A stretch of 64,000 nucleotides of DNA, taken from assembly GCA_947041165.1 (NCBI GenBank), contig CAMRCY010000009.1:1-64000 (forward strand). The letters are read 5' to 3'. This document shows positions 1-64,000 of this stretch, piece by piece; positions within the stretch are counted from its first letter, which is position 1, and each line of letters opens with the position of its first letter. The notes under the pieces were generated by a model that saw only the letters and a program-made list of their open reading frames with translations, had not been told where the DNA came from and did not search any database. The DNA comes from an uncultured Deferribacteraceae bacterium. GTDB lineage: Bacteria; Chrysiogenota; Deferribacteres; Deferribacterales; Mucispirillaceae. The translations under genes were made by a program, and so were the position numbers.

Positions 1-1693
1 ATATTATTGATGGAGAAAAACTATGTGTCCAAATACGACCAGCTTGACTTGTTATAATCTCTGAAGCGTCATCTGGTATATCATATATATTAACATTGTA
101 TATCGAAAATCTATAGTTCATAAATAAACGTCGTTTAACAATTGCATGTCCTAAACGTATCGATCCACCTGTTGATGATCTTGTGTATTCATCCCAAACA
201 TACGTCATATTAAATGCATCTAATCCTGCCGATACTTGCCAATCAAATAACCATGGCTCGGTATAACTAAATGAGAAATCTGTACGGATTTTTGAAACCT
301 CAGCTTGTAATGATACTGTGTGTCCTAATCCTAAAAAGTTGTTACGCTGTAATTGAACTGAACCTAATAAGCCATCAAGAGTTGAGTATGCTATACCGAA
401 TGTGAATGAACCTGTTGACTCTTCTTCTACAGTTATAATCACATCAACAGTATTTGCAGTTACCTGTTCTTCTCTTATTTCAACATTTGAAAAGTAACCA
501 GTAGACATAATATTAGAACGTGCTTGAGTTAAATATGCACTGTTATATATCTCGCCCTCTAACTGATCTATCTGACGTCTAATTACATTATCACGAGTTG
601 TTCTATTTCCTTCAATCTCAATCCTGTTAACAGTGACTAAAGTGCCTGGATCTATCTTATATGTAATATCAACTTCTTTCGTTTCATCATCTAAAGTTAT
701 GATAGGCTCTATATTTGCATAAGCGTAACCTATTGATGAAAATTGTCCTGTTAGACTTAGAATATCTTGTTGATAATATTGAATGTTAAAGATACCATCT
801 GCTTTTAATAATGTAGCTTTTTTAAGATCTTCCACAGAGACTATCGAGTTTTTAGTGTAAGATATTGATCTAACTTTATATTGAGAATTTTCTTCAATTT
901 TGATAGTCATATTAATCTTATTTGGATCATCTTCATCTATACTTAACTCTGGTTCTGAAACAGAAACTTTAGCATAACCTTCTGTAAGATATAAAAGTCT
1001 TATGATCTCTCTTGTTGCAACTATCATCTCTTTTTGAATTTTACCACTTGATGATATGATCGTCCAAAAATGACGCTCTTGAGTTGGTATTGCACTTTTG
1101 ATTTTATCATCAGCTATATTTTTGTTACCGATTAATATAATATTGTATATCTTAGATTTTGAAGCTTCTTCAATTGTGAAAATAACATCAACGCTGTTGA
1201 CCGTTCTCTCTTCAATACTAAAAGCTATTTTAGTGCCGTATCTATTTTCATCTTCATAGAAAGAAAGTAGATCCATCATCGCTTTTTCAACAGCTATAAA
1301 ACTTAATTTATCGCCCCTTTTCAATGATACTTCTTCTTTTAACTTTGATGCTTTCTCCGTTTCATTTCCTTCAAACCTGATACTAGATATAAGTGGCATC
1401 TCGTCAATTATATATTTTAGAATAACTTTTCCATCAACAACTTCAAAATCTACACCGATATCTAAAAACAACCCAGTTGAATATAATGTCTTTACCGTTT
1501 CATCGATAAGTTCAATACTATACTCTTCACCTGCTTTTAATGTATATTGTTCGATATTAGATAAAGGTACTCGTCTATATCCTTCCACTATAACCTCATC
1601 AAGAACAGCCGCTATAAGCTCCGTTGATAAAAGGTGGAAGGGGATAACAATAAGATTTAAAAATAAGGTTGTTTTAATGAAAAACTTCAACAT
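1..1693 (-). CDS. bamA: BamA outer-membrane assembly factor (3' end outside window)
   Basis: Core subunit of the BAM complex, which folds beta-barrel proteins into the outer membrane. The minus-strand frame is open from the ATG at 1693 to the window edge (564 codons). It starts with a hydrophobic signal-like segment, followed by a series of POTRA-type repeats (for example the stretch beginning LDEVIVEGYRRVPLSNI and later TRDNVIRRQIDQLEGE and YNSAYLTQARSNIMSTGYF), then the start of the C-terminal barrel with alternating polar and hydrophobic strands. The stop of hisG (TAG, 1694-1696) directly abuts this ATG, so the two are co-transcribed and probably translationally coupled. The barrel end and its terminal strand lie outside the window. 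The identification is firm; the exact number of POTRA domains was not modelled. Confidence 0.93.
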   Translation of the reverse strand, partial: MLKFFIKTTLFLNLIVIPFHLLSTELIAAVLDEVIVEGYRRVPLSNIEQYTLKAGEEYSIELIDETVKTLYSTGLFLDIGVDFEVVDGKVILKYIIDEMPLISSIRFEGNETEKASKLKEEVSLKRGDKLSFIAVEKAMMDLLSFYEDENRYGTKIAFSIEERTVNSVDVIFTIEEASKSKIYNIILIGNKNIADDKIKSAIPTQERHFWTIISSSGKIQKEMIVATREIIRLLYLTEGYAKVSVSEPELSIDEDDPNKINMTIKIEENSQYKVRSISYTKNSIVSVEDLKKATLLKADGIFNIQYYQQDILSLTGQFSSIGYAYANIEPIITLDDETKEVDITYKIDPGTLVTVNRIEIEGNRTTRDNVIRRQIDQLEGEIYNSAYLTQARSNIMSTGYFSNVEIREEQVTANTVDVIITVEEESTGSFTFGIAYSTLDGLLGSVQLQRNNFLGLGHTVSLQAEVSKIRTDFSFSYTEPWLFDWQVSAGLDAFNMTYVWDEYTRSSTGGSIRLGHAIVKRRLFMNYRFSIYNVNIYDIPDDASEIITSQAGRIWTHSFSPSII

Positions 1694-2311
1694 CTAAATT
1701 CCTAGCTTCGACAAAAACTGTTTAATTTCTAAATGTTTCGTCCTTATTGTATATCTATTTGCAACAAGTCTTGCAGTTGATTGCATAATTGTTTCAAGCT
1801 CTAACATACCATTCTTTTTGATAGTTTCGCCTGTTGACACAAGATCTACTATAAAATCTGATAAGCCCACTATTGGAGCGATCTCAATTGAACCATAAAG
1901 TTTTATCGTTTCAACTTCAAACCCCTTCTTCATAAAAAAAGATTTAGTTATACTTGGATATTTTGTAGCGACCTTCATATTGTGATGATAACCTACATTG
2001 CTATCTTTAATTCCTGCAACTGATAATCTGCAATGTCCAAAACCTAAATCCATCATCTCAAAAAGATTAGGATTTAACTCTTCTAATATATCTTTACCAA
2101 TAACACCGAAATCGGCAGCACCGTTTTCAACGTAGCTTGGGATATCCATATTACGAATAAGTAAAAACCTAATAGACTGATCAGCTGTTGTAAAAATTAA
2201 TTTACGTGAATTAAAATCTATTACATCTCTGCTACAAATGCCTCGAGATACAAAAAGGTCTAAACTATCTTCAGCTAGCCTGCCCTTAGGTAGTGCGATA
2301 GAGATACTCAT
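1694..2311 (-). CDS. hisG: ATP phosphoribosyltransferase, short form
   Basis: First step of histidine synthesis: ATP plus PRPP gives phosphoribosyl-ATP. The 205-residue product starts MSISIALPKGRL, the classical HisG N-terminus, carries GAADFGVIGKDIL in the middle, and has the PRPP-binding loop DLVSTGETIKKN near residue 165. Its length is that of the short HisG class, which lacks the regulatory C-terminal domain and in known cases needs the HisZ subunit; no hisZ is in this window. I use the ATG at 2311, because GAGG lies 9 bases upstream. A GTG at 2326 would overlap murA. One base separates it from the murA stop. Confidence 0.93.
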   Translation of the reverse strand: MSISIALPKGRLAEDSLDLFVSRGICSRDVIDFNSRKLIFTTADQSIRFLLIRNMDIPSYVENGAADFGVIGKDILEELNPNLFEMMDLGFGHCRLSVAGIKDSNVGYHHNMKVATKYPSITKSFFMKKGFEVETIKLYGSIEIAPIVGLSDFIVDLVSTGETIKKNGMLELETIMQSTARLVANRYTIRTKHLEIKQFLSKLGI

Positions 2312-2312
2312 G

Positions 2313-3581
2313 TTACTGATCCTCACTCTTTACTCTTTTTATATCTGCACCGAGATTTGACAATTTCTTCTCAAATGTTTCATACCCTCTATCAAGATGG
2401 TATATACGGCTTATATCACTTTCACTATCTGCAATAAGTCCAGCTATAACAAGCCCTGCCGATGCTCTAAGATCTGATGCCATTATCTGCGCACCTGTAA
2501 AATGTTTTACACCTTTAACCGTTGCCGTATCACCTTCAACATTTATATCTGCACCCATGCGTTTATACTCTGCAACGTGCATAAATCTGTTCTCAAAAAT
2601 ATTCTCAGAAACAGTTGATACTCCATCAGCTTTTAACATAGCTGCCATAAATTGAGCTTGCATATCTGTTGGAAAACCAGGATATACAGATGTTTCTATA
2701 TCAACAGATTTAACATACCCTGATGATGTAGCCGTTAATGTATTATCATCTTCTATATCTAACTCTAAACCTGCTTCTTCTAAAGCATTTAATATCGCAG
2801 TCATTGATGATATAGGTGCGTTATGTACCTTAATTTTTCCACCTGTTGCAGTAACTGCTGCTAAAAATGTTCCACACTCTATTCTATCTGGCATAACTTC
2901 GTAATCAACCGATTTAAGTGATGCAACCCCGTCAATTATTATACAAGGCGTTCCAGCTCCATCTATCGTTGCACCCATCTTTATTAAAATGTTAGCTAAA
3001 TCTTCTACCTCTGGCTCTGTTGCTGCATTATTCAGAACAGTTCTGCCCTCTGCTAATGTCGCTGCCATTAAAATATTCTCAGTACCTGTAACCGTTACCT
3101 TTTCAAAATCTATTACGCAACCTTTTAGTTTCTTACAAACAGCATGAATATAACCATCTTCAACAGTTATTGTCGCACCCATCTTCTCTAAAGCACTAAT
3201 ATGTAAATCAACAGGACGCTCTCCAATCGCACAACCACCAGGAAGTGAAACTCTAGCCTCGCCTTTCTTTGCAAGTATAGGACCTAAAAGAAGAATTGAT
3301 GCTCGCATAGTTTTAACTAAATCATATGGAACTTCAATTAATTTATCATCACCATTATTAGTAAGGTGCAACACGTTGCCTTCTAATCTATGAGTGATCC
3401 CGAGCGTAAACAGTAGCTTACTCATTGTTTTGATATCATTCAATAGTGGGATATTTGAGATCTGATAACTACCCTCTGATAAGATAGTTGCTGCTAATAT
3501 AGGAAGTGCAGCATTCTTCGCTCCAGAGATATAAACATCTCCATAAAGCCTATTTTTTCCAAAAACGACCAGCTTCTCCAA
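2313..3581 (-). CDS. murA: UDP-N-acetylglucosamine 1-carboxyvinyltransferase
   Basis: Commits UDP-GlcNAc to peptidoglycan synthesis by transferring enolpyruvate from PEP, in the cytoplasm. The 422-residue length is normal for the EPSP-synthase-fold family. Visible landmarks are the N-terminal GAKNAALPIL with Lys22, the catalytic loop PGGCAIGERPVD with the active-site Cys at about residue 117 (a Cys rather than Asp, so fosfomycin sensitivity is expected from family knowledge), and the C-terminal DLRASAGLVIAGL. It lies between prmC and hisG in a tightly packed minus-strand operon. Confidence 0.96.
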   Translation of the reverse strand: MEKLVVFGKNRLYGDVYISGAKNAALPILAATILSEGSYQISNIPLLNDIKTMSKLLFTLGITHRLEGNVLHLTNNGDDKLIEVPYDLVKTMRASILLLGPILAKKGEARVSLPGGCAIGERPVDLHISALEKMGATITVEDGYIHAVCKKLKGCVIDFEKVTVTGTENILMAATLAEGRTVLNNAATEPEVEDLANILIKMGATIDGAGTPCIIIDGVASLKSVDYEVMPDRIECGTFLAAVTATGGKIKVHNAPISSMTAILNALEEAGLELDIEDDNTLTATSSGYVKSVDIETSVYPGFPTDMQAQFMAAMLKADGVSTVSENIFENRFMHVAEYKRMGADINVEGDTATVKGVKHFTGAQIMASDLRASAGLVIAGLIADSESDISRIYHLDRGYETFEKKLSNLGADIKRVKSEDQ

Positions 3582-3585
3582 TTGT

Positions 3586-4431
3586 TTACCCCTTGCTACA
3601 AACTAATACCCTATTAATTCCTAAATAATCCTTTAAAAAATAATGAGTTAGTCCGTAGTTATAGCACAGCTCTTTAAGATAATCTGATTGATCAAAACCT
3701 ATCTCGGTTATTAAAATCTTCCTATCTCTACACTGCGTAAGAAAATATATTAACATATTATAATAAAATAATCCATTATCTTTTGTAACAAGCGCAATCT
3801 TAGGCTCATGCTTCAAATTTTCTACCATATCTATATAATACTCTTCTGAAACATAAGGTGGATTTGCTAATATAATATCGTTATCACTTAACATATTCTC
3901 AACATTGATCTCAACCGATAGATCTAATTTAACTATCTCTATCCTGCTTTCAACATTAAACTTATTAACATTTTTCTTAACTACTCTTAACGCCTCATCT
4001 GAGATATCAACAACCGCTACATTCAACCCTCTTATCTCATTTAATAAAGTTATACCAACTACGCCTGAGCCTGTAAAAAGATCAACAACTTTTAAATCTG
4101 CTACATCTTTATCTAATAATTTATTATCATTTATAATGCGTATAGCTTCTGTAACAAGGATCTCGGTTTCAACTCTTGGAATTAACACCCCATTATCAAC
4201 ATAAAACTCGTGACCGTAAAATTCACGTCTACACGTAATATATGCAACAGGTATCCCTTCATTAATCTTCGATAGTACTATATCCAATAATGGTGAGTTA
4301 ATAACTGTATCTCTATTTAATGACACAACCTCACTATATGGAATATCTAACATGTACGATATTAAATCTAGTCTATCTGATAGGTTTTCAACTTGTGATT
4401 TAACCGATCTATGAAAATCATCTATTCGCAT
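3586..4431 (-). CDS. prmC: Release-factor glutamine methyltransferase
   Basis: Methylates the GGQ glutamine of RF1/RF2 using S-adenosylmethionine. The 281-residue protein has an N-terminal helical domain, the SAM-binding loop DLFTGSGVVGI (about residues 117-127) and the catalytic NPPY motif at about 190-193. It sits 9 bases downstream of prfA, its substrate gene, a common pairing. The start MRIDDFHRSV is the natural one; the gene ends just before murA. Confidence 0.95.
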   Translation of the reverse strand: MRIDDFHRSVKSQVENLSDRLDLISYMLDIPYSEVVSLNRDTVINSPLLDIVLSKINEGIPVAYITCRREFYGHEFYVDNGVLIPRVETEILVTEAIRIINDNKLLDKDVADLKVVDLFTGSGVVGITLLNEIRGLNVAVVDISDEALRVVKKNVNKFNVESRIEIVKLDLSVEINVENMLSDNDIILANPPYVSEEYYIDMVENLKHEPKIALVTKDNGLFYYNMLIYFLTQCRDRKILITEIGFDQSDYLKELCYNYGLTHYFLKDYLGINRVLVCSKG

Positions 4432-4440
4432 AGTAAAATT

Positions 4441-5508
4441 TTATAACCCAGCCGTCTTTAATCTCTCTGCTTGATGAAAGTTTGCAAGTAGATCTAGAAC
4501 TTCATCTAAAACCCCTTCCATAACTCTATCTAAACTGTAGATAGTTAAATTGATACGGTGATCTGTTAATCTATTTTGAGGAAAGTTATATGTTCTAATT
4601 CGCTCTGATCTATCTCCTGATCCTACCTGTAACTTTCTTGAATCAGCTTGTTCTTTCGCAGCTTTGTTCATCTCTTCTTCTAAGATTTTTGATCTTAGAT
4701 GTTTCATCGCTTTCTCTTTATTCTTTATCTGACTTCTCTCATCTTGACAAGTTACAACTATGTTCGTTGGAATATGAGTGATCCTTACAGCTGAGTCTGT
4801 TGTGTTGACATGCTGTCCACCTGCTCCTCCTGCACGATATACATCGATACGTAAATCTTTCTGCTCGATCGCAACATCAATATCATCAGCTTCTGGTAAA
4901 ACGGCTACTGTACATGCTGATGTGTGAACTCTTCCTGAACTCTCTGTATCTGGAATTCGTTGAACTCTATGTCCACCTGCTTCAAATTTTAATCTGCTAA
5001 AAGCACCTTGTCCTTTAATAAGTAAAACTATATCTTTATAGCCACCAAGACCTGTTTCGCTCATCTCTATAATCTCTATCTTGTAACGCTTTAACTCTGC
5101 GTATCTTGTATACATTCTATAAAGATCTGCAGCAAATAATGATGCCTCATCGCCACCTGTTCCAGCTCTGATCTCTAAGTAAATATTTTTATCATCAAAC
5201 GGATCTTTTGGAAGAAGTAACATTCTTAAATCATCTTCATATTTAGTGACTTCAACTTTTAAATCTAAAATCTCTTGCTCTGCCATATCTTTCATCTCTT
5301 TATCGCCAGATGTAAGAAGCTCTTCTGCACCACTTATATCTGTTGCTAAAGATTTTAATTTTAGATATACATCAACAATCTCTCTCTTATCCGAATGCTC
5401 TTTCGATAACTTTCTATACTGATCTTGATCCCTAATAACCTCTGGATCAGATAATAGATCATTTAACTTATTGTAGCGTTCAACGATCTCATCTAACTTA
5501 TCATACAT
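4441..5508 (-). CDS. prfA: Peptide chain release factor 1
   Basis: Recognises UAA and UAG at the ribosomal A site and triggers peptidyl-tRNA hydrolysis. It is 355 residues, close to the usual 360. It carries the GGQ catalytic motif (GAGGQHVNTTDSAV, GGQ at about 230-232) and the stop-codon-recognition region RVQRIPDTESSGRVHTSACT, where the PxT tripeptide is P-D-T at 186-188, marking RF1 rather than RF2. The start overlaps the end of the DUF1385 gene by 8 bases, so the two are probably translationally coupled. Its modifying enzyme prmC follows directly. Confidence 0.96.
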   Translation of the reverse strand: MYDKLDEIVERYNKLNDLLSDPEVIRDQDQYRKLSKEHSDKREIVDVYLKLKSLATDISGAEELLTSGDKEMKDMAEQEILDLKVEVTKYEDDLRMLLLPKDPFDDKNIYLEIRAGTGGDEASLFAADLYRMYTRYAELKRYKIEIIEMSETGLGGYKDIVLLIKGQGAFSRLKFEAGGHRVQRIPDTESSGRVHTSACTVAVLPEADDIDVAIEQKDLRIDVYRAGGAGGQHVNTTDSAVRITHIPTNIVVTCQDERSQIKNKEKAMKHLRSKILEEEMNKAAKEQADSRKLQVGSGDRSERIRTYNFPQNRLTDHRINLTIYSLDRVMEGVLDEVLDLLANFHQAERLKTAGL

Positions 5509-6448
5509 ACTCTATACCTTCCTGTTTAACATATACATCATCAGGAGTTATAGCCTCTTTTATAGACACTAACGCTACCTCTAACATACTATCATCTGGT
5601 TCATTCGTTGTAAGTCTTTGTAACCACAAACCTGGTGAAATTAACAACCTAACAATTATATTTTTAGAATACTTATCCGACAATTTTAAGATCTCATATG
5701 AGATACCAGCAATCAACGGAATAAAAACTATTCGTGAACCAAATTTTATTAAAAAGTGAGAGTCACCAGGTACTAGTGAGAATACAAATATCGCAACTAT
5801 CATAACAATAAGCAGAAAACTTGTGCCACATCTAGGATGTAGACTACTCATAACTCTTGCGTTTTCGATAGTTAAATCTAAATCCTTCTCATATGTATAT
5901 ATAGCCTTATGCTCTGCACCATGATATGCAAAAACTCTTTTTATATCCTTTAACCTTGATATAATAAATATGTATAATACAAAAAATATTACCCTAATAA
6001 TTCCATCAACAAAATTGAACAATAAATAAGATGTTTCAACAGCTGGAATAATCTTTTTTGAAAGATCTGTTAACAGTAACGGCAGGTACACAAACAACCC
6101 TATACCTATTAATAACCCACCTATAATTGATAGGTATGTTTCTAACTTCTTCTTGAACGGTGTTGACTCTTTCTCATCAGGCATTGCATATTGCGCAGAA
6201 ATATTTAACGCTTTTATACCTAAAACTAGTGAGTCATATAATCCTACTAAACCTCGTAAAATAGGTTTTTTAAAAATCGGTTTTTTATCTATTGAGATGT
6301 TCTCTCTCTTAACTACAATCCCGCCATCTGGTTTTCTAACAGCTATTACAAACTTGTTAGGTGCACGCATCATAACGCCTTCTATTAATGCCTGTCCACC
6401 GATATTTGGTTTCTTCTTTATAGTTAAGCTACAATCAGCTTTATCCAT
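5501..6448 (-). CDS. DUF1385 integral membrane protein (YqhQ-like)
   Basis: The 315-residue protein opens with the family signature NIGGQALIEGVMMRAPNKF, then has several hydrophobic segments (around residues 105-130, 140-165, 210-245) and the conserved motif AYHGAEHKAIYTYE followed by HPRCGTSFLLIV. His, Glu and Cys residues in these motifs look like a metal site, but that is inference. The family is often found next to prfA/prmC. No biochemical role is established that I can name. It abuts the stop of thyX upstream and overlaps prfA downstream. Confidence 0.9.
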   Translation of the reverse strand: MDKADCSLTIKKKPNIGGQALIEGVMMRAPNKFVIAVRKPDGGIVVKRENISIDKKPIFKKPILRGLVGLYDSLVLGIKALNISAQYAMPDEKESTPFKKKLETYLSIIGGLLIGIGLFVYLPLLLTDLSKKIIPAVETSYLLFNFVDGIIRVIFFVLYIFIISRLKDIKRVFAYHGAEHKAIYTYEKDLDLTIENARVMSSLHPRCGTSFLLIVMIVAIFVFSLVPGDSHFLIKFGSRIVFIPLIAGISYEILKLSDKYSKNIIVRLLISPGLWLQRLTTNEPDDSMLEVALVSIKEAITPDDVYVKQEGIEYV

Positions 6449-7156
6449 TTAATTCTTCTCCTTAATTGATGCTATATGAAGTTTAACTTCTTTAGCTAAG
6501 CCACAGTTAAATTTACCTTCACTACATCTTCCTCTTACACATGACGGCCCTGCTGATTTAAATATCACTGGTGCAATACTGTGTGCTAATCCTAACATCT
6601 TATCTGATAAATTACGGATCTCCCATTGAGCCCTATTACACGATCTTAATGAGAAGAAATGCAACAACTCTCTTGCGTTCATCGTAACTATAATTTTTGT
6701 CTCAGCTGCATTTGGTAAAATATATCTTGCATCCTCTGCTGGAACATTTAATGACAATAACTCATCATATAATTTCGCTATATCATTCATCAAACTATCA
6801 AACTTTACGTGCGACTTTTTATCTGCCTTAATACTATCAGGTGTGATATATTCAAACCCACCATCTGACTTAACATAACGCTGTGATTGTTGTGAATATG
6901 ACGCTACTCTATGCCTTACTAATTGATGTGTTAATACCCTTGAAACACCTTCAATAGAAAATGAAAATGAAATATGTTCAAGCACAGATAGATGCCCCAT
7001 ATCAACGATGTTGTTTATAAAATCGTGCTGATCGTTACTCGCTATCTTATTTTTAAGTGATGATATATCTGACGGAGAGTAACAAAGCTTTGCAGCCATC
7101 GCAACCTTTAACTCTGCATCAGACGGAAATGATAAAAGTTCAACATTTAACGACAT
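6449..7156 (-). CDS. thyX: FAD-dependent thymidylate synthase
   Basis: Makes dTMP from dUMP with methylene-tetrahydrofolate and FAD, replacing ThyA. The 235-residue protein carries the ThyX motif RHRVASYSQQSQRY at about residues 81-94, with the RHR triplet and the serines that contact dUMP, and a C-terminal region with several cysteines (CVRGRCSEGKFNCG). The C-terminal Cys-rich tail is seen in some anaerobe ThyX proteins; whether it binds metal is not known from sequence. It appears to be the first gene of the thyX-DUF1385-prfA-prmC-murA-hisG-bamA transcription unit. Confidence 0.94.
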   Translation of the reverse strand: MSLNVELLSFPSDAELKVAMAAKLCYSPSDISSLKNKIASNDQHDFINNIVDMGHLSVLEHISFSFSIEGVSRVLTHQLVRHRVASYSQQSQRYVKSDGGFEYITPDSIKADKKSHVKFDSLMNDIAKLYDELLSLNVPAEDARYILPNAAETKIIVTMNARELLHFFSLRSCNRAQWEIRNLSDKMLGLAHSIAPVIFKSAGPSCVRGRCSEGKFNCGLAKEVKLHIASIKEKN

Positions 7157-7651
7157 AAACTAACCACCCACACTATAGATAGTGCTATTGAAAACTTGTT
7201 CATTTATATAATTCCTCTACCCTTCTTTGTATAAATAATATTGTATACGTAATATTTATATATAGAATATTTGTATAGATAATCTTTATATATATTATAG
7301 TAGAAAATATGCTATTCCTACATTATTATAATATAGTAAATTCTATATTATAATCAATACTATAACAAATAACAATACATTAATCGCTATATAAAAGCAA
7401 TATTTTACTAAAAATATATATAATTATATATATCTAATACTTAGCTAACACAAATCTAATATTAATACATAAAAAAACTCTCCCACCGATTAAGCAGAAG
7501 AGTTTTTTATATATTTATATTTATCATATTAACTAAATTTTTCTATATTCTTATTTTAAATCATGAACAACTACTACTCAATAATATGAGCATAGCCTAA
7601 CAATATAAAAATAGCTTTCGTCAACAGTAGCTATATCGCCACAAATAATTA
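7157..7651. other. AT-rich intergenic region between rpmE and thyX
   Basis: About 500 bases with no convincing gene. It holds the rpmE terminator (7471-7510) and, towards thyX, extremely AT-rich DNA with repeated TATATA-like runs (7200-7460), where the promoter of the thyX operon must lie. No tRNA-like or other structured RNA was recognised. Confidence 0.6.
7471..7510 (-). terminator. Bidirectional intrinsic terminator after rpmE
   Basis: Arms AAAAAACTCT (7472-7481) and AGAGTTTTTT (7499-7508) are perfectly complementary around a 17-base loop, so a U-run follows the hairpin on either strand. It lies about 140 bases beyond the rpmE stop. Confidence 0.75.
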
Positions 7652-7903
7652 CTACTTAGTAGTTGTTGTAGTTGCCGCTGCTGCTGCTTTTTCTGCATCA
7701 GGCTTATGTTTGTCGTATTTTCTCATGAATTTCTCAATTCTACCAGCTGTATCCACAAATTTTTGTTTACCAGTATAAAAAGGATGACAGTTTGAACAAA
7801 TCGCAATAGATACTTTATCTGTTGTTGATTTACTTCTATGTTCTGCTCCACAAGCACATTTAAATACAACGTCATTGTATTCAGGATGAATATTTTCTCT
7901 CAT
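7652..7903 (-). CDS. rpmE: 50S ribosomal protein L31, zinc-binding form
   Basis: Large-subunit protein. The 83-residue sequence has the four zinc-ligand positions of the C+ form (C16, C18, C36, C39, in FKCACG and [12 protein letters not shown]). Compared with the usual 66-75 residues it carries an Ala/Thr-rich tail ending in a run of four Ala and five Thr before a final Lys, a low-complexity extension probably of repeat origin. A GGAG lies 8 bases before the ATG. It is separated from the thyX operon by a terminator. Its leader contains a hairpin followed by a U-run (see separate entry). Confidence 0.95.
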
Positions 7904-8416
7904 TACTTATCTCCAAAAAAAAATTTTAATGGTTACCAACCATAAGGCTACCAACTGTACTACTACAAACTGTAACGTAGCTAAACAGTCTATGATATTT
8001 TTAAAAATATTGCAATACATATCTATATAATACAAATATATTATATGTAACCTCAATACAATATAACTATTTAACTTTAAAAAACAAGTGCTATATTAAT
8101 AAACAATACCCTGTGTATCAACATCATTTATATAATAAACAAGATGTTGATATATATGCAAACTCTAATAATATAAAGAAATTAATGATTAATAACTCTA
8201 AAAACACTTATTTACTTCAAAATAATATATTGCCATATGGTTGATTTTAAGTTACTATTTAGTTGGTGGTAGTTCTAACACCTTTTTCTAATGCAACATT
8301 ATATTGATAAGTTATATCGCAATATAAATATATACGATTATAGGTGCGCCTATTTTTATATATATAATACTCTTATATTTACGCATATTGTTCTTAATAT
8401 TTACTGGAGACATCTC
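7904..8416. other. Intergenic region between rpmE and the first GLUG lipoprotein
   Basis: Divergent 510-base spacer containing the rpmE leader and, on the plus strand, the upstream region of the 8417 gene. Very AT-rich, no coding frame with a plausible start was found. The last 45 bases (ribosome site CTGGAGAC and flank) are nearly identical to those before the paralogue at 11982. Confidence 0.6.
7913..7945 (-). promoter_or_regulatory. Hairpin plus U-run in the rpmE 5' leader (possible attenuator or L31 leader)
   Basis: On the minus strand a perfect hairpin ATGGTT-GGT-AACCAT (7929-7943) is followed by TAAAA and nine T (about 7915-7923), then the GGAG ribosome site of rpmE. A stem followed by a U-run directly before the ribosome site looks like an attenuator. 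L31 leaders that bind L31 are known in several phyla; assignment to such a class is inference. Confidence 0.4.
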
Positions 8417-11400
8417 ATGAAAAAAATTCTTTTACTTTTAATACTATCAATGATAACTGCATGTAGTTTTGGCGGTAGTGGTGGTGGTGATGGTTCATCA
8501 AGTGGATCTATCGATACAACTGCACTATATCTAGGCAGTAGTTTTTCTATTGATAGTTTACAAGATCACAAATTTATAAATCAGACAGGAACTTTAAGCT
8601 ATAAAGCTGATAAAGTTATTCATGTAAATCAAAACACTCAGGATATAACGCTTGATTTAGAAAGTGTTATAGATGAAAAACTCAGGAAAAGCAATTACTC
8701 TAACTATCAGATAGAAGATCCTATAATAGATGGAAGTATTTTAGAGAATAAAATGTTGGTTATCAAATACCCTGTAGAGGTATCTGATATGAGGGTTACG
8801 GGCAAACGTATCACTGTCACTTATTCGTTTACGATAACTTTTGAAGGAGAATATACTGCCCCTGTACTTGAGCTTTATCTAGGTGATGATTTTACTATCC
8901 CAAGTCTTGAAGGTGCAACATTTGAAAGTGACGGAGCTAAACTAACATATCAGGTTGACAACGCAGCTATGAGAAATGTATCTCATCAAGATATAAGAGA
9001 CCAACTAGAGCTTGCGATAAAGAAAGTACATAATAAGAATTCTGGTATTGAAAGTCAGTTAAAATATTATAGTACATCGGTTAGTTCTGATAGGTTAATG
9101 ATGAGGTTTAAGATAAATCTTACTGAGTTGGTTGATATAGAGAATACTATAGCCGCTACATATAGTTTTACTATATACTTTAGAGATCCTCCGCCGCCAC
9201 CTGTACTTGATTTTTATCTGGGTGATAGATTTTCAATTACCTCTCTTAAAGGAAAACACTTTACTAGTAATAAAGATAATTCTTTTAAATATAACGTTGA
9301 CAATATAGATCGAGAAAATATAGGAAATCCTAATCTCATAGTAGAGGAATTAACAACGAGCATAAACACTCTACTTGGTCAAAATAGTAGCGTCCTACAT
9401 GAGTTAAGTGATCCTATAATAGAGAATACTATTGCAACTAATAGAACATTGATTATTGATTTTCCAATAAAACTTACTGAAGATGGTGATGCGAGCAATA
9501 CCAATAATGGTATTTATTCTTTTACTATAATTTTTGCTGAAAAGTATATTCCTCCTACCCCTTTAGATCTTAGTTTTTACCTAGGAGATAATTTTAAGAT
9601 TAAAAGTACTGACTATAAACCGTTTACGATAATAGATAATCTAAGCTATTCAGTTAGTAATATAGATTCTGATAGGATAGAGGTTTATATTCCAACTAGA
9701 GAAGTAGAAGCTGCTGTAATTGTAGAGCTTAATAAAAACAGCGCTATAAGCTATACAGTAGGACGAATAAACGAAGTATGGACAACTAAAGACGTAACGA
9801 GTGAAATACCTATAGAGATTACTGATAAAAATTATCCAGAAAATACGATCAAAGGTGTTTATATTTTTAAGATCACTTTTATTAAGCCAATTGTTAATAT
9901 TGAATTTAATCATCCTCTTAGCCCTTTCTTTGCTATTTCCAGCATAGACGGCATATTATTTGACGAACTAGACGGAAATCCGTTAAACTACAACACTAAG
10001 TCAAATGTAGTTCCAGATGGTAAAAACATTGATCTAATAAAAACACAGTTAATGAGTGAATTGGAAAAAGAGCTTTCGCCATTAAACAAAAACTACCATT
10101 TCTGGGTAGTAAGAGCTACCCATGCTGGTGCAATTGCAAGGGATAGTAAACTTGTTGTAACTGTTCAGGTCATCATCGATGACAAACGTTCTCTGTACCC
10201 ACGACAAACTATATATTATTCATTTACTATAAACTTTAAAGGCAATCCTATTCCATGGGATGGATCAACTACTCGACGCCCCACTGTCTCATTTAATAAT
10301 GATTATCTTATTATAAGCGAGGCTTCTCAACTTGCTTGGTTAATTAATAATATAATATATAACTCCGATGTTAAACTTGTTGATAATATAGATATGGGCA
10401 ATAACCCATTCCCAGGTATTTCAAAGTTTGAAGGTATTTTTTATGGAAATAATAAAGAGATAAGAAATTTAAACATAGTGACTACTGATAATACTCCTGC
10501 TGCTTTAATGAAAACTATCACAGGCGATACTACGATACAAAACCTTACTCTTAAAGATGGTACAGTTACTGGACAAGAAAAGGTAGCTGCATTTATTGGA
10601 GTAGCTCAAGGTTTTAAAATCACAATAGATAACTCTACAACTAATCTTGCGTTAACTATTAATAGTGCGTTAGACTCTCATCATTATATAGGTGGATTGA
10701 TCGCAGTAGCACATTCTACAATTATGGATATAATAAACTCAAGCAATACAGGAGTGATTTCTAGTAAAATAACCTCAGGTGGTTCGAATATTATAATAGG
10801 TGGACTTATCGGATATTATTACGATGGTAAGCTTAATATCAACAGAGCACGTAATACTGGAAATATAACTAATCATAGTAAATATAACAGTAAAGTTGGT
10901 GGACTTGTTGGATCATTATCTGATGCAGTAGTAACTATAGATAACTCAACAAATAAAGCCAGTGTGACTAATACTGATAATGGTACTAATGCTAACACTC
11001 CTATCTATACAGGTGGACTTATCGGATACGATATTAATGGACAATTAGAAATAAGTCATTCTAATAACACAGGGATGATAAAAAATAATAGTCACTATGG
11101 TTATACAGCTGGAATTATTGGAGGGAAAACAGGCGGTACACTTAACTTATTAAGTATATTTAATAAAGGAGAAGTATTTAACTCTAGTATTGCTAAAAGT
11201 TATGCAGGTGGACTGATTGGGAGTAATAGTAGTGATTCTTATAAAATAGAAAACTCATATAATTCAGGAAAAATAACTGCTATTGGCTCTACTAGTGAAA
11301 ATTATGCAGGTGGGCTTATCGGTAATAACAATGCTTTTTCTAATATAAAAAATTCATTTAACTATGCAGATATCTATGCTACAACTGCACATGCATTTAT

Positions 11401-11602
11401 AGCTAATGGTGGGCAAGGTGCTAATTATATATCGGTTTATACGTACTCACCAGATACGACTCCAGATGCACCAGCTTCTAGTAAACTTAGTGCTGAGGAA
11501 TTTAAAAGTAAAAAAAGTTTTGATCAATGGGATTTTACAACTAACTGGACATTATCAACAATAGGTAAGAACTACCCTACTCTGATAAATAACCCTGAGT
11601 AG
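8417..11602 (+). CDS. Large surface lipoprotein with beta repeats and GLUG-like repeats (copy 1)
   Basis: A 1061-residue predicted lipoprotein: MKKILLLLILSMITAC gives a type II signal with the lipid Cys at 16, followed by a Gly/Ser linker. Next come five repeats of roughly 90-110 residues, each opening near a [LF]YLGxxFxIxS motif and closing with YSFTIxF, probably beta-sandwich modules. The C-terminal 450 residues contain GLUG-like repeats of the form GGLIG/GGLVG with NTG and NSG turns, and the protein ends with WTLSTIGKNYPTLINNPE. GLUG repeats occur in bacterial surface and adhesin-like proteins, so a cell-surface binding role is inferred. I start at the ATG at 8417, since GGAG sits just upstream and the signal begins there. 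The next gene is its paralogue. Confidence 0.88.
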   Translation: MKKILLLLILSMITACSFGGSGGGDGSSSGSIDTTALYLGSSFSIDSLQDHKFINQTGTLSYKADKVIHVNQNTQDITLDLESVIDEKLRKSNYSNYQIEDPIIDGSILENKMLVIKYPVEVSDMRVTGKRITVTYSFTITFEGEYTAPVLELYLGDDFTIPSLEGATFESDGAKLTYQVDNAAMRNVSHQDIRDQLELAIKKVHNKNSGIESQLKYYSTSVSSDRLMMRFKINLTELVDIENTIAATYSFTIYFRDPPPPPVLDFYLGDRFSITSLKGKHFTSNKDNSFKYNVDNIDRENIGNPNLIVEELTTSINTLLGQNSSVLHELSDPIIENTIATNRTLIIDFPIKLTEDGDASNTNNGIYSFTIIFAEKYIPPTPLDLSFYLGDNFKIKSTDYKPFTIIDNLSYSVSNIDSDRIEVYIPTREVEAAVIVELNKNSAISYTVGRINEVWTTKDVTSEIPIEITDKNYPENTIKGVYIFKITFIKPIVNIEFNHPLSPFFAISSIDGILFDELDGNPLNYNTKSNVVPDGKNIDLIKTQLMSELEKELSPLNKNYHFWVVRATHAGAIARDSKLVVTVQVIIDDKRSLYPRQTIYYSFTINFKGNPIPWDGSTTRRPTVSFNNDYLIISEASQLAWLINNIIYNSDVKLVDNIDMGNNPFPGISKFEGIFYGNNKEIRNLNIVTTDNTPAALMKTITGDTTIQNLTLKDGTVTGQEKVAAFIGVAQGFKITIDNSTTNLALTINSALDSHHYIGGLIAVAHSTIMDIINSSNTGVISSKITSGGSNIIIGGLIGYYYDGKLNINRARNTGNITNHSKYNSKVGGLVGSLSDAVVTIDNSTNKASVTNTDNGTNANTPIYTGGLIGYDINGQLEISHSNNTGMIKNNSHYGYTAGIIGGKTGGTLNLLSIFNKGEVFNSSIAKSYAGGLIGSNSSDSYKIENSYNSGKITAIGSTSENYAGGLIGNNNAFSNIKNSFNYADIYATTAHAFIANGGQGANYISVYTYSPDTTPDAPASSKLSAEEFKSKKSFDQWDFTTNWTLSTIGKNYPTLINNPE

Positions 11603-11662
11603 TAGTTTCTATAAGTAACAACGTAACAAAAACTATAATCAGACAATAATGATTAATAAATT

Positions 11663-11695
11663 AACCCCATAGAGTTTAAATACTATGGGGTTTTA
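11663..11695 (+). terminator. Intrinsic terminator of GLUG lipoprotein copy 1
   Basis: Ten-base arms AACCCCATAG (11663-11672) and CTATGGGGTT (11683-11692) around a 10-base loop, then a T-run. Identical to the terminator after copy 2. Confidence 0.85.
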
Positions 11696-11759
11696 TTCTG
11701 CTATTAAAACGTCTGCACATATTGTATGCTATATATATAATCAAACTCTAATTGCCAAT
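11663..11759 (+). repeat. 97-bp conserved 3' unit, copy 1
   Basis: Terminator plus a further 65 bases, matching 15407-15503 with a single difference (T versus C at the end of the TATATATAA run). Much better conserved than the coding regions it follows. Confidence 0.9.
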
Positions 11760-11981
11760 TTGCCAATCATTATCTATATAATATACTTTTAAAATGTATC
11801 ATATAATTGCTATATATAGTAACTCATATATTGATTTTATATAAATTATAAGGTACACTTTATACTAAAGGTAGTATACCTAATGCCCTTTTACAATAAT
11901 CTATGTTGATAGTTTGCAGTAATATATTTATATTGTCATGTGTTTACACATATTTTGCTTAATATTTACGGGAGACATTTC

Positions 11982-14900
11982 ATGAAAAAAATTCTTTTAC
12001 TTTTAATACTACCAATAATAACTGCCTGTAGTTTTGGCGGATTTGGAAATCCTGATGGAGATTCATCAAACGGATCTATCAATAAATCAGACCTTCACTT
12101 AGGTAGTGATTTTACTATTGATAATTTTCACGGTCAAAAACTTACAAACGAGCCGAACACTTTAAATTATACAGTTGATGATGTAAATCCAACAGGTCAA
12201 AATGCTGATGGCATTGCAGGTGATTTAAGAGTTGAAATAGAAAACACACTTGACGTAAATAGTAGAATTAACTATAACTTGAAAAGCCATTCAATAGATG
12301 GAGATATAGAAAGTAAACGATTAGTTATTACTTACCCTATAACAATATCTGCAAAAGGTGGTAATGATAGTTTATCTGATACTTACTCTTTCACTATAAA
12401 GTTCAATAATGAAACAACACCACCTTCTGGTAATATTGATTTTTCTTTAGGTGATGAGTTTACTATTAAAAGTATTGATAAAAAACTTTTTACAAAATCT
12501 ACATCTACAACCTATGTAGTTGATGATATAAATTCAGTAGATAAAACTGATACCCAAATAATAGCTGAATTAAAAAGAGCTATCAAAATCAAACTTGATG
12601 AAAACAGTAATATTAACTATACCTTAGATGAACCTACAACTAAAGGTCGTGTAACACAGAACCAAAACTTTGTTGTTAAATTTGGTATAGAAATTTCTGA
12701 ACAAGGTAACAGTAGTAATAGCAGAAACGGTACTTACTCTTTTACTATAAAGTTTAATGGAGAGACTACTCCTCCACCTTTTGAAGTTGATTTTGATCTA
12801 GGTTTAGATTTTACTATCCCTAGCTTCAAAGGTGAATTATTCATATCAACTGATGATAAATTTTTAAACTACTCTATCGGTAATATTGATCCAGAAACAA
12901 TAGTTGAAGAAGCTATTGCAGGCGAACTCACAACTGCTATAAACGCAGTGCATAATGCAAATGATAAAATAGACTATACATTAGGAGAGCCTCAAAACAA
13001 TATAACTGTTCAACAGATGACGGTTACATTTCCTATAACAATTTCTGAAAAGGCGGGCGGTAGCAATAGTAAATCCGGCACTTATACTTTTACTATAAAA
13101 TTTGCAGGACCTACTGTTCCATGGGACGGTGAAACTCTCACTAAACCTAATATTTCAGCTGATTACTATCTTATAAAAATACCCGCAAATTTAGCTTGGT
13201 TAGGTGAACAAACAGAGCCTATAAAAACAAATGTTAAGTTTATGAATGATATCAACATGGGGAATAAACCATTTAAAGGTATCGTAGAGTTTACTGGTAT
13301 TTTTGATGGCAATAATAAAACTATACGAAACATAAGTATAACTGATCCTCTATGTAATGAGATGGCTATGTGTATAGAGATAGCAACTGGCTTAATTCAG
13401 AAAGCTACAGGAGAGGTTGTAATAAAAAATCTAAATCTTACTAATGGTAATATCACTGGCAATAGATTTATAGGTAGTTTTGTTGGAACAGCTGGAGTAA
13501 CAAATGATATGTCTGTTAGCCCTGTACAGAAACATAAACATAAACTTACAATAGATAACGTGACAAGTAATCTAGGGTTAAAATCTAATCATAGATTTTC
13601 AACTTATGAAACAGTAATGGGTGGTTTTGTTGCAACTATCTATAATGCTGACAGCACGATAATAAATTCAACACATTCAGGAACAATCCAACATGAAATT
13701 CATACTAATAGTACTACTGGAGGGTTTATTGGAAGAATTTGGAATGCTGATCTGAAAATGCAAAACTTGATAAATAAATCTAACATAAACACTACTAGTG
13801 GTCTTAGGAATATTATTGGAGGTATTGTTGGGCAAAATCACAGTAATGATACAAACCATGCTTTTAACTTTCATGGAGATAATTTAACGAATAGTGGAGA
13901 TATCAATAGTGAAGCCAACGGCAATAATAATAGTTACTCAGGTGGTATTATCGGATCAAGTTCCACAAACTTATCTACCATAACATTATCAAACACTTAT
14001 AATAAAGGAGATATAACTTCTATTACTGATGCGGGTGGAATTATAGGATCAATTAGTGGTGAGAAAAAAGGAACTAGTGGTGGTGATGGTATTTTAAGTA
14101 TTATAAACTCATCTAACACAGGCATTATAAAAACTACTAACTCTATATATGATAGTGCTGGTGGGATTATTGGTGCAAACTATAATGAAAACCCATCTAT
14201 AATAACGAATACGTATAATACAGGTAATATCATCGCTAATATAAATGGTGGTGGGATTATCGGAAATAATGATGGTAATGGTAGTCTTAAAATAGAAAGC
14301 GCTTCTAACACAGGCGTCGTTAATAGTGTTGTAAATGATTTTAGTGGTTCTTTTGGTGGGATCATCGGAGAAAATGATATCGTGTCTTTAGAGATTAGTA
14401 ATACTCATAATGGAGGGGCTATAACTGGGACGTTATACACAGGTGGAATTATCGGCAAAAATAGTATGAGGGGACATTTAAAGATAGATAACATATCTAA
14501 TACCGGCAACATAACTGGAGATTGCTATGCAGGTGGGCTTATCGGAGATAATACCGATAATATCACCGTTACTAAATCATACAATACAGGGAATGTAAAG
14601 ATAACAGATAAAATAAAAGGTGATAGCTATATAGGTGGTCTTATCGGAAGGACTCGTAAATATACTAATATAGTTGACTCATACAATACAGGAAATATTG
14701 AGAGTACTGGCGCTACTACCTACAACTCTGATATTTCTATAGGTGGAATTATTGGATATGCGGGCAGGTTTGTTACTATAAGTGGTAGTTACAATACAGG
14801 AAATATAAATAGTAGTAGTAGTAGTGGTAGTCAAAGTCCTTATTTTAATTTTGCGGGAGGAATTATAGGAACTGATAGTACTTACCAAGATGAGCATAAT

Positions 14901-15326
14901 GGTACTTCTCTCACTATAACAGATAGTTACAACACCGGAACCGTAAAAAGTAGTAGTAGAGCAGGAGGGATTTTTGGTGGACATCTAGATAATCGTGCTG
15001 GAAATATTAAAATAAAAATAGAACGCTCATTCAGCTATGCAAATGTCACTGCTTCTGGATATAGTACTCCTGCTGCTGGAGCTATTGTAGGGAAGTATTC
15101 AAGTGATATAACACCAGCTCCTGTCTTTACAAATAACTACTGGTATGCACCAGCAACTAACCCAACTTCTAACCCAAACGCAGGCAAGGAACTTACTGTT
15201 GATGAGTTTAAGTTGGCTGGTAATTTTTACAATTGGAATATTGATCAAGTAAATAGTAAATGGACAATGTTGCCAAACGCACTATACCCAACACTTATTA
15301 GTAATCCTGAAGTTGTAGCTCCGTAG
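11982..15326 (+). CDS. Large surface lipoprotein with beta repeats and GLUG-like repeats (copy 2)
   Basis: Paralogue of the preceding gene, 1114 residues. The signal MKKILLLLILPIITAC is almost the same and puts the lipid Cys at 16. It has only three of the beta modules (opening LHLGSDFTIDNF, FSLGDEFTIKSI, FDLGLDFTIPSF, each closing YSFTIKF or YTFTIKF), followed by PWDGET and a longer run of about a dozen GLUG-like repeats (GGIIG/GGLIG with YNTGNI and SNTGNI turns). It ends with the same W-xxx-YPTLISNPE tail. The difference in module number between copies points to repeat gain or loss. The start at 11982 is set by GGAGACATTTC upstream and the lipoprotein signal. Function is inferred as surface binding only. 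Confidence 0.88.
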   Translation: MKKILLLLILPIITACSFGGFGNPDGDSSNGSINKSDLHLGSDFTIDNFHGQKLTNEPNTLNYTVDDVNPTGQNADGIAGDLRVEIENTLDVNSRINYNLKSHSIDGDIESKRLVITYPITISAKGGNDSLSDTYSFTIKFNNETTPPSGNIDFSLGDEFTIKSIDKKLFTKSTSTTYVVDDINSVDKTDTQIIAELKRAIKIKLDENSNINYTLDEPTTKGRVTQNQNFVVKFGIEISEQGNSSNSRNGTYSFTIKFNGETTPPPFEVDFDLGLDFTIPSFKGELFISTDDKFLNYSIGNIDPETIVEEAIAGELTTAINAVHNANDKIDYTLGEPQNNITVQQMTVTFPITISEKAGGSNSKSGTYTFTIKFAGPTVPWDGETLTKPNISADYYLIKIPANLAWLGEQTEPIKTNVKFMNDINMGNKPFKGIVEFTGIFDGNNKTIRNISITDPLCNEMAMCIEIATGLIQKATGEVVIKNLNLTNGNITGNRFIGSFVGTAGVTNDMSVSPVQKHKHKLTIDNVTSNLGLKSNHRFSTYETVMGGFVATIYNADSTIINSTHSGTIQHEIHTNSTTGGFIGRIWNADLKMQNLINKSNINTTSGLRNIIGGIVGQNHSNDTNHAFNFHGDNLTNSGDINSEANGNNNSYSGGIIGSSSTNLSTITLSNTYNKGDITSITDAGGIIGSISGEKKGTSGGDGILSIINSSNTGIIKTTNSIYDSAGGIIGANYNENPSIITNTYNTGNIIANINGGGIIGNNDGNGSLKIESASNTGVVNSVVNDFSGSFGGIIGENDIVSLEISNTHNGGAITGTLYTGGIIGKNSMRGHLKIDNISNTGNITGDCYAGGLIGDNTDNITVTKSYNTGNVKITDKIKGDSYIGGLIGRTRKYTNIVDSYNTGNIESTGATTYNSDISIGGIIGYAGRFVTISGSYNTGNINSSSSSGSQSPYFNFAGGIIGTDSTYQDEHNGTSLTITDSYNTGTVKSSSRAGGIFGGHLDNRAGNIKIKIERSFSYANVTASGYSTPAAGAIVGKYSSDITPAPVFTNNYWYAPATNPTSNPNAGKELTVDEFKLAGNFYNWNIDQVNSKWTMLPNALYPTLISNPEVVAP

Positions 15327-15406
15327 AGTTTATACTTAACAAAATAATGTGAGTATCAGTCTGTAATTATACAACGATAATCACACTCTTAATAATTAAC
15401 AAACAT

Positions 15407-15439
15407 AACCCCATAGAGTTTAAATACTATGGGGTTTTA
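15407..15439 (+). terminator. Intrinsic terminator of GLUG lipoprotein copy 2
   Basis: Arms AACCCCATAG (15407-15416) and CTATGGGGTT (15427-15436) with the same loop and T-run as the terminator at 11663. Confidence 0.85.
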
Positions 15440-15503
15440 TTCTGCTATTAAAACGTCTGCACATATTGTATGCTATATATATAACCAAACTCTAATTGCC
15501 AAT
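15407..15503 (+). repeat. 97-bp conserved 3' unit, copy 2
   Basis: Same unit as 11663-11759 with one difference. Sequence before and after it diverges sharply, so the unit ends are well defined. Confidence 0.9.
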
Positions 15504-15921
15504 AAATAAACTGTAAGAATTTTCGCAACCGATTATAATTGTTAAATTATTAATAACTAAGTGTCGTAACTAATTAATCATAACTAGTTATTACTACCAG
15601 TTATTACTACCAATTATTACACTTAATTATCGCAATTAATTATGGCTACTAATTATCATAACAGATGTTAGCTACTAATTATCATAACAAATATTCGCAA
15701 CCAATTATCGTAACTAATTAATCATAACAGAGTATCATAACTATTTTTTGTAACTACTAATCATTATTAAATTAACAACTTTCAAATTAATAACAATTAC
15801 ATATTTTCCATGATCTACTATTATTACAATTACCAAACTATCTATTATCAACTATCAACTAGTTACTTATAACTAGCAAACTATCAACAACAAAACTATA
15901 AGCTCTCAAAATATCAACTAT
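15504..15921. repeat. Degenerate short AT-rich repeat field
   Basis: A 400-base gene-free stretch made of loosely repeated elements such as AATTATCATAAC, AATTATCGTAAC and TTACTACCAGTTATTAC. Spacing is irregular and copies diverge, so it looks like an old, decayed tandem array. No coding potential or structured RNA was seen. Confidence 0.5.
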
Positions 15922-15961
15922 AAAAAAAACACCCTATAGCAATTAAATTACTATAAGGTGT
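15922..15961 (-). terminator. Intrinsic terminator downstream of the di-haem peroxidase gene
   Basis: Arms ACACCCTATAG (15929-15939) and CTATAAGGTGT (15951-15961) pair except at one position around an 11-base loop; on the minus strand a run of T follows (15922-15928). Confidence 0.75.
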
Positions 15962-16061
15962 CAAAATTATTTTCTATCATACAATATCAATATCGCTATC
16001 AATACCATATAATTAAATTATACTATAAATTCTAAAACTAACTCTACAACAAAATATCAAA

Positions 16062-17138
16062 CTACTTCCAAACTGGTTTAGGAGTGTTGTCTGTTGATGG
16101 AGGTAGAATAGGATAAACGATCTGTGGTTGTTCACCAGTGAAAGCATCCATTAAAGCTAGAATTTGTTTTACATTCTCTTCACTTAAATCAATACCTAAC
16201 TGTGATGATGACATAAGTTGAGTTGCGTCAGCTAATGACCATACTTTACCTGTGTGGAAATATGGTGCTGTGTATTCTATGTTTCTTAACGTAGGAGCTT
16301 TAAATGCAAACTCATCGCCTTCAGCTTGTGTTAATGCAAATCTTCCTTTATCGCCTGCTACAACATCTGCATCTGGAGCTTCAAAAACACCAAATTCAAA
16401 ATATCCGTCTCCACCTAAGTTCACGCCTGTGTGACATGAAACACAACCTTGATCAACAAAAACAGCTAAACCTGCTTTCTGATCAGCATTTAATGCAGCT
16501 AAATCGCCTCTTAAATATTTATCTATCGGTGCATTTGGAGTTGTTAACGTAGCTTCAAATAAAGCGATAGTTGCTGCAACATTATCAAATGTTACTGGAT
16601 CAGCTTCGCCTGGGAACGCTAATTTAAAATATTCAACGTATTCAGGGATTGATTTTAAAACTTCAACAACATATGCAGGAGTTGCAGCCATCTCAACAGA
16701 TGCTTGAATTGGACCTTTTGCTTGCTCTTTTAAATCTGCTGCTCTACCATCCCAAAATTGAGAAGTGTTATAAACAGAGTTTAAAACTGTTGGTGAGTTT
16801 CTTGGACCTTTTGCCCAACCGTGTCCTAGTGATGTTTCTTGATAATCATCTCCACCGAAACCAACATTGTGGCAAGTGTTACAACTTAATAACTGGCTTT
16901 TAGATAATCTTGGATCAAAATATAAAAGTTTACCAAGTTCAATCTTCTCAGGTGATGAAGGATTGCCTTCCATCACTTTAAGCTCATACGGTATCGGAAG
17001 CATTCCTGCATCAATTGCCGATTGTAAAAGAGGCTCCATGCCACCTGTTACTGCTTTGTTACCATCTTTCTTTGTGCAACTAATTGCTACCACTACTGCT
17101 AAAACTGTCAATGCTATTGGAACTAAAATCTTCTTCAT
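16062..17138 (-). CDS. Di-haem cytochrome c peroxidase, lipoprotein
   Basis: Periplasmic reduction of hydrogen peroxide using electrons from c-type cytochromes (CcpA/MauG family). The 358-residue protein has two CxxCH haem sites, CNTCH at about 86-90 and CVSCHTG at about 232-236, with the family motifs NVGFGGDD, SPTVLN and FWDGRA between them, and APTLRNIEYTAPYFHTG near the C-terminus. The N-terminus MKKILVPIALTVLAVVVAISC looks like a lipoprotein signal with Cys21. It lies 38 bases downstream of rubrerythrin on the same strand, forming a probable two-gene peroxide-defence operon next to perR. Confidence 0.94.
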   Translation of the reverse strand: MKKILVPIALTVLAVVVAISCTKKDGNKAVTGGMEPLLQSAIDAGMLPIPYELKVMEGNPSSPEKIELGKLLYFDPRLSKSQLLSCNTCHNVGFGGDDYQETSLGHGWAKGPRNSPTVLNSVYNTSQFWDGRAADLKEQAKGPIQASVEMAATPAYVVEVLKSIPEYVEYFKLAFPGEADPVTFDNVAATIALFEATLTTPNAPIDKYLRGDLAALNADQKAGLAVFVDQGCVSCHTGVNLGGDGYFEFGVFEAPDADVVAGDKGRFALTQAEGDEFAFKAPTLRNIEYTAPYFHTGKVWSLADATQLMSSSQLGIDLSEENVKQILALMDAFTGEQPQIVYPILPPSTDNTPKPVWK

Positions 17139-17176
17139 CTTTTCCCCTCGTTAAATAAAATGTATTACGCAAACTA

Positions 17177-17722
17177 TTAATAGTTCTTTGCTAGAATTTG
17201 GTAATGTGCCTGAGGATGCGCACATACTGGACAAACTTGTAATGCTGATGTACCGATGTGAATATGTCCACAGTTAGCACATTCCCATGTAACTTCTACA
17301 GTTTTTTGAAATACTCTATTATTCTTAACGTTGTCAAGAAGAGCTAAATATCTTAATTCATGTTGCTGTTCAATTTTAGCTACTGCACCAAAAAGTGCTG
17401 CTATATGTGTAAATCCTTCTTCTTCAGCATCTGCTTTCATAGTTGGATACATAACTGTATTTTCATAATGTTCGCCTTCTGCTGCATCTGCTAAATTTTG
17501 TGCTGTTGTTGGAACTTCACCTGCATGAAGAAGTTTGAACCACATTTTTGCATGCTCTTTCTCATTGTTTGCAGTTTCTTCAAATAAATTCGATATTTGA
17601 TTGTAACCCTCAGCTTTTGCTTTTGATGCATAATAAGTATACTTGTTGCGAGCCATTGACTCTCCTGCAAAAGCATCCTGTAAATTCTTCTCTGTTTTCG
17701 TTCCTTTTAAATCTTTAGACAT
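17177..17722 (-). CDS. rbr: Rubrerythrin
   Basis: Non-haem di-iron peroxidase that reduces hydrogen peroxide in anaerobes, in the cytoplasm. The 181-residue protein has the ferritin-like di-iron domain (FAGESMARNKYTYYASKA, FEETANNEKEHAKMW, AEEEGFTHIAALFGAVAKIEQQHE) and a C-terminal rubredoxin domain with two Cys pairs (WECANCGHIH and VCPVCAHPQAHY). Length and order of domains are standard. Its AGGAG lies 9 bases before the ATG. A terminator after perR separates it from that gene; the peroxidase gene follows. Confidence 0.96.
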   Translation of the reverse strand: MSKDLKGTKTEKNLQDAFAGESMARNKYTYYASKAKAEGYNQISNLFEETANNEKEHAKMWFKLLHAGEVPTTAQNLADAAEGEHYENTVMYPTMKADAEEEGFTHIAALFGAVAKIEQQHELRYLALLDNVKNNRVFQKTVEVTWECANCGHIHIGTSALQVCPVCAHPQAHYQILAKNY

Positions 17723-17787
17723 AATAATAATCTCCTATTTACTTAATACATATATAATAATGTATAATTAATTCTATAATCTCAACA

Positions 17788-17821
17788 TAAAAAACGATAA
17801 CTACAATAGTAATATATCGTT
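17788..17821 (-). terminator. Intrinsic terminator after perR
   Basis: On the minus strand AACGATA, a 4-base bulge, ACTA-TTG-TAGT and TATCGTT fold into a hairpin followed by TTTTTT. It lies 17 bases beyond the perR stop and separates perR from rbr. Confidence 0.7.
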
Positions 17822-17837
17822 TCAGATTAACACAAAT

Positions 17838-18230
17838 TTATGATTTACTGCACATGCAGTTTCGACATTTATGATAGAAAACTAAGTTATGTTTATCTAT
17901 ATCTAAACCATACTTAGCTGATACAATTTTATCAATATCACTAAAATAATCGATTTCAAGATCTGTAATAGATTCGCATATCGTACAAATTAGATGATAA
18001 TGATCTTCAATATTTCCATCGTATCTATCAACATCATTAGGTAAAGTTATCTTTCTAACCCTACCTGTATCTGATAAATATTGTAGATTTCGATAGACCG
18101 TACCTAGACTTAGTTTTGGATGGCTCACTTTTAATCTTGCATAAATGTCATCAGCTGTAAAATGTTTTCTCTCACTCATAATAGTGTCAAAAACAACCTC
18201 ACGCTGTAATGAATATCTTACTCTTTCCAC
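17838..18230 (-). CDS. perR: Fur-family peroxide regulator, PerR type
   Basis: Metal-dependent DNA-binding repressor. The 130-residue protein has the winged-helix part (SERKHFTADDIYARLK, LSLGTVYRNLQYLSDTGRV) and the regulatory metal site RYDGNIEDHYHLIC, where the Asp and the two His match the PerR sensing site. The structural zinc Cys pairs are CTIC and CRNC (with CMC after). Placement directly before rubrerythrin and a peroxidase supports a peroxide-sensing role. The start is GTG at 18230, the only one compatible with the family N-terminus; a possible AAGGAT lies rather far (14 bases) upstream. Confidence 0.88.
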   Translation of the reverse strand: MERVRYSLQREVVFDTIMSERKHFTADDIYARLKVSHPKLSLGTVYRNLQYLSDTGRVRKITLPNDVDRYDGNIEDHYHLICTICESITDLEIDYFSDIDKIVSAKYGLDIDKHNLVFYHKCRNCMCSKS

Positions 18231-18331
18231 AATTAAATCTATATATCCTTAATTATTTATCTACCCAGTGCTACTTATTACTGGTAATAGTAACGATTAT
18301 TAATAATACAAAACCTTCTATATGTCAACTG

Positions 18332-18354
18332 TTATTTAATATACAGTTAAATAA
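18332..18354. promoter_or_regulatory. Inverted repeat upstream of perR (candidate operator)
   Basis: Perfect arms TTATTTAA (18332-18339) and TTAAATAA (18347-18354) separated by 7 bases, about 100 bases upstream of the perR start. The size suits a Fur-family site, but it does not match the PerR consensus closely and no T-run makes it a terminator. Confidence 0.35.
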
Positions 18355-18406
18355 TATATCGATTATTAACGGTTATGTTACCTGTAAAATATCTAACATA
18401 ATTAAT

Positions 18407-19162
18407 CTATAAATATGTTCTGCTACCTTGATACACTTTTTTCCAGTATGACGAATGAAGGTTTGCTATACGAACTGTTTTGCCAGCACTTGGTGCATGG
18501 ATAAATTTTCCGTCCCCAATATATACACCGACGTGATTTATTCGGCTTCCTGATGTCATGAAAAATACTAGATCACCTTTCTGTAATTTACTAATTTTAA
18601 CAGATTTTCCTGATCTATATTGATCTCTTGAAACTCTTGGCAAGTCTAGTCCGTTTAATCTATAAACAGCTCTCGTTAAGCCACTGCAATCGAAACCAGA
18701 TTTAACTGAGTTTCCACCCCATTTATATGGAACACCTTTATAGGAGTGTGCAGCTTTAACAAGTTGATTGCGAAGATAATCGTTATCGCTTAATTTCTCC
18801 GATTTGTAATATGATAGCTCTTCTGGTGATACTATATAGTAATCTGTTATAACTCTACTATTAACAAGTGATTTTGCAGCAGTTTTTGCATCGTTAAATG
18901 TTTTATATCTACCAAACCTAACTTTAAATAAACCGTTCTCTTTGAATAAAAAGGCATCAAGTTTTTTACGATCTAGCTCATCTGTGAACGCTGTTGCTAA
19001 ATCAACATTTTTAAATGCACCAGCTTGTACATTATATACACCTTCGTATTTAGGCTTTTGAGTTTTTGAAGAGTTATTCGATGATGAAAAACCTCTAAAA
19101 TCATAGCCAGCACACGAACAAATAAACAGTATGCTTAAAAAACTTATCAATATTCTATTCAT
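18407..19162 (-). CDS. SPOR-NlpC/P60 cell-wall endopeptidase lipoprotein
   Basis: Predicted murein hydrolase at the outer membrane. The 251-residue protein starts with a lipoprotein signal (MNRILISFLSILFICSC, lipid Cys probably 17), followed by a Ser-rich linker, a SPOR domain at about 40-112 that would bind denuded glycan (YNVQAGAFKNVDLATAF, VRFGRYKTFNDAK), and an NlpC/P60 domain from about 130. The catalytic triad candidates are C159 in FDCSGLTRAVY, H210 in NHVGVYIGDG and H222 in FIHAP. I start at the ATG 19162 with GAAGAG upstream; a GTG at 19192 would add residues before the signal. Confidence 0.92.
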   Translation of the reverse strand: MNRILISFLSILFICSCAGYDFRGFSSSNNSSKTQKPKYEGVYNVQAGAFKNVDLATAFTDELDRKKLDAFLFKENGLFKVRFGRYKTFNDAKTAAKSLVNSRVITDYYIVSPEELSYYKSEKLSDNDYLRNQLVKAAHSYKGVPYKWGGNSVKSGFDCSGLTRAVYRLNGLDLPRVSRDQYRSGKSVKISKLQKGDLVFFMTSGSRINHVGVYIGDGKFIHAPSAGKTVRIANLHSSYWKKVYQGSRTYL

Positions 19163-19256
19163 TAAAACTCTTCTATCCTCAATATAATACACTCTGAATT
19201 ATCTATACACTATTTTACAGTTTCAACCATACTTAACTATAAATATAGCCTCAGCA

Positions 19257-19531
19257 GTATACATACTTTAAACCGATATAGATATTGCTACAATTTAATT
19301 GCTCGACTGCAAAAAAGTTTTAAACGTATATAGATAAACCTTTTAGCTGTTTGCTACAGTTTAATCTGTCTAACTGCCAAAATACCTTCGACCGTGCATA
19401 CTTTAGATCGTTTGCTTGTTTGCTACAGTTTAATCTGTCTAACTGCCAAAATGCCTTCGACCGTGCATACTTTAGATTGTTTGCTTGTTTGCTACAGTTT
19501 AATCTGTCTAACTGCCAAAATGCCTTCGACC
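19257..19531 (-). repeat. 69-bp tandem array copied from the 3' end of serA
   Basis: Two full 69-bp units (19342-19410 and 19411-19479) are followed by a 52-bp unit (19480-19531) that is the actual end of serA, encoding its last residues and TAG stop. A decayed copy lies at about 19257-19341. In each downstream unit the serA tail codons and stop are recognisable. Units nearest serA are most alike, and the farther copies diverge. Confidence 0.9.
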
Positions 19532-21126
19532 TTAGATATCGACTCGATTACGTCATTATTGATATGTCCATCTACAAGTACGAACGCAACTGCTTCATGA
19601 GCGAAATCATCTTTATGCACTCTTGATAGTTCAAAATTTGCTATATTGATATTATTATTACCAAGATGAGTTCCGATCTTGCCGATTATTCCTGGAGTAT
19701 CATTATTTCTGAAATATAGATAATTTCCTGATGCTAGTAGATCTAAATTAAATCCATCAATTGATGTTATATAAGCTCTCTGATCAGGATATACAGCACC
19801 CGTAATAGTTAACTCTTTATCTTTGCTTCTTGCCTTTAATACAAGCAGATCGTTATATTGGTGATAGTTATCTAACTTCTGTTCCATAACTGTGATGTTA
19901 TGATCTTTAGCTGAATATGGTGCTGATACAAATGTGATATTATCGTTCAAACTAATCTCTAAAAATCCTTTAAGTGCTGCAACTGTGAAAGGTTGATAAT
20001 TGTATGGAGAATCAAATGTACGCTCTCCAAAATCTTCTTCAAATCTTTTACCTATCATAGATAGAACTAACTCTTCAGGACTAACATCTAGCATCTGTGC
20101 TGCAAGTCTTCCCATACTAACTGCAAGTTCAAAATATATTTTCATATCTGCTGGAAGTTGTGATTTCATATAAGGTATATTTACAGCGTTCTGATACTGT
20201 CTACCGTTTAACGCATGAGCTACTTGCTCACATATAATAACTGCAACACCTTTCTGTCCTTCTTCTGTGTTTGCACCTATATGAGGAGTTAAAAAGATAT
20301 TCTCTAACTCTAACAATTTACTATTAGTTGGTGGTTCAGCATCAAAAACATCAACTGCTGCTGCGAAAAGTTTACCAGATTTCACACCGTTATATATAGC
20401 CTCTTCAGAAACTATTCCGCCTCTTGCACAGTTTACAAGAATAGAACCATCTTTCATTTTGTTGATCTCTTTATCTGATATAAGGTTACGTGTTTCATCA
20501 GTTAAAGGAGTGTGGAAAGTTAAAACATCTGCAACTTCTAAAACTTCATCTAATGTTTTACATAATGTAACACCTAATTTTTCAGCTCGTGATTCTTTAA
20601 CATATGGATCATATGCGTAAACTTTCATACCAAACGCTTTGCAACGTGAGATAACATTTCCACCTATTCTACCGATCCCCACTATGCCTAAATTTTTATT
20701 GAAAAGCTGGACACCCATAAAACGCTTTCTGTCCCAGCCACCTTTCTTTGTTGACTCACTTGCAGCAGGGATTTTACGAGCAGCAGCCATAATCATACCC
20801 ATTGTTAATTCAGCAGCAGCCAACGTGTTACCTGTTGGTGCGTTCATAACTATAAGTCCTTTCTTACTTGCAGCCTCTATATCAACATTATCTAACCCAA
20901 CGCCTGCTCTTGCTATAATTTTTAACTTACCTATATTCTCAAGAAGATCAGCATCTACATTCGTTCCTGAACGAGTTATTATCGCATCATAACCATGTAA
21001 AATTTTCTTGATCTCATCGTTGCTTATGCCTGGAATCATATCGTATGAAATATTCGGATCTTTCTCTAAAAACTCTATTCCTTCTGCCGCTATGTGGTCT
21101 GTTATGAGAACTTTAAACATAATCAT
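19492..21126 (-). CDS. serA: D-3-phosphoglycerate dehydrogenase, long form
   Basis: First step of serine synthesis: oxidises 3-phosphoglycerate with NAD. The 544-residue protein is the long type with catalytic and Rossmann domains (ITRSGTNVDADLLE, VGIGRIGGNVISRC, NCARGGIVSEEA, HIGANTEEGQ), an intervening ASB domain and a C-terminal ACT domain (NDTPGIIGKIGTHLGNNNINIANF) usually involved in serine feedback. It ends EGILAVRQIKL. AGGAG precedes the ATG at 21126; a second ATG at 21120 is also possible. The last codons belong to the repeat unit that is tandemly copied downstream. Confidence 0.95.
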   Translation of the reverse strand: MIMFKVLITDHIAAEGIEFLEKDPNISYDMIPGISNDEIKKILHGYDAIITRSGTNVDADLLENIGKLKIIARAGVGLDNVDIEAASKKGLIVMNAPTGNTLAAAELTMGMIMAAARKIPAASESTKKGGWDRKRFMGVQLFNKNLGIVGIGRIGGNVISRCKAFGMKVYAYDPYVKESRAEKLGVTLCKTLDEVLEVADVLTFHTPLTDETRNLISDKEINKMKDGSILVNCARGGIVSEEAIYNGVKSGKLFAAAVDVFDAEPPTNSKLLELENIFLTPHIGANTEEGQKGVAVIICEQVAHALNGRQYQNAVNIPYMKSQLPADMKIYFELAVSMGRLAAQMLDVSPEELVLSMIGKRFEEDFGERTFDSPYNYQPFTVAALKGFLEISLNDNITFVSAPYSAKDHNITVMEQKLDNYHQYNDLLVLKARSKDKELTITGAVYPDQRAYITSIDGFNLDLLASGNYLYFRNNDTPGIIGKIGTHLGNNNINIANFELSRVHKDDFAHEAVAFVLVDGHINNDVIESISKVEGILAVRQIKL

Positions 21127-21286
21127 AATACTCCTAACTCTTAATGATAATTAAAGGGTGATGTTATCAAATTAATAGCATTTTAGCAAGTTTTATATAC
21201 TATAAAAGAGTACCCCATATCTAATCTTGCATATTCTCATAAAATTAAAAACTTGAATTTTAATCTTTTAAAAGTTATCATGACGT

Positions 21287-21306
21287 TCAATTATTATTAT
21301 AATTGA
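21287..21306. promoter_or_regulatory. Palindrome overlapping the hemE promoter (candidate Fur/PerR-type operator)
   Basis: Perfect 8-base arms TCAATTAT (21287-21294) and ATAATTGA (21299-21306) with a 4-base centre. It overlaps the -35 hexamer of hemE. It contains a perfect ATTATAA half-site, and the 15-base window 21288-21302 matches about 11 of 14 PerR-box positions by hand count. Control of haem synthesis by PerR or Fur is known elsewhere; here it is inference. Confidence 0.4.
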
Positions 21307-21330
21307 TAAGTTATATTCTAAAGATATAAT
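21303..21330 (+). promoter_or_regulatory. Sigma-70-type promoter of the hemE operon
   Basis: TTGATA (21303-21308), 16-base spacer and TATAAT (21325-21330), giving a leader of about 25 bases before the ATG, with GGAG 8 bases upstream of the start. Confidence 0.6.
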
Positions 21331-21361
21331 AAAATATGTAGATAAATATGGAGTTAAAATT

Positions 21362-22363
21362 ATGAATGATCTAATTATGCGTGCTATAAATAAAGAAAAA
21401 ACTGAAAGATCTCCTATATGGTTAATGCGTCAAGCTGGAAGATATATGAGTGAATATAGAGAGCTTAGATCTAAATATTCTTTCCTTGAACTATGTAAAA
21501 CTCCTGATGCAGCTTATCAAGTCACTATGCAACCGATTAAAGCTTTCGGACTTGATGCAGCTATATTGTTCTCAGATATTTTAACAGCAGTTGAGCCTCT
21601 TGGTGTAAATTTAGAGTTCAGTCCTGCACCAACTATTTCAAACCCTATTAGAAATATGGCTGATCTTAATAGATTAAAACCGTTTCAAGTTGAGAGTGGT
21701 TTAAAATATGTTTACGATACAATAAAATTGTTAGTTAAAGATTTAGATGTACCGTTAATCGGATTTGCAGGAGCTCCTTTCACACTTGCTTGTTATATGG
21801 TTGAAGGAAAAGGTTCTAAATCTTTTACTGAAATTAGAAAACTTATGCTAAACGATAATGAAACTTATTCACGACTTATGGAACTATTAACTGACACAAT
21901 GATTAAATATCTTCAAGCACAAATTGATGCTGGTTGTTCTATCGTTCAAATATTTGATACTTGGGCAGGAATTCTTCCACCTCAAGAATATAAAAAATCT
22001 GTTCTACCTTATGTTGAACATCTAATAAACTCTCTTAAAGGTGCTGCAAAAGTTTATTTTGCAAAAGATGGCGCTAACTATTTTGACTCTATCAAAACAC
22101 TTAAAGCTGATTGTATCGGTGTTGATTGGAAGATAGATTTAAAAGAAGCTGATGATAGACTTGATAATAAATTCTGTCTTCAAGGTAATCTAGATCCATC
22201 TATACTTTTTGCAGATCAATCTATGATTAAAACAGCTACTGAAGATATCTTAACATCTGCATCAAATCTTAAAGGACATATTTTTAACCTAGGACACGGT
22301 ATCATGCCTCTAACTCCTGTTGAAAATGTTAAATACCTTGTAGATCTTGTTAAGAATTCGTAG
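21362..22363 (+). CDS. hemE: Uroporphyrinogen decarboxylase
   Basis: Converts uroporphyrinogen III to coproporphyrinogen III in haem synthesis. The 333-residue protein starts with RSPIWLMRQAGRYMSEYRELR, the substrate-binding motif of the family, and carries FAGAPFTLACYMVEGKGSK, DTWAGILPP and NLGHGIMPLTPVENV. Length is normal. It heads the operon hemE-hemH-ubiA-ubiX, with 9 bases to hemH. A palindrome over its promoter suggests iron or peroxide control. Confidence 0.96.
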   Translation: MNDLIMRAINKEKTERSPIWLMRQAGRYMSEYRELRSKYSFLELCKTPDAAYQVTMQPIKAFGLDAAILFSDILTAVEPLGVNLEFSPAPTISNPIRNMADLNRLKPFQVESGLKYVYDTIKLLVKDLDVPLIGFAGAPFTLACYMVEGKGSKSFTEIRKLMLNDNETYSRLMELLTDTMIKYLQAQIDAGCSIVQIFDTWAGILPPQEYKKSVLPYVEHLINSLKGAAKVYFAKDGANYFDSIKTLKADCIGVDWKIDLKEADDRLDNKFCLQGNLDPSILFADQSMIKTATEDILTSASNLKGHIFNLGHGIMPLTPVENVKYLVDLVKNS

Positions 22364-22372
22364 TTAATAATT

Positions 22373-23344
22373 ATGGCTATTAAAAAAGATGCAGTTATTT
22401 TACTCGGAATGGGTGGCCCTGATTCTATCCATTCTATACAAACATTTTTAAAGAACCTTTTCTCTGATAGAGATATAATAGATTTTCGTGTTGGCAATCT
22501 CGGACAAAAAATATTGTCAACAATTATATCTAAAAAAAGAGCTAAAAAGATTGCACCTGAATATAATATGATGGGAATGCCTAATGGTGGATCTCCTCAA
22601 AATTATTATAATAATAAACTTATAGAACTACTGCCTAAAATGTACCTTGAAAAAAACGGCGTTGAAGCCGATTTTATTCTCGGTATGTGTTACTTCTCAC
22701 CTTATATTGAAGATACTATTCAAACAGTTTTAAAAGGTGATTATAGAAAGATAATTCTACTGCCTCTATACCCTCATTACTCTGACACGACAACTGGAAC
22801 AACTCTAAAACGTGTTACGAGAAGCAACTTAATTAATAAGGCAAAATATGAAAAACTTATCATTATCAACGAATGGTACGATAATAGTATATATAACGAT
22901 GCAGTAGTGAGAAGAATAGAAAATGCAGCAAAAAAATTAAGCTGTGCATTGAAAGATGTATTTGTGCTTTTTTCTGCTCACTCTATACCGCTTGTATATT
23001 TAGAGAAAGGCGATACATATCAAAAAAGTGTTGTAAAACATGTAGATATGATCGTTAATGAACTACAACTGAAAAAATATGCAATATCTTATCAAAGTAA
23101 AGTTGGCCCTGTAAAATGGCTTGCTCCATCTACTAAAGATACGTTGAACAATTTAAAAGATAAAGGGATTGATAACGTGGTTGTCGTTCCTATATCATTC
23201 ATTTCAGATCATATTGAAACTTTAATTGAAATAGATCATCAATTAATTAATGATTATAAAAAAGCAGATTTAAATATTGTTAGAAGTGAAAGCCTAAACG
23301 AAGCCGATGATTTCCTTCATGCGATTATAGATATAATAAGTTAG
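22373..23344 (+). CDS. hemH: Ferrochelatase
   Basis: Inserts ferrous iron into the porphyrin ring (or makes coproheme, depending on pathway). The 323-residue protein has VILLGMGGPDSIHSIQTFL at the N-terminus, LLPLYPHYSDTTTGTT, FSAHSIPLVYLEKGD containing the conserved catalytic His, and YQSKVGPVKWLAPST, then PISFISDHIETLIEID with the conserved Glu. No oxidase (HemG/HemY/HemN) is nearby, so the protoporphyrin or coproporphyrin route cannot be decided here. It follows hemE closely in the operon. Confidence 0.94.
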   Translation: MAIKKDAVILLGMGGPDSIHSIQTFLKNLFSDRDIIDFRVGNLGQKILSTIISKKRAKKIAPEYNMMGMPNGGSPQNYYNNKLIELLPKMYLEKNGVEADFILGMCYFSPYIEDTIQTVLKGDYRKIILLPLYPHYSDTTTGTTLKRVTRSNLINKAKYEKLIIINEWYDNSIYNDAVVRRIENAAKKLSCALKDVFVLFSAHSIPLVYLEKGDTYQKSVVKHVDMIVNELQLKKYAISYQSKVGPVKWLAPSTKDTLNNLKDKGIDNVVVVPISFISDHIETLIEIDHQLINDYKKADLNIVRSESLNEADDFLHAIIDIIS

Positions 23345-23359
23345 GTGGTAAAAGTTTAA

Positions 23360-24208
23360 ATGAAAGATTTTATAACTTATTTCAAAATGATAAAATTTGA
23401 GCACTCAGTGTTTGCTCTACCGTTCGCACTTATGGCGATGGTGCTTGCTGCAAACGGGCTACCAAACAGTCATACTGTCTTATGGATAGTGATCGCTATG
23501 ATATCGGCTAGAACTGTGGCTATGGGTACTAATAGATATGTAGATAGATTTATTGATGCTGAAAACCCTAGAACAAAAGGTAGAGATCTTCCAAAAGGAA
23601 ATATCTCTGCTAATAAAACATTAGCTTACACAATTATATTTACTGTAATATACTTCTTCTCAGCTTATATGCTGAATACTTTAACATTAATATTGTCACC
23701 TATTCCTATAATATTATTTATATTATACTCATACTCTAAAAGATACACAGCGTTCTGTCATCTTCTGCTTGGGATATCTTTAGGGCTTGCACCGATCGGG
23801 GCTTGGATTGCTGTGACTGGTTCAATCACTATTGTGCCGATCATAATAGCATTAGCTGTTATATTCTGGGTTGCTGGGTTTGATATGCTTTATGCTATTC
23901 AAGATATGGATTTTGATAGAGAGAATAATCTGTTCTCAATACCTGCACTAATCGGAGTGAGAGTAACTTTAATATTAGCGAAAATGTCACACATAATAAC
24001 ATTGATATTTTTAGTTTCACTATTTTTTAACTCTAACCTTGGATATATATACATATCTGGACTTATAATCATATCTGCATTTATGGCTTACGAACACTCT
24101 CTTTTATCTAAAGAAGATCTATCTAAATTAAATATAGCGTTCTTTAATATTAACGCATATATCTCTGTAACTTTAGGTTTATTTACGATAGCTGATATAT
24201 TGGTGTAA
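23360..24208 (+). CDS. UbiA-family prenyltransferase
   Basis: Integral membrane enzyme that joins a polyprenyl chain to an aromatic acid. The 282-residue protein has several hydrophobic segments and both Asp-rich motifs, NRYVDRFIDAENPRTKGRDLPKG (first, about residues 54-76, split here by family convention) and DMLYAIQDMDFDREN (second). It is followed 4 bases later by ubiX. In bacteria that make menaquinone by the futalosine route, a UbiA homologue (mqnP) with UbiX/UbiD homologues does this step, so an mqnP role is my inference; 4-hydroxybenzoate prenylation (UbiA) is the alternative. No mqnA-D genes are in the window. Confidence 0.88.
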   Translation: MKDFITYFKMIKFEHSVFALPFALMAMVLAANGLPNSHTVLWIVIAMISARTVAMGTNRYVDRFIDAENPRTKGRDLPKGNISANKTLAYTIIFTVIYFFSAYMLNTLTLILSPIPIILFILYSYSKRYTAFCHLLLGISLGLAPIGAWIAVTGSITIVPIIIALAVIFWVAGFDMLYAIQDMDFDRENNLFSIPALIGVRVTLILAKMSHIITLIFLVSLFFNSNLGYIYISGLIIISAFMAYEHSLLSKEDLSKLNIAFFNINAYISVTLGLFTIADILV

Positions 24209-24212
24209 TTTT

Positions 24213-24797
24213 ATGGATAGAAAAAAACGTGTGTTTGTAGGAATGACTGGAGCATCAGGAAATATTTATAGTAAAAAGTTGATCTCATATCTTTCACAAC
24301 AGAACTATCATCTATCCGTTGCTGCAACAAACAATGCTATACTTAATGCTAACGCTGAAGATAATACTGTGTATAAAAATATTGAAGATTTTTTAGAGAG
24401 AAACAATCTAAATGTTGATAAAGTTTACGATATAAATGATATAGGTGCAGATATCGCATCTGGATCTAATAAAGTTGATTATTCATTTATCGTGCCTGCA
24501 TCAATGGGATATATAGCACGGGTTGCAAACGGAATAAGTATCAACCTTATTGAAAGATTAACAGACGTTGCACTTAAAGAGAGAAGAAAAATAGCTGTTA
24601 TATTTAGAGAGATGCCTCTTTCAAAAATATACCTAGATAATATGAGAAAGTTGATCGACGCTGGAGCAATCATAATGCCCGCAGCACCTGCTTTTTATCA
24701 TCAACCTAAAACAATTGATGATCTTATTAATTTTGTTATTGGAAAATTACTGGACTCCGTAGAAATAGATAATAATCTATTTAAAAAATGGGAATAA
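24213..24797 (+). CDS. ubiX: UbiX-like flavin prenyltransferase
   Basis: Makes prenylated FMN, the cofactor for UbiD-type decarboxylases. The 194-residue protein has the N-terminal flavin-binding GMTGASGNIYSKKL, a central IVPASMGYIARVANGIS and the C-terminal REMPLSKIYLDNMRKLIDAGAIIMPAAPAFYHQP typical of the family (quoted in part: REMPLSKIYLDNM, MPAAPAFYH). It directly follows the prenyltransferase gene, supporting a shared quinone pathway. A matching ubiD is not present here. Confidence 0.93.
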   Translation: MDRKKRVFVGMTGASGNIYSKKLISYLSQQNYHLSVAATNNAILNANAEDNTVYKNIEDFLERNNLNVDKVYDINDIGADIASGSNKVDYSFIVPASMGYIARVANGISINLIERLTDVALKERRKIAVIFREMPLSKIYLDNMRKLIDAGAIIMPAAPAFYHQPKTIDDLINFVIGKLLDSVEIDNNLFKKWE

Positions 24798-24816
24798 AAA
24801 TGGAAGGGTATAGAAA

Positions 24817-25287
24817 ATGAAAATACTATGTGCTAAATGTTTTAGTCCTATGGAAAATGTGAGTAAGTCTATAGCTGTTTGCAACTCTTGCGGATCTAAA
24901 TATATTCTACAAAATAAAGCAACCATCTTTAGAGTTTTGCTCGATGGTGGATTTATTAAAGAGGGTATGAGTTCTAATGATATTATTAAAGCGATCGAGG
25001 TTGGTAATATTCTGCCTGATGAATATATCGCCACTTATAACGGCCCTTGGATAGCTATTATTGATTCGCCGTTCGCTAAATTTATTAAGGAAAATACCGC
25101 CGTTAAAACAACTAAAAAACGTGTTGGTGTTTTTCTATACTTTAAAAATAAACGAAGATTTATTGCTGTATCAATTCTATCTTCTTTCTTTATATTATCA
25201 TTAATCGCAAACGCTATCCTCTTATGGATAATACGCAATATGAACGATAAAATTGAAGATCTTATAACTAAAATAACTGCTGGATAA
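24817..25287 (+). CDS. Zinc-ribbon protein with one membrane segment
   Basis: Unrecognised 156-residue protein. The N-terminus has two Cys pairs (CAKCFSPM and CNSCGSKY, residues about 5-30), a likely zinc ribbon. A middle part (LLDGGFIKEGMSSNDIIKAIEVGNILPDEYIATYNGPWIAI) looks like a GYF_2-type fold by pattern only. A hydrophobic helix lies near residues 114-138, then a short charged tail. It is 19 bases after ubiX and may be the next gene of that operon. The following gene starts 31 bases later. Confidence 0.8.
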   Translation: MKILCAKCFSPMENVSKSIAVCNSCGSKYILQNKATIFRVLLDGGFIKEGMSSNDIIKAIEVGNILPDEYIATYNGPWIAIIDSPFAKFIKENTAVKTTKKRVGVFLYFKNKRRFIAVSILSSFFILSLIANAILLWIIRNMNDKIEDLITKITAG

Positions 25288-25318
25288 ATTAACGTCATAT
25301 CCTAATAAAGGAGCGAAT

Positions 25319-25699
25319 ATGGAAAAATCAAATGGTAGAAGTAAGTTAGCGATAGCTATTAATAGTATGACTATTGAATCAGCAAAACTAGTTACTATCT
25401 CTAAGAAAAAAATGGAAATAAATACACTTAAAAGAAGTTTGTCCGAAAAGGAAAGTATCATACTTAGCAAACTCTACAACTATATTGAAGAAGGAAAGAT
25501 CGATCCTGAACTTTTTATTCATGAATATAGCAGTATAGAACATATTAAAAAAAGTATCGAACAACTAGGTGTTGATAATACAGCGATTAAATCAAACTCT
25601 AAATTGCCACTTGATAAAATTACTGAATTTTCTAAAAACATAACTACTGGAGTCAATGAGATTGCTCAAAAAATTGTTAAAAAAATTACTAAAAAATAG
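25319..25699 (+). CDS. Hypothetical helical protein
   Basis: Not recognised. The 126-residue product is highly charged and Lys/Ser-rich, with no signal or membrane segment; the region 30-70 (KRSLSEKESIILSKLYNYIEEG) is probably helical, and the C-terminus ends in a basic amphipathic stretch. AAAGGAG lies 6 bases before the ATG, which makes it a convincing gene. It overlaps the start of the next lipoprotein gene by about 44 bases, so the pair is likely translationally coupled. Confidence 0.7.
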   Translation: MEKSNGRSKLAIAINSMTIESAKLVTISKKKMEINTLKRSLSEKESIILSKLYNYIEEGKIDPELFIHEYSSIEHIKKSIEQLGVDNTAIKSNSKLPLDKITEFSKNITTGVNEIAQKIVKKITKK

Positions 25700-26141
25700 G
25701 TTTAATCAACAACTATTACTTTTATCTATATTGATAACTGTAATCTCTGTTGGCTGTGCAACAAAACCAAAGATAGATGTTTTAAGACAACATAATGTGT
25801 CTAATAATGTCGTGTCACTAAATTACAGTAAAGATGCTAATATGATGTCGTTCAAAATAACAAATGTGTATGACAAGATATTAGGATACCCAACCATAAC
25901 TTTAACATGCAGTTTTAACACTCAAAGAATGTCAAGATCGTACTCTATAGGAACTATCAAAAAGAACGTATCTAAAATATTTGAATGGGATATAAACTAT
26001 AATCAATGTGACACAATTAAACTTGATTATATTTTTACACTCATAGACTCTGCATCATATTTCGATAAAATGAATGATAAAACTAAACTATATAATAGCT
26101 TAAATCGAAGCCTTCAAGGTGTACTGTATATTAAAGAATAA
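25656..26141 (+). CDS. Small predicted lipoprotein
   Basis: A 161-residue product with a basic N-terminus (MRLLKKLLKKLLKNRF), a hydrophobic core and a lipobox ISVGC with Cys near residue 34, so an exported lipoprotein is likely. The mature part (VSLNYSKDANMMSFKITN, YPTITLTCSFNTQ) has a beta-rich pattern, perhaps Ig-like or YcfL-like, but I do not recognise the family. The start is uncertain: ATG at 25656 lies inside the preceding gene, and TTG codons occur just downstream. It closes the hemE cluster; no clear terminator was found after it. Confidence 0.7.
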   Translation: MRLLKKLLKKLLKNRFNQQLLLLSILITVISVGCATKPKIDVLRQHNVSNNVVSLNYSKDANMMSFKITNVYDKILGYPTITLTCSFNTQRMSRSYSIGTIKKNVSKIFEWDINYNQCDTIKLDYIFTLIDSASYFDKMNDKTKLYNSLNRSLQGVLYIKE

Positions 26142-26493
26142 TTTTTATACTCACCTATCTAGGATTTATATTTTAAATATTAATTAACCTACTCTCTACT
26201 ATCCACTCATTGATATGCACCACGATTATTTCCCATAAATACTTTTAGCACAATTGCTTTAAATTATATTTTTAACTATCTGTTGAAAATCTCTCTACAT
26301 ACCATTTATACCTATATCACACACTCGTCATAAGTTGCTTGACAAACAAATGCTTAATATATGATAATGTTAAATAGTTTCATTGATAATACTTTTCTGT
26401 GTTGTAAAAACTATTTATCAAGTTTTTCTATAAATTTCAAAGTTAATATTATTAGATGCAGTATAATAAATCAAATAAAGGAGGAAGTAGTAA
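26142..26493. other. Upstream region of fba
   Basis: About 350 gene-free bases. The first 190 show nothing notable; the rest contains the fba promoter (26339-26368) and a long leader of about 120 bases before the ribosome site. No known riboswitch was recognised in the leader. Confidence 0.5.
26339..26368 (+). promoter_or_regulatory. Sigma-70-type promoter of fba
   Basis: Perfect TTGACA (26339-26344), 18-base spacer and GATAAT (26363-26368). Confidence 0.6.
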
Positions 26494-27471
26494 ATGGCTA
26501 TTTCTTATAAAGAGTTGGGACTTGTTAATACTAAGGATATGTTTAAAGATGCAATGGCTGGTGGTTACGCTGTGCCTGCATATAATTTCAATAATCTAGA
26601 GCAGATACAAGCGATCGTTCAAGCGTGTGTTGAAACTCGTTCTCCAGTGATATTACAAGTATCAAAAGGTGCAAGAAATTACGCTAATAGCACTATCCTT
26701 AGATATCTTGCGATGGGTGCTGTTGAGTATGCTAAAGAGTTAGGTTGTAATATCCCTATTGCGCTTCATTTAGATCACGGTGATTCTTATGAACTGTGTG
26801 TTGATTGTATAGAGAAAGGTTTCTCATCTGTAATGATAGATGGTTCAGCACTACCTTATGAAGAGAACATTGCACTAACTAAAAAAGTTGTTGAGTACGC
26901 TCATGCACACGGCGTTACTGTTGAAGGTGAACTTGGAGTTTTAGCAGGAATTGAAGATGATGTATCACATGAAGTATCGCATTATACAGATCCTGATGAA
27001 GTTGAAGATTTTGTAAAAAGAACAGGTGTTGATAGTTTAGCAATCTCGATTGGAACATCACACGGTGCGTATAAATTTAAACTTAAAGAGGGTGAATCTG
27101 TACCTCCATTAAGATTTGATATATTAGAAGAGTGTATGAAAAGATTGCCTGGCTTCCCGATAGTTTTACATGGTGCATCATCAGTGCTTGCAAAATATGT
27201 TGATATGATAAATCAATATGGTGGATCAATGGAGAATGCTGTTGGCGTTCCTGAAGATCAGTTGCGTAAAGCTGCTGCGTCATCAGTTTGTAAAATTAAT
27301 ATCGACTCAGATGGTAGATTAGCGTTCACTGCAAAAGTTCGAGAAACATTATTTAAAGATCCAAAAGAGTTTGATCCTAGAAAATATTTAGGTAACGCTC
27401 GTGCAGAACTTATTGTTGCATATAAACAGAAAAACGAATCAGTTCTAGGCTCAGCTAATAGAGTTAAATAG
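26494..27471 (+). CDS. fba: Class II fructose-bisphosphate aldolase
   Basis: Zinc-dependent aldol cleavage of fructose 1,6-bisphosphate in glycolysis/gluconeogenesis. The 325-residue protein carries HLDHGDSYELCVDCIEKG with zinc-ligand His, SVMIDGSALPYEEN, SIGTSHGAYKF and VLHGASSVLAKYVD, plus the C-terminal KINIDSDGRLAFTA. AAGGAGG lies 8 bases before the ATG. It has its own promoter and a strong terminator, so it is monocistronic. Confidence 0.95.
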   Translation: MAISYKELGLVNTKDMFKDAMAGGYAVPAYNFNNLEQIQAIVQACVETRSPVILQVSKGARNYANSTILRYLAMGAVEYAKELGCNIPIALHLDHGDSYELCVDCIEKGFSSVMIDGSALPYEENIALTKKVVEYAHAHGVTVEGELGVLAGIEDDVSHEVSHYTDPDEVEDFVKRTGVDSLAISIGTSHGAYKFKLKEGESVPPLRFDILEECMKRLPGFPIVLHGASSVLAKYVDMINQYGGSMENAVGVPEDQLRKAAASSVCKINIDSDGRLAFTAKVRETLFKDPKEFDPRKYLGNARAELIVAYKQKNESVLGSANRVK

Positions 27472-27803
27472 TTTTTTGATTTGTGATTTACGGTTTACGG
27501 TTACGACTACAGTTTAATGTTTAAGGTTGAGTACATGATTTAATGTTTTACGGTTACAGTTACGGATTAAGTTTTTAGTTTAGAATATAATATATGAGGT
27601 GGATAGTTTTTTTAGAACTATTCGCCTCTTTTTTGTGATTATATATAAATATATCTATATGTAACAGATAGTTACGAATAAAACTTAAGTTGCATAATTT
27701 TAAATATATGGTTTAATAAGATGTGCAGATAGTTTAGGAACACAAGAAAAATTATAAGGAGAGAACACGGATCATAACATTATAGTTCTTAAAGGAGTAT
27801 TTT
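27472..27803. other. Spacer after fba with degenerate repeats and terminator
   Basis: Just after fba, ACGGTTACGGTTACGAC, ACAGTTTAATGTTTA and ACGGTTACAGTTACGG recur in imperfect form (27485-27580), another small decayed array. The fba terminator follows at 27596-27634, then 150 AT-rich bases before the ribosome site of the next gene. Confidence 0.55.
27596..27634 (+). terminator. Intrinsic terminator of fba
   Basis: Arms GAGGTGGATAGTT (27596-27608) and AACTATTCGCCTC (27616-27628) pair over 13 bases with two G-U pairs, followed by TTTTTT. Confidence 0.85.
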
Positions 27804-28346
27804 ATGATTAGTGATATAGTTTCTGTTTTAGGATTTTTGGGTAGAATTAGTGACAAAGCAGATAGAGAACTTAAAGAAAAAGACCTTTTTAGTGCTACTA
27901 AAAATATAATAATTAATTTTATAGAAACTAGTATCAAATTATTAGCTGATGCAAGTAATAACAAACAATATGTAATTGCTGTAAAGATTCCTGCCGCTAA
28001 CGGATACTCTCTCGTTCTCATCACAGAAGATAAAATAGACACGGTATGGGATCATACTAAAATAGTAATATTTGCGAAATATAAACTTACTCTCAAGCAA
28101 CAACAATACATAATAGATATGATTATTAATATGAGTACAACCGTATACGAAAAGAATTACTTTAACACTAAACGTAGTAATGTTTATCTATATGAAAAAT
28201 CAAACAATCCTATTAACTACAAACAAATAAAGGAAATAGATAAAGAGTATTATATACCAATAGTGGGAATAGAAAAACGATTAGAGGAATTAAAAAATGG
28301 TGATTGGGATTCTTATATTATGACTTCCATTTTAGAACTAGGATAA
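27804..28346 (+). CDS. Hypothetical protein at head of accessory cassette
   Basis: Unrecognised 180-residue soluble protein without signal or membrane helix. The first 55 residues look helical (LGRISDKADRELKEKDLFSA, IIINFIETSIKLLADA), the middle alternates beta-like stretches (YVIAVKIPAANGYSLVLITE, KIVIFAKYKLT), suggesting a compact alpha/beta fold. AAAGGAG precedes the ATG by 6 bases. It is followed by three paralogous membrane proteins and a P-loop protein in the same direction, all with well-formed ribosome sites; whether they work together is unproven. Confidence 0.7.
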   Translation: MISDIVSVLGFLGRISDKADRELKEKDLFSATKNIIINFIETSIKLLADASNNKQYVIAVKIPAANGYSLVLITEDKIDTVWDHTKIVIFAKYKLTLKQQQYIIDMIINMSTTVYEKNYFNTKRSNVYLYEKSNNPINYKQIKEIDKEYYIPIVGIEKRLEELKNGDWDSYIMTSILELG

Positions 28347-28390
28347 TTCCAACCTCATACCCACCTCGTCTGCCAACCTTAAACACTTGG

Positions 28391-28419
28391 TAGACTTTAC
28401 TTTAAAAAAAATATATAAT
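28391..28419 (+). promoter_or_regulatory. Promoter of first paralogous membrane gene
   Basis: TAGACT (28391-28396), 17-base spacer and TATAAT (28414-28419). The same -35 hexamer and spacing recur before the second paralogue. Confidence 0.5.
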
Positions 28420-28464
28420 TAACCTCAATGCAATGTACTAAACTTTTGTGCTGTTGAGGGTCTT

Positions 28465-28914
28465 ATGATAAAGATACTAAGTCAAATTGTTAAAATTGCA
28501 CCTCTACTCGTGGCTCTCGTTGCTGTCTTTGTAACGGCTTTCACTTTTATTCTTATTCGGACTAAAATAAAAAATCGAAACGTTCACAAAACTTTAAAAC
28601 TCTTTAGAGATCTAAAACATGAACAACAACAATTAGCTTTCATTATTACTCATAGCAAAGATACAAAATATAAAAAAATATCCTTCTATAACTATCTTGA
28701 TGAACAAGAAACAATCATTAACCTTATGCATGATGGAAAAATTGATCAAGCTCTCTTTCATGATCTTATCAAACCTCAAATAATTGAATTTATCCATACA
28801 AACATTCTGAACTCTTATATATCCGAAATTAAATCTAATATCAAAAATAATAAACTATCTAAAAAAAGTTACAAACATCTTTTCAAACTTATTAACGAAC
28901 ATAATCAACATTAA
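28465..28914 (+). CDS. One-TM helical protein, paralogue A
   Basis: First of three tandem paralogues (149 residues). An N-terminal hydrophobic helix (LLVALVAVFVTAFTFILI, about residues 13-32) is followed by a cytoplasmic-type helical domain with the shared blocks KTLKLFRDLKHEQQQLAF, YLDEQETI and FHDLIKPQIIEF, ending LFKLINEHNQ. The general layout (one TM, then a helical part with a F/Y-L-xx-E-E motif) resembles DUF4760 proteins, but this is pattern memory, not a search result. It has its own promoter and the ribosome site GAGGG. Confidence 0.72.
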   Translation: MIKILSQIVKIAPLLVALVAVFVTAFTFILIRTKIKNRNVHKTLKLFRDLKHEQQQLAFIITHSKDTKYKKISFYNYLDEQETIINLMHDGKIDQALFHDLIKPQIIEFIHTNILNSYISEIKSNIKNNKLSKKSYKHLFKLINEHNQH

Positions 28915-28985
28915 CTAACCACAAATATCAAGTAAGTTTATTAACTATACACACTTTAACATACACACTAAAACTAAACAGTTGA

Positions 28986-29014
28986 TAGACTTAATATGAA
29001 AAATAATGTATAGT
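28986..29014 (+). promoter_or_regulatory. Promoter of second paralogous membrane gene
   Basis: TAGACT (28986-28991), 17-base spacer and TATAGT (29009-29014), matching the arrangement before paralogue A. Confidence 0.45.
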
Positions 29015-29060
29015 AGGTGGTTTAATGAGGTAATTACCTTATTAAATATCGGAGAGTGTT

Positions 29061-29528
29061 ATGATACAGTTATACATAGGAGCGCTTAAGGTTGCACCAT
29101 TACTTGTCGCTATGATTACAATGTTGATACTTGGATCAATTTTAATTATTATATTAAGTGGATTTAAAAAAAGAAAAGCTAATAAAACAACAAAACTTTT
29201 TAAAGATCTGAAACATGGACAACAACAACTGGTGTATGTTTTAAGAAGTAACAAAGATTTGTCATCTAAAAAAATCGCTTGTTTCAGTTATTTTGATTCA
29301 CTAGAGATCGTATTAAATCAAATGATGAATGGGGGACTTAATAACTCTCTCTATAAAAGTTTAATTAAACCTCTGATTATGGAATGTATTGCTATGGATG
29401 AAATGAGCCAATATATATCAGAAATTGAAAAACTTAATAGAGATAAAACAATTGAAAATAATTACCAAAATCTATTAAAACTTATTAATGAACACAATAA
29501 TAGTAAGATCATAGGTTTACCAGAATAA
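29061..29528 (+). CDS. One-TM helical protein, paralogue B
   Basis: Second paralogue, 155 residues, with the N-terminal helix VAMITMLILGSILIIIL (about residues 16-32), then KTTKLFKDLKHGQQQLVYVLRSNKD, YFDSLEIV and YKSLIKPLIMECI, ending LLKLINEHNN. The Glu of KHEQQQ in copies A and C is Gly here. GGAGAG precedes the start. Divergence from A and C is substantial, so the triplication is not recent. Confidence 0.72.
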   Translation: MIQLYIGALKVAPLLVAMITMLILGSILIIILSGFKKRKANKTTKLFKDLKHGQQQLVYVLRSNKDLSSKKIACFSYFDSLEIVLNQMMNGGLNNSLYKSLIKPLIMECIAMDEMSQYISEIEKLNRDKTIENNYQNLLKLINEHNNSKIIGLPE

Positions 29529-29783
29529 ATCTATATCGTTGATATTTTACGATAAAAAAATATTTAAAACAAAATAATGCATTGATAAATCTGATACACA
29601 TATCTATATTGTTGTATAAGATAAAGATGAAAGAAATGTATTCATAAAATAAATCTAAATGCTGATATTTACTGCAATAATATAATTTTAAAAAAACAAA
29701 TACATTGGTATACTAAATATAGATTGATGTATAATACAAAGTTGAAAGCAAGGTTTTACGCTTAATCAATACTGGAGAGACTT

Positions 29784-30254
29784 ATGCTAGAATCACTTAT
29801 TGAATTGATCAAAACTGATACTATTCGTGTCGCTGTAATATCTGTGCTAGTAATTATATTCACCTTCATTGCTGTTCGTAGTGAATTAAAAAACTGGAGA
29901 ATTGGGAAGACATTAAAATTGTTCAGAGCGCTTAAGCATGAACAACAACAATTATCGTATGTTTTGCGTGGCAACAAAGAAATTCAATTTAAACAGATCG
30001 CTTGCTCGAACTATCTTGATGAACAAGAAAAAGTTCTAGCTTTAAAAACAAGCGGGAAACTGCAATATTCGCTCTTTAATGATCTGATAAAACCACTCAT
30101 TATTGAATCTATAAATTTTGATACAATGAACGCATTTCTTGTCGACGTAAAAAAAGCAAACATCAATAGAGATCCAGCTGAAATGATTTATCCTCATCTA
30201 TTCCAACTTATAATAGATCACAATAATGATAGAGTTGACGCAAGTAAAGAATAA
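29784..30254 (+). CDS. One-TM helical protein, paralogue C
   Basis: Third paralogue, 156 residues: N-terminal helix RVAVISVLVIIFTFIAVR (about residues 14-31), then KTLKLFRALKHEQQQLSYVL, YLDEQEKVLALKTSGKL and FNDLIKPLIIESINF, ending LFQLIIDHNND. A TATAAT lies at 29730-29735. The 255-base gap before it contains two loosely similar promoter-like blocks (about 29578-29640 and 29698-29755), as if a promoter had been duplicated. The P-loop gene follows 47 bases later and probably shares its transcript. Confidence 0.72.
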   Translation: MLESLIELIKTDTIRVAVISVLVIIFTFIAVRSELKNWRIGKTLKLFRALKHEQQQLSYVLRGNKEIQFKQIACSNYLDEQEKVLALKTSGKLQYSLFNDLIKPLIIESINFDTMNAFLVDVKKANINRDPAEMIYPHLFQLIIDHNNDRVDASKE

Positions 30255-30301
30255 AAAAATATAATATAAATTTATAAACTTATGAACTAAAGGGGGATCT
30301 A

Positions 30302-30754
30302 ATGATAATTACAAACGCAGTGGCATATATTATTTGGGGAAGTACCGATAAAGGCAAAACTTCAACAATTCGTGGCGTTACTCAACATATGTTAGATACA
30401 GGCGGAAGGAGTATATTTCCTACTGCATTTACAATCCCTGATAAAGGTGATTTTGAATGTATTATAGAACACACAAATAAAAGTGGTCAAAAACTTATTT
30501 ATGCTATCGTAAGTCAAGGAGATACTCAGGAATTTTTACAAGTACGCTGGAATAGATTAAATGAAGGGTATCATGATCAAATCGATATCGCAATTGGAGC
30601 TGCCCGTACTAGAGAAAATACTAGACTTTGGTGGCAAAGACTATTTCCGTTTCCGAATATTAAATGGTTTCAAAGTAACGATTATTATAAAGAGTACCAT
30701 AACGAATATACAAAATTTAAAATTGATATATTTAACTCAATATTAAATATATAA
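30302..30754 (+). CDS. Small P-loop protein
   Basis: Unrecognised 150-residue protein with a canonical Walker A motif GSTDKGKT at residues 13-20 directly after the first beta strand (AVAYIIW), so nucleotide binding is likely. A Walker B is not clear; IYAIVSQGD (about 68-76) is the best candidate strand. QIDIAIGAARTRENT follows. It is short for a full NTPase and could be a kinase-like or chaperone-like domain. It sits at the end of the three-paralogue cassette, ribosome site GGGGG 7 bases before ATG, and is closed by a terminator at 30783. Confidence 0.72.
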   Translation: MIITNAVAYIIWGSTDKGKTSTIRGVTQHMLDTGGRSIFPTAFTIPDKGDFECIIEHTNKSGQKLIYAIVSQGDTQEFLQVRWNRLNEGYHDQIDIAIGAARTRENTRLWWQRLFPFPNIKWFQSNDYYKEYHNEYTKFKIDIFNSILNI

Positions 30755-30782
30755 TTAAAAATAATTATATTCTGGTAAATAT

Positions 30783-30814
30783 AAAAACACCATCTAATTT
30801 AGAGGGTGTTTTTT
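30783..30814. terminator. Bidirectional terminator between P-loop gene and small secreted protein
   Basis: Arms AAAAACACC (30783-30791) and GGTGTTTTT (30805-30813), extended by inner TCTAA/TTAGA pairs across one mismatch. A-runs and T-runs flank it, so it can serve both convergent genes. Confidence 0.8.
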
Positions 30815-30918
30815 GCATTCCATATCGTTATATATATAACTTCATCTAGCACTATAATAAAATAAAAACTCTCATTGTTGATCGGCTTAAACTCTAATCC
30901 AAAACAACTTAAAACTTA

Positions 30919-31227
30919 CTAACAGTATTTACCATCATTTGCTTCGCATTCAAATTTATCTACTGCATCATCATACTCATCAACTGCACCATTATACTTA
31001 TCTACTGCATCATCTATCTTATCGGTTAAGCAATCTCTATAGCGTTCAACTTCGTCACTATATCTATCCATATCTAATTCGCATCTGTTAAGATCATACT
31101 CATCGTCAAACGTATCTCCAAAAGATAAATTTATACAACTGGGTACTCTCGGCTCTGAACAATATCCTAAAGCATAACCGTTCTGATAAAATAATAACAT
31201 AAACAATATTAATAAATATCTTATCAT
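30919..31227 (-). CDS. Small secreted Asp/Cys-rich protein
   Basis: Unrecognised 102-residue protein. A signal peptide is clear (MIRYLLILFMLLFYQNGYALG, cleavage probably after residue 20). The mature part is acidic with six Cys, three in RVPSC / RCELD / RDCLTD, and a run of loosely repeated DAVDKYNGAVDEYDDAVDK near the C-terminus, probably a coiled coil. It ends CEANDGKYC. Likely periplasmic with disulphides. AGGAG lies upstream of the ATG. Confidence 0.7.
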   Translation of the reverse strand: MIRYLLILFMLLFYQNGYALGYCSEPRVPSCINLSFGDTFDDEYDLNRCELDMDRYSDEVERYRDCLTDKIDDAVDKYNGAVDEYDDAVDKFECEANDGKYC

Positions 31228-31335
31228 ATAAATCTGCTCTCCTTATATTGTAACCTTAACTGATCATACAAAAATGAATAATCCTAAATTCAGTAATTAT
31301 AAAAACTTGCAGACGGAATTCAACAATTATAAAAA

Positions 31336-32133
31336 TTATAATTTCAGGAAATCATCCATATTGTAAAACCCTGCTGGTTTATCAACTATCCATTTTGCAA
31401 CTTTAACTGCTCCGTTTGCAAAAGCATCTCGTGAGTGTGCACGATGTGTAATTTCTATCCTTTCATTATTTCCAAAGAAATAAACTGTATGATCACCAAC
31501 CACATCTCCACCTCTAAGTGTTTGCATGCCGATTTCGTTCTCACGACGCTCACCAATCATACCTTCTCTACAATGCACAGCATTTTCTGCTAAATCTAGT
31601 CCTGCACCATCTGCTGCCGCTTGTGCCATTGCATATGCTGTTCCACTTGGTGCATCTTTCTTTAATCTATGGTGGATTTCTGATAACTCTATATCATAAT
31701 TATCAAGCAGTGATGCTGCAAGATGAATTAATTTTAAACTTACATTTAACCCTAATGAAAAATTTGGTGCTAAAAATATCGGATAGTTTTTTGATGCTAA
31801 ATAAATAGCCTCTTTCTCATCTTTTGAAAATCCTGTTGAACCTATAATTAATGGTTTCTTTAGTTCGTTAAAATATTTCATATTAGATGTTGTGATCGCT
31901 GCTCCTGTGAAATCTATTATCACATCTGACTTAGCACACTCAACTAATATATCATTAGATAATTTTGCACCACCCTTTCCAGCTCCTGCAATTTCATATA
32001 TCGGCTCGCCGTAAAATGGAGAAGTTTTTGTATCTATCGCTGCAACAATCTCTGTATCTTTATCTAAACAAACTATGCTCGATATCGCCTTACCCATTCT
32101 GCCAGCTGCTCCAATCATTGATATTCCTATCAT
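31336..32133 (-). CDS. dapB: 4-hydroxy-tetrahydrodipicolinate reductase
   Basis: Reduces dihydrodipicolinate in the lysine/DAP route. The 265-residue protein has the nucleotide-binding MIGAAGRMGKAISSIV at the N-terminus and the family signature EIHHRLKKDAPSGTA with the catalytic His-His and Lys. AAGGAG is 6 bases before the ATG. Last gene of a dapF-dapA-dapB set. Confidence 0.96.
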   Translation of the reverse strand: MIGISMIGAAGRMGKAISSIVCLDKDTEIVAAIDTKTSPFYGEPIYEIAGAGKGGAKLSNDILVECAKSDVIIDFTGAAITTSNMKYFNELKKPLIIGSTGFSKDEKEAIYLASKNYPIFLAPNFSLGLNVSLKLIHLAASLLDNYDIELSEIHHRLKKDAPSGTAYAMAQAAADGAGLDLAENAVHCREGMIGERRENEIGMQTLRGGDVVGDHTVYFFGNNERIEITHRAHSRDAFANGAVKVAKWIVDKPAGFYNMDDFLKL

Positions 32134-32230
32134 TCTAAACTCCTTCTAAACCTCTTAATATCTTCAACATCTTCTATATAATCTATCATAAATAGATCGA
32201 TCAATTTACTTATTAACTGCTTGCTAAAAT

Positions 32231-33121
32231 TTAATTATTAACTAATTCTATACCTATCTCACGCATAGCAGATTTTAAAATTTCTGTACCTTCTTTACTC
32301 ATTACTGTGAGTGGAAGTCTAACTTCATCTTCTATCACACCCATCAAATATAATGCTTTTTTTACGGGGATTGGATTAGTCTCACAAAATAAAACTTTGA
32401 ACAATTTAGATAATTTAAAATGTATCTCTCTTGCATCTTCATAATTTCCATCAAGTACACAACTACACATTTTCGCCATTAAGCCTGGAGCTATATTATT
32501 TGTGACAGATATAACACCTTTAGCACCTAATGTCATAAGTGGATAAGTTAGAGAATCCTCTCCTGATAAAAGTGTGAAATTTTCTGTATATTTCATAATC
32601 TCGACAGCTTGTTCTATACTTCCTGATGCCTCTTTTATGCCCACAATATTATCTATCTTTGATAATCTTATAACTGTTTCTGGCAACATATTTAACGCCG
32701 TTCTTCCAGGGACGTTATATAATATTATCGGTATATCAACAGATGTTGCGATCTCTTTATAATGTTGAAATAAACCTTCTTGAGTTGGCTTATTATAATA
32801 TGGAGTGATTAAAAGTGCCGCCTCAGCTCCAGCATCTTTTGCATGCTTAGTTAACAATTTTGTTTCAAGTGTAGAGTTTGATCCAGCACCTGCAATCACA
32901 GGAACTCGTCCTGAAACTTGATCAATAACAATCTCCACAACATCAAAATGTTCTTCATGCGATAGCGTCGCTGATTCACCAGTTGTGCCACATGGAACTA
33001 TACCGTTCGTGCCATTTGATATATGAAACTCAACGAGATTTCGTAAAGCTTTCTGATCAACACTCCCTTCATTATCAAACGGTGTAATGATCGCCGTGAT
33101 ACTACCTTTTATATCTAACAT
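32231..33121 (-). CDS. dapA: 4-hydroxy-tetrahydrodipicolinate synthase
   Basis: Condenses pyruvate and aspartate semialdehyde, first committed step to DAP and lysine. The 296-residue TIM-barrel protein has GTTGESATLSHEEH, the YNVPGRTALNM strand with the catalytic Tyr, and the Schiff-base Lys in GIKEASGSIEQ (about residue 161). It lies 24 bases after dapF and about 97 before dapB. Confidence 0.96.
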   Translation of the reverse strand: MLDIKGSITAIITPFDNEGSVDQKALRNLVEFHISNGTNGIVPCGTTGESATLSHEEHFDVVEIVIDQVSGRVPVIAGAGSNSTLETKLLTKHAKDAGAEAALLITPYYNKPTQEGLFQHYKEIATSVDIPIILYNVPGRTALNMLPETVIRLSKIDNIVGIKEASGSIEQAVEIMKYTENFTLLSGEDSLTYPLMTLGAKGVISVTNNIAPGLMAKMCSCVLDGNYEDAREIHFKLSKLFKVLFCETNPIPVKKALYLMGVIEDEVRLPLTVMSKEGTEILKSAMREIGIELVNN

Positions 33122-33145
33122 AATTAACCTCTCAAATAAAAAATA

Positions 33146-33955
33146 TCAATACTTGTACGACTCTGCATTAAGCTCGCCGTCATAAATATGTCTAGTCGCA
33201 CCTTGAAGATAAACTTTATCACCTTCTTTTGAAACAGTTAGATATCCGTTATCAGCTGTTTTTAATACCGTAGGAGAAGTCGTGAAACCTTTCTCAATAG
33301 ATATAAGAGTTGCAGCCGTTGCACCAGTTCCGCAAGCTAATGTTTCATCTTCAACGCCACGCTCATAAGTTCTAATATTTAGCTCGCTACCACTTACTAC
33401 TTTTATAAAATTTACGTTCGTACCTTTTGGTGCAAAATTTTCATGATATCTAATTTTTGAACCTAATGCTTTAACATCTACATTTTCAATATCATCTAAA
33501 AATATCACAACGTGAGGCACACCTGTGTTTAAAAATGAGTAGTTATATTTTACCCCGTCAATCTCTATCATGTTATCTAACTGTAATCCGTGAGGAGTAG
33601 TTAATTGAACTTTCACATCAAGATCGTTGATAATTGTAGCCTCAATAATACCAGCTCCTGTTTCAAACTTCATAGATGTTTTTGCGATATTATTTTTGTA
33701 AGCAAATTTTGCAACACACCTAGAACCGTTGCCACACATCTCAGCTTCGCTACCATCTGAATTAAAAAATCTCCACGCAAAATCTACCTTGTCTGATTTG
33801 CACAGAAAAAATACTCCATCTGCTCCAACCGATAAAGCTCGCTTAGATATTTTTATCACAAACTCAGCATTAATATACTCATCTAATGAGCCGTCCATAT
33901 TGTTAAAAACGATAAAATCATTACCGTTACCTGTTAATTTTGAAAATTTAATCAT
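33146..33955 (-). CDS. dapF: Diaminopimelate epimerase
   Basis: Converts LL-DAP to meso-DAP for peptidoglycan and lysine. The 269-residue protein starts MIKFSKLTGNGNDFIVF, and both catalytic Cys sites are present: AEMCGNGSRCVAKF and ETLACGTGATAATLI. I use the ATG at 33955; a GTG directly before it at 33958 is in frame. First gene of the dapF-dapA-dapB operon. The presence of meso-DAP genes indicates a normal DAP-type cell wall. Confidence 0.95.
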   Translation of the reverse strand: MIKFSKLTGNGNDFIVFNNMDGSLDEYINAEFVIKISKRALSVGADGVFFLCKSDKVDFAWRFFNSDGSEAEMCGNGSRCVAKFAYKNNIAKTSMKFETGAGIIEATIINDLDVKVQLTTPHGLQLDNMIEIDGVKYNYSFLNTGVPHVVIFLDDIENVDVKALGSKIRYHENFAPKGTNVNFIKVVSGSELNIRTYERGVEDETLACGTGATAATLISIEKGFTTSPTVLKTADNGYLTVSKEGDKVYLQGATRHIYDGELNAESYKY

Positions 33956-34123
33956 CACCTAGAATAACATATTTATCTTTTTGTTGTCAAACACTCATTA
34001 ACATAAAAACCTAGCATAAAATTTTAAATAGCGTATATATAATAAATGTAGTAAATATAAAGATTGTATCAATTATAATACAATTCTTGTTATATAGATT
34101 AAATAAATAATATGGAGAAAAAT

Positions 34124-34501
34124 ATGGATGATAGATTTAGTGCAGAATATGAAAAATATAAAAATAAAGCCTCTGAAAAAGATTTTGAAAAGATAGATGA
34201 GAACGAAGAAGAGATATTAAATAAAGCATCAAAAAAATCTCTCTTAAAATATTTTGAACAGATTAAAGTTATGATCTCGATGGTGAAAGATTACACTAGT
34301 GGAAATTATAAAGTTGTGCCTGTGTCAACTATCTTAGGCGTCGTTGGAACATTGATTTATGTGTTCTCACCTATTGATGCTATACCTGATTTTCTGCCTT
34401 TCGCAGGACTTATAGATGATGCAGGAGTTGTGGCTGTTTGTCTATCTCTGCTTAATTCTGATATTGAACGATATACCGAATGGAAAGAGAAAACAGTTTA
34501 A
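34124..34501 (+). CDS. DUF1232 (YkvA-like) membrane protein
   Basis: A 125-residue protein with a charged N-terminal half and the DUF1232 signature at about 70-105: VPVSTILGVVGTLIYVFSPIDAIPDFLPF, with the typical SPIDxIPDFLP core. The role of the family is not known to me. I start at 34124, since GGAG lies 6 bases upstream; the in-frame ATG at 34112 has no ribosome site. Confidence 0.85.
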   Translation: MDDRFSAEYEKYKNKASEKDFEKIDENEEEILNKASKKSLLKYFEQIKVMISMVKDYTSGNYKVVPVSTILGVVGTLIYVFSPIDAIPDFLPFAGLIDDAGVVAVCLSLLNSDIERYTEWKEKTV

Positions 34502-34570
34502 TATATGGTCGTTCGATTTTTGAACATGTTACTTTTATCGTATCACAAAACAAACTATGTGGTTGATTAG

Positions 34571-34738
34571 TAATTTAACCAACTGATAGTTTGATGCAAA
34601 ATAATATTAATAATATTTACCCAGTGTAATTTAACCAACTGATAGTTTGACACAAAATAATATTAATAATATTTATCCAGCGTAATTTAACCAACTGATA
34701 GTTTGATACAAAATAATATTAATAATATTTATCCAGTT
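34571..34738 (+). repeat. Three 56-bp tandem repeats upstream of smpB
   Basis: Units 34571-34626, 34627-34682 and 34683-34738 begin TAATTTAACCAACTGATAG and differ at only a few positions. Each contains a -35-like TTGATG, TTGACA or TTGATA followed by AT-rich DNA, so promoter elements may have been multiplied. The rest of the 34502-34799 spacer shows nothing else. Confidence 0.92.
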
Positions 34739-34799
34739 GATATAGTTATTCTTTCATGTTAGCATAAAGTTATATTTAGATTTGGTAGAGGGTGATTTA

Positions 34800-35246
34800 G
34801 TGGTTCTTGCAACAAATAGAAAAGCATATCATGAATATGAGATTTTAGAAAAATTTGAGGCGGGTATCGCTCTTCAAGGTACTGAAGTGAAATCTATTCG
34901 TCAAAGTAAAATTAACCTAAAAGAATCACACGTGAAAGTTATCAACAACGAAATGATGCTTGTTGGTTGTCATATATCTCCGTACGATTTCGGAAACAGA
35001 TTTAATCATGATCCGTTGCGTACTAGAAAACTTCTTATGCATAAAAAAGAGATTTTTAAACTTATGGGAAAAGTTAATGAGAAAGGTTTAGCACTTACTG
35101 CTCTTAAAGTCTATCTAAAAAAAGGTTTGATAAAAATTGAAGTTGCACTTGTTAGAGGTAAAAAACTTTACGATAAACGTAGAAGTGAAAAAGAGAAAGA
35201 TCTATCTATCGAAATGAACCGAGCTTTAAAAAGTAAAACGGATTAA
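34800..35246 (+). CDS. smpB: SsrA-binding protein SmpB
   Basis: Binds tmRNA and brings it to stalled ribosomes. The 148-residue protein has the family start VLATNRKAYHEYEILEKFEAGI, GTEVKSIRQSKINLKESH, and the C-terminal KKLYDKRRSEKEKD tail needed for trans-translation. I use GTG at 34800, 8 bases after GAGG and matching the family N-terminus; the longer TTG frame from 34782 has no support. Its RNA partner ssrA lies at 44588-44928 on the other strand. Confidence 0.95.
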   Translation: MVLATNRKAYHEYEILEKFEAGIALQGTEVKSIRQSKINLKESHVKVINNEMMLVGCHISPYDFGNRFNHDPLRTRKLLMHKKEIFKLMGKVNEKGLALTALKVYLKKGLIKIEVALVRGKKLYDKRRSEKEKDLSIEMNRALKSKTD

Positions 35247-35254
35247 GATTTTAA

Positions 35255-35314
35255 TTAATATTATTTTTAAAGTTACTATTTAGTTTAATATTATTTTTAA
35301 GTTTACTATTTAGT
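35255..35314 (+). repeat. Two 30-bp tandem repeats after smpB
   Basis: Units 35255-35284 and 35285-35314, beginning TTAATATTATTTTTAA and differing at two positions. The remaining 160 bases to ogt are AT-rich without features. Confidence 0.8.
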
Positions 35315-35477
35315 TTAAATTTAAATTGAACTCTTATGTTCATCAATCACTATTCATAATTAATTCTATATCAATATTAATTCTACAACAATAATCGTAC
35401 ACTAATTAATATCACAATCCTTAATCATACATCAATCATTACACATCAATCTATATCTTAATATCAGATCACACCGA

Positions 35478-35960
35478 TCACGCGTACATCTGTTCCATAG
35501 ACAATAGTTTAGATTTGCTTTCTATCCCACCTGCATAACCAGTTAAACTGCTATTGCTACCTATCACTCTATGGCACGGAATAACAATCGGTAAAGGGTT
35601 CTTGTTGCACGCCATACCAACTGCTCTATAACCTTTTGGAATACCTATCTTATTGCATATATCTTTATATGAAACTGTCGTTCCGTAATCTATCAATTTA
35701 AGTGCGTACCAAACTGAAAGTTGAAAATTTGATCCTTTTATATCATATGGAATATCTATCGTTTTACTCTTACCTATTAGATAATTATTAATTTTATCCA
35801 TACACTTTTTAATAAAATCTGTCTCACTCACATTATAACCACTATCACTATTTAAATAACTTTCATTATTATCTATAAAAACTATCTTCTGTAAATAGTT
35901 GTTTGAAGTAATCACAGCTAATTTACCGATAGGTGTATCGTAAACCCAACAATCTGACAT
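35478..35960 (-). CDS. ogt: Methylated-DNA-protein-cysteine methyltransferase
   Basis: Repairs O6-alkylguanine by transferring the alkyl group to its own Cys. The 160-residue protein carries the acceptor motif IPCHRVIGSNSSLTGYAGG near residue 128 and the DNA-binding helix region VSYKDICNKIGIPKGYRAVGMACNKNP. Length fits the Ogt/MGMT family. AAGGAG precedes the ATG at a rather long spacing. It is a single gene flanked by AT-rich spacers. Confidence 0.94.
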   Translation of the reverse strand: MSDCWVYDTPIGKLAVITSNNYLQKIVFIDNNESYLNSDSGYNVSETDFIKKCMDKINNYLIGKSKTIDIPYDIKGSNFQLSVWYALKLIDYGTTVSYKDICNKIGIPKGYRAVGMACNKNPLPIVIPCHRVIGSNSSLTGYAGGIESKSKLLSMEQMYA

Positions 35961-36049
35961 AATAAAAAAATCTCCTTAAAATTTACTACAAATATATTAT
36001 CAATGTTATTAGTATTGATATAAAACTTCAACACTTAAATTAAAAATAT

Positions 36050-36080
36050 TCGTCCCCTCACATAAGCAAGAGGACGATAG
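36050..36080 (-). terminator. Probable terminator after the DUF805 gene
   Basis: CGTCCCCT and AGAGGACG pair at 7 of 8 positions around a short loop; on the minus strand AATATTTTT follows. It lies about 170 bases past the DUF805 stop. Confidence 0.5.
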
Positions 36081-36250
36081 ATATCAGGCTACTTAGATAT
36101 TTGTTGAGGACTTCAATCGTAAGTGTACTGTATCTAACTTTATCAAATAAATAAATTAAATCAAAAATAAAAATAAAACTAATTTTGTAAATAATAAATT
36201 TAAAGTTCATTATCTAACTCTACTAACAATGAATTTCAAGTTCATAACTG

Positions 36251-36637
36251 TTAAGCAGTAACAGGGTGTCTTCTTCTGTTAGATGGTGCAAATATACACA
36301 TAATATATGCAACAAGTTGTGCTACTGGAACTAAAAATAATATTATCCAATACGGTGATAATCCTGCATCTCTTAATCTACGGATAGATAATGAAACCCA
36401 TGGAATTAATGATATAATAAAAAACGCTATCGATGTGTAACCGTATCTTACAGTCATATCATCTACAACAAAATTTCCAGCTACATCGTATTCCATAAAA
36501 AAACCTGATGTTGTGTCAAACATAAATAAAAGTGTCCAAACAATTAATGAAAAAATCATAAAAATATTGTAATCCATTCTCGTAGATTTACCGTTGAAAT
36601 TAAAATAGTTTTTATAAACATTTAATATAGTACGCAT
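36251..36637 (-). CDS. DUF805 membrane protein
   Basis: A 128-residue integral membrane protein. It starts with the family pattern YKNYFNFNGKSTRMDY, has hydrophobic helices at about 25-40, 70-90 and 100-120, and the conserved SLSIRRLRDAGLSPYWIILFLVP. The family is widespread with no established role. Predicted inner membrane. Confidence 0.9.
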   Translation of the reverse strand: MRTILNVYKNYFNFNGKSTRMDYNIFMIFSLIVWTLLFMFDTTSGFFMEYDVAGNFVVDDMTVRYGYTSIAFFIISLIPWVSLSIRRLRDAGLSPYWIILFLVPVAQLVAYIMCIFAPSNRRRHPVTA

Positions 36638-36817
36638 AAATAATCCTCCAATTTTAAAAAAAAGTTTCTTCGTTAGAACTAATTTAATAATATTTGGAGA
36701 TACCCTCTATGTCAATTTTATATTTATGGCGTATTAATTAACTTGCTTAATATTGGAATAGTATGGGATGGAAAAAAAATTGTAACCTCTACTAAACATC
36801 AATAAAAAAATAACAAA

Positions 36818-36872
36818 AATAGAGCCCTAATATACTTATTTATAATACCAATAAATATATTAGAACTCTATT
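36818..36872 (-). terminator. Long intrinsic terminator after the fumarase operon
   Basis: Seventeen-base arms AATAGAGCCCTAATATA (36818-36834) and TATATTAGAACTCTATT (36856-36872) pair throughout, with two G-U pairs on the minus transcript, followed by a U-rich tail. 27 bases past the fumarase beta stop. Confidence 0.8.
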
Positions 36873-36898
36873 AATCTAAACACAAAATAAATTTAATA

Positions 36899-37477
36899 TT
36901 AACCGATAAGTTGTTTCATCTTCTCTCTCGATTTATCTGCGATCTCTTTATGTAGTGATCCACCGTGAGAATCCATTGTTACAACACATGGAAAATCCTC
37001 AACATCTATCACCCAAAAAGCCTCAGGCGATCCTAACTCTTCTAACTTAAACACAGTTAAAACTTTACGCACTCGCTCAGCTGTTAATGCTCCTGCTCCA
37101 CCTACTGCATGTAGATATACAGCACCTGTATGCATTAACCCTTTGCTTGTTTTCTCACCCATTCCACCTTTACCGATAACGGCACGAACTTTATAATCTT
37201 CTATAACTTTCGCTTGATAAGGCTCTTCTCTTGCCGATGTTGTAGGACCACTTGATACAAATGACCACTCACCACTGCTATCTTGTTTTACAACTGGACC
37301 ACAATGATATATAGCACCATCTTTTAAATATTCATCAATAAATGTAGGTCTTTCTTCTACCATTAATTTATGTGCAGCGTCACGTGCAGTAACGATTGTG
37401 CCTGATAATAAAACTTGATCACCTACTTTTAATTTACGGATATCCGCCTCACTAATAGGCGTTTTAAGCTTAATCAT
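36899..37477 (-). CDS. Class I fumarase, beta (C-terminal) subunit
   Basis: Second half of the oxygen-sensitive Fe-S fumarate hydratase, matching the C-terminal domain of FumA and the TtdB fold. The 192-residue protein has IKLKTPISEADIRKLKVGDQ at the N-terminus, HCGPVVKQ, GKGGMGEKTSKGLMHTGAVYLHAVGGAGAL (core GKGGMGEKT) and a WVIDVEDFPCVVTMDSHG end. It overlaps the alpha gene by 8 bases, so the pair is translationally coupled. Confidence 0.93.
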   Translation of the reverse strand: MIKLKTPISEADIRKLKVGDQVLLSGTIVTARDAAHKLMVEERPTFIDEYLKDGAIYHCGPVVKQDSSGEWSFVSSGPTTSAREEPYQAKVIEDYKVRAVIGKGGMGEKTSKGLMHTGAVYLHAVGGAGALTAERVRKVLTVFKLEELGSPEAFWVIDVEDFPCVVTMDSHGGSLHKEIADKSREKMKQLIG

Positions 37478-38336
37478 ATTCCACCTCGCTACCTTTAATT
37501 GTTAATGTTCTTCTTCTGCTTGCCCAACACATATATGATATAGATACAAAAAATGATGCAGGATGACGGGGTTGAATTCCAACTAATACATCTAATATCG
37601 TAGTCTTGCCACCAAAACCCATAGGACCTATACCCATAGAATTTAAATCTTTACATAACTCTACTTCAAACTCTGCAATCTCAGGATCAGGATTACGTTC
37701 ACCTATTTTTCTAAACAATTGTTCTTTTGCGTATGTGTATGAAACTGCTCTATCGCCACCTATTGATATTCCTAATATCGCTGGTGCACAACCTTGTCCT
37801 TGTGCTTGGAACACAGCATCAATAATAGCTTTACGTACACCTTTGATATCACGACCTGCGTTTAATGTGCTGTCAGGTAATCTGTACTGTGCACCACAAT
37901 TTTCACAACCACCACCTTTCTGCATAAAACGGATGCGAACATAATCTTTTTCCCACTGATGAAAATGTAGGTATGGAGCGTTTCTACCGATATTATCACC
38001 ACTGTTTTTACCACTTAACGGTTCAACAGTGTTAGGTCTTAAATATTTTAAATTAGTTGCTTCTCTAACAGCATCTAAAATAGACTCTCTGTAAATTCTC
38101 TCGATCCCACCTTCTGGATAATCTATGTAGAATACTAATGCTCCAGTATCTTGACACATAGCCGTTGTTTCTTTGCGTGCTAACTTGATATTCTCTTCAA
38201 TAGTTAAAAGCACTGTCTCTGCCGATGATCCTGGCTCTTCTTTCTTCGTTGCCTCTTGAATAGCCTTTTCAACATCTGCTGGTAAGTCTGTTGATGATAT
38301 TCGTATTAATTCCAAAATCTGAGAAGTTAAATCCAT
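37470..38336 (-). CDS. Class I fumarase, alpha (N-terminal) subunit
   Basis: Fe-S catalytic part of the TCA-cycle fumarate hydratase. The 288-residue protein has the cluster-ligand Cys candidates AMCQDTGALVF, GGCENCGAQ and QGCAPAILGISIGGDR (the last Cys is likely a ligand by family pattern). I start at ATG 38336, 8 bases after GGAGG; an upstream ATG at 38351 lacks a site. Two-subunit class I fumarases are typical of anaerobes. Malate dehydrogenase, the next step, is divergent nearby. Confidence 0.93.
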   Translation of the reverse strand: MDLTSQILELIRISSTDLPADVEKAIQEATKKEEPGSSAETVLLTIEENIKLARKETTAMCQDTGALVFYIDYPEGGIERIYRESILDAVREATNLKYLRPNTVEPLSGKNSGDNIGRNAPYLHFHQWEKDYVRIRFMQKGGGCENCGAQYRLPDSTLNAGRDIKGVRKAIIDAVFQAQGQGCAPAILGISIGGDRAVSYTYAKEQLFRKIGERNPDPEIAEFEVELCKDLNSMGIGPMGFGGKTTILDVLVGIQPRHPASFFVSISYMCWASRRRTLTIKGSEVEYD

Positions 38337-38451
38337 ATTTATGTCCTCCATTTTTTTAGCATTTCTTATACATCTATGCAGAATTTAGTGTAGCATACCA
38401 CTATAATGTAATGCAAATATTATATTAAATTATAAAAAATAATCATAACTG

Positions 38452-38481
38452 TTGCAATCTATGTGGATTTGCAATTATAAT
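38452..38481 (+). promoter_or_regulatory. Promoter of malate dehydrogenase gene
   Basis: TTGCAA (38452-38457), 18-base spacer and TATAAT (38476-38481), leaving a leader of about 47 bases. Confidence 0.5.
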
Positions 38482-38534
38482 ATAATCTAATGTACTGTTG
38501 TATAATAATTTATCTTTAAAGGGGGATTAATATT

Positions 38535-39512
38535 ATGTGTTTTGCTAAACCAAAAATCGCAATCATAGGCGGTGGAAACATAGGTGGAGTGCTAGCGCAA
38601 TTAGCAGCTAGTCGTGAATTAGGAGATATCGCTGTTTTAGATATCGTTGAAGATTTAGCTAAAGGAAAATGTTTAGATATCGCAGAAGCAGCAGCAGCTG
38701 AAGGTTTTGACGTTAAATTAACTGGAGATCATAAACCTGAAGTCATACTTAAAGATGCAGATATCGTTATCGTGACCGCTGGGATCGCTCGTAAACCTGG
38801 AATGAGTAGAGATGATCTGCTTTCAATAAATTCAAAAATTATTAAAGAAGTTGCAGAAAATATTAAAAAATATGCACCAAAATCTTATATTATAGTTATC
38901 TCTAATCCTCTTGATGCTATGGTTACTCTCATGAAATCTGTTACTGGATTTCCTGCAAATAGAGTTATGGGACAAGCTGGTGTTCTTGATTCATCAAGAT
39001 TTGCATCATTCATCGCATGGGAACTTGAAGTGTCTGTTAAAGATATCAACGCTCTTGTGCTTGGTGGACACGGCGATACTATGGTTCCATTAATAAAATA
39101 TGCGAACGTCGCTGGTATTCCTGTTATGGAAATGCTTGAACGTAAATATAAAAGCAAAGAGAAAGCTGTGCAAGTTATGGACGATATCGTTAAACGTACT
39201 GCTGATGCTGGTGGGGAAGTTGTAAGGTTGTTAAAAACTGGATCAGCATTCTATTCTCCTGCTGCATCTGCAATCGCTATGGTTGAATCTATATTAAAAG
39301 ATCAGAAAAGAATTCTACCTACTTGTGCATTCCTTGATGGCGAATACGGCGTTAAAGGATTATATGTAGGCGTGCCTGCTATTCTTGGTGCAAACGGTGT
39401 TGAAAAAGTTGTTGAACTAACTTTGAGTGATGCAGAACAAAAAATGTTTGATCATTCTATTAATGCTGTGAAAGAACTTATCGACGTGCTTAAAGAATTA
39501 AAATTCTTATAA
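38535..39512 (+). CDS. mdh: Malate dehydrogenase
   Basis: NAD-dependent oxidation of malate to oxaloacetate. The 325-residue protein of the LDH/MDH family has the Rossmann [14 protein letters not shown], the substrate loop [17 protein letters not shown] (Arg residues favour malate over lactate), NPLDAMV and the catalytic His region [23 protein letters not shown] lies 9 bases before the ATG. Its divergent neighbours are the fumarase genes, so this is a small TCA locus. Confidence 0.95.
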
Positions 39513-39538
39513 AATTTTTATAATTTCAATAAAAATAT

Positions 39539-39576
39539 ATAGTATCCTTGATTTTTTTGAGGGTACTATTTTTTTA
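39539..39576 (+). terminator. Intrinsic terminator of mdh
   Basis: Arms ATAGTATCCT (39539-39548) and AGGGTACTAT (39560-39569) pair over 10 bases with one G-U, followed by seven T. Confidence 0.85.
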
Positions 39577-39679
39577 TCTATACATATATATTTACGCTAA
39601 CTTAAAATATCTCTACAAAACAATTTATGCACAAAATAAATTAATATCGTAAAATATATTAGCTATTATTATAAAAGAT

Positions 39680-39935
39680 GCTAACTGCTCATATCGTAAA
39701 ACCTGTTAACAGTTCGTATCATAAAACCTACTAACTGCCATATCGTAAAATCTGCTAACCGTTCATATCGTAAAACCTGCTAGCTGTTCATATCGTAAAG
39801 CCTGCTAACTGTTCGTATCGTAAAGCCTGCTAACTGTTTATGTCGTAAAATATGCGAACCATTCGTATCGTAAAGCCTGCTAACTGTTCGTATCGTAAAA
39901 CCTGCGAACAGTTTATGTCGTAAAATATGCTAACT
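39680..39935 (+). repeat. 25-bp tandem array, ten copies
   Basis: Ten units of the type GCTAACTGTTCGTATCGTAAA plus four bases (one unit is 24 bp), with a partial eleventh. Units differ at several positions, mainly at the ACTG/TTCG part. There are no unique spacers, so this is a minisatellite, not CRISPR. The remaining spacer to the XRE gene (39936-40156) is AT-rich and featureless. Confidence 0.93.
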
Positions 39936-40156
39936 AAATGATTAGTTAATTTTATAAATAATACACTTACCAAATAAAAATTACAACCTATTTAGTAAGT
40001 AAGCAATTACTTGATAAATACTGCTAAGTTAAATATCTGTAATTCTCTTTACAACTTAAAACTCAAACTTTCGTAGATATCTTTCAAACATCATACCACT
40101 AAAGATAACTTGAAAAGCCTGCAAAAAAACATGAATATTTTTTCAACTAATGAAAC

Positions 40157-40495
40157 TTATTTCTTTTTTGAGATATTAAAACTATCTAACAACTCAGATA
40201 CACTCTCTAACGTTTCTAAATCTATCTTTTCAAGTTTATTTATTATAGATGTTTTACTATCTTTTAGTTCGTTGTTCCTATCTTTTAATAAATGTAGAAT
40301 ATCAATATCAAGAGCGTATAGAAGTTTGTACAATGTATAAATTCTAGGGTTCTGCTTTCTGTTCTCAATTAAATTTAATGTTGAGTAATCGATATTGCTC
40401 ATTTCTGAAAGTTTATCAAATGTGTATTTCTTTCTTCTTCTCAACTGTCTTATGATATCTGCAATCTCATTTATTAAATCTTGTTCTTCTAACAC
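40157..40495 (-). CDS. XRE-family helix-turn-helix regulator
   Basis: A 112-residue DNA-binding protein. The N-terminal domain (DLINEIADIIRQLRRRKKYTFDKLSEMSNIDYSTLNLIENRKQ, core YTFDKLSEMSNIDYSTLNLIE) is a Cro/cI-type HTH, and the C-terminal part is helical, perhaps for dimerisation. I choose GTG at 40495 (AGAGG 7 bases upstream); the frame open to 40531 has no site. It is divergent from a barrel-type gene, and two inverted-repeat sites with the same half-site lie between them. Confidence 0.85.
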   Translation of the reverse strand: MLEEQDLINEIADIIRQLRRRKKYTFDKLSEMSNIDYSTLNLIENRKQNPRIYTLYKLLYALDIDILHLLKDRNNELKDSKTSIINKLEKIDLETLESVSELLDSFNISKKK

Positions 40496-40514
40496 TAAAT
40501 AACCTCTAAAGTAG

Positions 40515-40534
40515 TTATTGTGATTATACAATAA
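40515..40534. promoter_or_regulatory. Candidate XRE operator 1
   Basis: TTATTGT (40515-40521), 6-base spacer, ACAATAA (40528-40534), a perfect 7-base inverted repeat, 20 bases before the XRE start and just before a TTGACA at 40542. Confidence 0.5.
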
Positions 40535-40541
40535 AAATAAG

Positions 40542-40568
40542 TTGACAACATGGCGTATATGCTATAAA
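40542..40568 (+). promoter_or_regulatory. Possible promoter of the barrel-protein gene
   Basis: TTGACA (40542-40547) with TATAAA at 40563-40568; spacing is only 15, so this is tentative. Confidence 0.35.
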
Positions 40569-40584
40569 TTATAATTGCTTAATC

Positions 40585-40602
40585 ACAATAGATATTTATT
40601 GT
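40585..40602. promoter_or_regulatory. Candidate XRE operator 2
   Basis: ACAATA (40585-40590), 6-base spacer, TATTGT (40597-40602). Same half-site as operator 1 in the opposite arrangement. Confidence 0.45.
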
Positions 40603-40621
40603 AAAAATACATGTTATTATG

Positions 40622-40637
40622 TGTAGGTTACCCTACA
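40622..40637. promoter_or_regulatory. Additional inverted repeat in leader of the barrel-protein gene
   Basis: TGTAGG (40622-40627), TTAC, CCTACA (40632-40637). Role unknown; could be an operator or a leader hairpin. Confidence 0.3.
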
Positions 40638-40687
40638 ATCTAGTTTATTATTTTAAGCAATATAATTTATTTGGGGAAAATATTGTA

Positions 40688-41398
40688 ATGAAAAAATCAG
40701 CGTCACTAATTATCGTTCTATCATTTTTCATGATATTAACATCAACTCTAAATGCACAAGAGATCATACAAGTACTTGAAGATAGAGATACGATGATCAA
40801 AACGAGTGAGATAGGCAATACCGATTTACAAAATGATAATCTATCAAAAAAAGATGTAGAGAAAAAGCAGTACTCATATCTATTACTATCTCCAGGTTAC
40901 TATAATATTTTTGGTGATGGAAAATATGCACATGGTGGAGCAGGATATTTGACTTATGGATTTCAAAGCATAACAAACCCTCTTGCTATGGAAATAGATT
41001 TTGGCGTTAGAATATCAAACAGAGAGTATGATGAGATAGATCATCACTTTAACGATCATTTTACAAATATTGATTTACGATATAAAGCTCTATTATCGTT
41101 CCAAATAAAGTTAAATGAGTCATGGACAATTATTCCAAAAATCGGAGTTGGAGTGTTTACTACATTAGCTGGACTTTCATCTGATGTTACAGGGACAAAA
41201 ATTAATGAAAATATAAATCTAGGTTATGAAATCGGTGTAGGTGTTTTAGCCACTGTTGGTGTAAGAGCGATTTATAAAAAATTTATATTCGGGGTATCAG
41301 GAGAGATAGACTTTGGACTTGCACCGTTTGATGCTGTAGGTGCATTTATATACTCTACATCATTTAGATTATTGGCTGAAGTCGGTGTAAAGTTTTAA
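40688..41398 (+). CDS. Predicted outer-membrane beta-barrel protein
   Basis: A 236-residue exported protein with signal MKKSASLIIVLSFFMILTSTLNAQ (cleaved after about residue 24). After a charged linker the sequence alternates in strands such as YSYLLLSPGYYNIFGDG, GAGYLTYGFQSI, AMEIDFGVRISN, ALLSFQIKLNESW, FIFGVSGEIDFG and ends with FRLLAEVGVKF, whose terminal Phe suits a BAM substrate. Start at ATG 40688, before the signal; in-frame codons upstream to 40619 are not part of it. Divergent from the XRE gene and probably controlled by it. No specific porin family was recognised. Confidence 0.82.
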   Translation: MKKSASLIIVLSFFMILTSTLNAQEIIQVLEDRDTMIKTSEIGNTDLQNDNLSKKDVEKKQYSYLLLSPGYYNIFGDGKYAHGGAGYLTYGFQSITNPLAMEIDFGVRISNREYDEIDHHFNDHFTNIDLRYKALLSFQIKLNESWTIIPKIGVGVFTTLAGLSSDVTGTKINENINLGYEIGVGVLATVGVRAIYKKFIFGVSGEIDFGLAPFDAVGAFIYSTSFRLLAEVGVKF

Positions 41399-41466
41399 AC
41401 TTTAAAACAATATCACTCATACTCTTCTTACCTGTATATGAATAAAAACTATTATTGAGGGTTATT

Positions 41467-41664
41467 ATGGAAGTACTTCTTTTTTTAGCTGTTTTACCAT
41501 TTGCTTTATATGGATTAGGTATTGCTATTGCACTACTAGTTGGACTTATTGCAATTATTGCTAGTATTTTTATAAAATAAAAATCTAATTGTTTCTCAAC
41601 TATAACAATATTAGGAGTATGTATAGTTGCTTTACTATTCGCTACTTTACTTGCTGAATATTAA
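41467..41664 (+). pseudogene. Tiny membrane protein interrupted by an in-frame stop
   Basis: ATG at 41467 begins MEVLLFLAVLPFALYGLG, one hydrophobic helix, and meets TAA at 41578 (37 codons). The same frame stays open beyond it for 27 codons and encodes a second hydrophobic helix (TITILGVCIVALLFATLLAEY) before TAA at 41662. So it is either a 37-residue one-TM protein with a chance extension, or a two-TM gene broken by a nonsense change. The first residues and ribosome site GAGGG match those of the next gene (MEVL), showing a tandem duplication. Confidence 0.6.
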
Positions 41665-41690
41665 ACTGAAAACTTTTAGAGAGGGTTATC

Positions 41691-42179
41691 ATGGAAGTAC
41701 TTATCGGTTTAGCTATCTTACCACTTGCTTTATGGGGATTAAAAGTTGCATTGGCGATTGTTATCGGATTGTTTCTTATATTAGTTAATATACTTAGAAC
41801 GACTAAAACAACATCCGATCATACTGATGAAAACGACATCATCACTTCACTCCCTCAAGGTAAATCACTTTTCGATCAACTGAACGACACCACAGTTAAA
41901 CTTTTTAGAGATATCGCTGAAGCAGGCAAAACATCAATAGATGAATTATCAGATACGCAAATTTTAGAGATTATAAATGAAGTAATAACAGCTTTTAAAA
42001 ATGCAAGTGAATCTATTGATGATAATATTCAAGGTGGGTACTTATTGACGATAGCAATGCATCATGTTTTAACCCATGCTGTATATGGAGAACTTTTCTA
42101 TTATAAACATTTAGACTATGAAGTTGATAACTATCTGAAAAATGGACTTAGAGATAGTTATAAAAATAATTTATTTTAA
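41691..42179 (+). CDS. Hypothetical membrane-anchored protein
   Basis: A 162-residue protein. The first 40 residues (MEVLIGLAILPLALWGLK, ALAIVIGLFLILVNIL) form one or two hydrophobic helices and match the tiny interrupted gene just before. The rest is soluble and helical (LFDQLNDTTVKLFRDIAEAGK, ILEIINEVITAFKNASE) with a His-rich stretch (AMHHVLTHAVYGELF). No family recognised. It is followed 14 bases later by a small secreted protein. Confidence 0.7.
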   Translation: MEVLIGLAILPLALWGLKVALAIVIGLFLILVNILRTTKTTSDHTDENDIITSLPQGKSLFDQLNDTTVKLFRDIAEAGKTSIDELSDTQILEIINEVITAFKNASESIDDNIQGGYLLTIAMHHVLTHAVYGELFYYKHLDYEVDNYLKNGLRDSYKNNLF

Positions 42180-42193
42180 ACTTGGAGGAAATT

Positions 42194-42364
42194 ATGAAAC
42201 GCTTACTATTTATCATTGTGCTAAACATACTATTAACTTACTCATCTGTATTTGCAGGAGTGCTACTATCTGAGTGGACGGATGCAACAAGCCGTTACTG
42301 TAAATATAGCGATGGAACTGTGATTACTTTATCGTTCTTCTCAACGTGTCCATCAACTAATTAA
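42194..42364 (+). CDS. Very small secreted protein
   Basis: A 56-residue product: signal MKRLLFIIVLNILLTYSSVFA, then a mature part of about 35 residues with two Cys (SRYCKYSDGTVI, STCPSTN). GGAGGA lies 7 bases before the ATG at 42194. Too short for function prediction. Confidence 0.6.
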   Translation: MKRLLFIIVLNILLTYSSVFAGVLLSEWTDATSRYCKYSDGTVITLSFFSTCPSTN

Positions 42365-42756
42365 CTAACATATAATTAGTTAGAAATTAAATCAATTTTT
42401 TATTACATTTATCTAAATTTTATCAAACAATTTTATAATATTTAGACTCTCTAAATTAATCTTTGAAAGTTTATTTTTTATCGAAATTTTACTATTACAC
42501 GTTTTATCATTTTATAATTCTCAATTAATTCAATATTTTAGCAATAGTTTAAATATGGTTTTGTTAATAAACAGAATATTCTTCTACTTTGACATAAATA
42601 ATAATCTAATAAAACTGGTTGACCACACCGATTATATGATATAGATTAATAAGAACGTTAAGGTAATAATATATCAATAGGATCTCTTGCTCATTTAAAT
42701 GGGATTACTATTTATTCTATTATTTTTAAAATAAAAATTATTAAAAGGATATTAAA
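42365..42756. other. Upstream region of the TRL-like gene
   Basis: About 390 AT-rich bases. A TTGACC-like -35 lies near 42619, with an uncertain -10. A weak stem (AATAG to CTATT around 42680-42720) is visible. No gene was found. Confidence 0.45.
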
Positions 42757-43065
42757 ATGAAAAGTTTGTTAGTTTGTCTTGTTGCTGGAGTTTGTATGTC
42801 AGGTTGCGCAATGGTTTCTGCTCCTGTAACTGGAATTATCTCTACATCTGTTAAAGCACCACTTTCTGCAACTTCTAATGCACAAGGGAGCAAAGAAGGA
42901 ACTTCAATTTGTAAAAGTATATTTGGACTTTTCGCTTACGGAGATTGTTCTATTGAAGCAGCTGTTATTGATGGACAAATTTCTGAGATTTCAACAATCG
43001 ATGCAAAAAGTTTTTCTATCTTAGGGATTTACTCTTCTTACACAACTATTGTAACTGGTGAATAA
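42757..43065 (+). CDS. TRL-like family lipoprotein
   Basis: A 102-residue predicted lipoprotein: signal MKSLLVCLVAGVCMSGC gives lipid Cys at 17. The mature part has the pattern of the TRL-like family (CKSIFGLFAYGDCSIEAAVIDGQISEISTID core GLFAYGDCSIEAA, and the ending SILGIYSSYTTIVTGE). Function of that family is unknown to me beyond the name taken from a tRNA-linked locus in Helicobacter. Ribosome site AAAGGAT. A bidirectional terminator follows. Confidence 0.8.
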   Translation: MKSLLVCLVAGVCMSGCAMVSAPVTGIISTSVKAPLSATSNAQGSKEGTSICKSIFGLFAYGDCSIEAAVIDGQISEISTIDAKSFSILGIYSSYTTIVTGE

Positions 43066-43157
43066 AACTAAATTATATTAAAGCTATATATCAAATTATA
43101 CTTCTAGCATATCGCCTGAAGTATAATTTTTTAGTATAATAAATATGTAAAATAAAA

Positions 43158-43212
43158 AAATAAAACATTACTGTAAATACTTAATAAAGTATAATCACAG
43201 TAATGTTTTTTT
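43158..43212. terminator. Bidirectional terminator between TRL-like gene and McrB-like module
   Basis: Arms AACATTACTGT (43164-43174) and ACAGTAATGTT (43197-43207) pair perfectly over 11 bases, with an inner ATACTT/AAGTAT pair. A-run and T-run flank it. Confidence 0.85.
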
Positions 43213-43229
43213 ATATATACTTATAAAAC

Positions 43230-44450
43230 TTATTTTTTCTCGTTACTATAAAGATATGCTTTATGCGATAGTTCAGGAAAAGAATGAACTTGAAAATCAT
43301 CACCTTTAAATTTTATATAAAATTGCATTGTTAAAGACGAATAATCATCACCGTTACAATACTTCTTGCTACCATCTAACTCAAGATCCATACCAAGTTT
43401 CTCCTTAATATAATCTTGAGAATTAGTATCTAATGGGGCAAATTGCCAAGGTCTTATCAAGTACAAACCGATTGATAAATTTATAAGCCCTACATCATGC
43501 TGATCTACTGCTTGCTTATACGCCTCACTAAATTGTAACGCTTCATCACCGTTCTTATCGCTATTATCTGCTAACGCTATCGCTCTTTCAAACACATTCC
43601 ATAGATTATCAATATCATCTTGCTTTCTATTTTCATCGTTACCTAAATTCCAAGAACTCTCAGGCGCTCCATCAAAATTAGTAGGCAGAGGCTCAGTCAC
43701 TTCTAGAAATTTAGCTAGCTTAGTTGCTATATTTATCTTATTTTTATCAGCGATACATCTATTAAAAATACCCATAATTGTAAATGGAGATATATCTTTT
43801 AATGGTGTACTACTATCATCTAAAAGCTTCTCCATAAAACTAGGAACACCATCTACACTATTTCCAATTAAATATATTTCCTCTAATAACTCTTTACGTT
43901 TATTTTTATATAGTAAAAGTTTATCGGTAACATCTTCATTAAACTTTGTCCACTGATAACGATTACTTCCCTCTCCAAATCTTTCTATTAATAATTGAGA
44001 ATTTGTAAAACTATTTATATCTTGAGCTTTATCATTAAATGATAAATCAATCAACCCTTTACACCATGGCCCATTATCTGGATCTACTTTAACAATCGTT
44101 GATCTGTATGCTGTAAAATACCACGTTTTTTGTTTAAAACTCTTATCCCAATTAATATCTAATTTTTTCCCATCATTATGATTTTTAACAACTGTTCCAA
44201 CAGCCTTAATATGCATACAAGGAACATAGAAACCGTTATTATTGAAAGGAAGATTATCCTTCTGTTTTAATGAAGATTTAATCGCAATCTTATCTCCTAC
44301 TTTTATAGATTTTACATCTTCAACAATCCTATCCCCGTATCCATTCTCCCAAATATCATTCGCTACAAATCTTGCTGTTTCATCGTTATCACTCCACATT
44401 GCACCTACAAACCAATATGATAATGAATCTATTTTTTCTACCTTACTCAT
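43230..44450 (-). CDS. Orphan McrB-type N-terminal module (EVE-like), no AAA+ domain
   Basis: A 406-residue soluble protein. Its start (YWFVGAMWSDNDETARFV, ENGYGDRIVEDVKSIKVGDKIAIKSS, IKAVGTVVKNHNDGKKLDINWD, WYFTAYRSTIVKV) matches the N-terminal EVE-like recognition domain I recall from McrB-type AAA+ proteins, including the following linker and the helical segment up to WQFAPLDTNSQDYIKEKLG. In those proteins an AAA+ GTPase motor follows, but here the gene stops at 406 residues without a Walker A, and neither a motor nor an mcrC partner is in the neighbourhood. Either a remnant of a type IV-like restriction system or a stand-alone module. Bounded by terminators on both sides. Confidence is for the gene; the domain assignment is pattern memory. 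Confidence 0.78.
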   Translation of the reverse strand: MSKVEKIDSLSYWFVGAMWSDNDETARFVANDIWENGYGDRIVEDVKSIKVGDKIAIKSSLKQKDNLPFNNNGFYVPCMHIKAVGTVVKNHNDGKKLDINWDKSFKQKTWYFTAYRSTIVKVDPDNGPWCKGLIDLSFNDKAQDINSFTNSQLLIERFGEGSNRYQWTKFNEDVTDKLLLYKNKRKELLEEIYLIGNSVDGVPSFMEKLLDDSSTPLKDISPFTIMGIFNRCIADKNKINIATKLAKFLEVTEPLPTNFDGAPESSWNLGNDENRKQDDIDNLWNVFERAIALADNSDKNGDEALQFSEAYKQAVDQHDVGLINLSIGLYLIRPWQFAPLDTNSQDYIKEKLGMDLELDGSKKYCNGDDYSSLTMQFYIKFKGDDFQVHSFPELSHKAYLYSNEKK

Positions 44451-44544
44451 AAATTATCTCCTGTAATTTCAAATTTCAGTTTTGCTAAAAATTACTCTCT
44501 AGTATACATCACTTGATATCATATCGCTATTTATATAATTTCAC

Positions 44545-44576
44545 AAAAAAAAGAGAGCATAAAAATACTCTCTTTT
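44545..44576 (-). terminator. Intrinsic terminator of ssrA
   Basis: On the minus strand AAGAGAG, a 10-base loop and CTCTCTT, then a run of T (44545-44550). Confidence 0.85.
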
Positions 44577-44587
44577 CTATAATATTA

Positions 44588-44928
44588 TGGAGGTGAGGAG
44601 AATCGAACTCCTGTCCAGCTACCCTACAATATAGACCACTACATGTTTAGTCTGTACTTATTTCTCGCTATCCTCATCTATACAGACGTAGTCAATTCAA
44701 GCAAAGCCTCTTTGTTTAAACTGATTGGTAGAGACATACAACCAGTCTTGCCTGTATCATTTTACACCCGCTACCGTAACCACAGGCAGGTGACGGCGAA
44801 GATGTAGCTGCCTAGGCAGCTAGTGCTAAATTATCTTCAGCTTTTAAATTTGTCAAGTTTTTAACTTGGACCTTGAACCAAGACATGCGTCCTATACCCA
44901 CAGATAACTGTCGAAACCTAGCACCCCC
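44588..44928 (-). ncRNA. ssrA: tmRNA
   Basis: Rescues ribosomes stalled on broken mRNA, together with SmpB. The 341-base minus-strand gene opens GGGGGTGCTAGG-TTTCGACAG and ends with a T-arm GGACAGGAGTTCGATTCTCC. Acceptor arms GGGGGTG and CACCTCC pair over 7 bases with one G-U, and a single discriminator A follows, so CCA is not encoded. The tag reading frame (about 44812-44844) gives A-E-D-N-L-A-L-A-A before TAG, possibly preceded by K; the exact resume codon is not certain. The stop is followed by the GCTGCC/GGCAGC hairpin, and pseudoknot-like G-rich stems follow. Intrinsic terminator just downstream. Not a tRNA. Confidence 0.97.
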
Positions 44929-45016
44929 AAAAAGTAACTCTAAAACAAAATCTATACAATTTATATTATCTATTCTATCAATCTCAAAATATATAACCTA
45001 TAAACACTAATCCATA

Positions 45017-45048
45017 AACTATACTCTATACTCTATACTCTATACTAT
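45017..45048. repeat. 7-bp microsatellite upstream of ssrA
   Basis: TATACTC repeated about four times in a 300-base AT-rich spacer (44929-45225) that otherwise holds only the ssrA upstream region. Confidence 0.6.
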
Positions 45049-45225
45049 TAACCTAAAACAATCTATGCTATTTATATTATCTATTTAATAATCAAAAACT
45101 TCTACACTATCTATACTTATTTCATTAATCTAAATATTGACACTCTATATCTTATTGACTTCAATATTTATATAATTATTGCTGATTATTGACCTCGATA
45201 TCTATACAATAATTTACAAACTCTA

Positions 45226-45660
45226 TCAATCTAAAATTATACCGCTTTCACCTTTAAATGGTAAAACACAACCACCTGATGAATCTAGTATCAACTGAAT
45301 TGTAATTATATCACCATTTTCTAAACCATCGCCTTGACGCATATCTGACAAGGTTACGATCAAATCACCTATCAATGCATCACTCATATTTAGCCATACA
45401 TTTCCTTTATCTGATCTCACAACTTTGCCTGTCCATGTGAATTGCTTATTTACATATAGCTCGCTAAATAACGATCGCTTTTTCTCTTCACTATATTGAC
45501 TACTGCAACCCGTGTCTGCTTCAACTTGATCAAAATCTGCATTAGATATAAGTGGAGCTATTTCAACTATATGAACTACAGGGCTATCATCTTTTGAAAA
45601 CAGTAACCACAGAATTAATAGTATCACCAAAGCTATGCCTAAAAATTTTGATAAATTCAT
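45226..45660 (-). CDS. Hypothetical membrane-anchored OB-like protein
   Basis: A 144-residue protein with one N-terminal membrane helix (FLGIALVILLILWLLF, about residues 6-21), a linker, and a beta-rich part (FTWTGKVVRSDKGNVWLNM, DLIVTLSD, GDIITIQLILDSSGGCVLPF) that reads like an OB-fold tRNA_anti-type domain by pattern. No homology was verified. Probably a single gene. Confidence 0.68.
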   Translation of the reverse strand: MNLSKFLGIALVILLILWLLFSKDDSPVVHIVEIAPLISNADFDQVEADTGCSSQYSEEKKRSLFSELYVNKQFTWTGKVVRSDKGNVWLNMSDALIGDLIVTLSDMRQGDGLENGDIITIQLILDSSGGCVLPFKGESGIILD

Positions 45661-45818
45661 AATAGTCCTCGTTGAGCCTCACATTATTATTACATCACTT
45701 TTATCTTACTTATCTTACTTCTCATCCATATTCAATAAAAGCGTTTTGCTCTACACGTAATACAATATCTGAATGAGGTACTTTAACACATATAATAAGA
45801 TTAAATCAATAACATATT

Positions 45819-46409
45819 TTAATCCTTCAATATTATATTAAAATCTAACACATCATCTGCAATTCTTAAATGATCCTTTCTGTTAGCTGTGTAAATTATA
45901 TCTACTCCTGCCGACTTCGATTCTAAAAAAGCTCGTTCAATTTCATCTCTACTTATAGCATCTATTGATACAAACGGCTCATCAAATATCACAATTTTTT
46001 TACTCATCAGATATCCATAAATAAAAAGAAGTCGTTTTTGTCCATCACTTAATTTCAGAGAAGGTCGATCCTTATTAACTCCAATACGTGATAAAAGTGA
46101 TGTTGCTAACTCCATATCATTGCCTACAATTAATAAAGCTTCATCAATTATATACTCTCTAAAAATTAAACTTTCAGGTGATTGTAACAAAATTCCACAA
46201 TCCTCTAGCTTGAAAAATTTCTCTATTTTGCCTGATGGATAATCAAAAACATCTGCTATAGATTTAACCAATAATGATTTTCCAGAGCCGTTACTACCAT
46301 AAATTGCTGTTATCTTACCTCGACTAATATCGTAACTTACAGCTTGCTTATTCTTCAAACTATATCGCCAATCAATTACTGATAACACTTTGTCATTATT
46401 ATTATTCAT
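45819..46409 (-). CDS. ABC transporter ATPase, second of a pair
   Basis: A 196-residue nucleotide-binding domain with Walker A GSNGSGKS (about 36-43), a Q-loop at LLQSPES, the signature KLSDGQKR and Walker B KIVIFDEP. Slightly short for an NBD (usual 210-230), and the D-loop and H-loop region reads YTANRKDHL, with a His preceded by Lys-Asp that may stand for the switch His. It lies 19 bases after the repeat-bearing ATPase. Two ATPases after rplQ recall the ecfA1-ecfA2-ecfT order of other bacteria, but no ecfT or substrate-binding gene follows here. Substrate unknown. Confidence 0.85.
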   Translation of the reverse strand: MNNNNDKVLSVIDWRYSLKNKQAVSYDISRGKITAIYGSNGSGKSLLVKSIADVFDYPSGKIEKFFKLEDCGILLQSPESLIFREYIIDEALLIVGNDMELATSLLSRIGVNKDRPSLKLSDGQKRLLFIYGYLMSKKIVIFDEPFVSIDAISRDEIERAFLESKSAGVDIIYTANRKDHLRIADDVLDFNIILKD

Positions 46410-46428
46410 AAATATCTCAATATTATCA

Positions 46429-47355
46429 TCATATTATAATCTCTATAATTGTGTCTGCATAATCATCAAAATGCGTGTCGTGAGTTGCTATTATAAATGG
46501 AGTTGTTTTACTCATTTCAATAATCTCACGTGATATCATTGACGCATACTCATCATCTAACATATCTAGCGGTTCATCAAGAAGAATAACTTTATCTCGT
46601 CCCATCTCCAATGCTATCATTATTGATAATCGCTTTAACTCTCCACCTGATAAATCATAAATCGATCTATCAATAAATTCGCTAAACCGACTTATATCGC
46701 TGTTTGCATCTGTAAGCACAGATGATAATATTAACTCATCTTTAAGGTAACCTGTCACAAAATTGAACTCTGCTGATGAATGTAGGTATATTGAATCTAA
46801 AATTTTTATATCATTAACTTGATGATCGTACTTAGTATTACTAACCGTATCGCTACTGTCTTTAGCAACACAATTCGCATGACTACTTAGATGAGTGCAA
46901 TTAGAGCTATCAACTGCATCACTGCTCTGTGAGTGAACGCCACTGAGAACATCAACTGCATCACTGCTCTGTGAGTGAACGCCACAGAGAACATCAACTG
47001 CGTCACTGCTCTGTGAGTGAACGTCACTAAGAACATCAACTGCATCACTGCTCTGTGAGTGAACGCCATTGAGAACATCAACTGCATCACTGCTCTGTGA
47101 ATTAATGTGACTGTTAATACTATTGATTATATCTCCACTACTTAATTCAACCACACCAGCAATTGAACGAAGTAATGTTGATTTACCTGTCCCAACTCTA
47201 CCCTTTATAACCAAAATATTGCCGTAAGGTATTGTCATGTTTAGGTTATCAAATAATGGTTCGTTCTCGTTAAATGATATCGTTACTGAATTAAAGGTTA
47301 AAAAAAAGAGAGGATTAACCCTCTCTTCTTTTATTATATTTATTCTTCTTTTCAA
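46429..47355 (-). CDS. ABC transporter ATPase with internal 14-residue tandem repeat
   Basis: A 308-residue ABC ATPase: Walker A GRVGTGKST (about 54-62), signature YDLSGGELKRLSI and Walker B KVILLDEPLDML, switch His in ATHDTHFD. Between the Walker A and the Q-loop region it has an insertion of 4-5 copies of a 14-residue unit SQSSDAVDVLxxVH, then a further Ser-rich stretch, before the fold resumes. An insertion there would sit on the surface between core strands. The reading frame starts with TTG at 47355 directly after the rplQ stop; no better start exists before Met40. The rplQ terminator overlaps its first codons. It may be poorly expressed or a decaying gene, but the catalytic motifs are intact. 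Confidence 0.8.
   Translation of the reverse strand: MKRRINIIKEERVNPLFFLTFNSVTISFNENEPLFDNLNMTIPYGNILVIKGRVGTGKSTLLRSIAGVVELSSGDIINSINSHINSQSSDAVDVLNGVHSQSSDAVDVLSDVHSQSSDAVDVLCGVHSQSSDAVDVLSGVHSQSSDAVDSSNCTHLSSHANCVAKDSSDTVSNTKYDHQVNDIKILDSIYLHSSAEFNFVTGYLKDELILSSVLTDANSDISRFSEFIDRSIYDLSGGELKRLSIMIALEMGRDKVILLDEPLDMLDDEYASMISREIIEMSKTTPFIIATHDTHFDDYADTIIEIII
46920..47095 (-). repeat. 42-bp in-frame tandem repeat
   Basis: Four full 42-bp units plus a fifth partial one, each encoding SQSSDAVDVL plus four residues ending in VH. Because the unit is a multiple of three, copy-number change keeps the frame. Confidence 0.9.
47299..47330 (-). terminator. Intrinsic terminator after rplQ, inside the ABC gene's 5' end
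   Basis: On the minus strand AAGAGAGG-GTTAAT-CCTCTCTT followed by a run of T: perfect 8-base stem. It lies 26-56 bases past the rplQ stop and overlaps codons 9-20 of the ABC gene. Confidence 0.85.
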
Positions 47356-47895
47356 TTAACTTTCTTTTGTTGGATTGTCAGTTACCACTGTTGCTGGTGC
47401 TTCAGTCACAACCGTTGCTGGTGCTTCAGTTACAACCGTTGCTGGTGCTTTTTTAGCAACTGTTTCAGTAGCCTTCGTAGGTGTCGACTCTACAACATTA
47501 TTAGCAGCATCTTTCTTACTTGGCTTTGGTATCTCAACAATAGGATCAGTAAATTCGATGTATGCCATGTTTGCATTATCACCACGTCTTTTACCAGATC
47601 TAATTATTCTTGTATATCCACCATTTCTATCTTTAAATGAGTGAGCTATAACATCAAAAAGTCTATTAACTGTGTCTTTATGATGCAATCTTGCTATAGC
47701 AACTCTTCTTGTTGCAAGCGTACCCTTTTTACCTAATGTGATTAATGGTTCAATATAAGTACGAAGATATTTCGCTTTCTCTAAAGTAGTTTCTATTCTG
47801 CCATGCTCAATTAATGATTTCGCCATGTTGCTAAAAGTAGCTTTACGATGGGCTGTTTTCATTCTGAATTTATTATTTACAACTGAATGCCTCAT
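47356..47895 (-). CDS. rplQ: 50S ribosomal protein L17
   Basis: Large-subunit protein that closes the alpha operon. Start at ATG 47895 (MRHSVVNNKFRMKTAHRKATFSNM matches the family); a TTG at 47904 is also in frame. The core ends near residue 130, beyond which lies a tail with KPSKKDAANN and three copies of the 8-residue unit APATVVTE, giving 179 residues against a usual 115-130. The tail is encoded by 24-bp tandem repeats and is unlikely to be structured. It is followed by a terminator. Confidence 0.94.
   Translation of the reverse strand: MRHSVVNNKFRMKTAHRKATFSNMAKSLIEHGRIETTLEKAKYLRTYIEPLITLGKKGTLATRRVAIARLHHKDTVNRLFDVIAHSFKDRNGGYTRIIRSGKRRGDNANMAYIEFTDPIVEIPKPSKKDAANNVVESTPTKATETVAKKAPATVVTEAPATVVTEAPATVVTDNPTKES
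47380..47452 (-). repeat. 24-bp in-frame tandem repeat in rplQ tail
   Basis: Three near-identical 24-bp units encoding APATVVTE, followed by a diverged TDNPTKES end. Confidence 0.85.
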
Positions 47896-47957
47896 AAGCT
47901 CCAAAACCTCAAATTATTTATATTATAAATGTTCAATTTATATACTTTAATAACAAT

Positions 47958-48983
47958 CTACTCTTCTTCGTCGTCTTCGTCATCCACAATTGCTGGAGCT
48001 TCATAACCGTAAGCAGATAGATCCATACCTAGACTTAAACCTAGATCACATAAAACTTTTTTAATTTCCTCTAGAGATTTTCTACCAAAGTTTTTGGTTT
48101 TTAACATCTCTCCATCGGTTTTTGTACAAAGTTCATATAATGTTTCTATATTAGCATTTTTTAAACAGTTGTATGCACGAACAGATAACTCTAATTCTTC
48201 AATAGAATTATCTAACATATCAACTATTTGATCATTTGATTTAGACGCTTCAACTTCTGGAGCAACTTCAATAGTTTCTTCAAAATTGATATACTGCATC
48301 ATGTAATCTTTGATAATCTTTGCTGCAAATGCCATCGCGTTTTCTGGTTTGATTGATCCATCTGTTTCAATCTCCATAGTCAACTTTTCGTAATCAGTCG
48401 ATTGACCAACACGAGCATTCTCAATATAGTAATTAACACTTTTTATAGGTGTAAAAACTGCGTCTATCGGTATAACGCCAACTATGTCATCAAACTTATT
48501 ACCGAACTCTTCACTTGGAAGATATCCTATACCTCGTTCAATAAATAGCTCAATATATATTTCCGTACTATCATCAGTGACAGTAAGAATGTGCTGTTCA
48601 GGTTCTAAAATCTCTAGATTTAAATCACCTTCAATATCGCCAGCAACTATAGGACCTGCACCTTTCTTCTTGATACATGCTCTAATTTGTTCATGTGATG
48701 TTGAGTTTAATTCTAATGATTTGATGTTAAGTAATATCTCAACGATATCCTCTTTCACACCAGATATTGTGCTAAACTCATTACTAATACCTTCTATACG
48801 GATACCAACTACCGCTGTTCCCTCTATAGACGATAACATTACTCTACGTAATGCGTTACCGATAGTTATACCAAAACCTTTTTCATATGGTTCTGCTACA
48901 AACTTACCGTAGTGGCCAACTAATTGACCAATTGTATCTATCTTCTTAGGCTTAATTAAGCTCTTGAAATTCATCATTACCAT
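47958..48983 (-). CDS. rpoA: RNA polymerase alpha subunit
   Basis: The 341-residue protein has the N-terminal dimerisation and assembly domain (GHYGKFVAEPYEKGFGITIGNALRRVMLSS, core GITIGNALRRVMLSS) and the C-terminal DNA-contacting domain (ANIETLYELCTKTDGEMLKTKNFGRKSLEEIK, core NFGRKSLEEIK). Acidic C-terminal end. AGGAG lies 8 bases before the ATG of MVMMNFK. Standard alpha-operon place after rpsD. Confidence 0.96.
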   Translation of the reverse strand: MVMMNFKSLIKPKKIDTIGQLVGHYGKFVAEPYEKGFGITIGNALRRVMLSSIEGTAVVGIRIEGISNEFSTISGVKEDIVEILLNIKSLELNSTSHEQIRACIKKKGAGPIVAGDIEGDLNLEILEPEQHILTVTDDSTEIYIELFIERGIGYLPSEEFGNKFDDIVGVIPIDAVFTPIKSVNYYIENARVGQSTDYEKLTMEIETDGSIKPENAMAFAAKIIKDYMMQYINFEETIEVAPEVEASKSNDQIVDMLDNSIEELELSVRAYNCLKNANIETLYELCTKTDGEMLKTKNFGRKSLEEIKKVLCDLGLSLGMDLSAYGYEAPAIVDDEDDEEE

Positions 48984-49012
48984 TAATGGTACTCCTATAA
49001 GATATTCTTACC

Positions 49013-49639
49013 CTACTTAGAATAAAGCTCTACTATTAGTGATTCTTGAATTTCATATTTCACATCTTCTCTAATAGGCATTCTACTGATCTCTGCTTTA
49101 AAGTTAGGTTTATCTAGTAATATCCATTCTGGTATACCACGACCCTGAGCAGTCTCAAGTGAGTCTACTATGCGTATATGCTCTTTACTAACCTCTTTAA
49201 CTGCTATAACCATTCCTGGTTTAACAAGAAACGATGGTATAGAAACTTTACGTCCATCAACAGTGAAATGCTCATGCTTAACCATCTGTCTTGCTTCTTT
49301 TCTACTTGCAGCAAAACCTGATCTATAAACAACATTATCTAAACGACGCTCTAATAATTGAAATAAATTATCGCCTGTTATTCCTTGTGTTGATGAAGCT
49401 TTGGCAAAATATCTTCTAAATTGTGTTTCTAAAACACCATAAATTCTTTTTGTTTTCTGCTTTTCTCTCAACTGAATACCGAAATCAGATAATTTCTTTC
49501 TTAATTTACCATGCTGTCCTGGTGCGTAATCTTTTCTTTCAAATCCACACTTCTCTTTATAACAACGCTCACCTTTTAAGTATAGCTTCATATTTTCTCT
49601 TCTGCACAATTTGCAGTTAGCACCTGTATATCTAGCCAC
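49013..49639 (-). CDS. rpsD: 30S ribosomal protein S4, zinc-binding form
   Basis: Primary 16S rRNA binder. The 208-residue protein keeps the N-terminal Cys cluster (CKLCRRE, and later CYKEKC), marking the C+ zinc form, and the S4 RNA-binding domain [35 protein letters not shown] (core [11 protein letters not shown]). Alpha operon. Confidence 0.95.
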
Positions 49640-49649
49640 TTAATGCTCC

Positions 49650-50036
49650 TTATATTCTTCTTTTCTTTTGCGGACGGCATCCATTATGTGGGACTGGAGT
49701 GATGTCTCTTATTAAGGTAACTTTTATACCTGCTGTTTGGATGGCACGAATCGCTGATTCTCTTCCAGATCCTGGACCTTTAACTGAAACTTCAACCTCA
49801 CGCATACCACAATCAAGCGCTTTTTTTGAAGCATTCTCTGCTGCTAACTGTGCAGCAAAAGGAGTTGATTTTCTTGAGTTCTTAAAGTTCTCTGTTCCGC
49901 CTGTTGCCCATGCTATAACATCACCGTTCATATCTGAAAAAGTTATATGTGTGTTATTAAATGTTGAAAAAACATGTGCTATACCACGTGGTATATTGCG
50001 TTTCTCTTTTTTTACTTTTTTTCTAGGACCTGCCAT
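49650..50036 (-). CDS. rpsK: 30S ribosomal protein S11
   Basis: Platform protein. 128 residues, with [28 protein letters not shown] at the N-terminus (core [10 protein letters not shown]), [15 protein letters not shown] and the basic end [18 protein letters not shown]. Normal length; GGAGG precedes the ATG. Confidence 0.96.
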
Positions 50037-50102
50037 CGTGCCTCCTTTAGTATATGGCTACTTTATTTCTATTTTTATTTATCAATTAATATTTTTTTAA
50101 AA

Positions 50103-50471
50103 CTACTTACGTTTTATACCACGTTTTCCTGCAAGACCTTTACGTGTTCTAGCGTTTGAACGAGTTTTTTGTCCCCTAACTGGCATACCTAGTTTATGTC
50201 TTACGCCTCTATAACAGTTGATCTCCATTAATCGCTTAATGTTTAGACTGATATCTTTACGTAAATCACCCTCTACCTTATAGTTATCCTCGATAAGTTT
50301 TCTTATCGTTGATATCTCTTGCTCAGTAAGCTCGCCTACTCTTTTATTCATATCAATTTTAGCCGCTTCTATAAGCGCTCGTGATATATTTCTACCTACA
50401 CCGTATATATAAGTAAGGCCTATCTCTACCTTTTTATTGTTTGGAATATCTACTCCGGCTACTCGTGCCAT
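50103..50471 (-). CDS. rpsM: 30S ribosomal protein S13
   Basis: Head protein contacting tRNAs and 50S. 122 residues starting [26 protein letters not shown] and ending with the basic [14 protein letters not shown] region. Normal. Confidence 0.96.
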
Positions 50472-50548
50472 GCTTACTCTCCTTTGGTACTACTTCATAG
50501 TTTTAAAAAAAAAATATCACAAAATCTATAAACTAATTATAAACCTAA

Positions 50549-50662
50549 TTAACCTTGACGTTGTTTGTGACGAGGATTTTCACAGATTACTCTTACAACA
50601 CCTTTGCGCTTAACAACCTTACACTTTGTGCATATAGGTTTTACACTCGAACGTACTTTCAT
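50549..50662 (-). CDS. rpmJ: 50S ribosomal protein L36, zinc-binding form
   Basis: A 37-residue protein, [19 protein letters not shown], with zinc ligands C11, C14, C27 and H32 and the terminal HKQRQG. It lies in its usual position between infA and rpsM. AGGAGG precedes the ATG. Confidence 0.95.
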
Positions 50663-50712
50663 AAATAAAGCCTCCTACTCTATACAAACCTTTTGACTTG
50701 TATGACAAAAAT

Positions 50713-50934
50713 CTACTTATCTCTATATGTTATTCTACCTTTTGTAAGATCATAAGGAGATAACTCTACTGTAACTTTATCACCCGGAAGAATACGAATG
50801 AAATTCATTCTCATTTTACCAGATAAATGTGCTAAAATCTTGTGATTGTTCTCTAACGTTACTATGAACTGTGCGTTCGGTAACGACTCTACTACTACAC
50901 CTTGAGTCTCTATGACATCATCTTTTTTACTCAT
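50713..50934 (-). CDS. infA: Translation initiation factor IF-1
   Basis: Binds the A site of the 30S subunit during initiation. 73 residues, OB fold, with [47 protein letters not shown] (core [12 protein letters not shown]) and [11 protein letters not shown]. Standard length. AGGTG upstream. Located between map and rpmJ. Confidence 0.96.
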
Positions 50935-50973
50935 ACACCTTCTCTATATAAAATAAACATGCAGTATATCGAA

Positions 50974-51726
50974 TTATTGAGCTAATGTCAATATCTCAGG
51001 TTCTTTATCTGTAATTAACACAGTATTCTCGTAGTGCGCTGATAGAGAGTTATCTACAGTAATAACAGTCCACTTATCTGCCAAAATCTTAATCTTGTAA
51101 TCGCCTGCTGTAACCATAGGCTCTATAGCTAAAACCATGCCCTTTTTCAATCTTAGTCCCGTACCCGCTTTACCGTAGTTTGGAACTGATGGTTCTTCAT
51201 GAAGTTTTCTGCCTACACCATGACCACAAAATTCTCGTACAACTCCGTAACCTTTGCTTTCAACATGCTGTTGGATAGCTGATGAAATATCGTATAATCT
51301 ACTTCCAACCCTTGCATGTGCAACTCCTGCAAAGAACGACTCTTCCGTAGCTTTTACTAAATCTAAACCTTTCTGATCTACGTTCCCTACTGTAAATGTT
51401 CTGCACGCATCTGCATGAAATGAATCTTTCGATATAACTATATCTACTGATACTATATCGCCATCTTGAACAAACCTCTTATCGGTTGGTATTCCATGGA
51501 TCACTTCTTCATTAATCGAAACACAACAACTACTCGGAAATCCTTGATAACCTACCGTTGAACATATACCACCTTTCGATGATACAAACTCTGCAACGAT
51601 GCTATCTATATCGTTGGTTGTTATACCAACTGCTATCTTATCTTGTAATTTTAAAAATAACTCTTTTAAAATATCTGCAGAGACTCTTATTTTATCTATC
51701 TCTGCTTTAGAATATATCTCTACCAT
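50974..51726 (-). CDS. map: Methionine aminopeptidase
   Basis: Removes initiator Met from new proteins. 250 residues, type I. Metal-binding residues are seen in VSVDIVISKDSFHADACRTFTVG (two Asp), FCGHGVGRKLHEEPSVPNYG (His) and LAIEPMV (Glu), with a final Glu in HYENTVLIT. Starts 2 bases after adk stops. Confidence 0.95.
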   Translation of the reverse strand: MVEIYSKAEIDKIRVSADILKELFLKLQDKIAVGITTNDIDSIVAEFVSSKGGICSTVGYQGFPSSCCVSINEEVIHGIPTDKRFVQDGDIVSVDIVISKDSFHADACRTFTVGNVDQKGLDLVKATEESFFAGVAHARVGSRLYDISSAIQQHVESKGYGVVREFCGHGVGRKLHEEPSVPNYGKAGTGLRLKKGMVLAIEPMVTAGDYKIKILADKWTVITVDNSLSAHYENTVLITDKEPEILTLAQ

Positions 51727-51728
51727 AG

Positions 51729-52382
51729 TTAAGATAAAATCTTTCTAATATCTTCATAAACTGCTGCAGGATCTTTCGAACCATCTACAATATGAAGTTT
51801 GCCTGACGGCTTATAATAGTTCTTTAACATATCTGCTTGTGAATGAAAAACTTCTAATCTTTTTATAATAGTTTCTGACTTATCATCATCTCTATGTATA
51901 AGAGGTGTTTTGCCATCTTCTGACATTCCATTAACCGCAGGAGGATTAAATTTAACATGATACGCTTTACCAGTTAAAGGAGAAATTCTTCTACCTGATA
52001 ATCTTTCAATTATCGGCTCATCTGGAACCTCTAACGATATAACATGTGTTAAACAACACTCTAAACTTGTTTGTAACATAGTATCTAATGCTGTCGCTTG
52101 AGTTACTGTACGTGGAAAACCATCCAGTATAAAACCTTTCTGACAGTCTATTGCTTGTAATCTTTCTTTCATCATCTTGATTATGATATCATCTGTTACA
52201 AGGCTACCTTCATCCATAAATGCTTTGGCGATTATTCCTAGCTCTGTACCATTCTTGACTGCTTCACGAAGCATGTCTCCTGTAGAAATCTGTACAACAT
52301 GAAACTCTTCTGTTATCTTTTCTGATTGTGTGCCTTTACCTGATCCCGGTGCACCTAAAAATAATATCTGAATTTTACTCAT
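51729..52382 (-). CDS. adk: Adenylate kinase
   Basis: Interconverts ATP plus AMP and 2 ADP. 217 residues with the P-loop LFLGAPGSGKGTQSEKI, AMP-binding STGDMLR, the FILDGFPRT motif and a lid region around RLSGRRISPLTGKAYH. The lid carries no Cys4 set, so it is the non-zinc long form. The start overlaps the secY stop by 4 bases. Confidence 0.96.
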   Translation of the reverse strand: MSKIQILFLGAPGSGKGTQSEKITEEFHVVQISTGDMLREAVKNGTELGIIAKAFMDEGSLVTDDIIIKMMKERLQAIDCQKGFILDGFPRTVTQATALDTMLQTSLECCLTHVISLEVPDEPIIERLSGRRISPLTGKAYHVKFNPPAVNGMSEDGKTPLIHRDDDKSETIIKRLEVFHSQADMLKNYYKPSGKLHIVDGSKDPAAVYEDIRKILS

Positions 52383-53698
52383 GACCAGTTACGCCCCCTT
52401 ACTTTACCTTTCTTCAGAAAACCTGAAAAATTGTGTGTTAATAATTGTGACTCTAATTTTTGAATAACGTCTAAGCCAACACCAACAACAATAAGTAAAC
52501 TCGTACCACCAAAATAAAACGGTAATGAAAAACCAGATACAAATAACTGTGGCATAACCGCAACTAGTGATAGGTATAATGCACCAATGAATGTTAATCT
52601 TGTTAAAACATAATCTATATAGTCAGCTGTTGCTTGGCCTGGACGTCTGCCCGGCATAACTCCACCTGAATTTTGTATATTATCTGCGATATCCTTAGGA
52701 TTAAAAATAATAGATGTATAAAAATATGTGAAAAATACAATCAACACTAACTCCAATACATAATAGTATGGATATTGTGGTGAGAAAATTAATGACATAC
52801 TTTGTACAAATGCATTAGTTGGTGCAAACGTTGCAATCGTTGCTGGAGTTGCGATTAATGTTGATGCAAATATAATCGGTATAACTCCTGCTGGATTAAT
52901 TCTTAACGGTAAATAAGATGTAGATGTTTCTGATTGACCAGTAATACTACCTTTACGCACATACTGAATAGGTAGACGACGTTGTGAAGTCTCCATAAAT
53001 ACAATCGCTACAAATGCTAATGCCATTATCGCTAACGCTAAAAGAAGCGGGATTAATTGTAACTCATTTGTCATCATTAAACCGTATGTATTCGCTAACG
53101 CCGACGGAAGTGATGCAATGATACCTGCCATAATTATCAACGACATACCATTACCAACACCAAACGATGTTATCTTCTCGCCTAACCATACCAAGAATAC
53201 TGTTCCTGCTGTTAACGTTAATGAAGTAATTAATCTAAACGACCAACCACCTACTAGAACTACTGGTGAACCGTCTGGTGCAACCATAGATTCTATACCT
53301 ATTGCAATAAACAGTCCTTGCATAAATGCTATAGCCACTGTTAAAAATCTTGTGTATTTAGTTATCTTCTCTCTACCTTCTGAACCTCGTTTCTTAAGCT
53401 CGCCTAATGTAGGGATAACCGCTGCTAATAATTCCATTATAATTGATGCTGAGATATATGGCATAACGCCTAACGCAAAAACAGTCAATCTCGATAATGC
53501 GCCACCCGTAAACATATCAAAAAAACCTAACATACTATCTTGTGCCATTTGAAAAAATTGCGACAATGCTTCTCCATTAACTCCAGGAGTTGGAACATGT
53601 GCACCAATTCTAAATACCGCTAAAAGAAAAAGCGTCATTAATATACGTTTTCTTAATTCTGGTATAGAAAATATTTCTCCTAATTTTGTTAAAAACAT
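52379..53698 (-). CDS. secY: Preprotein translocase subunit SecY
   Basis: Channel of the Sec translocon in the inner membrane. 439 residues with about ten hydrophobic helices; recognisable parts are FRIGAHVPTPGVNGEALSQF (plug region), LPLRINPAGVIPIIFASTL (core RINPAGVIPIIFA) and PGRRPGQATADYIDYVLTRLT (core MPGRRPGQATADYI). Upstream lies a 495-base gap from rplO, unusual for this operon. adk follows with overlap. Confidence 0.96.
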   Translation of the reverse strand: MFLTKLGEIFSIPELRKRILMTLFLLAVFRIGAHVPTPGVNGEALSQFFQMAQDSMLGFFDMFTGGALSRLTVFALGVMPYISASIIMELLAAVIPTLGELKKRGSEGREKITKYTRFLTVAIAFMQGLFIAIGIESMVAPDGSPVVLVGGWSFRLITSLTLTAGTVFLVWLGEKITSFGVGNGMSLIIMAGIIASLPSALANTYGLMMTNELQLIPLLLALAIMALAFVAIVFMETSQRRLPIQYVRKGSITGQSETSTSYLPLRINPAGVIPIIFASTLIATPATIATFAPTNAFVQSMSLIFSPQYPYYYVLELVLIVFFTYFYTSIIFNPKDIADNIQNSGGVMPGRRPGQATADYIDYVLTRLTFIGALYLSLVAVMPQLFVSGFSLPFYFGGTSLLIVVGVGLDVIQKLESQLLTHNFSGFLKKGKVRGRNWS

Positions 53699-54193
53699 TT
53701 ATAACCTCGATACTGCTAAATATAATTATTTAATATAACTACGAAACACATAATATATAGTATATTTACCTTAAATGCAAATATACTTACTCTAAATATT
53801 ATATGCTTACCCTAAATCTAAACGAATACACTTAAATTAAACACTGTGTAAATATTAAATCTAACCGTTTTGGCTAAACTAAACACTATACAAAATACTT
53901 AATACCAACTATATGAAAGCGATTTAATACGCTTTATCTAACTAGTCTACTAACTTGTCAAACTCAATGCACTTAATCTAACTTAGTCAACTAACTTATC
54001 AAACTCAATGCACTTAATCTAACTTAGTCAACTAACTTATCAAACTTAATGCACTTAATCTAACTAAACCTAGCCAACTTACTCACTTATATAACACACT
54101 TACAAACCACATTAACTTGATATAACCTAGCCGTACTTGCTTTGTTAGATTTAATCTAACCTAGTCAAATAACCTAGCCCATATTTTAGTTAA
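53699..54193. repeat. Repeat-rich gap between rplO and secY
   Basis: A 495-base non-coding stretch inside the spc operon. It holds three 41-bp tandem units (53941-53981, 53982-54022, 54023-54063), then degenerate continuations with TAACCTAGCC motifs to about 54180. The part from 53700 to 53940 also has loosely repeated AATACACTTAAA-like blocks. No gene or terminator was recognised. The pieces of DNA around it keep the usual gene order. Confidence 0.85.
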
Positions 54194-54694
54194 TTATGAT
54201 CTATTCCATTTATGCCCTTTCTTAACTACTTCTACTTTTGGAGCATGATATATTTTCTCAACCGATCCACCAGCTGTAGTTATCTTAACTTCTGCTGATT
54301 TCGAAATTCTATCTACTACAAATGATAGTTTTTTGTTAAGCTCGCCGTTACCTAAAATCTTGATACCGTCTTTATTACCGTTAACAAGACCTTTTGATTT
54401 TAATGTTGCTTTATCAACTGTATCATTATCAGAAAATCTCATGTCGATATCTTCTAAATTAACAATTTCAAAAACTAATGCGAATCTAGCATTAGAGAAA
54501 CCACGCTTAGGTATACGGCGAATAAGTGGCATCTGACCACCCTCAAATCCTATACGAACATTACCAGATTTTCTAGCCTTCTGACCTTTAGTACCCTTAC
54601 CTGCTGAAGTACCCTGACCAGAACCTGTTCCTCTACCCAATCTTTTTGTATCTCTATTTGCTCTATAACCCGGTTTTAGGTCATTTAATTTCAT
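54194..54694 (-). CDS. rplO: 50S ribosomal protein L15
   Basis: 166 residues, with the N-terminal MKLNDLKPGYRANRDTKRLGRGTGSGQG (core KRLGRGTGSGQG) and PLIRRIPKRGF. Slightly longer than the usual 145-150. It follows rpsE after 59 bases; the L30 gene normally between them is absent. Confidence 0.95.
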   Translation of the reverse strand: MKLNDLKPGYRANRDTKRLGRGTGSGQGTSAGKGTKGQKARKSGNVRIGFEGGQMPLIRRIPKRGFSNARFALVFEIVNLEDIDMRFSDNDTVDKATLKSKGLVNGNKDGIKILGNGELNKKLSFVVDRISKSAEVKITTAGGSVEKIYHAPKVEVVKKGHKWNRS

Positions 54695-54753
54695 CTTTAC
54701 ACCTCTAAGCTATACTCAATATATAACTCGATTAATTATTACTATTACTAATG

Positions 54754-55260
54754 TTAAACTTTGTTAGTTTTACCCATTAATGCTGATCTTGGAATATTTC
54801 TTGCATCAGCAACTTGATTTAATGTACGAATATTCTCAAAACCGTTCATCGCTGCATATAACGAATTATATGGATTACGACTTCTTACTGATTTTGCCAA
54901 TATATTCTGTACGCCCGCTAATTCAAATAACGATCTAACAGCTCCACCAGCGATTATACCAGTACCAGGTGCTGCAGGTTTCATCACAAGCTCACTTGCA
55001 CCATACTTACCAACGGTAGCATGAGGAATTGAACCTTTAACAACTGGAATAGATACCATGCTCTTCTTAGCAAATTCTATCGCTTTACGTATAGCATCAG
55101 GCACTTCTCTTGCTTTACCATGACCAATACCTACATTACCATTATGGTCGCCCACAACTACAAGTGCCGTAAATTTAAATATACGTCCACCTTTAACAAC
55201 CTTAGTAACTCTACCTATATGAACAACCTTATCGGTTATCAGATTTTCTTCAACGCTCAA
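54754..55260 (-). CDS. rpsE: 30S ribosomal protein S5
   Basis: 168 residues with the S5 double-stranded RNA-binding domain (IGRVTKVVKGGRIFKFTALVVVGDHNG, core KVVKGGRIFKF) and KPAAPGTGIIAGGAVRSLFELAG (core GTGIIAGGAVR). Start is TTG at 55260, preceded by GGGGG; no ATG or GTG lies near. The same GGGGGTATCA element precedes the TTG start of rpsN. Confidence 0.95.
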   Translation of the reverse strand: MSVEENLITDKVVHIGRVTKVVKGGRIFKFTALVVVGDHNGNVGIGHGKAREVPDAIRKAIEFAKKSMVSIPVVKGSIPHATVGKYGASELVMKPAAPGTGIIAGGAVRSLFELAGVQNILAKSVRSRNPYNSLYAAMNGFENIRTLNQVADARNIPRSALMGKTNKV

Positions 55261-55274
55261 AGTGATACCCCCAA

Positions 55275-55640
55275 CTAAAATTCAAGTCCGGCTTCTCTTG
55301 CCGAATCAGCTAATGACTTTATCTTACCATGGTAGATAAAACCACCTCTATCAAATACCGCTTGCTTGATACCTTTTACTACTGCTCTATCTCCAATAGT
55401 TTTACCTATCAATGAGGCAACTTCTTTATTCAACTTACCATTATATTTCGACTTAATGTCTTTTTCTAATGAACTAGCTGAAGCCAAAGTGATACCTGAC
55501 TCATCATCTATTAGTTGAGCATAAATATAACTGTTACTTCTAAACACCGCTAAACGTGGTCTAGATGAACTTCCTGATAATTTCTTTCTTATGCGAAAGT
55601 GACGTTTATTACGACCTTCAACCTTGCTTATCTTACCCAC
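55275..55640 (-). CDS. rplR: 50S ribosomal protein L18
   Basis: Binds 5S rRNA. 121 residues, with RIRKKLSGSSSRPRLAVFRSNSYIYAQ (core RPRLAVFRSNSYIYAQ) and FDRGGFIYHGKIKSLADSAREAGLEF (core FDRGGFIYHGKI). Starts with GTG at 55640, 8 bases after GAGG. Confidence 0.95.
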   Translation of the reverse strand: MGKISKVEGRNKRHFRIRKKLSGSSSRPRLAVFRSNSYIYAQLIDDESGITLASASSLEKDIKSKYNGKLNKEVASLIGKTIGDRAVVKGIKQAVFDRGGFIYHGKIKSLADSAREAGLEF

Positions 55641-55657
55641 AACAGATACCTCTTAAA

Positions 55658-56239
55658 TTATTTCTTACCAGACTTACCAGCTTTTAACATAATTTTTTCA
55701 TTTTGATAACGAATTCCTTTCCCTTTATAAGGTTCTGGTTTACGAATCTTTCTTATGTTTGCAGCTACTTGACCGACTAATTGCTTATCTATACCTTTAA
55801 CGATTATCCTGTTAGTTCCTTCAACTGTAAATGCTATACCAGTTGGAGCAAGAAATACACAAGGATGTGAAAAACCCATAGCTAAATCTAAATCTTTATC
55901 TTTTAAAGTAACTCTGTAACCAACACCAACTATCTCTAATACTTTTTCAAAACCGTTAGAAACACCAACTATCATATTTGATACTAATGTACGCATCAAA
56001 CCGTGCTGAACTCTTATTTTTAAGACAACATCAGCATCACAAATAAGTTCAACTATGTTATTCTCATTCTTTAAAGTAATTCCCTCAGGCAATCGCTGAG
56101 ATAATTTCCCTTTCGGTCCTTCAACTGTAACAAGATTAGATGAATCGCAATTCACGCTAACTCCCGCTGGGAGCTCGATAGGTGATTTACCTATTCTTGA
56201 TACATTGTATTTTGATTTCTCTTTAACTTCTGTTTTCAT
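55658..56239 (-). CDS. rplF: 50S ribosomal protein L6
   Basis: 193 residues. A short Lys/Glu-rich N-terminal extension precedes the usual SRIGKSPIELPAGV. Other landmarks are VEGPKGKLSQ, GFEKVLEIVGVGYR and RKPEPYKGKGIRY. Start at ATG 56239 with AGGAG 8 bases upstream; a TTG lies just before. Confidence 0.95.
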   Translation of the reverse strand: MKTEVKEKSKYNVSRIGKSPIELPAGVSVNCDSSNLVTVEGPKGKLSQRLPEGITLKNENNIVELICDADVVLKIRVQHGLMRTLVSNMIVGVSNGFEKVLEIVGVGYRVTLKDKDLDLAMGFSHPCVFLAPTGIAFTVEGTNRIIVKGIDKQLVGQVAANIRKIRKPEPYKGKGIRYQNEKIMLKAGKSGKK

Positions 56240-56265
56240 CAAAAAATCTCCTTAATCTCTGCAGA

Positions 56266-56664
56266 TTACCAAATCTGACAAAGATACTCTCCACCAACTT
56301 TTTCTGTAAGACACTGCTTAACAGTTTTGATACCTGATGATGTAGATATTATTCCATTACCTAAACCACCTAAAACCAATGTAAGGCTTTTAGTGTTAAT
56401 ATAAACTCTACCACCTGGTTTTGATATACGCTTTAACCCACGTATTACAGAATCATTCATGTCGGTATACTTAAGAAAAACAACGATATCTTGATGATTA
56501 CCAACAGGTTCTATCTGAAATTCTCTTATATATCCTTCTTGCTTTAATACTAAAGCTATATTCTCTTTCATCTTAGAATATGGTATCTTTACTTTCTCAT
56601 GTTTTACCATAAGTGCATTACGAATACGGGTTAACATATCCGATATAGGATCAGTAAGTCTCAT
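56266..56664 (-). CDS. rpsH: 30S ribosomal protein S8
   Basis: 132 residues: DPISDMLTRIRNALMVKHEKV at the N-terminus (core SDMLTRIRNAL) and GGLGNGIISTSSGIKT near the C-terminus. Normal length, AGGTGGAG before the ATG. Between rpsN and rplF. Confidence 0.96.
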   Translation of the reverse strand: MRLTDPISDMLTRIRNALMVKHEKVKIPYSKMKENIALVLKQEGYIREFQIEPVGNHQDIVVFLKYTDMNDSVIRGLKRISKPGGRVYINTKSLTLVLGGLGNGIISTSSGIKTVKQCLTEKVGGEYLCQIW

Positions 56665-56684
56665 AATTTTATCTCCACCTAATT

Positions 56685-56870
56685 TTACCAGCTAGATTTG
56701 CGTACGCCCGGAATGTCACCAGCTAACGCTAATTTACGAAAACAGATACGGCACATATTAAATCTTCTTAAATATGCTCTCGCTCTGCCACATAATGGAC
56801 AACGATTGTTCTTTCTAACTTTAAATTTCTTCTTCTCAAATGCGCTGTTATATTTCGCTGTTGTAGCCAA
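56685..56870 (-). CDS. rpsN: 30S ribosomal protein S14, zinc-binding type Z
   Basis: The 61-residue short form with a zinc ribbon ([20 protein letters not shown]) and the conserved end [11 protein letters not shown]. The start is TTG at 56870; GGGGGTATCAT lies directly before it, the same element as before rpsE. Confidence 0.95.
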
Positions 56871-56893
56871 ATGATACCCCCTAAAGTCTCATA

Positions 56894-57430
56894 CTAAGCA
56901 AACGGCATTCCGAGTGCTCTTAATAACTGTCTACCTTCTTCATCCGTTTTAGCTGTTGTAGTAATTATAACATCTAATCCACGAACTTTATCTATTCTAT
57001 CATAATCAATTTCAGGAAAAATAATTTGCTCTTTAATACCAACAGCATAATTACCTCTACCATCAAATGAGTTCGGATTAACACCTTTAAAATCTCTAAC
57101 CCTTGCTAGAGCAATATTAAAGAAACGTTGTAAAAACTCATACATAATTTCATTACGAAGCGTAACCTTGCAACCGATCGGCATACCCTCTCTTAACTTA
57201 AAACCAGCGATCGAACGCTTAGCTTTTGTTAAAATAGGTTTCTGACCTGCAATCTTCGCCATATCAGCAACTGCATGATCTAAAACTTTTGAGTTTGTCG
57301 CAGCTTCACCAACACCCATGTTTAATACTACTTTAGTAACAACAGGAACTTGGTTGATATTTTTATATCCATTCTCTTTCATCAAAAAAGGGATTACTTC
57401 CTTCTGATACTTCTCTCTTAAAACTGTCAT
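56894..57430 (-). CDS. rplE: 50S ribosomal protein L5
   Basis: Binds 5S rRNA. 178 residues: [22 protein letters not shown] start, [33 protein letters not shown] (core [11 protein letters not shown]) and the end [15 protein letters not shown] at 57430 lies 9 bases after GAGG; a GTG at 57445 would extend it by 5 residues. Confidence 0.95.
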
Positions 57431-57457
57431 CTTATAAGACCTCACAAATCACTATCA

Positions 57458-57796
57458 TTATTTCTTATCTAACAATTCGCCACAAGATTTACAAAATCTA
57501 GACTTCTTACCATTTTCTAAAATCTTAACGCCTAATCTAACACCTTTGTTACATTTACCACATAGGTACATAACATTAGATATATCTATTGGCATACTTT
57601 TTTCAATGATACCACCATCTGGATTAAGTGCGTTTGGCTTAGTATGACGCTTAGCAATTGCAACATTCTCTGCGAGCACCTTACCATTTATTTTATCAAC
57701 AGAAACAATTTTCGTCTTTGTTTTCTTATCCTTACCAGCCGTAACTATTATCGGATCGTCTTTAAACAATTTATACTTGATCTTCTTCGTCTTCAT
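57458..57796 (-). CDS. rplX: 50S ribosomal protein L24
   Basis: Assembly-initiating rRNA binder. 112 residues with KDDPIIVTAGKDKKTKTKI, the KOW-like start, and KRHTKPNALNPDGGIIEKSMPIDISNVM (core PDGGIIEKSMPI). Ends in two Cys pairs, CGKCNKGVRLG and CKSCGE, which look like a zinc ribbon at the C-terminus, seen in some L24 proteins. Confidence 0.95.
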   Translation of the reverse strand: MKTKKIKYKLFKDDPIIVTAGKDKKTKTKIVSVDKINGKVLAENVAIAKRHTKPNALNPDGGIIEKSMPIDISNVMYLCGKCNKGVRLGVKILENGKKSRFCKSCGELLDKK

Positions 57797-57837
57797 CTAT
57801 CAAAAACCTCTTTACAATCTTAGTAGCGGAACAATAA

Positions 57838-58206
57838 TTAAAGAACCTCAGGTGCCATAGATACTATCTTTAAAAAACCTTTACCCCTAAGCTCTCTTGC
57901 TACTGGACCAAAAACACGGGTACCTACTGGTTCGCTTTGTTTATTAACTAAAACAGCAGCATTATCGTCAAACTTGATGTATGTTCCATCTTCACGACGC
58001 TTCTCTTTTTTTGTTCTAACAACAACAGCTTTAATAACAGTACCTTTCTTAATATTACTATCTGGAGCAGCTTCTTTTACTGAAGCAACAATAATATCGC
58101 CAACTCTACCGTAACGCTTACGTGAGCCACCTAAAACTTTAATACACATAATCTCTTTAGCACCAGAATTATCTGCAATTATTAATCTTGACTGAACCTG
58201 AACCAT
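57838..58206 (-). CDS. rplN: 50S ribosomal protein L14
   Basis: 122 residues: [27 protein letters not shown] start (core [17 protein letters not shown]), [46 protein letters not shown] end. Standard length. Confidence 0.96.
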
Positions 58207-58207
58207 A

Positions 58208-58492
58208 CTACTCAGCCCCCTTTGATCTACTTTCTAGTGCTTGTGAAAGTATCGCACTCACTCTCCAGCATTTGTTTTTGCTTAGTGGACGAGTTTCAAT
58301 AATTTCAACTTTATCACCGATTTTTGCAGCATTTTCTTCATCATGAGCAAAAAAGGTTTTAGAGCGTTTAATATATTTTCTATACATTGGGTGAAGCATC
58401 TGACGTTCAATCTTTACCACAACAGTTTTCTGCATTTTATCGCTTACTACTATACCACGACGTACTTTTCTTCTTCCTCTACTTACTTCCAT
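58208..58492 (-). CDS. rpsQ: 30S ribosomal protein S17
   Basis: 94 residues, OB fold: [22 protein letters not shown] and [18 protein letters not shown], ending with a short acidic tail. The start overlaps the rpmC stop by 14 bases, so coupling is likely. Confidence 0.95.
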
Positions 58493-58688
58493 CGTCTGCC
58501 TTCCTGTTACGCTCAGACACTATAGTCTTAATACGCGCTATATCCTTTTTTGATTGTTTAATCTTTGAGGTATCTTCTAACTCACCAGTCGATAACTTGA
58601 AACGCATACGGAATACACTCTCACGTATCTCTTGCTCTTTAGCAGATAACTCTTCTGTGCTAATATCTCTTAGTTCTGTCGGTTTCAT
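58479..58688 (-). CDS. rpmC: 50S ribosomal protein L29
   Basis: 69 residues, helical: [40 protein letters not shown] and [15 protein letters not shown]. Two bases after rplP. Normal. Confidence 0.95.
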
Positions 58689-58690
58689 AA

Positions 58691-59128
58691 TTATACACCC
58701 TCCACAGAAGTTTGAACTTGTGCTTTAATAACAATCTTAGTCTTAATAGGTAGTTTATGTGATGCTCTACGGAATGCTTCTCTAGCATCTGCTTCGCTTA
58801 CTCCACCACCAATTTCAAATAACATAGTTCTCTCTTTAACTGGAGCAACATAACCATCTAAAGGACCTTTACCTTTACCCATACGGACTTCAGCAGCTCG
58901 TTTAGTTACCGGTTTGTGTGGGAATATACGAATTGTAACATCTCCACCCCTTTTTAAATATCTGTTAATCGCAATACGGGCTGCTTCAATTTGACGACTT
59001 GTAATCTTAGCTTTGCATTCGCTCGCTAATCCAAAATCACCGTAAACAATTGTATGACCCTTAGTCGCTTTACCTTTTATTCTACCTTTAAACTGCTTTC
59101 TATATTTCGTCTTCTTTGGCTGTAACAT
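58691..59128 (-). CDS. rplP: 50S ribosomal protein L16
   Basis: 145 residues: [21 protein letters not shown] start, [22 protein letters not shown] (core [15 protein letters not shown]) and [30 protein letters not shown] (core [17 protein letters not shown]). Standard length for L16. Confidence 0.96.
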
Positions 59129-59132
59129 AATA

Positions 59133-59792
59133 CTATTCTACCTCCTTTGAAGTACCAGATCTATCTTCTAATATTTCACCAGTAAAAATCCAAACTTTGA
59201 TACCTATTATACCAAATGTAGTCAACGCTTCAGCAGTGTTATAGTCGATAGATGCGCGTAATGTCTGTAAAGGAACACGTCCTTTAATATACCACTCGCT
59301 TCTTGCTATATCTGCACCAGCTAATCTACCACTACACATAACTTTGATACCTAAAGCTCCAGATTTCAATGTTTGCAATACAGCTTTTTTCATAGCTCTT
59401 CTAAATGCAACTCTTCTTACTAGTTGTTGAGCTATACCTTCAGCAACTAATTTTGAATCTAATTCTGGTTTTTTAATCTCTCTGATAACTATTAAAGCCT
59501 CTGAGCTAGTATATTTTTTAAGTTCAAGCTTCAATTTTTCAATTTCTGCTCCCTTCTTACCAATAACTACTCCAGGACGGCTACTATTTAATGTAATTCT
59601 AACTTTACCACTCATACGCTCTATAACTATCTGAGATATACCAGCTTGTGCAAGCTTCTTACGTAAAAATGTACGTATTCTTATATCTTCAATTAGATGT
59701 TTCGCATAATCTGCTTTATTAGCATACCATACTGAATTCCAAGGCTTGCTTACACCTACTCTAAAACCAGTTGGATTAACCTTCTGTCCCAC
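59133..59792 (-). CDS. rpsC: 30S ribosomal protein S3
   Basis: 219 residues: [14 protein letters not shown] start, KH-domain [17 protein letters not shown], and [27 protein letters not shown] (core [14 protein letters not shown]). GTG start at 59792 overlaps the last base of the rplV stop codon. Confidence 0.96.
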
Positions 59793-60139
59793 TATTTCCC
59801 CCCTTGATCATCTGCAATAACTACTTTAATATGAGTAGTCGGCTTACAAATAAGAGACGCTCTACCATGTGCTCTTGGCATGAATCTCTTTAACGGAGGA
59901 CCCATCTCAATATTTAATACTTTCACTTTAAAATTTGAGAAATCACGAATCTTATGATTCTCCTCAGCGTTCGCAACAGCAGACCTTAGAACTTTAAATA
60001 TAGCTAAAGCGCTTTTGCGTGGTGTAAACTTAAGCAATGCCATCGCTGCATCAACTTGTTTACCGCGTATCAACGCCGCCACTTCTCTTGTCTTACGTGT
60101 AGAAACCCTTATATACTTGCCTGTAGCTTTTACATCCAT
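59792..60139 (-). CDS. rplV: 50S ribosomal protein L22
   Basis: 115 residues: [32 protein letters not shown] (core [13 protein letters not shown]) and [24 protein letters not shown] (core MPRAHGRAS). Lines the exit tunnel. Standard length. Confidence 0.95.
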
Positions 60140-60142
60140 AAT

Positions 60143-60424
60143 CTATCTTCCTTTAACCTTTTTATCATCTTTCTTATGACCTTTAAAAGTTCTTGTTAAT
60201 GAAAATTCACCCAATTTATGACCAACCATATTCTCTGTAACATAAACAGGAATAAATTTATGTCCATTATGAACAGCAAAAGTTAAGCCGATCATATCTG
60301 GTATGATGGTACTTCTTCTTGACCACGTTTTGATAACTTGCTTACTGCCCGAACTTTTAGCAACATCCACTTTCTTCAGTAGATGATCATCAATAAATGG
60401 GCCCTTCTTTAACGATCTTGGCAC
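60143..60424 (-). CDS. rpsS: 30S ribosomal protein S19
   Basis: 93 residues: [19 protein letters not shown] start (GTG codon), [22 protein letters not shown] (core [13 protein letters not shown]) and [15 protein letters not shown]. Standard. Confidence 0.96.
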
Positions 60425-60513
60425 GTTAATCCTCCTAAGTTAATAACTATTCGTTTATATAAACCATATAGTATTAAGTAGATATAACAATATTTAATAT
60501 ACTCTTTTCTTAA

Positions 60514-61344
60514 TTACTTCTTCTTACGACTCTTAACAATATACTTGTTAGATTGTTTGTTACGTTTACGAGTCTTATAACCTTTAGTCGGTTTACCCCA
60601 TGGTGTTACTGGATGACGTCCACCTGATGTACGTCCTTCCCCACCACCCATTGGGTGATCTACTGGGTTCATTGCAACCCCTCTAACTGTTGGACGAACT
60701 CCCATCCAACGTTTACGACCAGCTTTACCGATTGATATATTATCATGCTCTTGATTAGAAACTTGTCCGATCGTAGCTCTACACTCCGACTTAACTAATC
60801 TAATCTCGCCTGATGGTAATCTAACGTGGCAATATTTGCCCTCTTTAGATAATAACTGTGCAAATGAACCTGCTGATCTAACCATTTGTCCACCTTTACC
60901 TGGACGAAGCTCAACATTATGGATCACTGTACCAACTGGCATGTTACATAATTGTAATGTGTTACCAGTTTTTATATCAGCACCCTCGCCTGATTGAATT
61001 TTGTCGCCAACTTTCAATCCTACTGGAGCAATGATATAACGTTTCTCACCATCAAGATAATGCAACAATGCTATTCTTGCTGATCTATTTGGATCGTATT
61101 CGATAGTTGCAACATTTGCAACAACGATATCTTTATTACGTTTAAAATCTATTAAACGATAACGACGCTTGTTACCGCCACCTTGGTGACGAACTGTAAT
61201 ACGACCGTTATTGTTTCTTCCACATCTTCTTGTTTTAGATACCGTTAACGATTTCTCTGGAGATGATGCCGTTAACTCCGAGTAATCACTATTTGTTCTA
61301 AAGCGAACACCTTTCGATGTTGGATTATATTTCTTTATGCCCAT
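60514..61344 (-). CDS. rplB: 50S ribosomal protein L2
   Basis: 276 residues, near the peptidyl-transferase centre. Landmarks: [22 protein letters not shown] (core [16 protein letters not shown]), [23 protein letters not shown] (core [17 protein letters not shown]) and the end [20 protein letters not shown]. An 89-base spacer separates it from rpsS. Confidence 0.97.
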
Positions 61345-61359
61345 CTAACTGTACCCCTT

Positions 61360-61641
61360 CTATGCGAAATCTAAAGTTTCGCCTTCTTTTAAATACACAA
61401 CCGCTTTCTTCCAATCTTGACGACGTCCTGTTTTTTTACCAAAACGCTTAACTTTTCCGTTAAAGTTCGCCGTTCTAACTGCACGTACCTTAACTTCAAA
61501 AAATTTCTCTACTGCTTGTGCTATCTGGATCTTATTTGCAGCCGTATGTACTTGGAAAACAACAGCGTTAAACTGCTCTTTCTGAAATACTGCCTTCTCT
61601 GACAAATGAGGTCTTCTTAATACGTCATATATTGTTATCAT
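61360..61641 (-). CDS. rplW: 50S ribosomal protein L23
   Basis: 93 residues: RRPHLSEKAVFQKEQFNAVVFQVH and IAQAVEKFFEVKVRAVRTANFNGKVKRFGKKTG (core VEKFFEVKVRAVRT). Docking site for SRP and trigger factor at the tunnel exit, from family knowledge. Confidence 0.96.
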   Translation of the reverse strand: MITIYDVLRRPHLSEKAVFQKEQFNAVVFQVHTAANKIQIAQAVEKFFEVKVRAVRTANFNGKVKRFGKKTGRRQDWKKAVVYLKEGETLDFA

Positions 61642-61682
61642 AACTCTTTCCTATTAAATCACTATATATTTAGCTATTCTAC

Positions 61683-62357
61683 TTAAGCTGATGCTGCTTC
61701 TTTACTATCCGTTACAGGTGCTTGTTTACTCTCAAGTCCAGTCGCCGTTTTTAACAGTGGAAGACAAGATTTAAGAATGAATACCTTACGAGAATTAACT
61801 AAATCGTATACATTTAAACCATCTATATGCAATATGTTTGCACATTTTAGGTTACCAAATGAACGTGTTACTTTCTCATCAAGAGAATCCACAATAAATA
61901 AAACGCCTCTATCTAATGCAAAATTATTTAGTATCACTAATGCTTCTTTTGTTTTACCCATCTCAACATATAATGAATCTAATATAATTAGTGCTCCATC
62001 ATCGTATTTAGAACTTAAAACTGATTTTAAAGCATTTTTAACTTTCTTCTTAGGCATAGAGTAAGAGTAATCTCTCTGTTGTGGACCAAATGTAGTACCA
62101 CCACCACGCCATAATGGAGATCTGTTAGATCCTGCTCTTGCATTACCTGTACCTTTCTGCTTGTAAGGCTTTCTGCCACCACCCGAAACTTTACCTTTCG
62201 TTTTAGTGCAGTGTGTACCTTGTCTTTTATTTGCTAACTGCATCTTAACCACTTCGTGGACAAGAACTGAATTAACAGGATAATTAATTATCTCGTCATC
62301 AATCTCTGCAGTAGAAACAACCTCATTCTTTAGATTATAAACATCTATTTTAGCCAT
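61683..62357 (-). CDS. rplD: 50S ribosomal protein L4
   Basis: 224 residues: KQKGTGNARAGSNRSPLWRGGGTTFGPQ (core KGTGNARAGSNRSPLWRGG), typical of L4, and a C-terminal tail ESKQAPVTDSKEAASA somewhat longer than usual. Confidence 0.95.
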   Translation of the reverse strand: MAKIDVYNLKNEVVSTAEIDDEIINYPVNSVLVHEVVKMQLANKRQGTHCTKTKGKVSGGGRKPYKQKGTGNARAGSNRSPLWRGGGTTFGPQQRDYSYSMPKKKVKNALKSVLSSKYDDGALIILDSLYVEMGKTKEALVILNNFALDRGVLFIVDSLDEKVTRSFGNLKCANILHIDGLNVYDLVNSRKVFILKSCLPLLKTATGLESKQAPVTDSKEAASA

Positions 62358-62409
62358 CTTTTTATCTCTCTGTTATTACTTCAATATAATATACTGATAT
62401 CAACAAAAC

Positions 62410-63048
62410 CTAACGTTTAGGTTTAACAGTCTCTTTTATATAAACTATACCGTTTTTGTGTCCCGGAACAGCTCCCTCAACTAATATAACATTAGTTTCA
62501 GACATAACTTTAACCACTTTAAGTCTCTGAGTAGTTACTACTTTATTACCCATGTGACCTGGCATTTTTCTGCCTTTATAAACTTCCCCTGGATGCTCTT
62601 TCATACCAATCGAACCAACTCTACGGTGAAAACCTGAACCGTGACCCGCTGGACCACCCGCAAAATTATGTCGCTTCATAACACCCGCAAAACCTTTACC
62701 TAATGAAACACCTTGAATATCAACAAGATCGCCTTCTGAAAAAATTTCAGCTTTTATCTCTTGTCCGATATTGAAATCGTCTGTTTGGTCTAAACGGATC
62801 TCTTTAAGATACTTCATTGGAGTAACTCCAGCCTTCTTAAAATGACCTGTCATAGGTTTATTTACTTTGTTCTCAGATACTATCTGCTGAAAACCTATCT
62901 GGATAGCGCTATAGCCATCAGATTCCAATGTTTTCTTCTGAGTAACAAAACATGGGCCGGCTTCAATAACCGTCACTGGTATTACTACACCATTAGAGGA
63001 GAAAATCTGTGTCATTCCAACTTTTCTACCTATTATTCCCTTTCCCAT
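62410..63048 (-). CDS. rplC: 50S ribosomal protein L3
   Basis: 212 residues: [16 protein letters not shown] start and [49 protein letters not shown] (core [18 protein letters not shown]), the signature of L3. Spacer of 117 bases to rpsJ contains no gene. Confidence 0.97.
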
Positions 63049-63165
63049 CTATCTATATCCTGCCTTATAATTCTATAATTTCGTTATTAAACACTAAACT
63101 AATACTTAAAATGTCAGCCTAGCAATGTAAAGCAACTCTTATGCCATCTGAATCAATAATTTTAT

Positions 63166-63474
63166 CTACTGATTAATCTCTACATCTACCCCTGCTGATA
63201 GGTCTAACTTAGTTAAAGCTTCTATCGTTTGTGGGTTATACTCAAAAATATCTATAAGTCTTTTATGTGTTCTTATTTCAAACTGTTCGCGCGAATTCTT
63301 ATCTACATGGGGAGATCTTGTTACACAAAATTTCTCTATGCGAGTTGGTAATGGTATAGGACCTACAATTCTAGCCCCTGTACGTTTAACAGTATTCACT
63401 ATATCCTTTACAGACTTATCTAACACTCTATGTTCAAACGCTTTTAACTTAATTCTTATCTTTTGACTTGCCAT
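63166..63474 (-). CDS. rpsJ: 30S ribosomal protein S10
   Basis: 102 residues: [22 protein letters not shown] start, [33 protein letters not shown]. First gene of the S10 group in this window, downstream of tuf by 156 bases. Confidence 0.97.
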
Positions 63475-63630
63475 TAATAATTACCCACTTTTCTATGTAT
63501 GTACATTAACTACTTTATTACTAAACAAAAACCATAATCCAAAGTATAAATAATGATAAATACTAAGATTAAACTATAGATTAATAAATATAATGCACTA
63601 TCTATTAACCTATATATATTTAAATTATTA

Positions 63631-64000
63631 TTACTCGATTATCTCTGTAACAACACCTGCTCCAACTGTTTTACCACCCTCACGAATTGCAAAACGTAAC
63701 CCTTTTTCCATTGCGATCGGTTGAATCAAGTTTACTTCAGCTGAAATATTATCACCTGGCATAACCATCTCTACGCCTTCTGGTAGAATAATGATTCCTG
63801 TAACGTCTGTTGTTCTGAAATAGAACTGTGGACGGTAGCCTGGGAAGAATGGAGTGTGACGTCCGTGCTCTTCTTTTGTTAATATGTATGCTTCAGCTTT
63901 GAATTTTTTATGTGGTTTGATCGATCCTGGTTTAGCCAATACTTGACCACGCTCAACATCATCTTTCTTAGTTCCTCTTAATAAAACACCAACGTTATCG
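63631..64000 (-). CDS. tuf: Elongation factor Tu, C-terminal part (5' end outside window)
   Basis: Brings aminoacyl-tRNA to the ribosome. The frame is open to the window end and continues beyond it: [33 protein letters not shown], then domain 3 with [32 protein letters not shown] and [14 protein letters not shown] (cores quoted). About the last 122 residues are present. Confidence 0.96.

Follow-up and report, generated by a model that had tools for sequence, protein, structure and literature searches.

The gene for an ABC nucleotide-binding protein of 308 amino acids, here termed ATPase A, carries an in-frame array of 42-bp units inside its catalytic domain, and in four related species the loop at this site has grown by different in-frame duplications, with little change elsewhere in the enzyme. 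The gene lies in a 64,000-nucleotide stretch of DNA (the window) from an uncultured member of the Deferribacteraceae, a relative of Mucispirillum, whose genome comprises 2.14 Mb on 70 contigs with a completeness of 98.56%. The reading that accounts best for the data, to which we assign a probability of about 0.6, is that an in-frame minisatellite has repeatedly been made in a permissive hairpin of an ECF-like ATPase whose core is constrained, the insert being mostly neutral and born of slippage.

ATPase A is encoded on the minus strand (positions 46429 to 47355) with a TTG start codon located directly after the stop codon of its upstream neighbour rplQ (47356 to 47904, minus strand), which was assigned to ribosomal protein L17 by its open reading frame and a Pfam match. 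The assignment of ATPase A is based on PF00005 (E 1.3e-16), the ortholog alignment and the AlphaFold2 model. A further gene on the minus strand (45819 to 46409) encodes ATPase B, a likely partner of A, which consists of 196 amino acids and shows the signature LSDGQ and an asparagine in place of the switch histidine. The open reading frame and the ortholog alignment placed the following motifs of ATPase A, likewise on the minus strand: Walker A with the sequence GRVGTGKS (residues 52 to 59; 47179 to 47202), the signature LSGGE (residues 235 to 239; 46639 to 46653), Walker B with the catalytic glutamate, ILLDE (residues 257 to 261; 46573 to 46587), and the switch histidine His292 (46480 to 46482). 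The first-pass annotation had stated that all catalytic motifs remain, which holds for Walker A, LSGGE, the DE of Walker B and the switch histidine but not for the Q-loop glutamine, whose position is taken by His192 (46780 to 46782, minus strand). Since a histidine is found here in 25 of 26 orthologs, with a proline in the remaining one as aligned, the repeat is not the cause of this exchange. The switch histidine of B is replaced by asparagine in all 25 usable rows of the 26-row motif table (row L135 was left out), and nearly all of these proteins have an LSDGQ or LSEGQ-like signature. A and B thus depart from the canonical motifs in complementary ways, across families, and these departures predate the repeat.

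The array itself spans positions 46909 to 47100 on the minus strand and was described by Tandem Repeats Finder with a period of 42, 4.6 copies, 94% matches and a score of 349. Four full units (46933 to 47100) encode the sequence SQSSDAVDVLxxVH and are followed by a partial fifth unit (46909 to 46932) that is exact over eight residues and divergent beyond, the unit starts being residues 86, 100, 114, 128 and 142 of ATPase A. Amino-acid differences among units 1 to 4 are confined to two unit positions, and the units are told apart by several base differences. The in-frame self-match at an offset of 42 comprises 47 of 48 bases, a value that was equalled by none of 500 dinucleotide shuffles and none of 500 codon shuffles, and the alignment of 26 orthologs places the array between Walker A and the Q-loop position at residue 192. 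Accordingly, both the initial description of four full and one partial 42-bp unit between these motifs and the statement that the repeat stays in frame with a unit length divisible by three were borne out. The G+C content of the array is 0.48, as opposed to 0.32 for the remainder of the gene. No further real copy of the 42-bp unit exists in its own genome, nor any in three congeners, and not a single 10-mer of it recurs in the other arrays sampled; a dispersed mobile minisatellite was therefore rejected. The array resembles known bacterial coding minisatellites and VNTRs in its multiple-of-three unit, in the 94% likeness of its units and in being one of many arrays of the genome, but it differs from them in that it sits within the conserved catalytic domain of an ATPase present in a single copy and that different units were re-made at one site in four related species, each represented by one genome.

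The comparison with orthologs revealed that the loop between Gly74 and His192 comprises 117 residues in the window and 55, 30 and 60 residues in three congeners (one genome per species), whereas it measures 11 to 22 residues in each of the 22 orthologs from other genera. The enlargement was thus present in all four congeneric genomes, with great variation in length between them. The earlier remark that such a place in a nucleotide-binding domain is unusual for a repeat was likewise supported. The loop is tandemly duplicated in frame in each of the four species, with periods of 42 bp in the window, 45 bp in G001, 45 bp in G002 and both 42 and 84 bp in G003, although array copy numbers are open to mis-assembly as named congeners are represented by MAG assemblies and the window's genome by 70 contigs. 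Self-matches of the loop amounted to 46 of 48 bases in G001 and 21 of 30 bases in G002, both at 45 bp, and to 28 of 36 bases at offset 84 in G003; the numbers of codon shuffles that equalled the self-match score were 0, 0, 1 and 1 of 500 for the window, G001, G002 and G003, respectively. Likeness to the native hairpin was found for the extra units of G002 and G003 (equalled by 0 of 300 codon shuffles), is borderline for those of G001 (21 of 300) and is not detectable for those of the window (153 of 300). A common unit-like stretch was detected in G001 and G002 (0 of 200 shuffles), and the remaining five cross-species comparisons of units within the genus were not significant. Because the extra copies resemble the hairpin in G002 and G003, a duplication of the native hairpin was likely the start of the enlargement in the congeners, and the unit of the window is likely a later replacement or has diverged past tracing.

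The enlargement stands out from the surrounding gene content. When 71 ortholog pairs from the window and G003 were compared, internal gaps of at least 15 amino acids occurred in only two of them, namely in ATPase A and in the gene at 43230 to 44450, and the proteins were otherwise colinear. At the level of the genome, a census of tandem arrays (minimum period 12, minimum score 80, with coding arrays that resemble ordinary repeat proteins left in) yielded 14.3 arrays per 100 kb in the window's genome, 3.2 in G003 and 1.2 in Mucispirillum; the underlying counts are 57 in a 400-kb sample of the window's genome, 11 in the window, 6 in 189 kb of G003 and 5 in 400 kb of Mucispirillum. Some of the coding arrays presumably belong to Sel1-like and ankyrin-like repeat proteins, to judge from their appearance. 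Tandem arrays are therefore common in the window's species, and this richness makes tolerated slippage in a permissive hairpin the likeliest cause of the 42-bp array. General slippage does not explain, however, that four of four congeners were hit at one site, since G003 has few arrays elsewhere. As the other proteins are colinear and the array-poor G003 also has an enlarged loop, the site is either a hotspot or exceptionally tolerant. Two general array traits were considered and discarded: a high G+C content was rejected, being above that of the flanks in 30 of 68 arrays (P 0.66), and the excess of multiple-of-three periods (21 of 21 coding versus 13 of 47 non-coding arrays) was set aside as biased evidence, because other periods break the open reading frame and then count as non-coding.

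Structure prediction with AlphaFold2 (26 sequences) gave confidence values of 85 to 96 for the core blocks of ATPase A and of 34 to 43 for the insert blocks, which were devoid of secondary structure; the insert was likewise unstructured in the prediction for G003. The part of the insert without predicted structure covers residues 91 to 179 (46819 to 47085, minus strand; pLDDT mostly below 50) between the strands 73 to 81 and 183 to 191, and 63% of these residues are S, D, N, T, G, H and Q, with a net charge of -11. It had been proposed that the insertion could tune or disturb coupling to a membrane partner. The models make such an effect appear unlikely: given an insert without predicted structure, an intact core model and an abundance of tandem arrays in the genome, it is simpler to assume tolerance. 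A disordered insertion within an ABC nucleotide-binding domain is also known from the regulatory insertion of CFTR NBD1, a phosphorylated segment located ahead of Walker A. The insertion in ATPase A, predicted to be disordered as well, differs in that it follows Walker A, is repetitive and is not conserved.

Under the preferred reading of a re-made minisatellite, ATPase A is a functional ABC ATPase under constraint that most likely powers, together with B, a separately encoded EcfT next to truA. The beta-hairpin loop that separates the Walker A helix from the Q-loop strand would represent a structurally permissive site in this genus, in which a short DNA segment has been tandemly duplicated in frame repeatedly, presumably through slipped replication or unequal recombination. 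Selection would filter the products against loss of frame and damage to the core and leave the repeat sequence itself mostly free, and the 42-bp array would be the product in the window's species, with its generally array-rich genome. The high G+C content of the array and the lack of detectable likeness between its units and the native hairpin speak against this reading. Of the other explanations, a decaying ATPase A with the repeat as its symptom, a possibility raised by the first-pass annotation, is hardly credible: the insert within the catalytic domain and the non-standard Q-loop are the only features pointing that way, the frame is open in all four congeners and the Q-loop histidine is family-wide. 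Moreover, dN/dS ratios, determined over six pairs each, range from 0.049 to 0.103 for the core of ATPase A and from 0.096 to 0.142 for ATPase B, and these low values place the core of A under strong purifying selection, so that the gene is not decaying. It is also very improbable that the 42-bp array is an assembly artefact. The assembly is fragmented, arrays near the read length are prone to mis-assembly and the genome contains many of them, but the units differ mutually at several bases, and at this very site three other assemblies each show a duplicated loop of their own.

A functional explanation is that the loop represents a selected, fast-evolving, disordered acidic-serine tether that is re-made in each lineage and tunes ATPase activity, the pairing with B or EcfT, or the binding of a partner. 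The enlargement in all four congeners, including one poor in other arrays, the rarity of large internal length changes among the 71 ortholog pairs and the restriction of amino-acid differences to two unit positions in units 1 to 4 are in line with this proposal, yet neither units nor lengths are conserved across species, no structure is predicted for the loop of the window or of G003, and orthologs without the enlargement keep the same core motifs as ATPase A; we regard it as unlikely. More doubtful still is an extended version in which the hairpin is a selected hotspot where a disordered acidic-serine tether is re-made to adjust how one of the two ATPases in a split ECF module pairs with its partner, and in which the ribosome additionally gates expression by allowing read-through of the rplQ terminator. 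The loop offers a usable natural experiment on the extent and the place of insertions that an ABC fold can bear.

The affiliation of A and B to the energy-coupling factor (ECF) transporters was examined by means of profile searches, motif comparisons and gene order. Both proteins carry an ABC nucleotide-binding domain (PF00005; 61.9 bits for A and 54.6 for B, cut-off 25), but they scored 56.7 and 48.1 bits with the curated ECF profile TIGR04520, far from its cut-off of 315, which no ATPase exceeded in the five genomes searched. Their strongest profile matches are mixed and include CydD, a bacteriocin exporter and ABC-F, and a search of solved structures with ATPase A returned a generic ABC domain, EcfA (4hlu) being the fifth-ranked entry. 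According to PMC6828968, ECF ATPases have a Q-helix motif after the Q-loop (X-P-D/E-X-Q-hydrophobic) and short C-terminal dimerisation helices. At the Q-helix position SPESLI is present in B and SAEFNF in A; P-E is kept in most orthologs and the invariant Q is replaced. C-terminal dimerisation helices are absent from A and B, which end directly behind the core domain, and S components of the two families searched (PF12822 and PF07155) had no match in the window's genome. Since the profile cut-off is not reached, the C-terminal helices are missing, the Q-helix is incomplete and S components of these two families were not found, A and B are not classed as ECF members; they probably work like EcfA subunits.

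An EcfT-like protein, which had been suggested as a partner to be sought elsewhere in the genome, was indeed detected: the window's genome encodes one CbiQ/EcfT protein (E 4.6e-18), located on contig C5 directly before truA, while A and B are located behind rplQ. Its coupling motif 1 reads AQKIRG and its motif 2 LKYKSN, with lysine instead of arginine, an exchange seen in this genus. X-R-X motifs of EcfT touch the ATPase dimer, as stated in the same source (PMC6828968). In an alignment of 23 truA-linked EcfT-like proteins, the arginine of motif 1 is present in 11 of 12 proteins from genomes with A and B (lysine in G017) and in none of 11 from genomes in which A and B were not detected, the latter representing two clades, families f2 and f6. 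The absence of the ATPases in f2 and f6 refers to ATPase searches and rplQ loci, with G034, G037 and G044 outside these loci and G044 also outside the search for B; neither gene follows rplQ in any of the 14 rplQ loci found in families f2, f6, f9 and f10. An exclusive co-occurrence of EcfT with A and B was rejected, since a hydrophobic EcfT-like open reading frame precedes truA in f2 and f6 too, and the coupling motif is the sole discriminator between EcfT proteins with and without detected A and B. The loss of the coupling arginine where the ATPases were not found provides a sequence-level test of the pairing between ATPases and EcfT in a split ECF-like module.

The ancestral order in Bacilli behind a conserved operon cluster is given as ecfA1-ecfA2-ecfT-truA in PMC8046335. 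As rplQ-A-B and EcfT-truA match the two halves of this order, they look like the ecf operon of Bacilli split in two. Like EcfA1 and EcfA2 of Bacilli (CbiO family), whose genes follow the alpha operon, A and B are two different ABC ATPases directly behind rplQ, and the EcfT adjoining truA has an A-x-x-R-G coupling motif. The differences lie in a size of about 195 amino acids without C-terminal helices, the divided operon, the histidine at the Q-loop glutamine of A, the asparagine at the switch histidine of B and the long repeat loop in the window's genus, in addition to the curated profile and the Q-helix discussed above. A is probably one member of a derived pair of ECF-type ATPases whose EcfT is encoded beside truA. 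The competing view is that A and B are not ECF ATPases and have another membrane partner or none, for instance as a soluble ABC ATPase pair. We consider it improbable, although it retains some weight: the curated ECF model was not passed, the profile matches are mixed, the S-component searches with two families were negative and EcfT-like reading frames remain beside truA where A and B were not found; against it stand the two halves of the order described for Bacilli in PMC8046335, the loss of coupling motif 1 in EcfT proteins without detected A and B, and the P-E of the ECF Q-helix motif that B keeps in most rows. A literature search retrieved no paper on Mucispirillum together with the energy-coupling factor and nothing on the case of the repeat-bearing ATPase A.

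A separate question of expression is raised by the rplQ terminator in the coding start of A. A terminator-like hairpin with a T-run (47303 to 47330, minus strand) covers codons 9 to 18 of ATPase A, and a simple scanner reported the same palindrome on the plus strand at 47306 to 47327. Such a terminator is located within 110 nucleotides of the rplQ stop codon in 22 of the 24 rplQ loci scanned, with or without A behind. It lies at or inside the start of A in nine of ten A genes with a checked rplQ neighbour (the window, G001 to G004, G016, G018, G020, G021 and G028), G018 being the one without it, and in four more A genes whose adjacency to rplQ is unchecked (G023, G027, G030 and G033). The rplQ-adjacent orthologs with this arrangement belong to several families (L011, L020, L025 to L032 and the window). 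Six further A genes have no or a weak hairpin, of which L012, L018, L021 and L022 are not behind rplQ and L015 and L023 are of unchecked position. Because the terminator is found at or inside the start of most rplQ-adjacent A genes, ATPase A appears to be read through it, and the PxFFL-like N-terminal stretch is therefore encoded by the terminator. Hypothetically, the ribosome might gate this read-through into A.

Additional observations concern the neighbourhood and the distribution of the genes. The two ATPases are fused into one protein of 387 to 409 amino acids at the loci L045 and L046 (genomes G031 and G017), and the fusion gene of L045 adjoins a gene that we take to resemble cbiD of cobalamin biosynthesis. 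The gene at 43230 to 44450 of the window encodes a 406-amino-acid protein without Pfam or NCBIfam match; its counterpart in G003 has 739 amino acids and is followed by a gene for 421 amino acids, so that part of the counterpart together with the neighbouring gene seems to be missing in the window. A tmRNA gene with the tag peptide AEDNLALAA is located at 44588 to 44928. A second coding array (24 bp, three copies) is present in rplQ at 47378 to 47450, in a C-terminal extension of L17, a protein of 182 amino acids in the window versus 131 in the relative G004.
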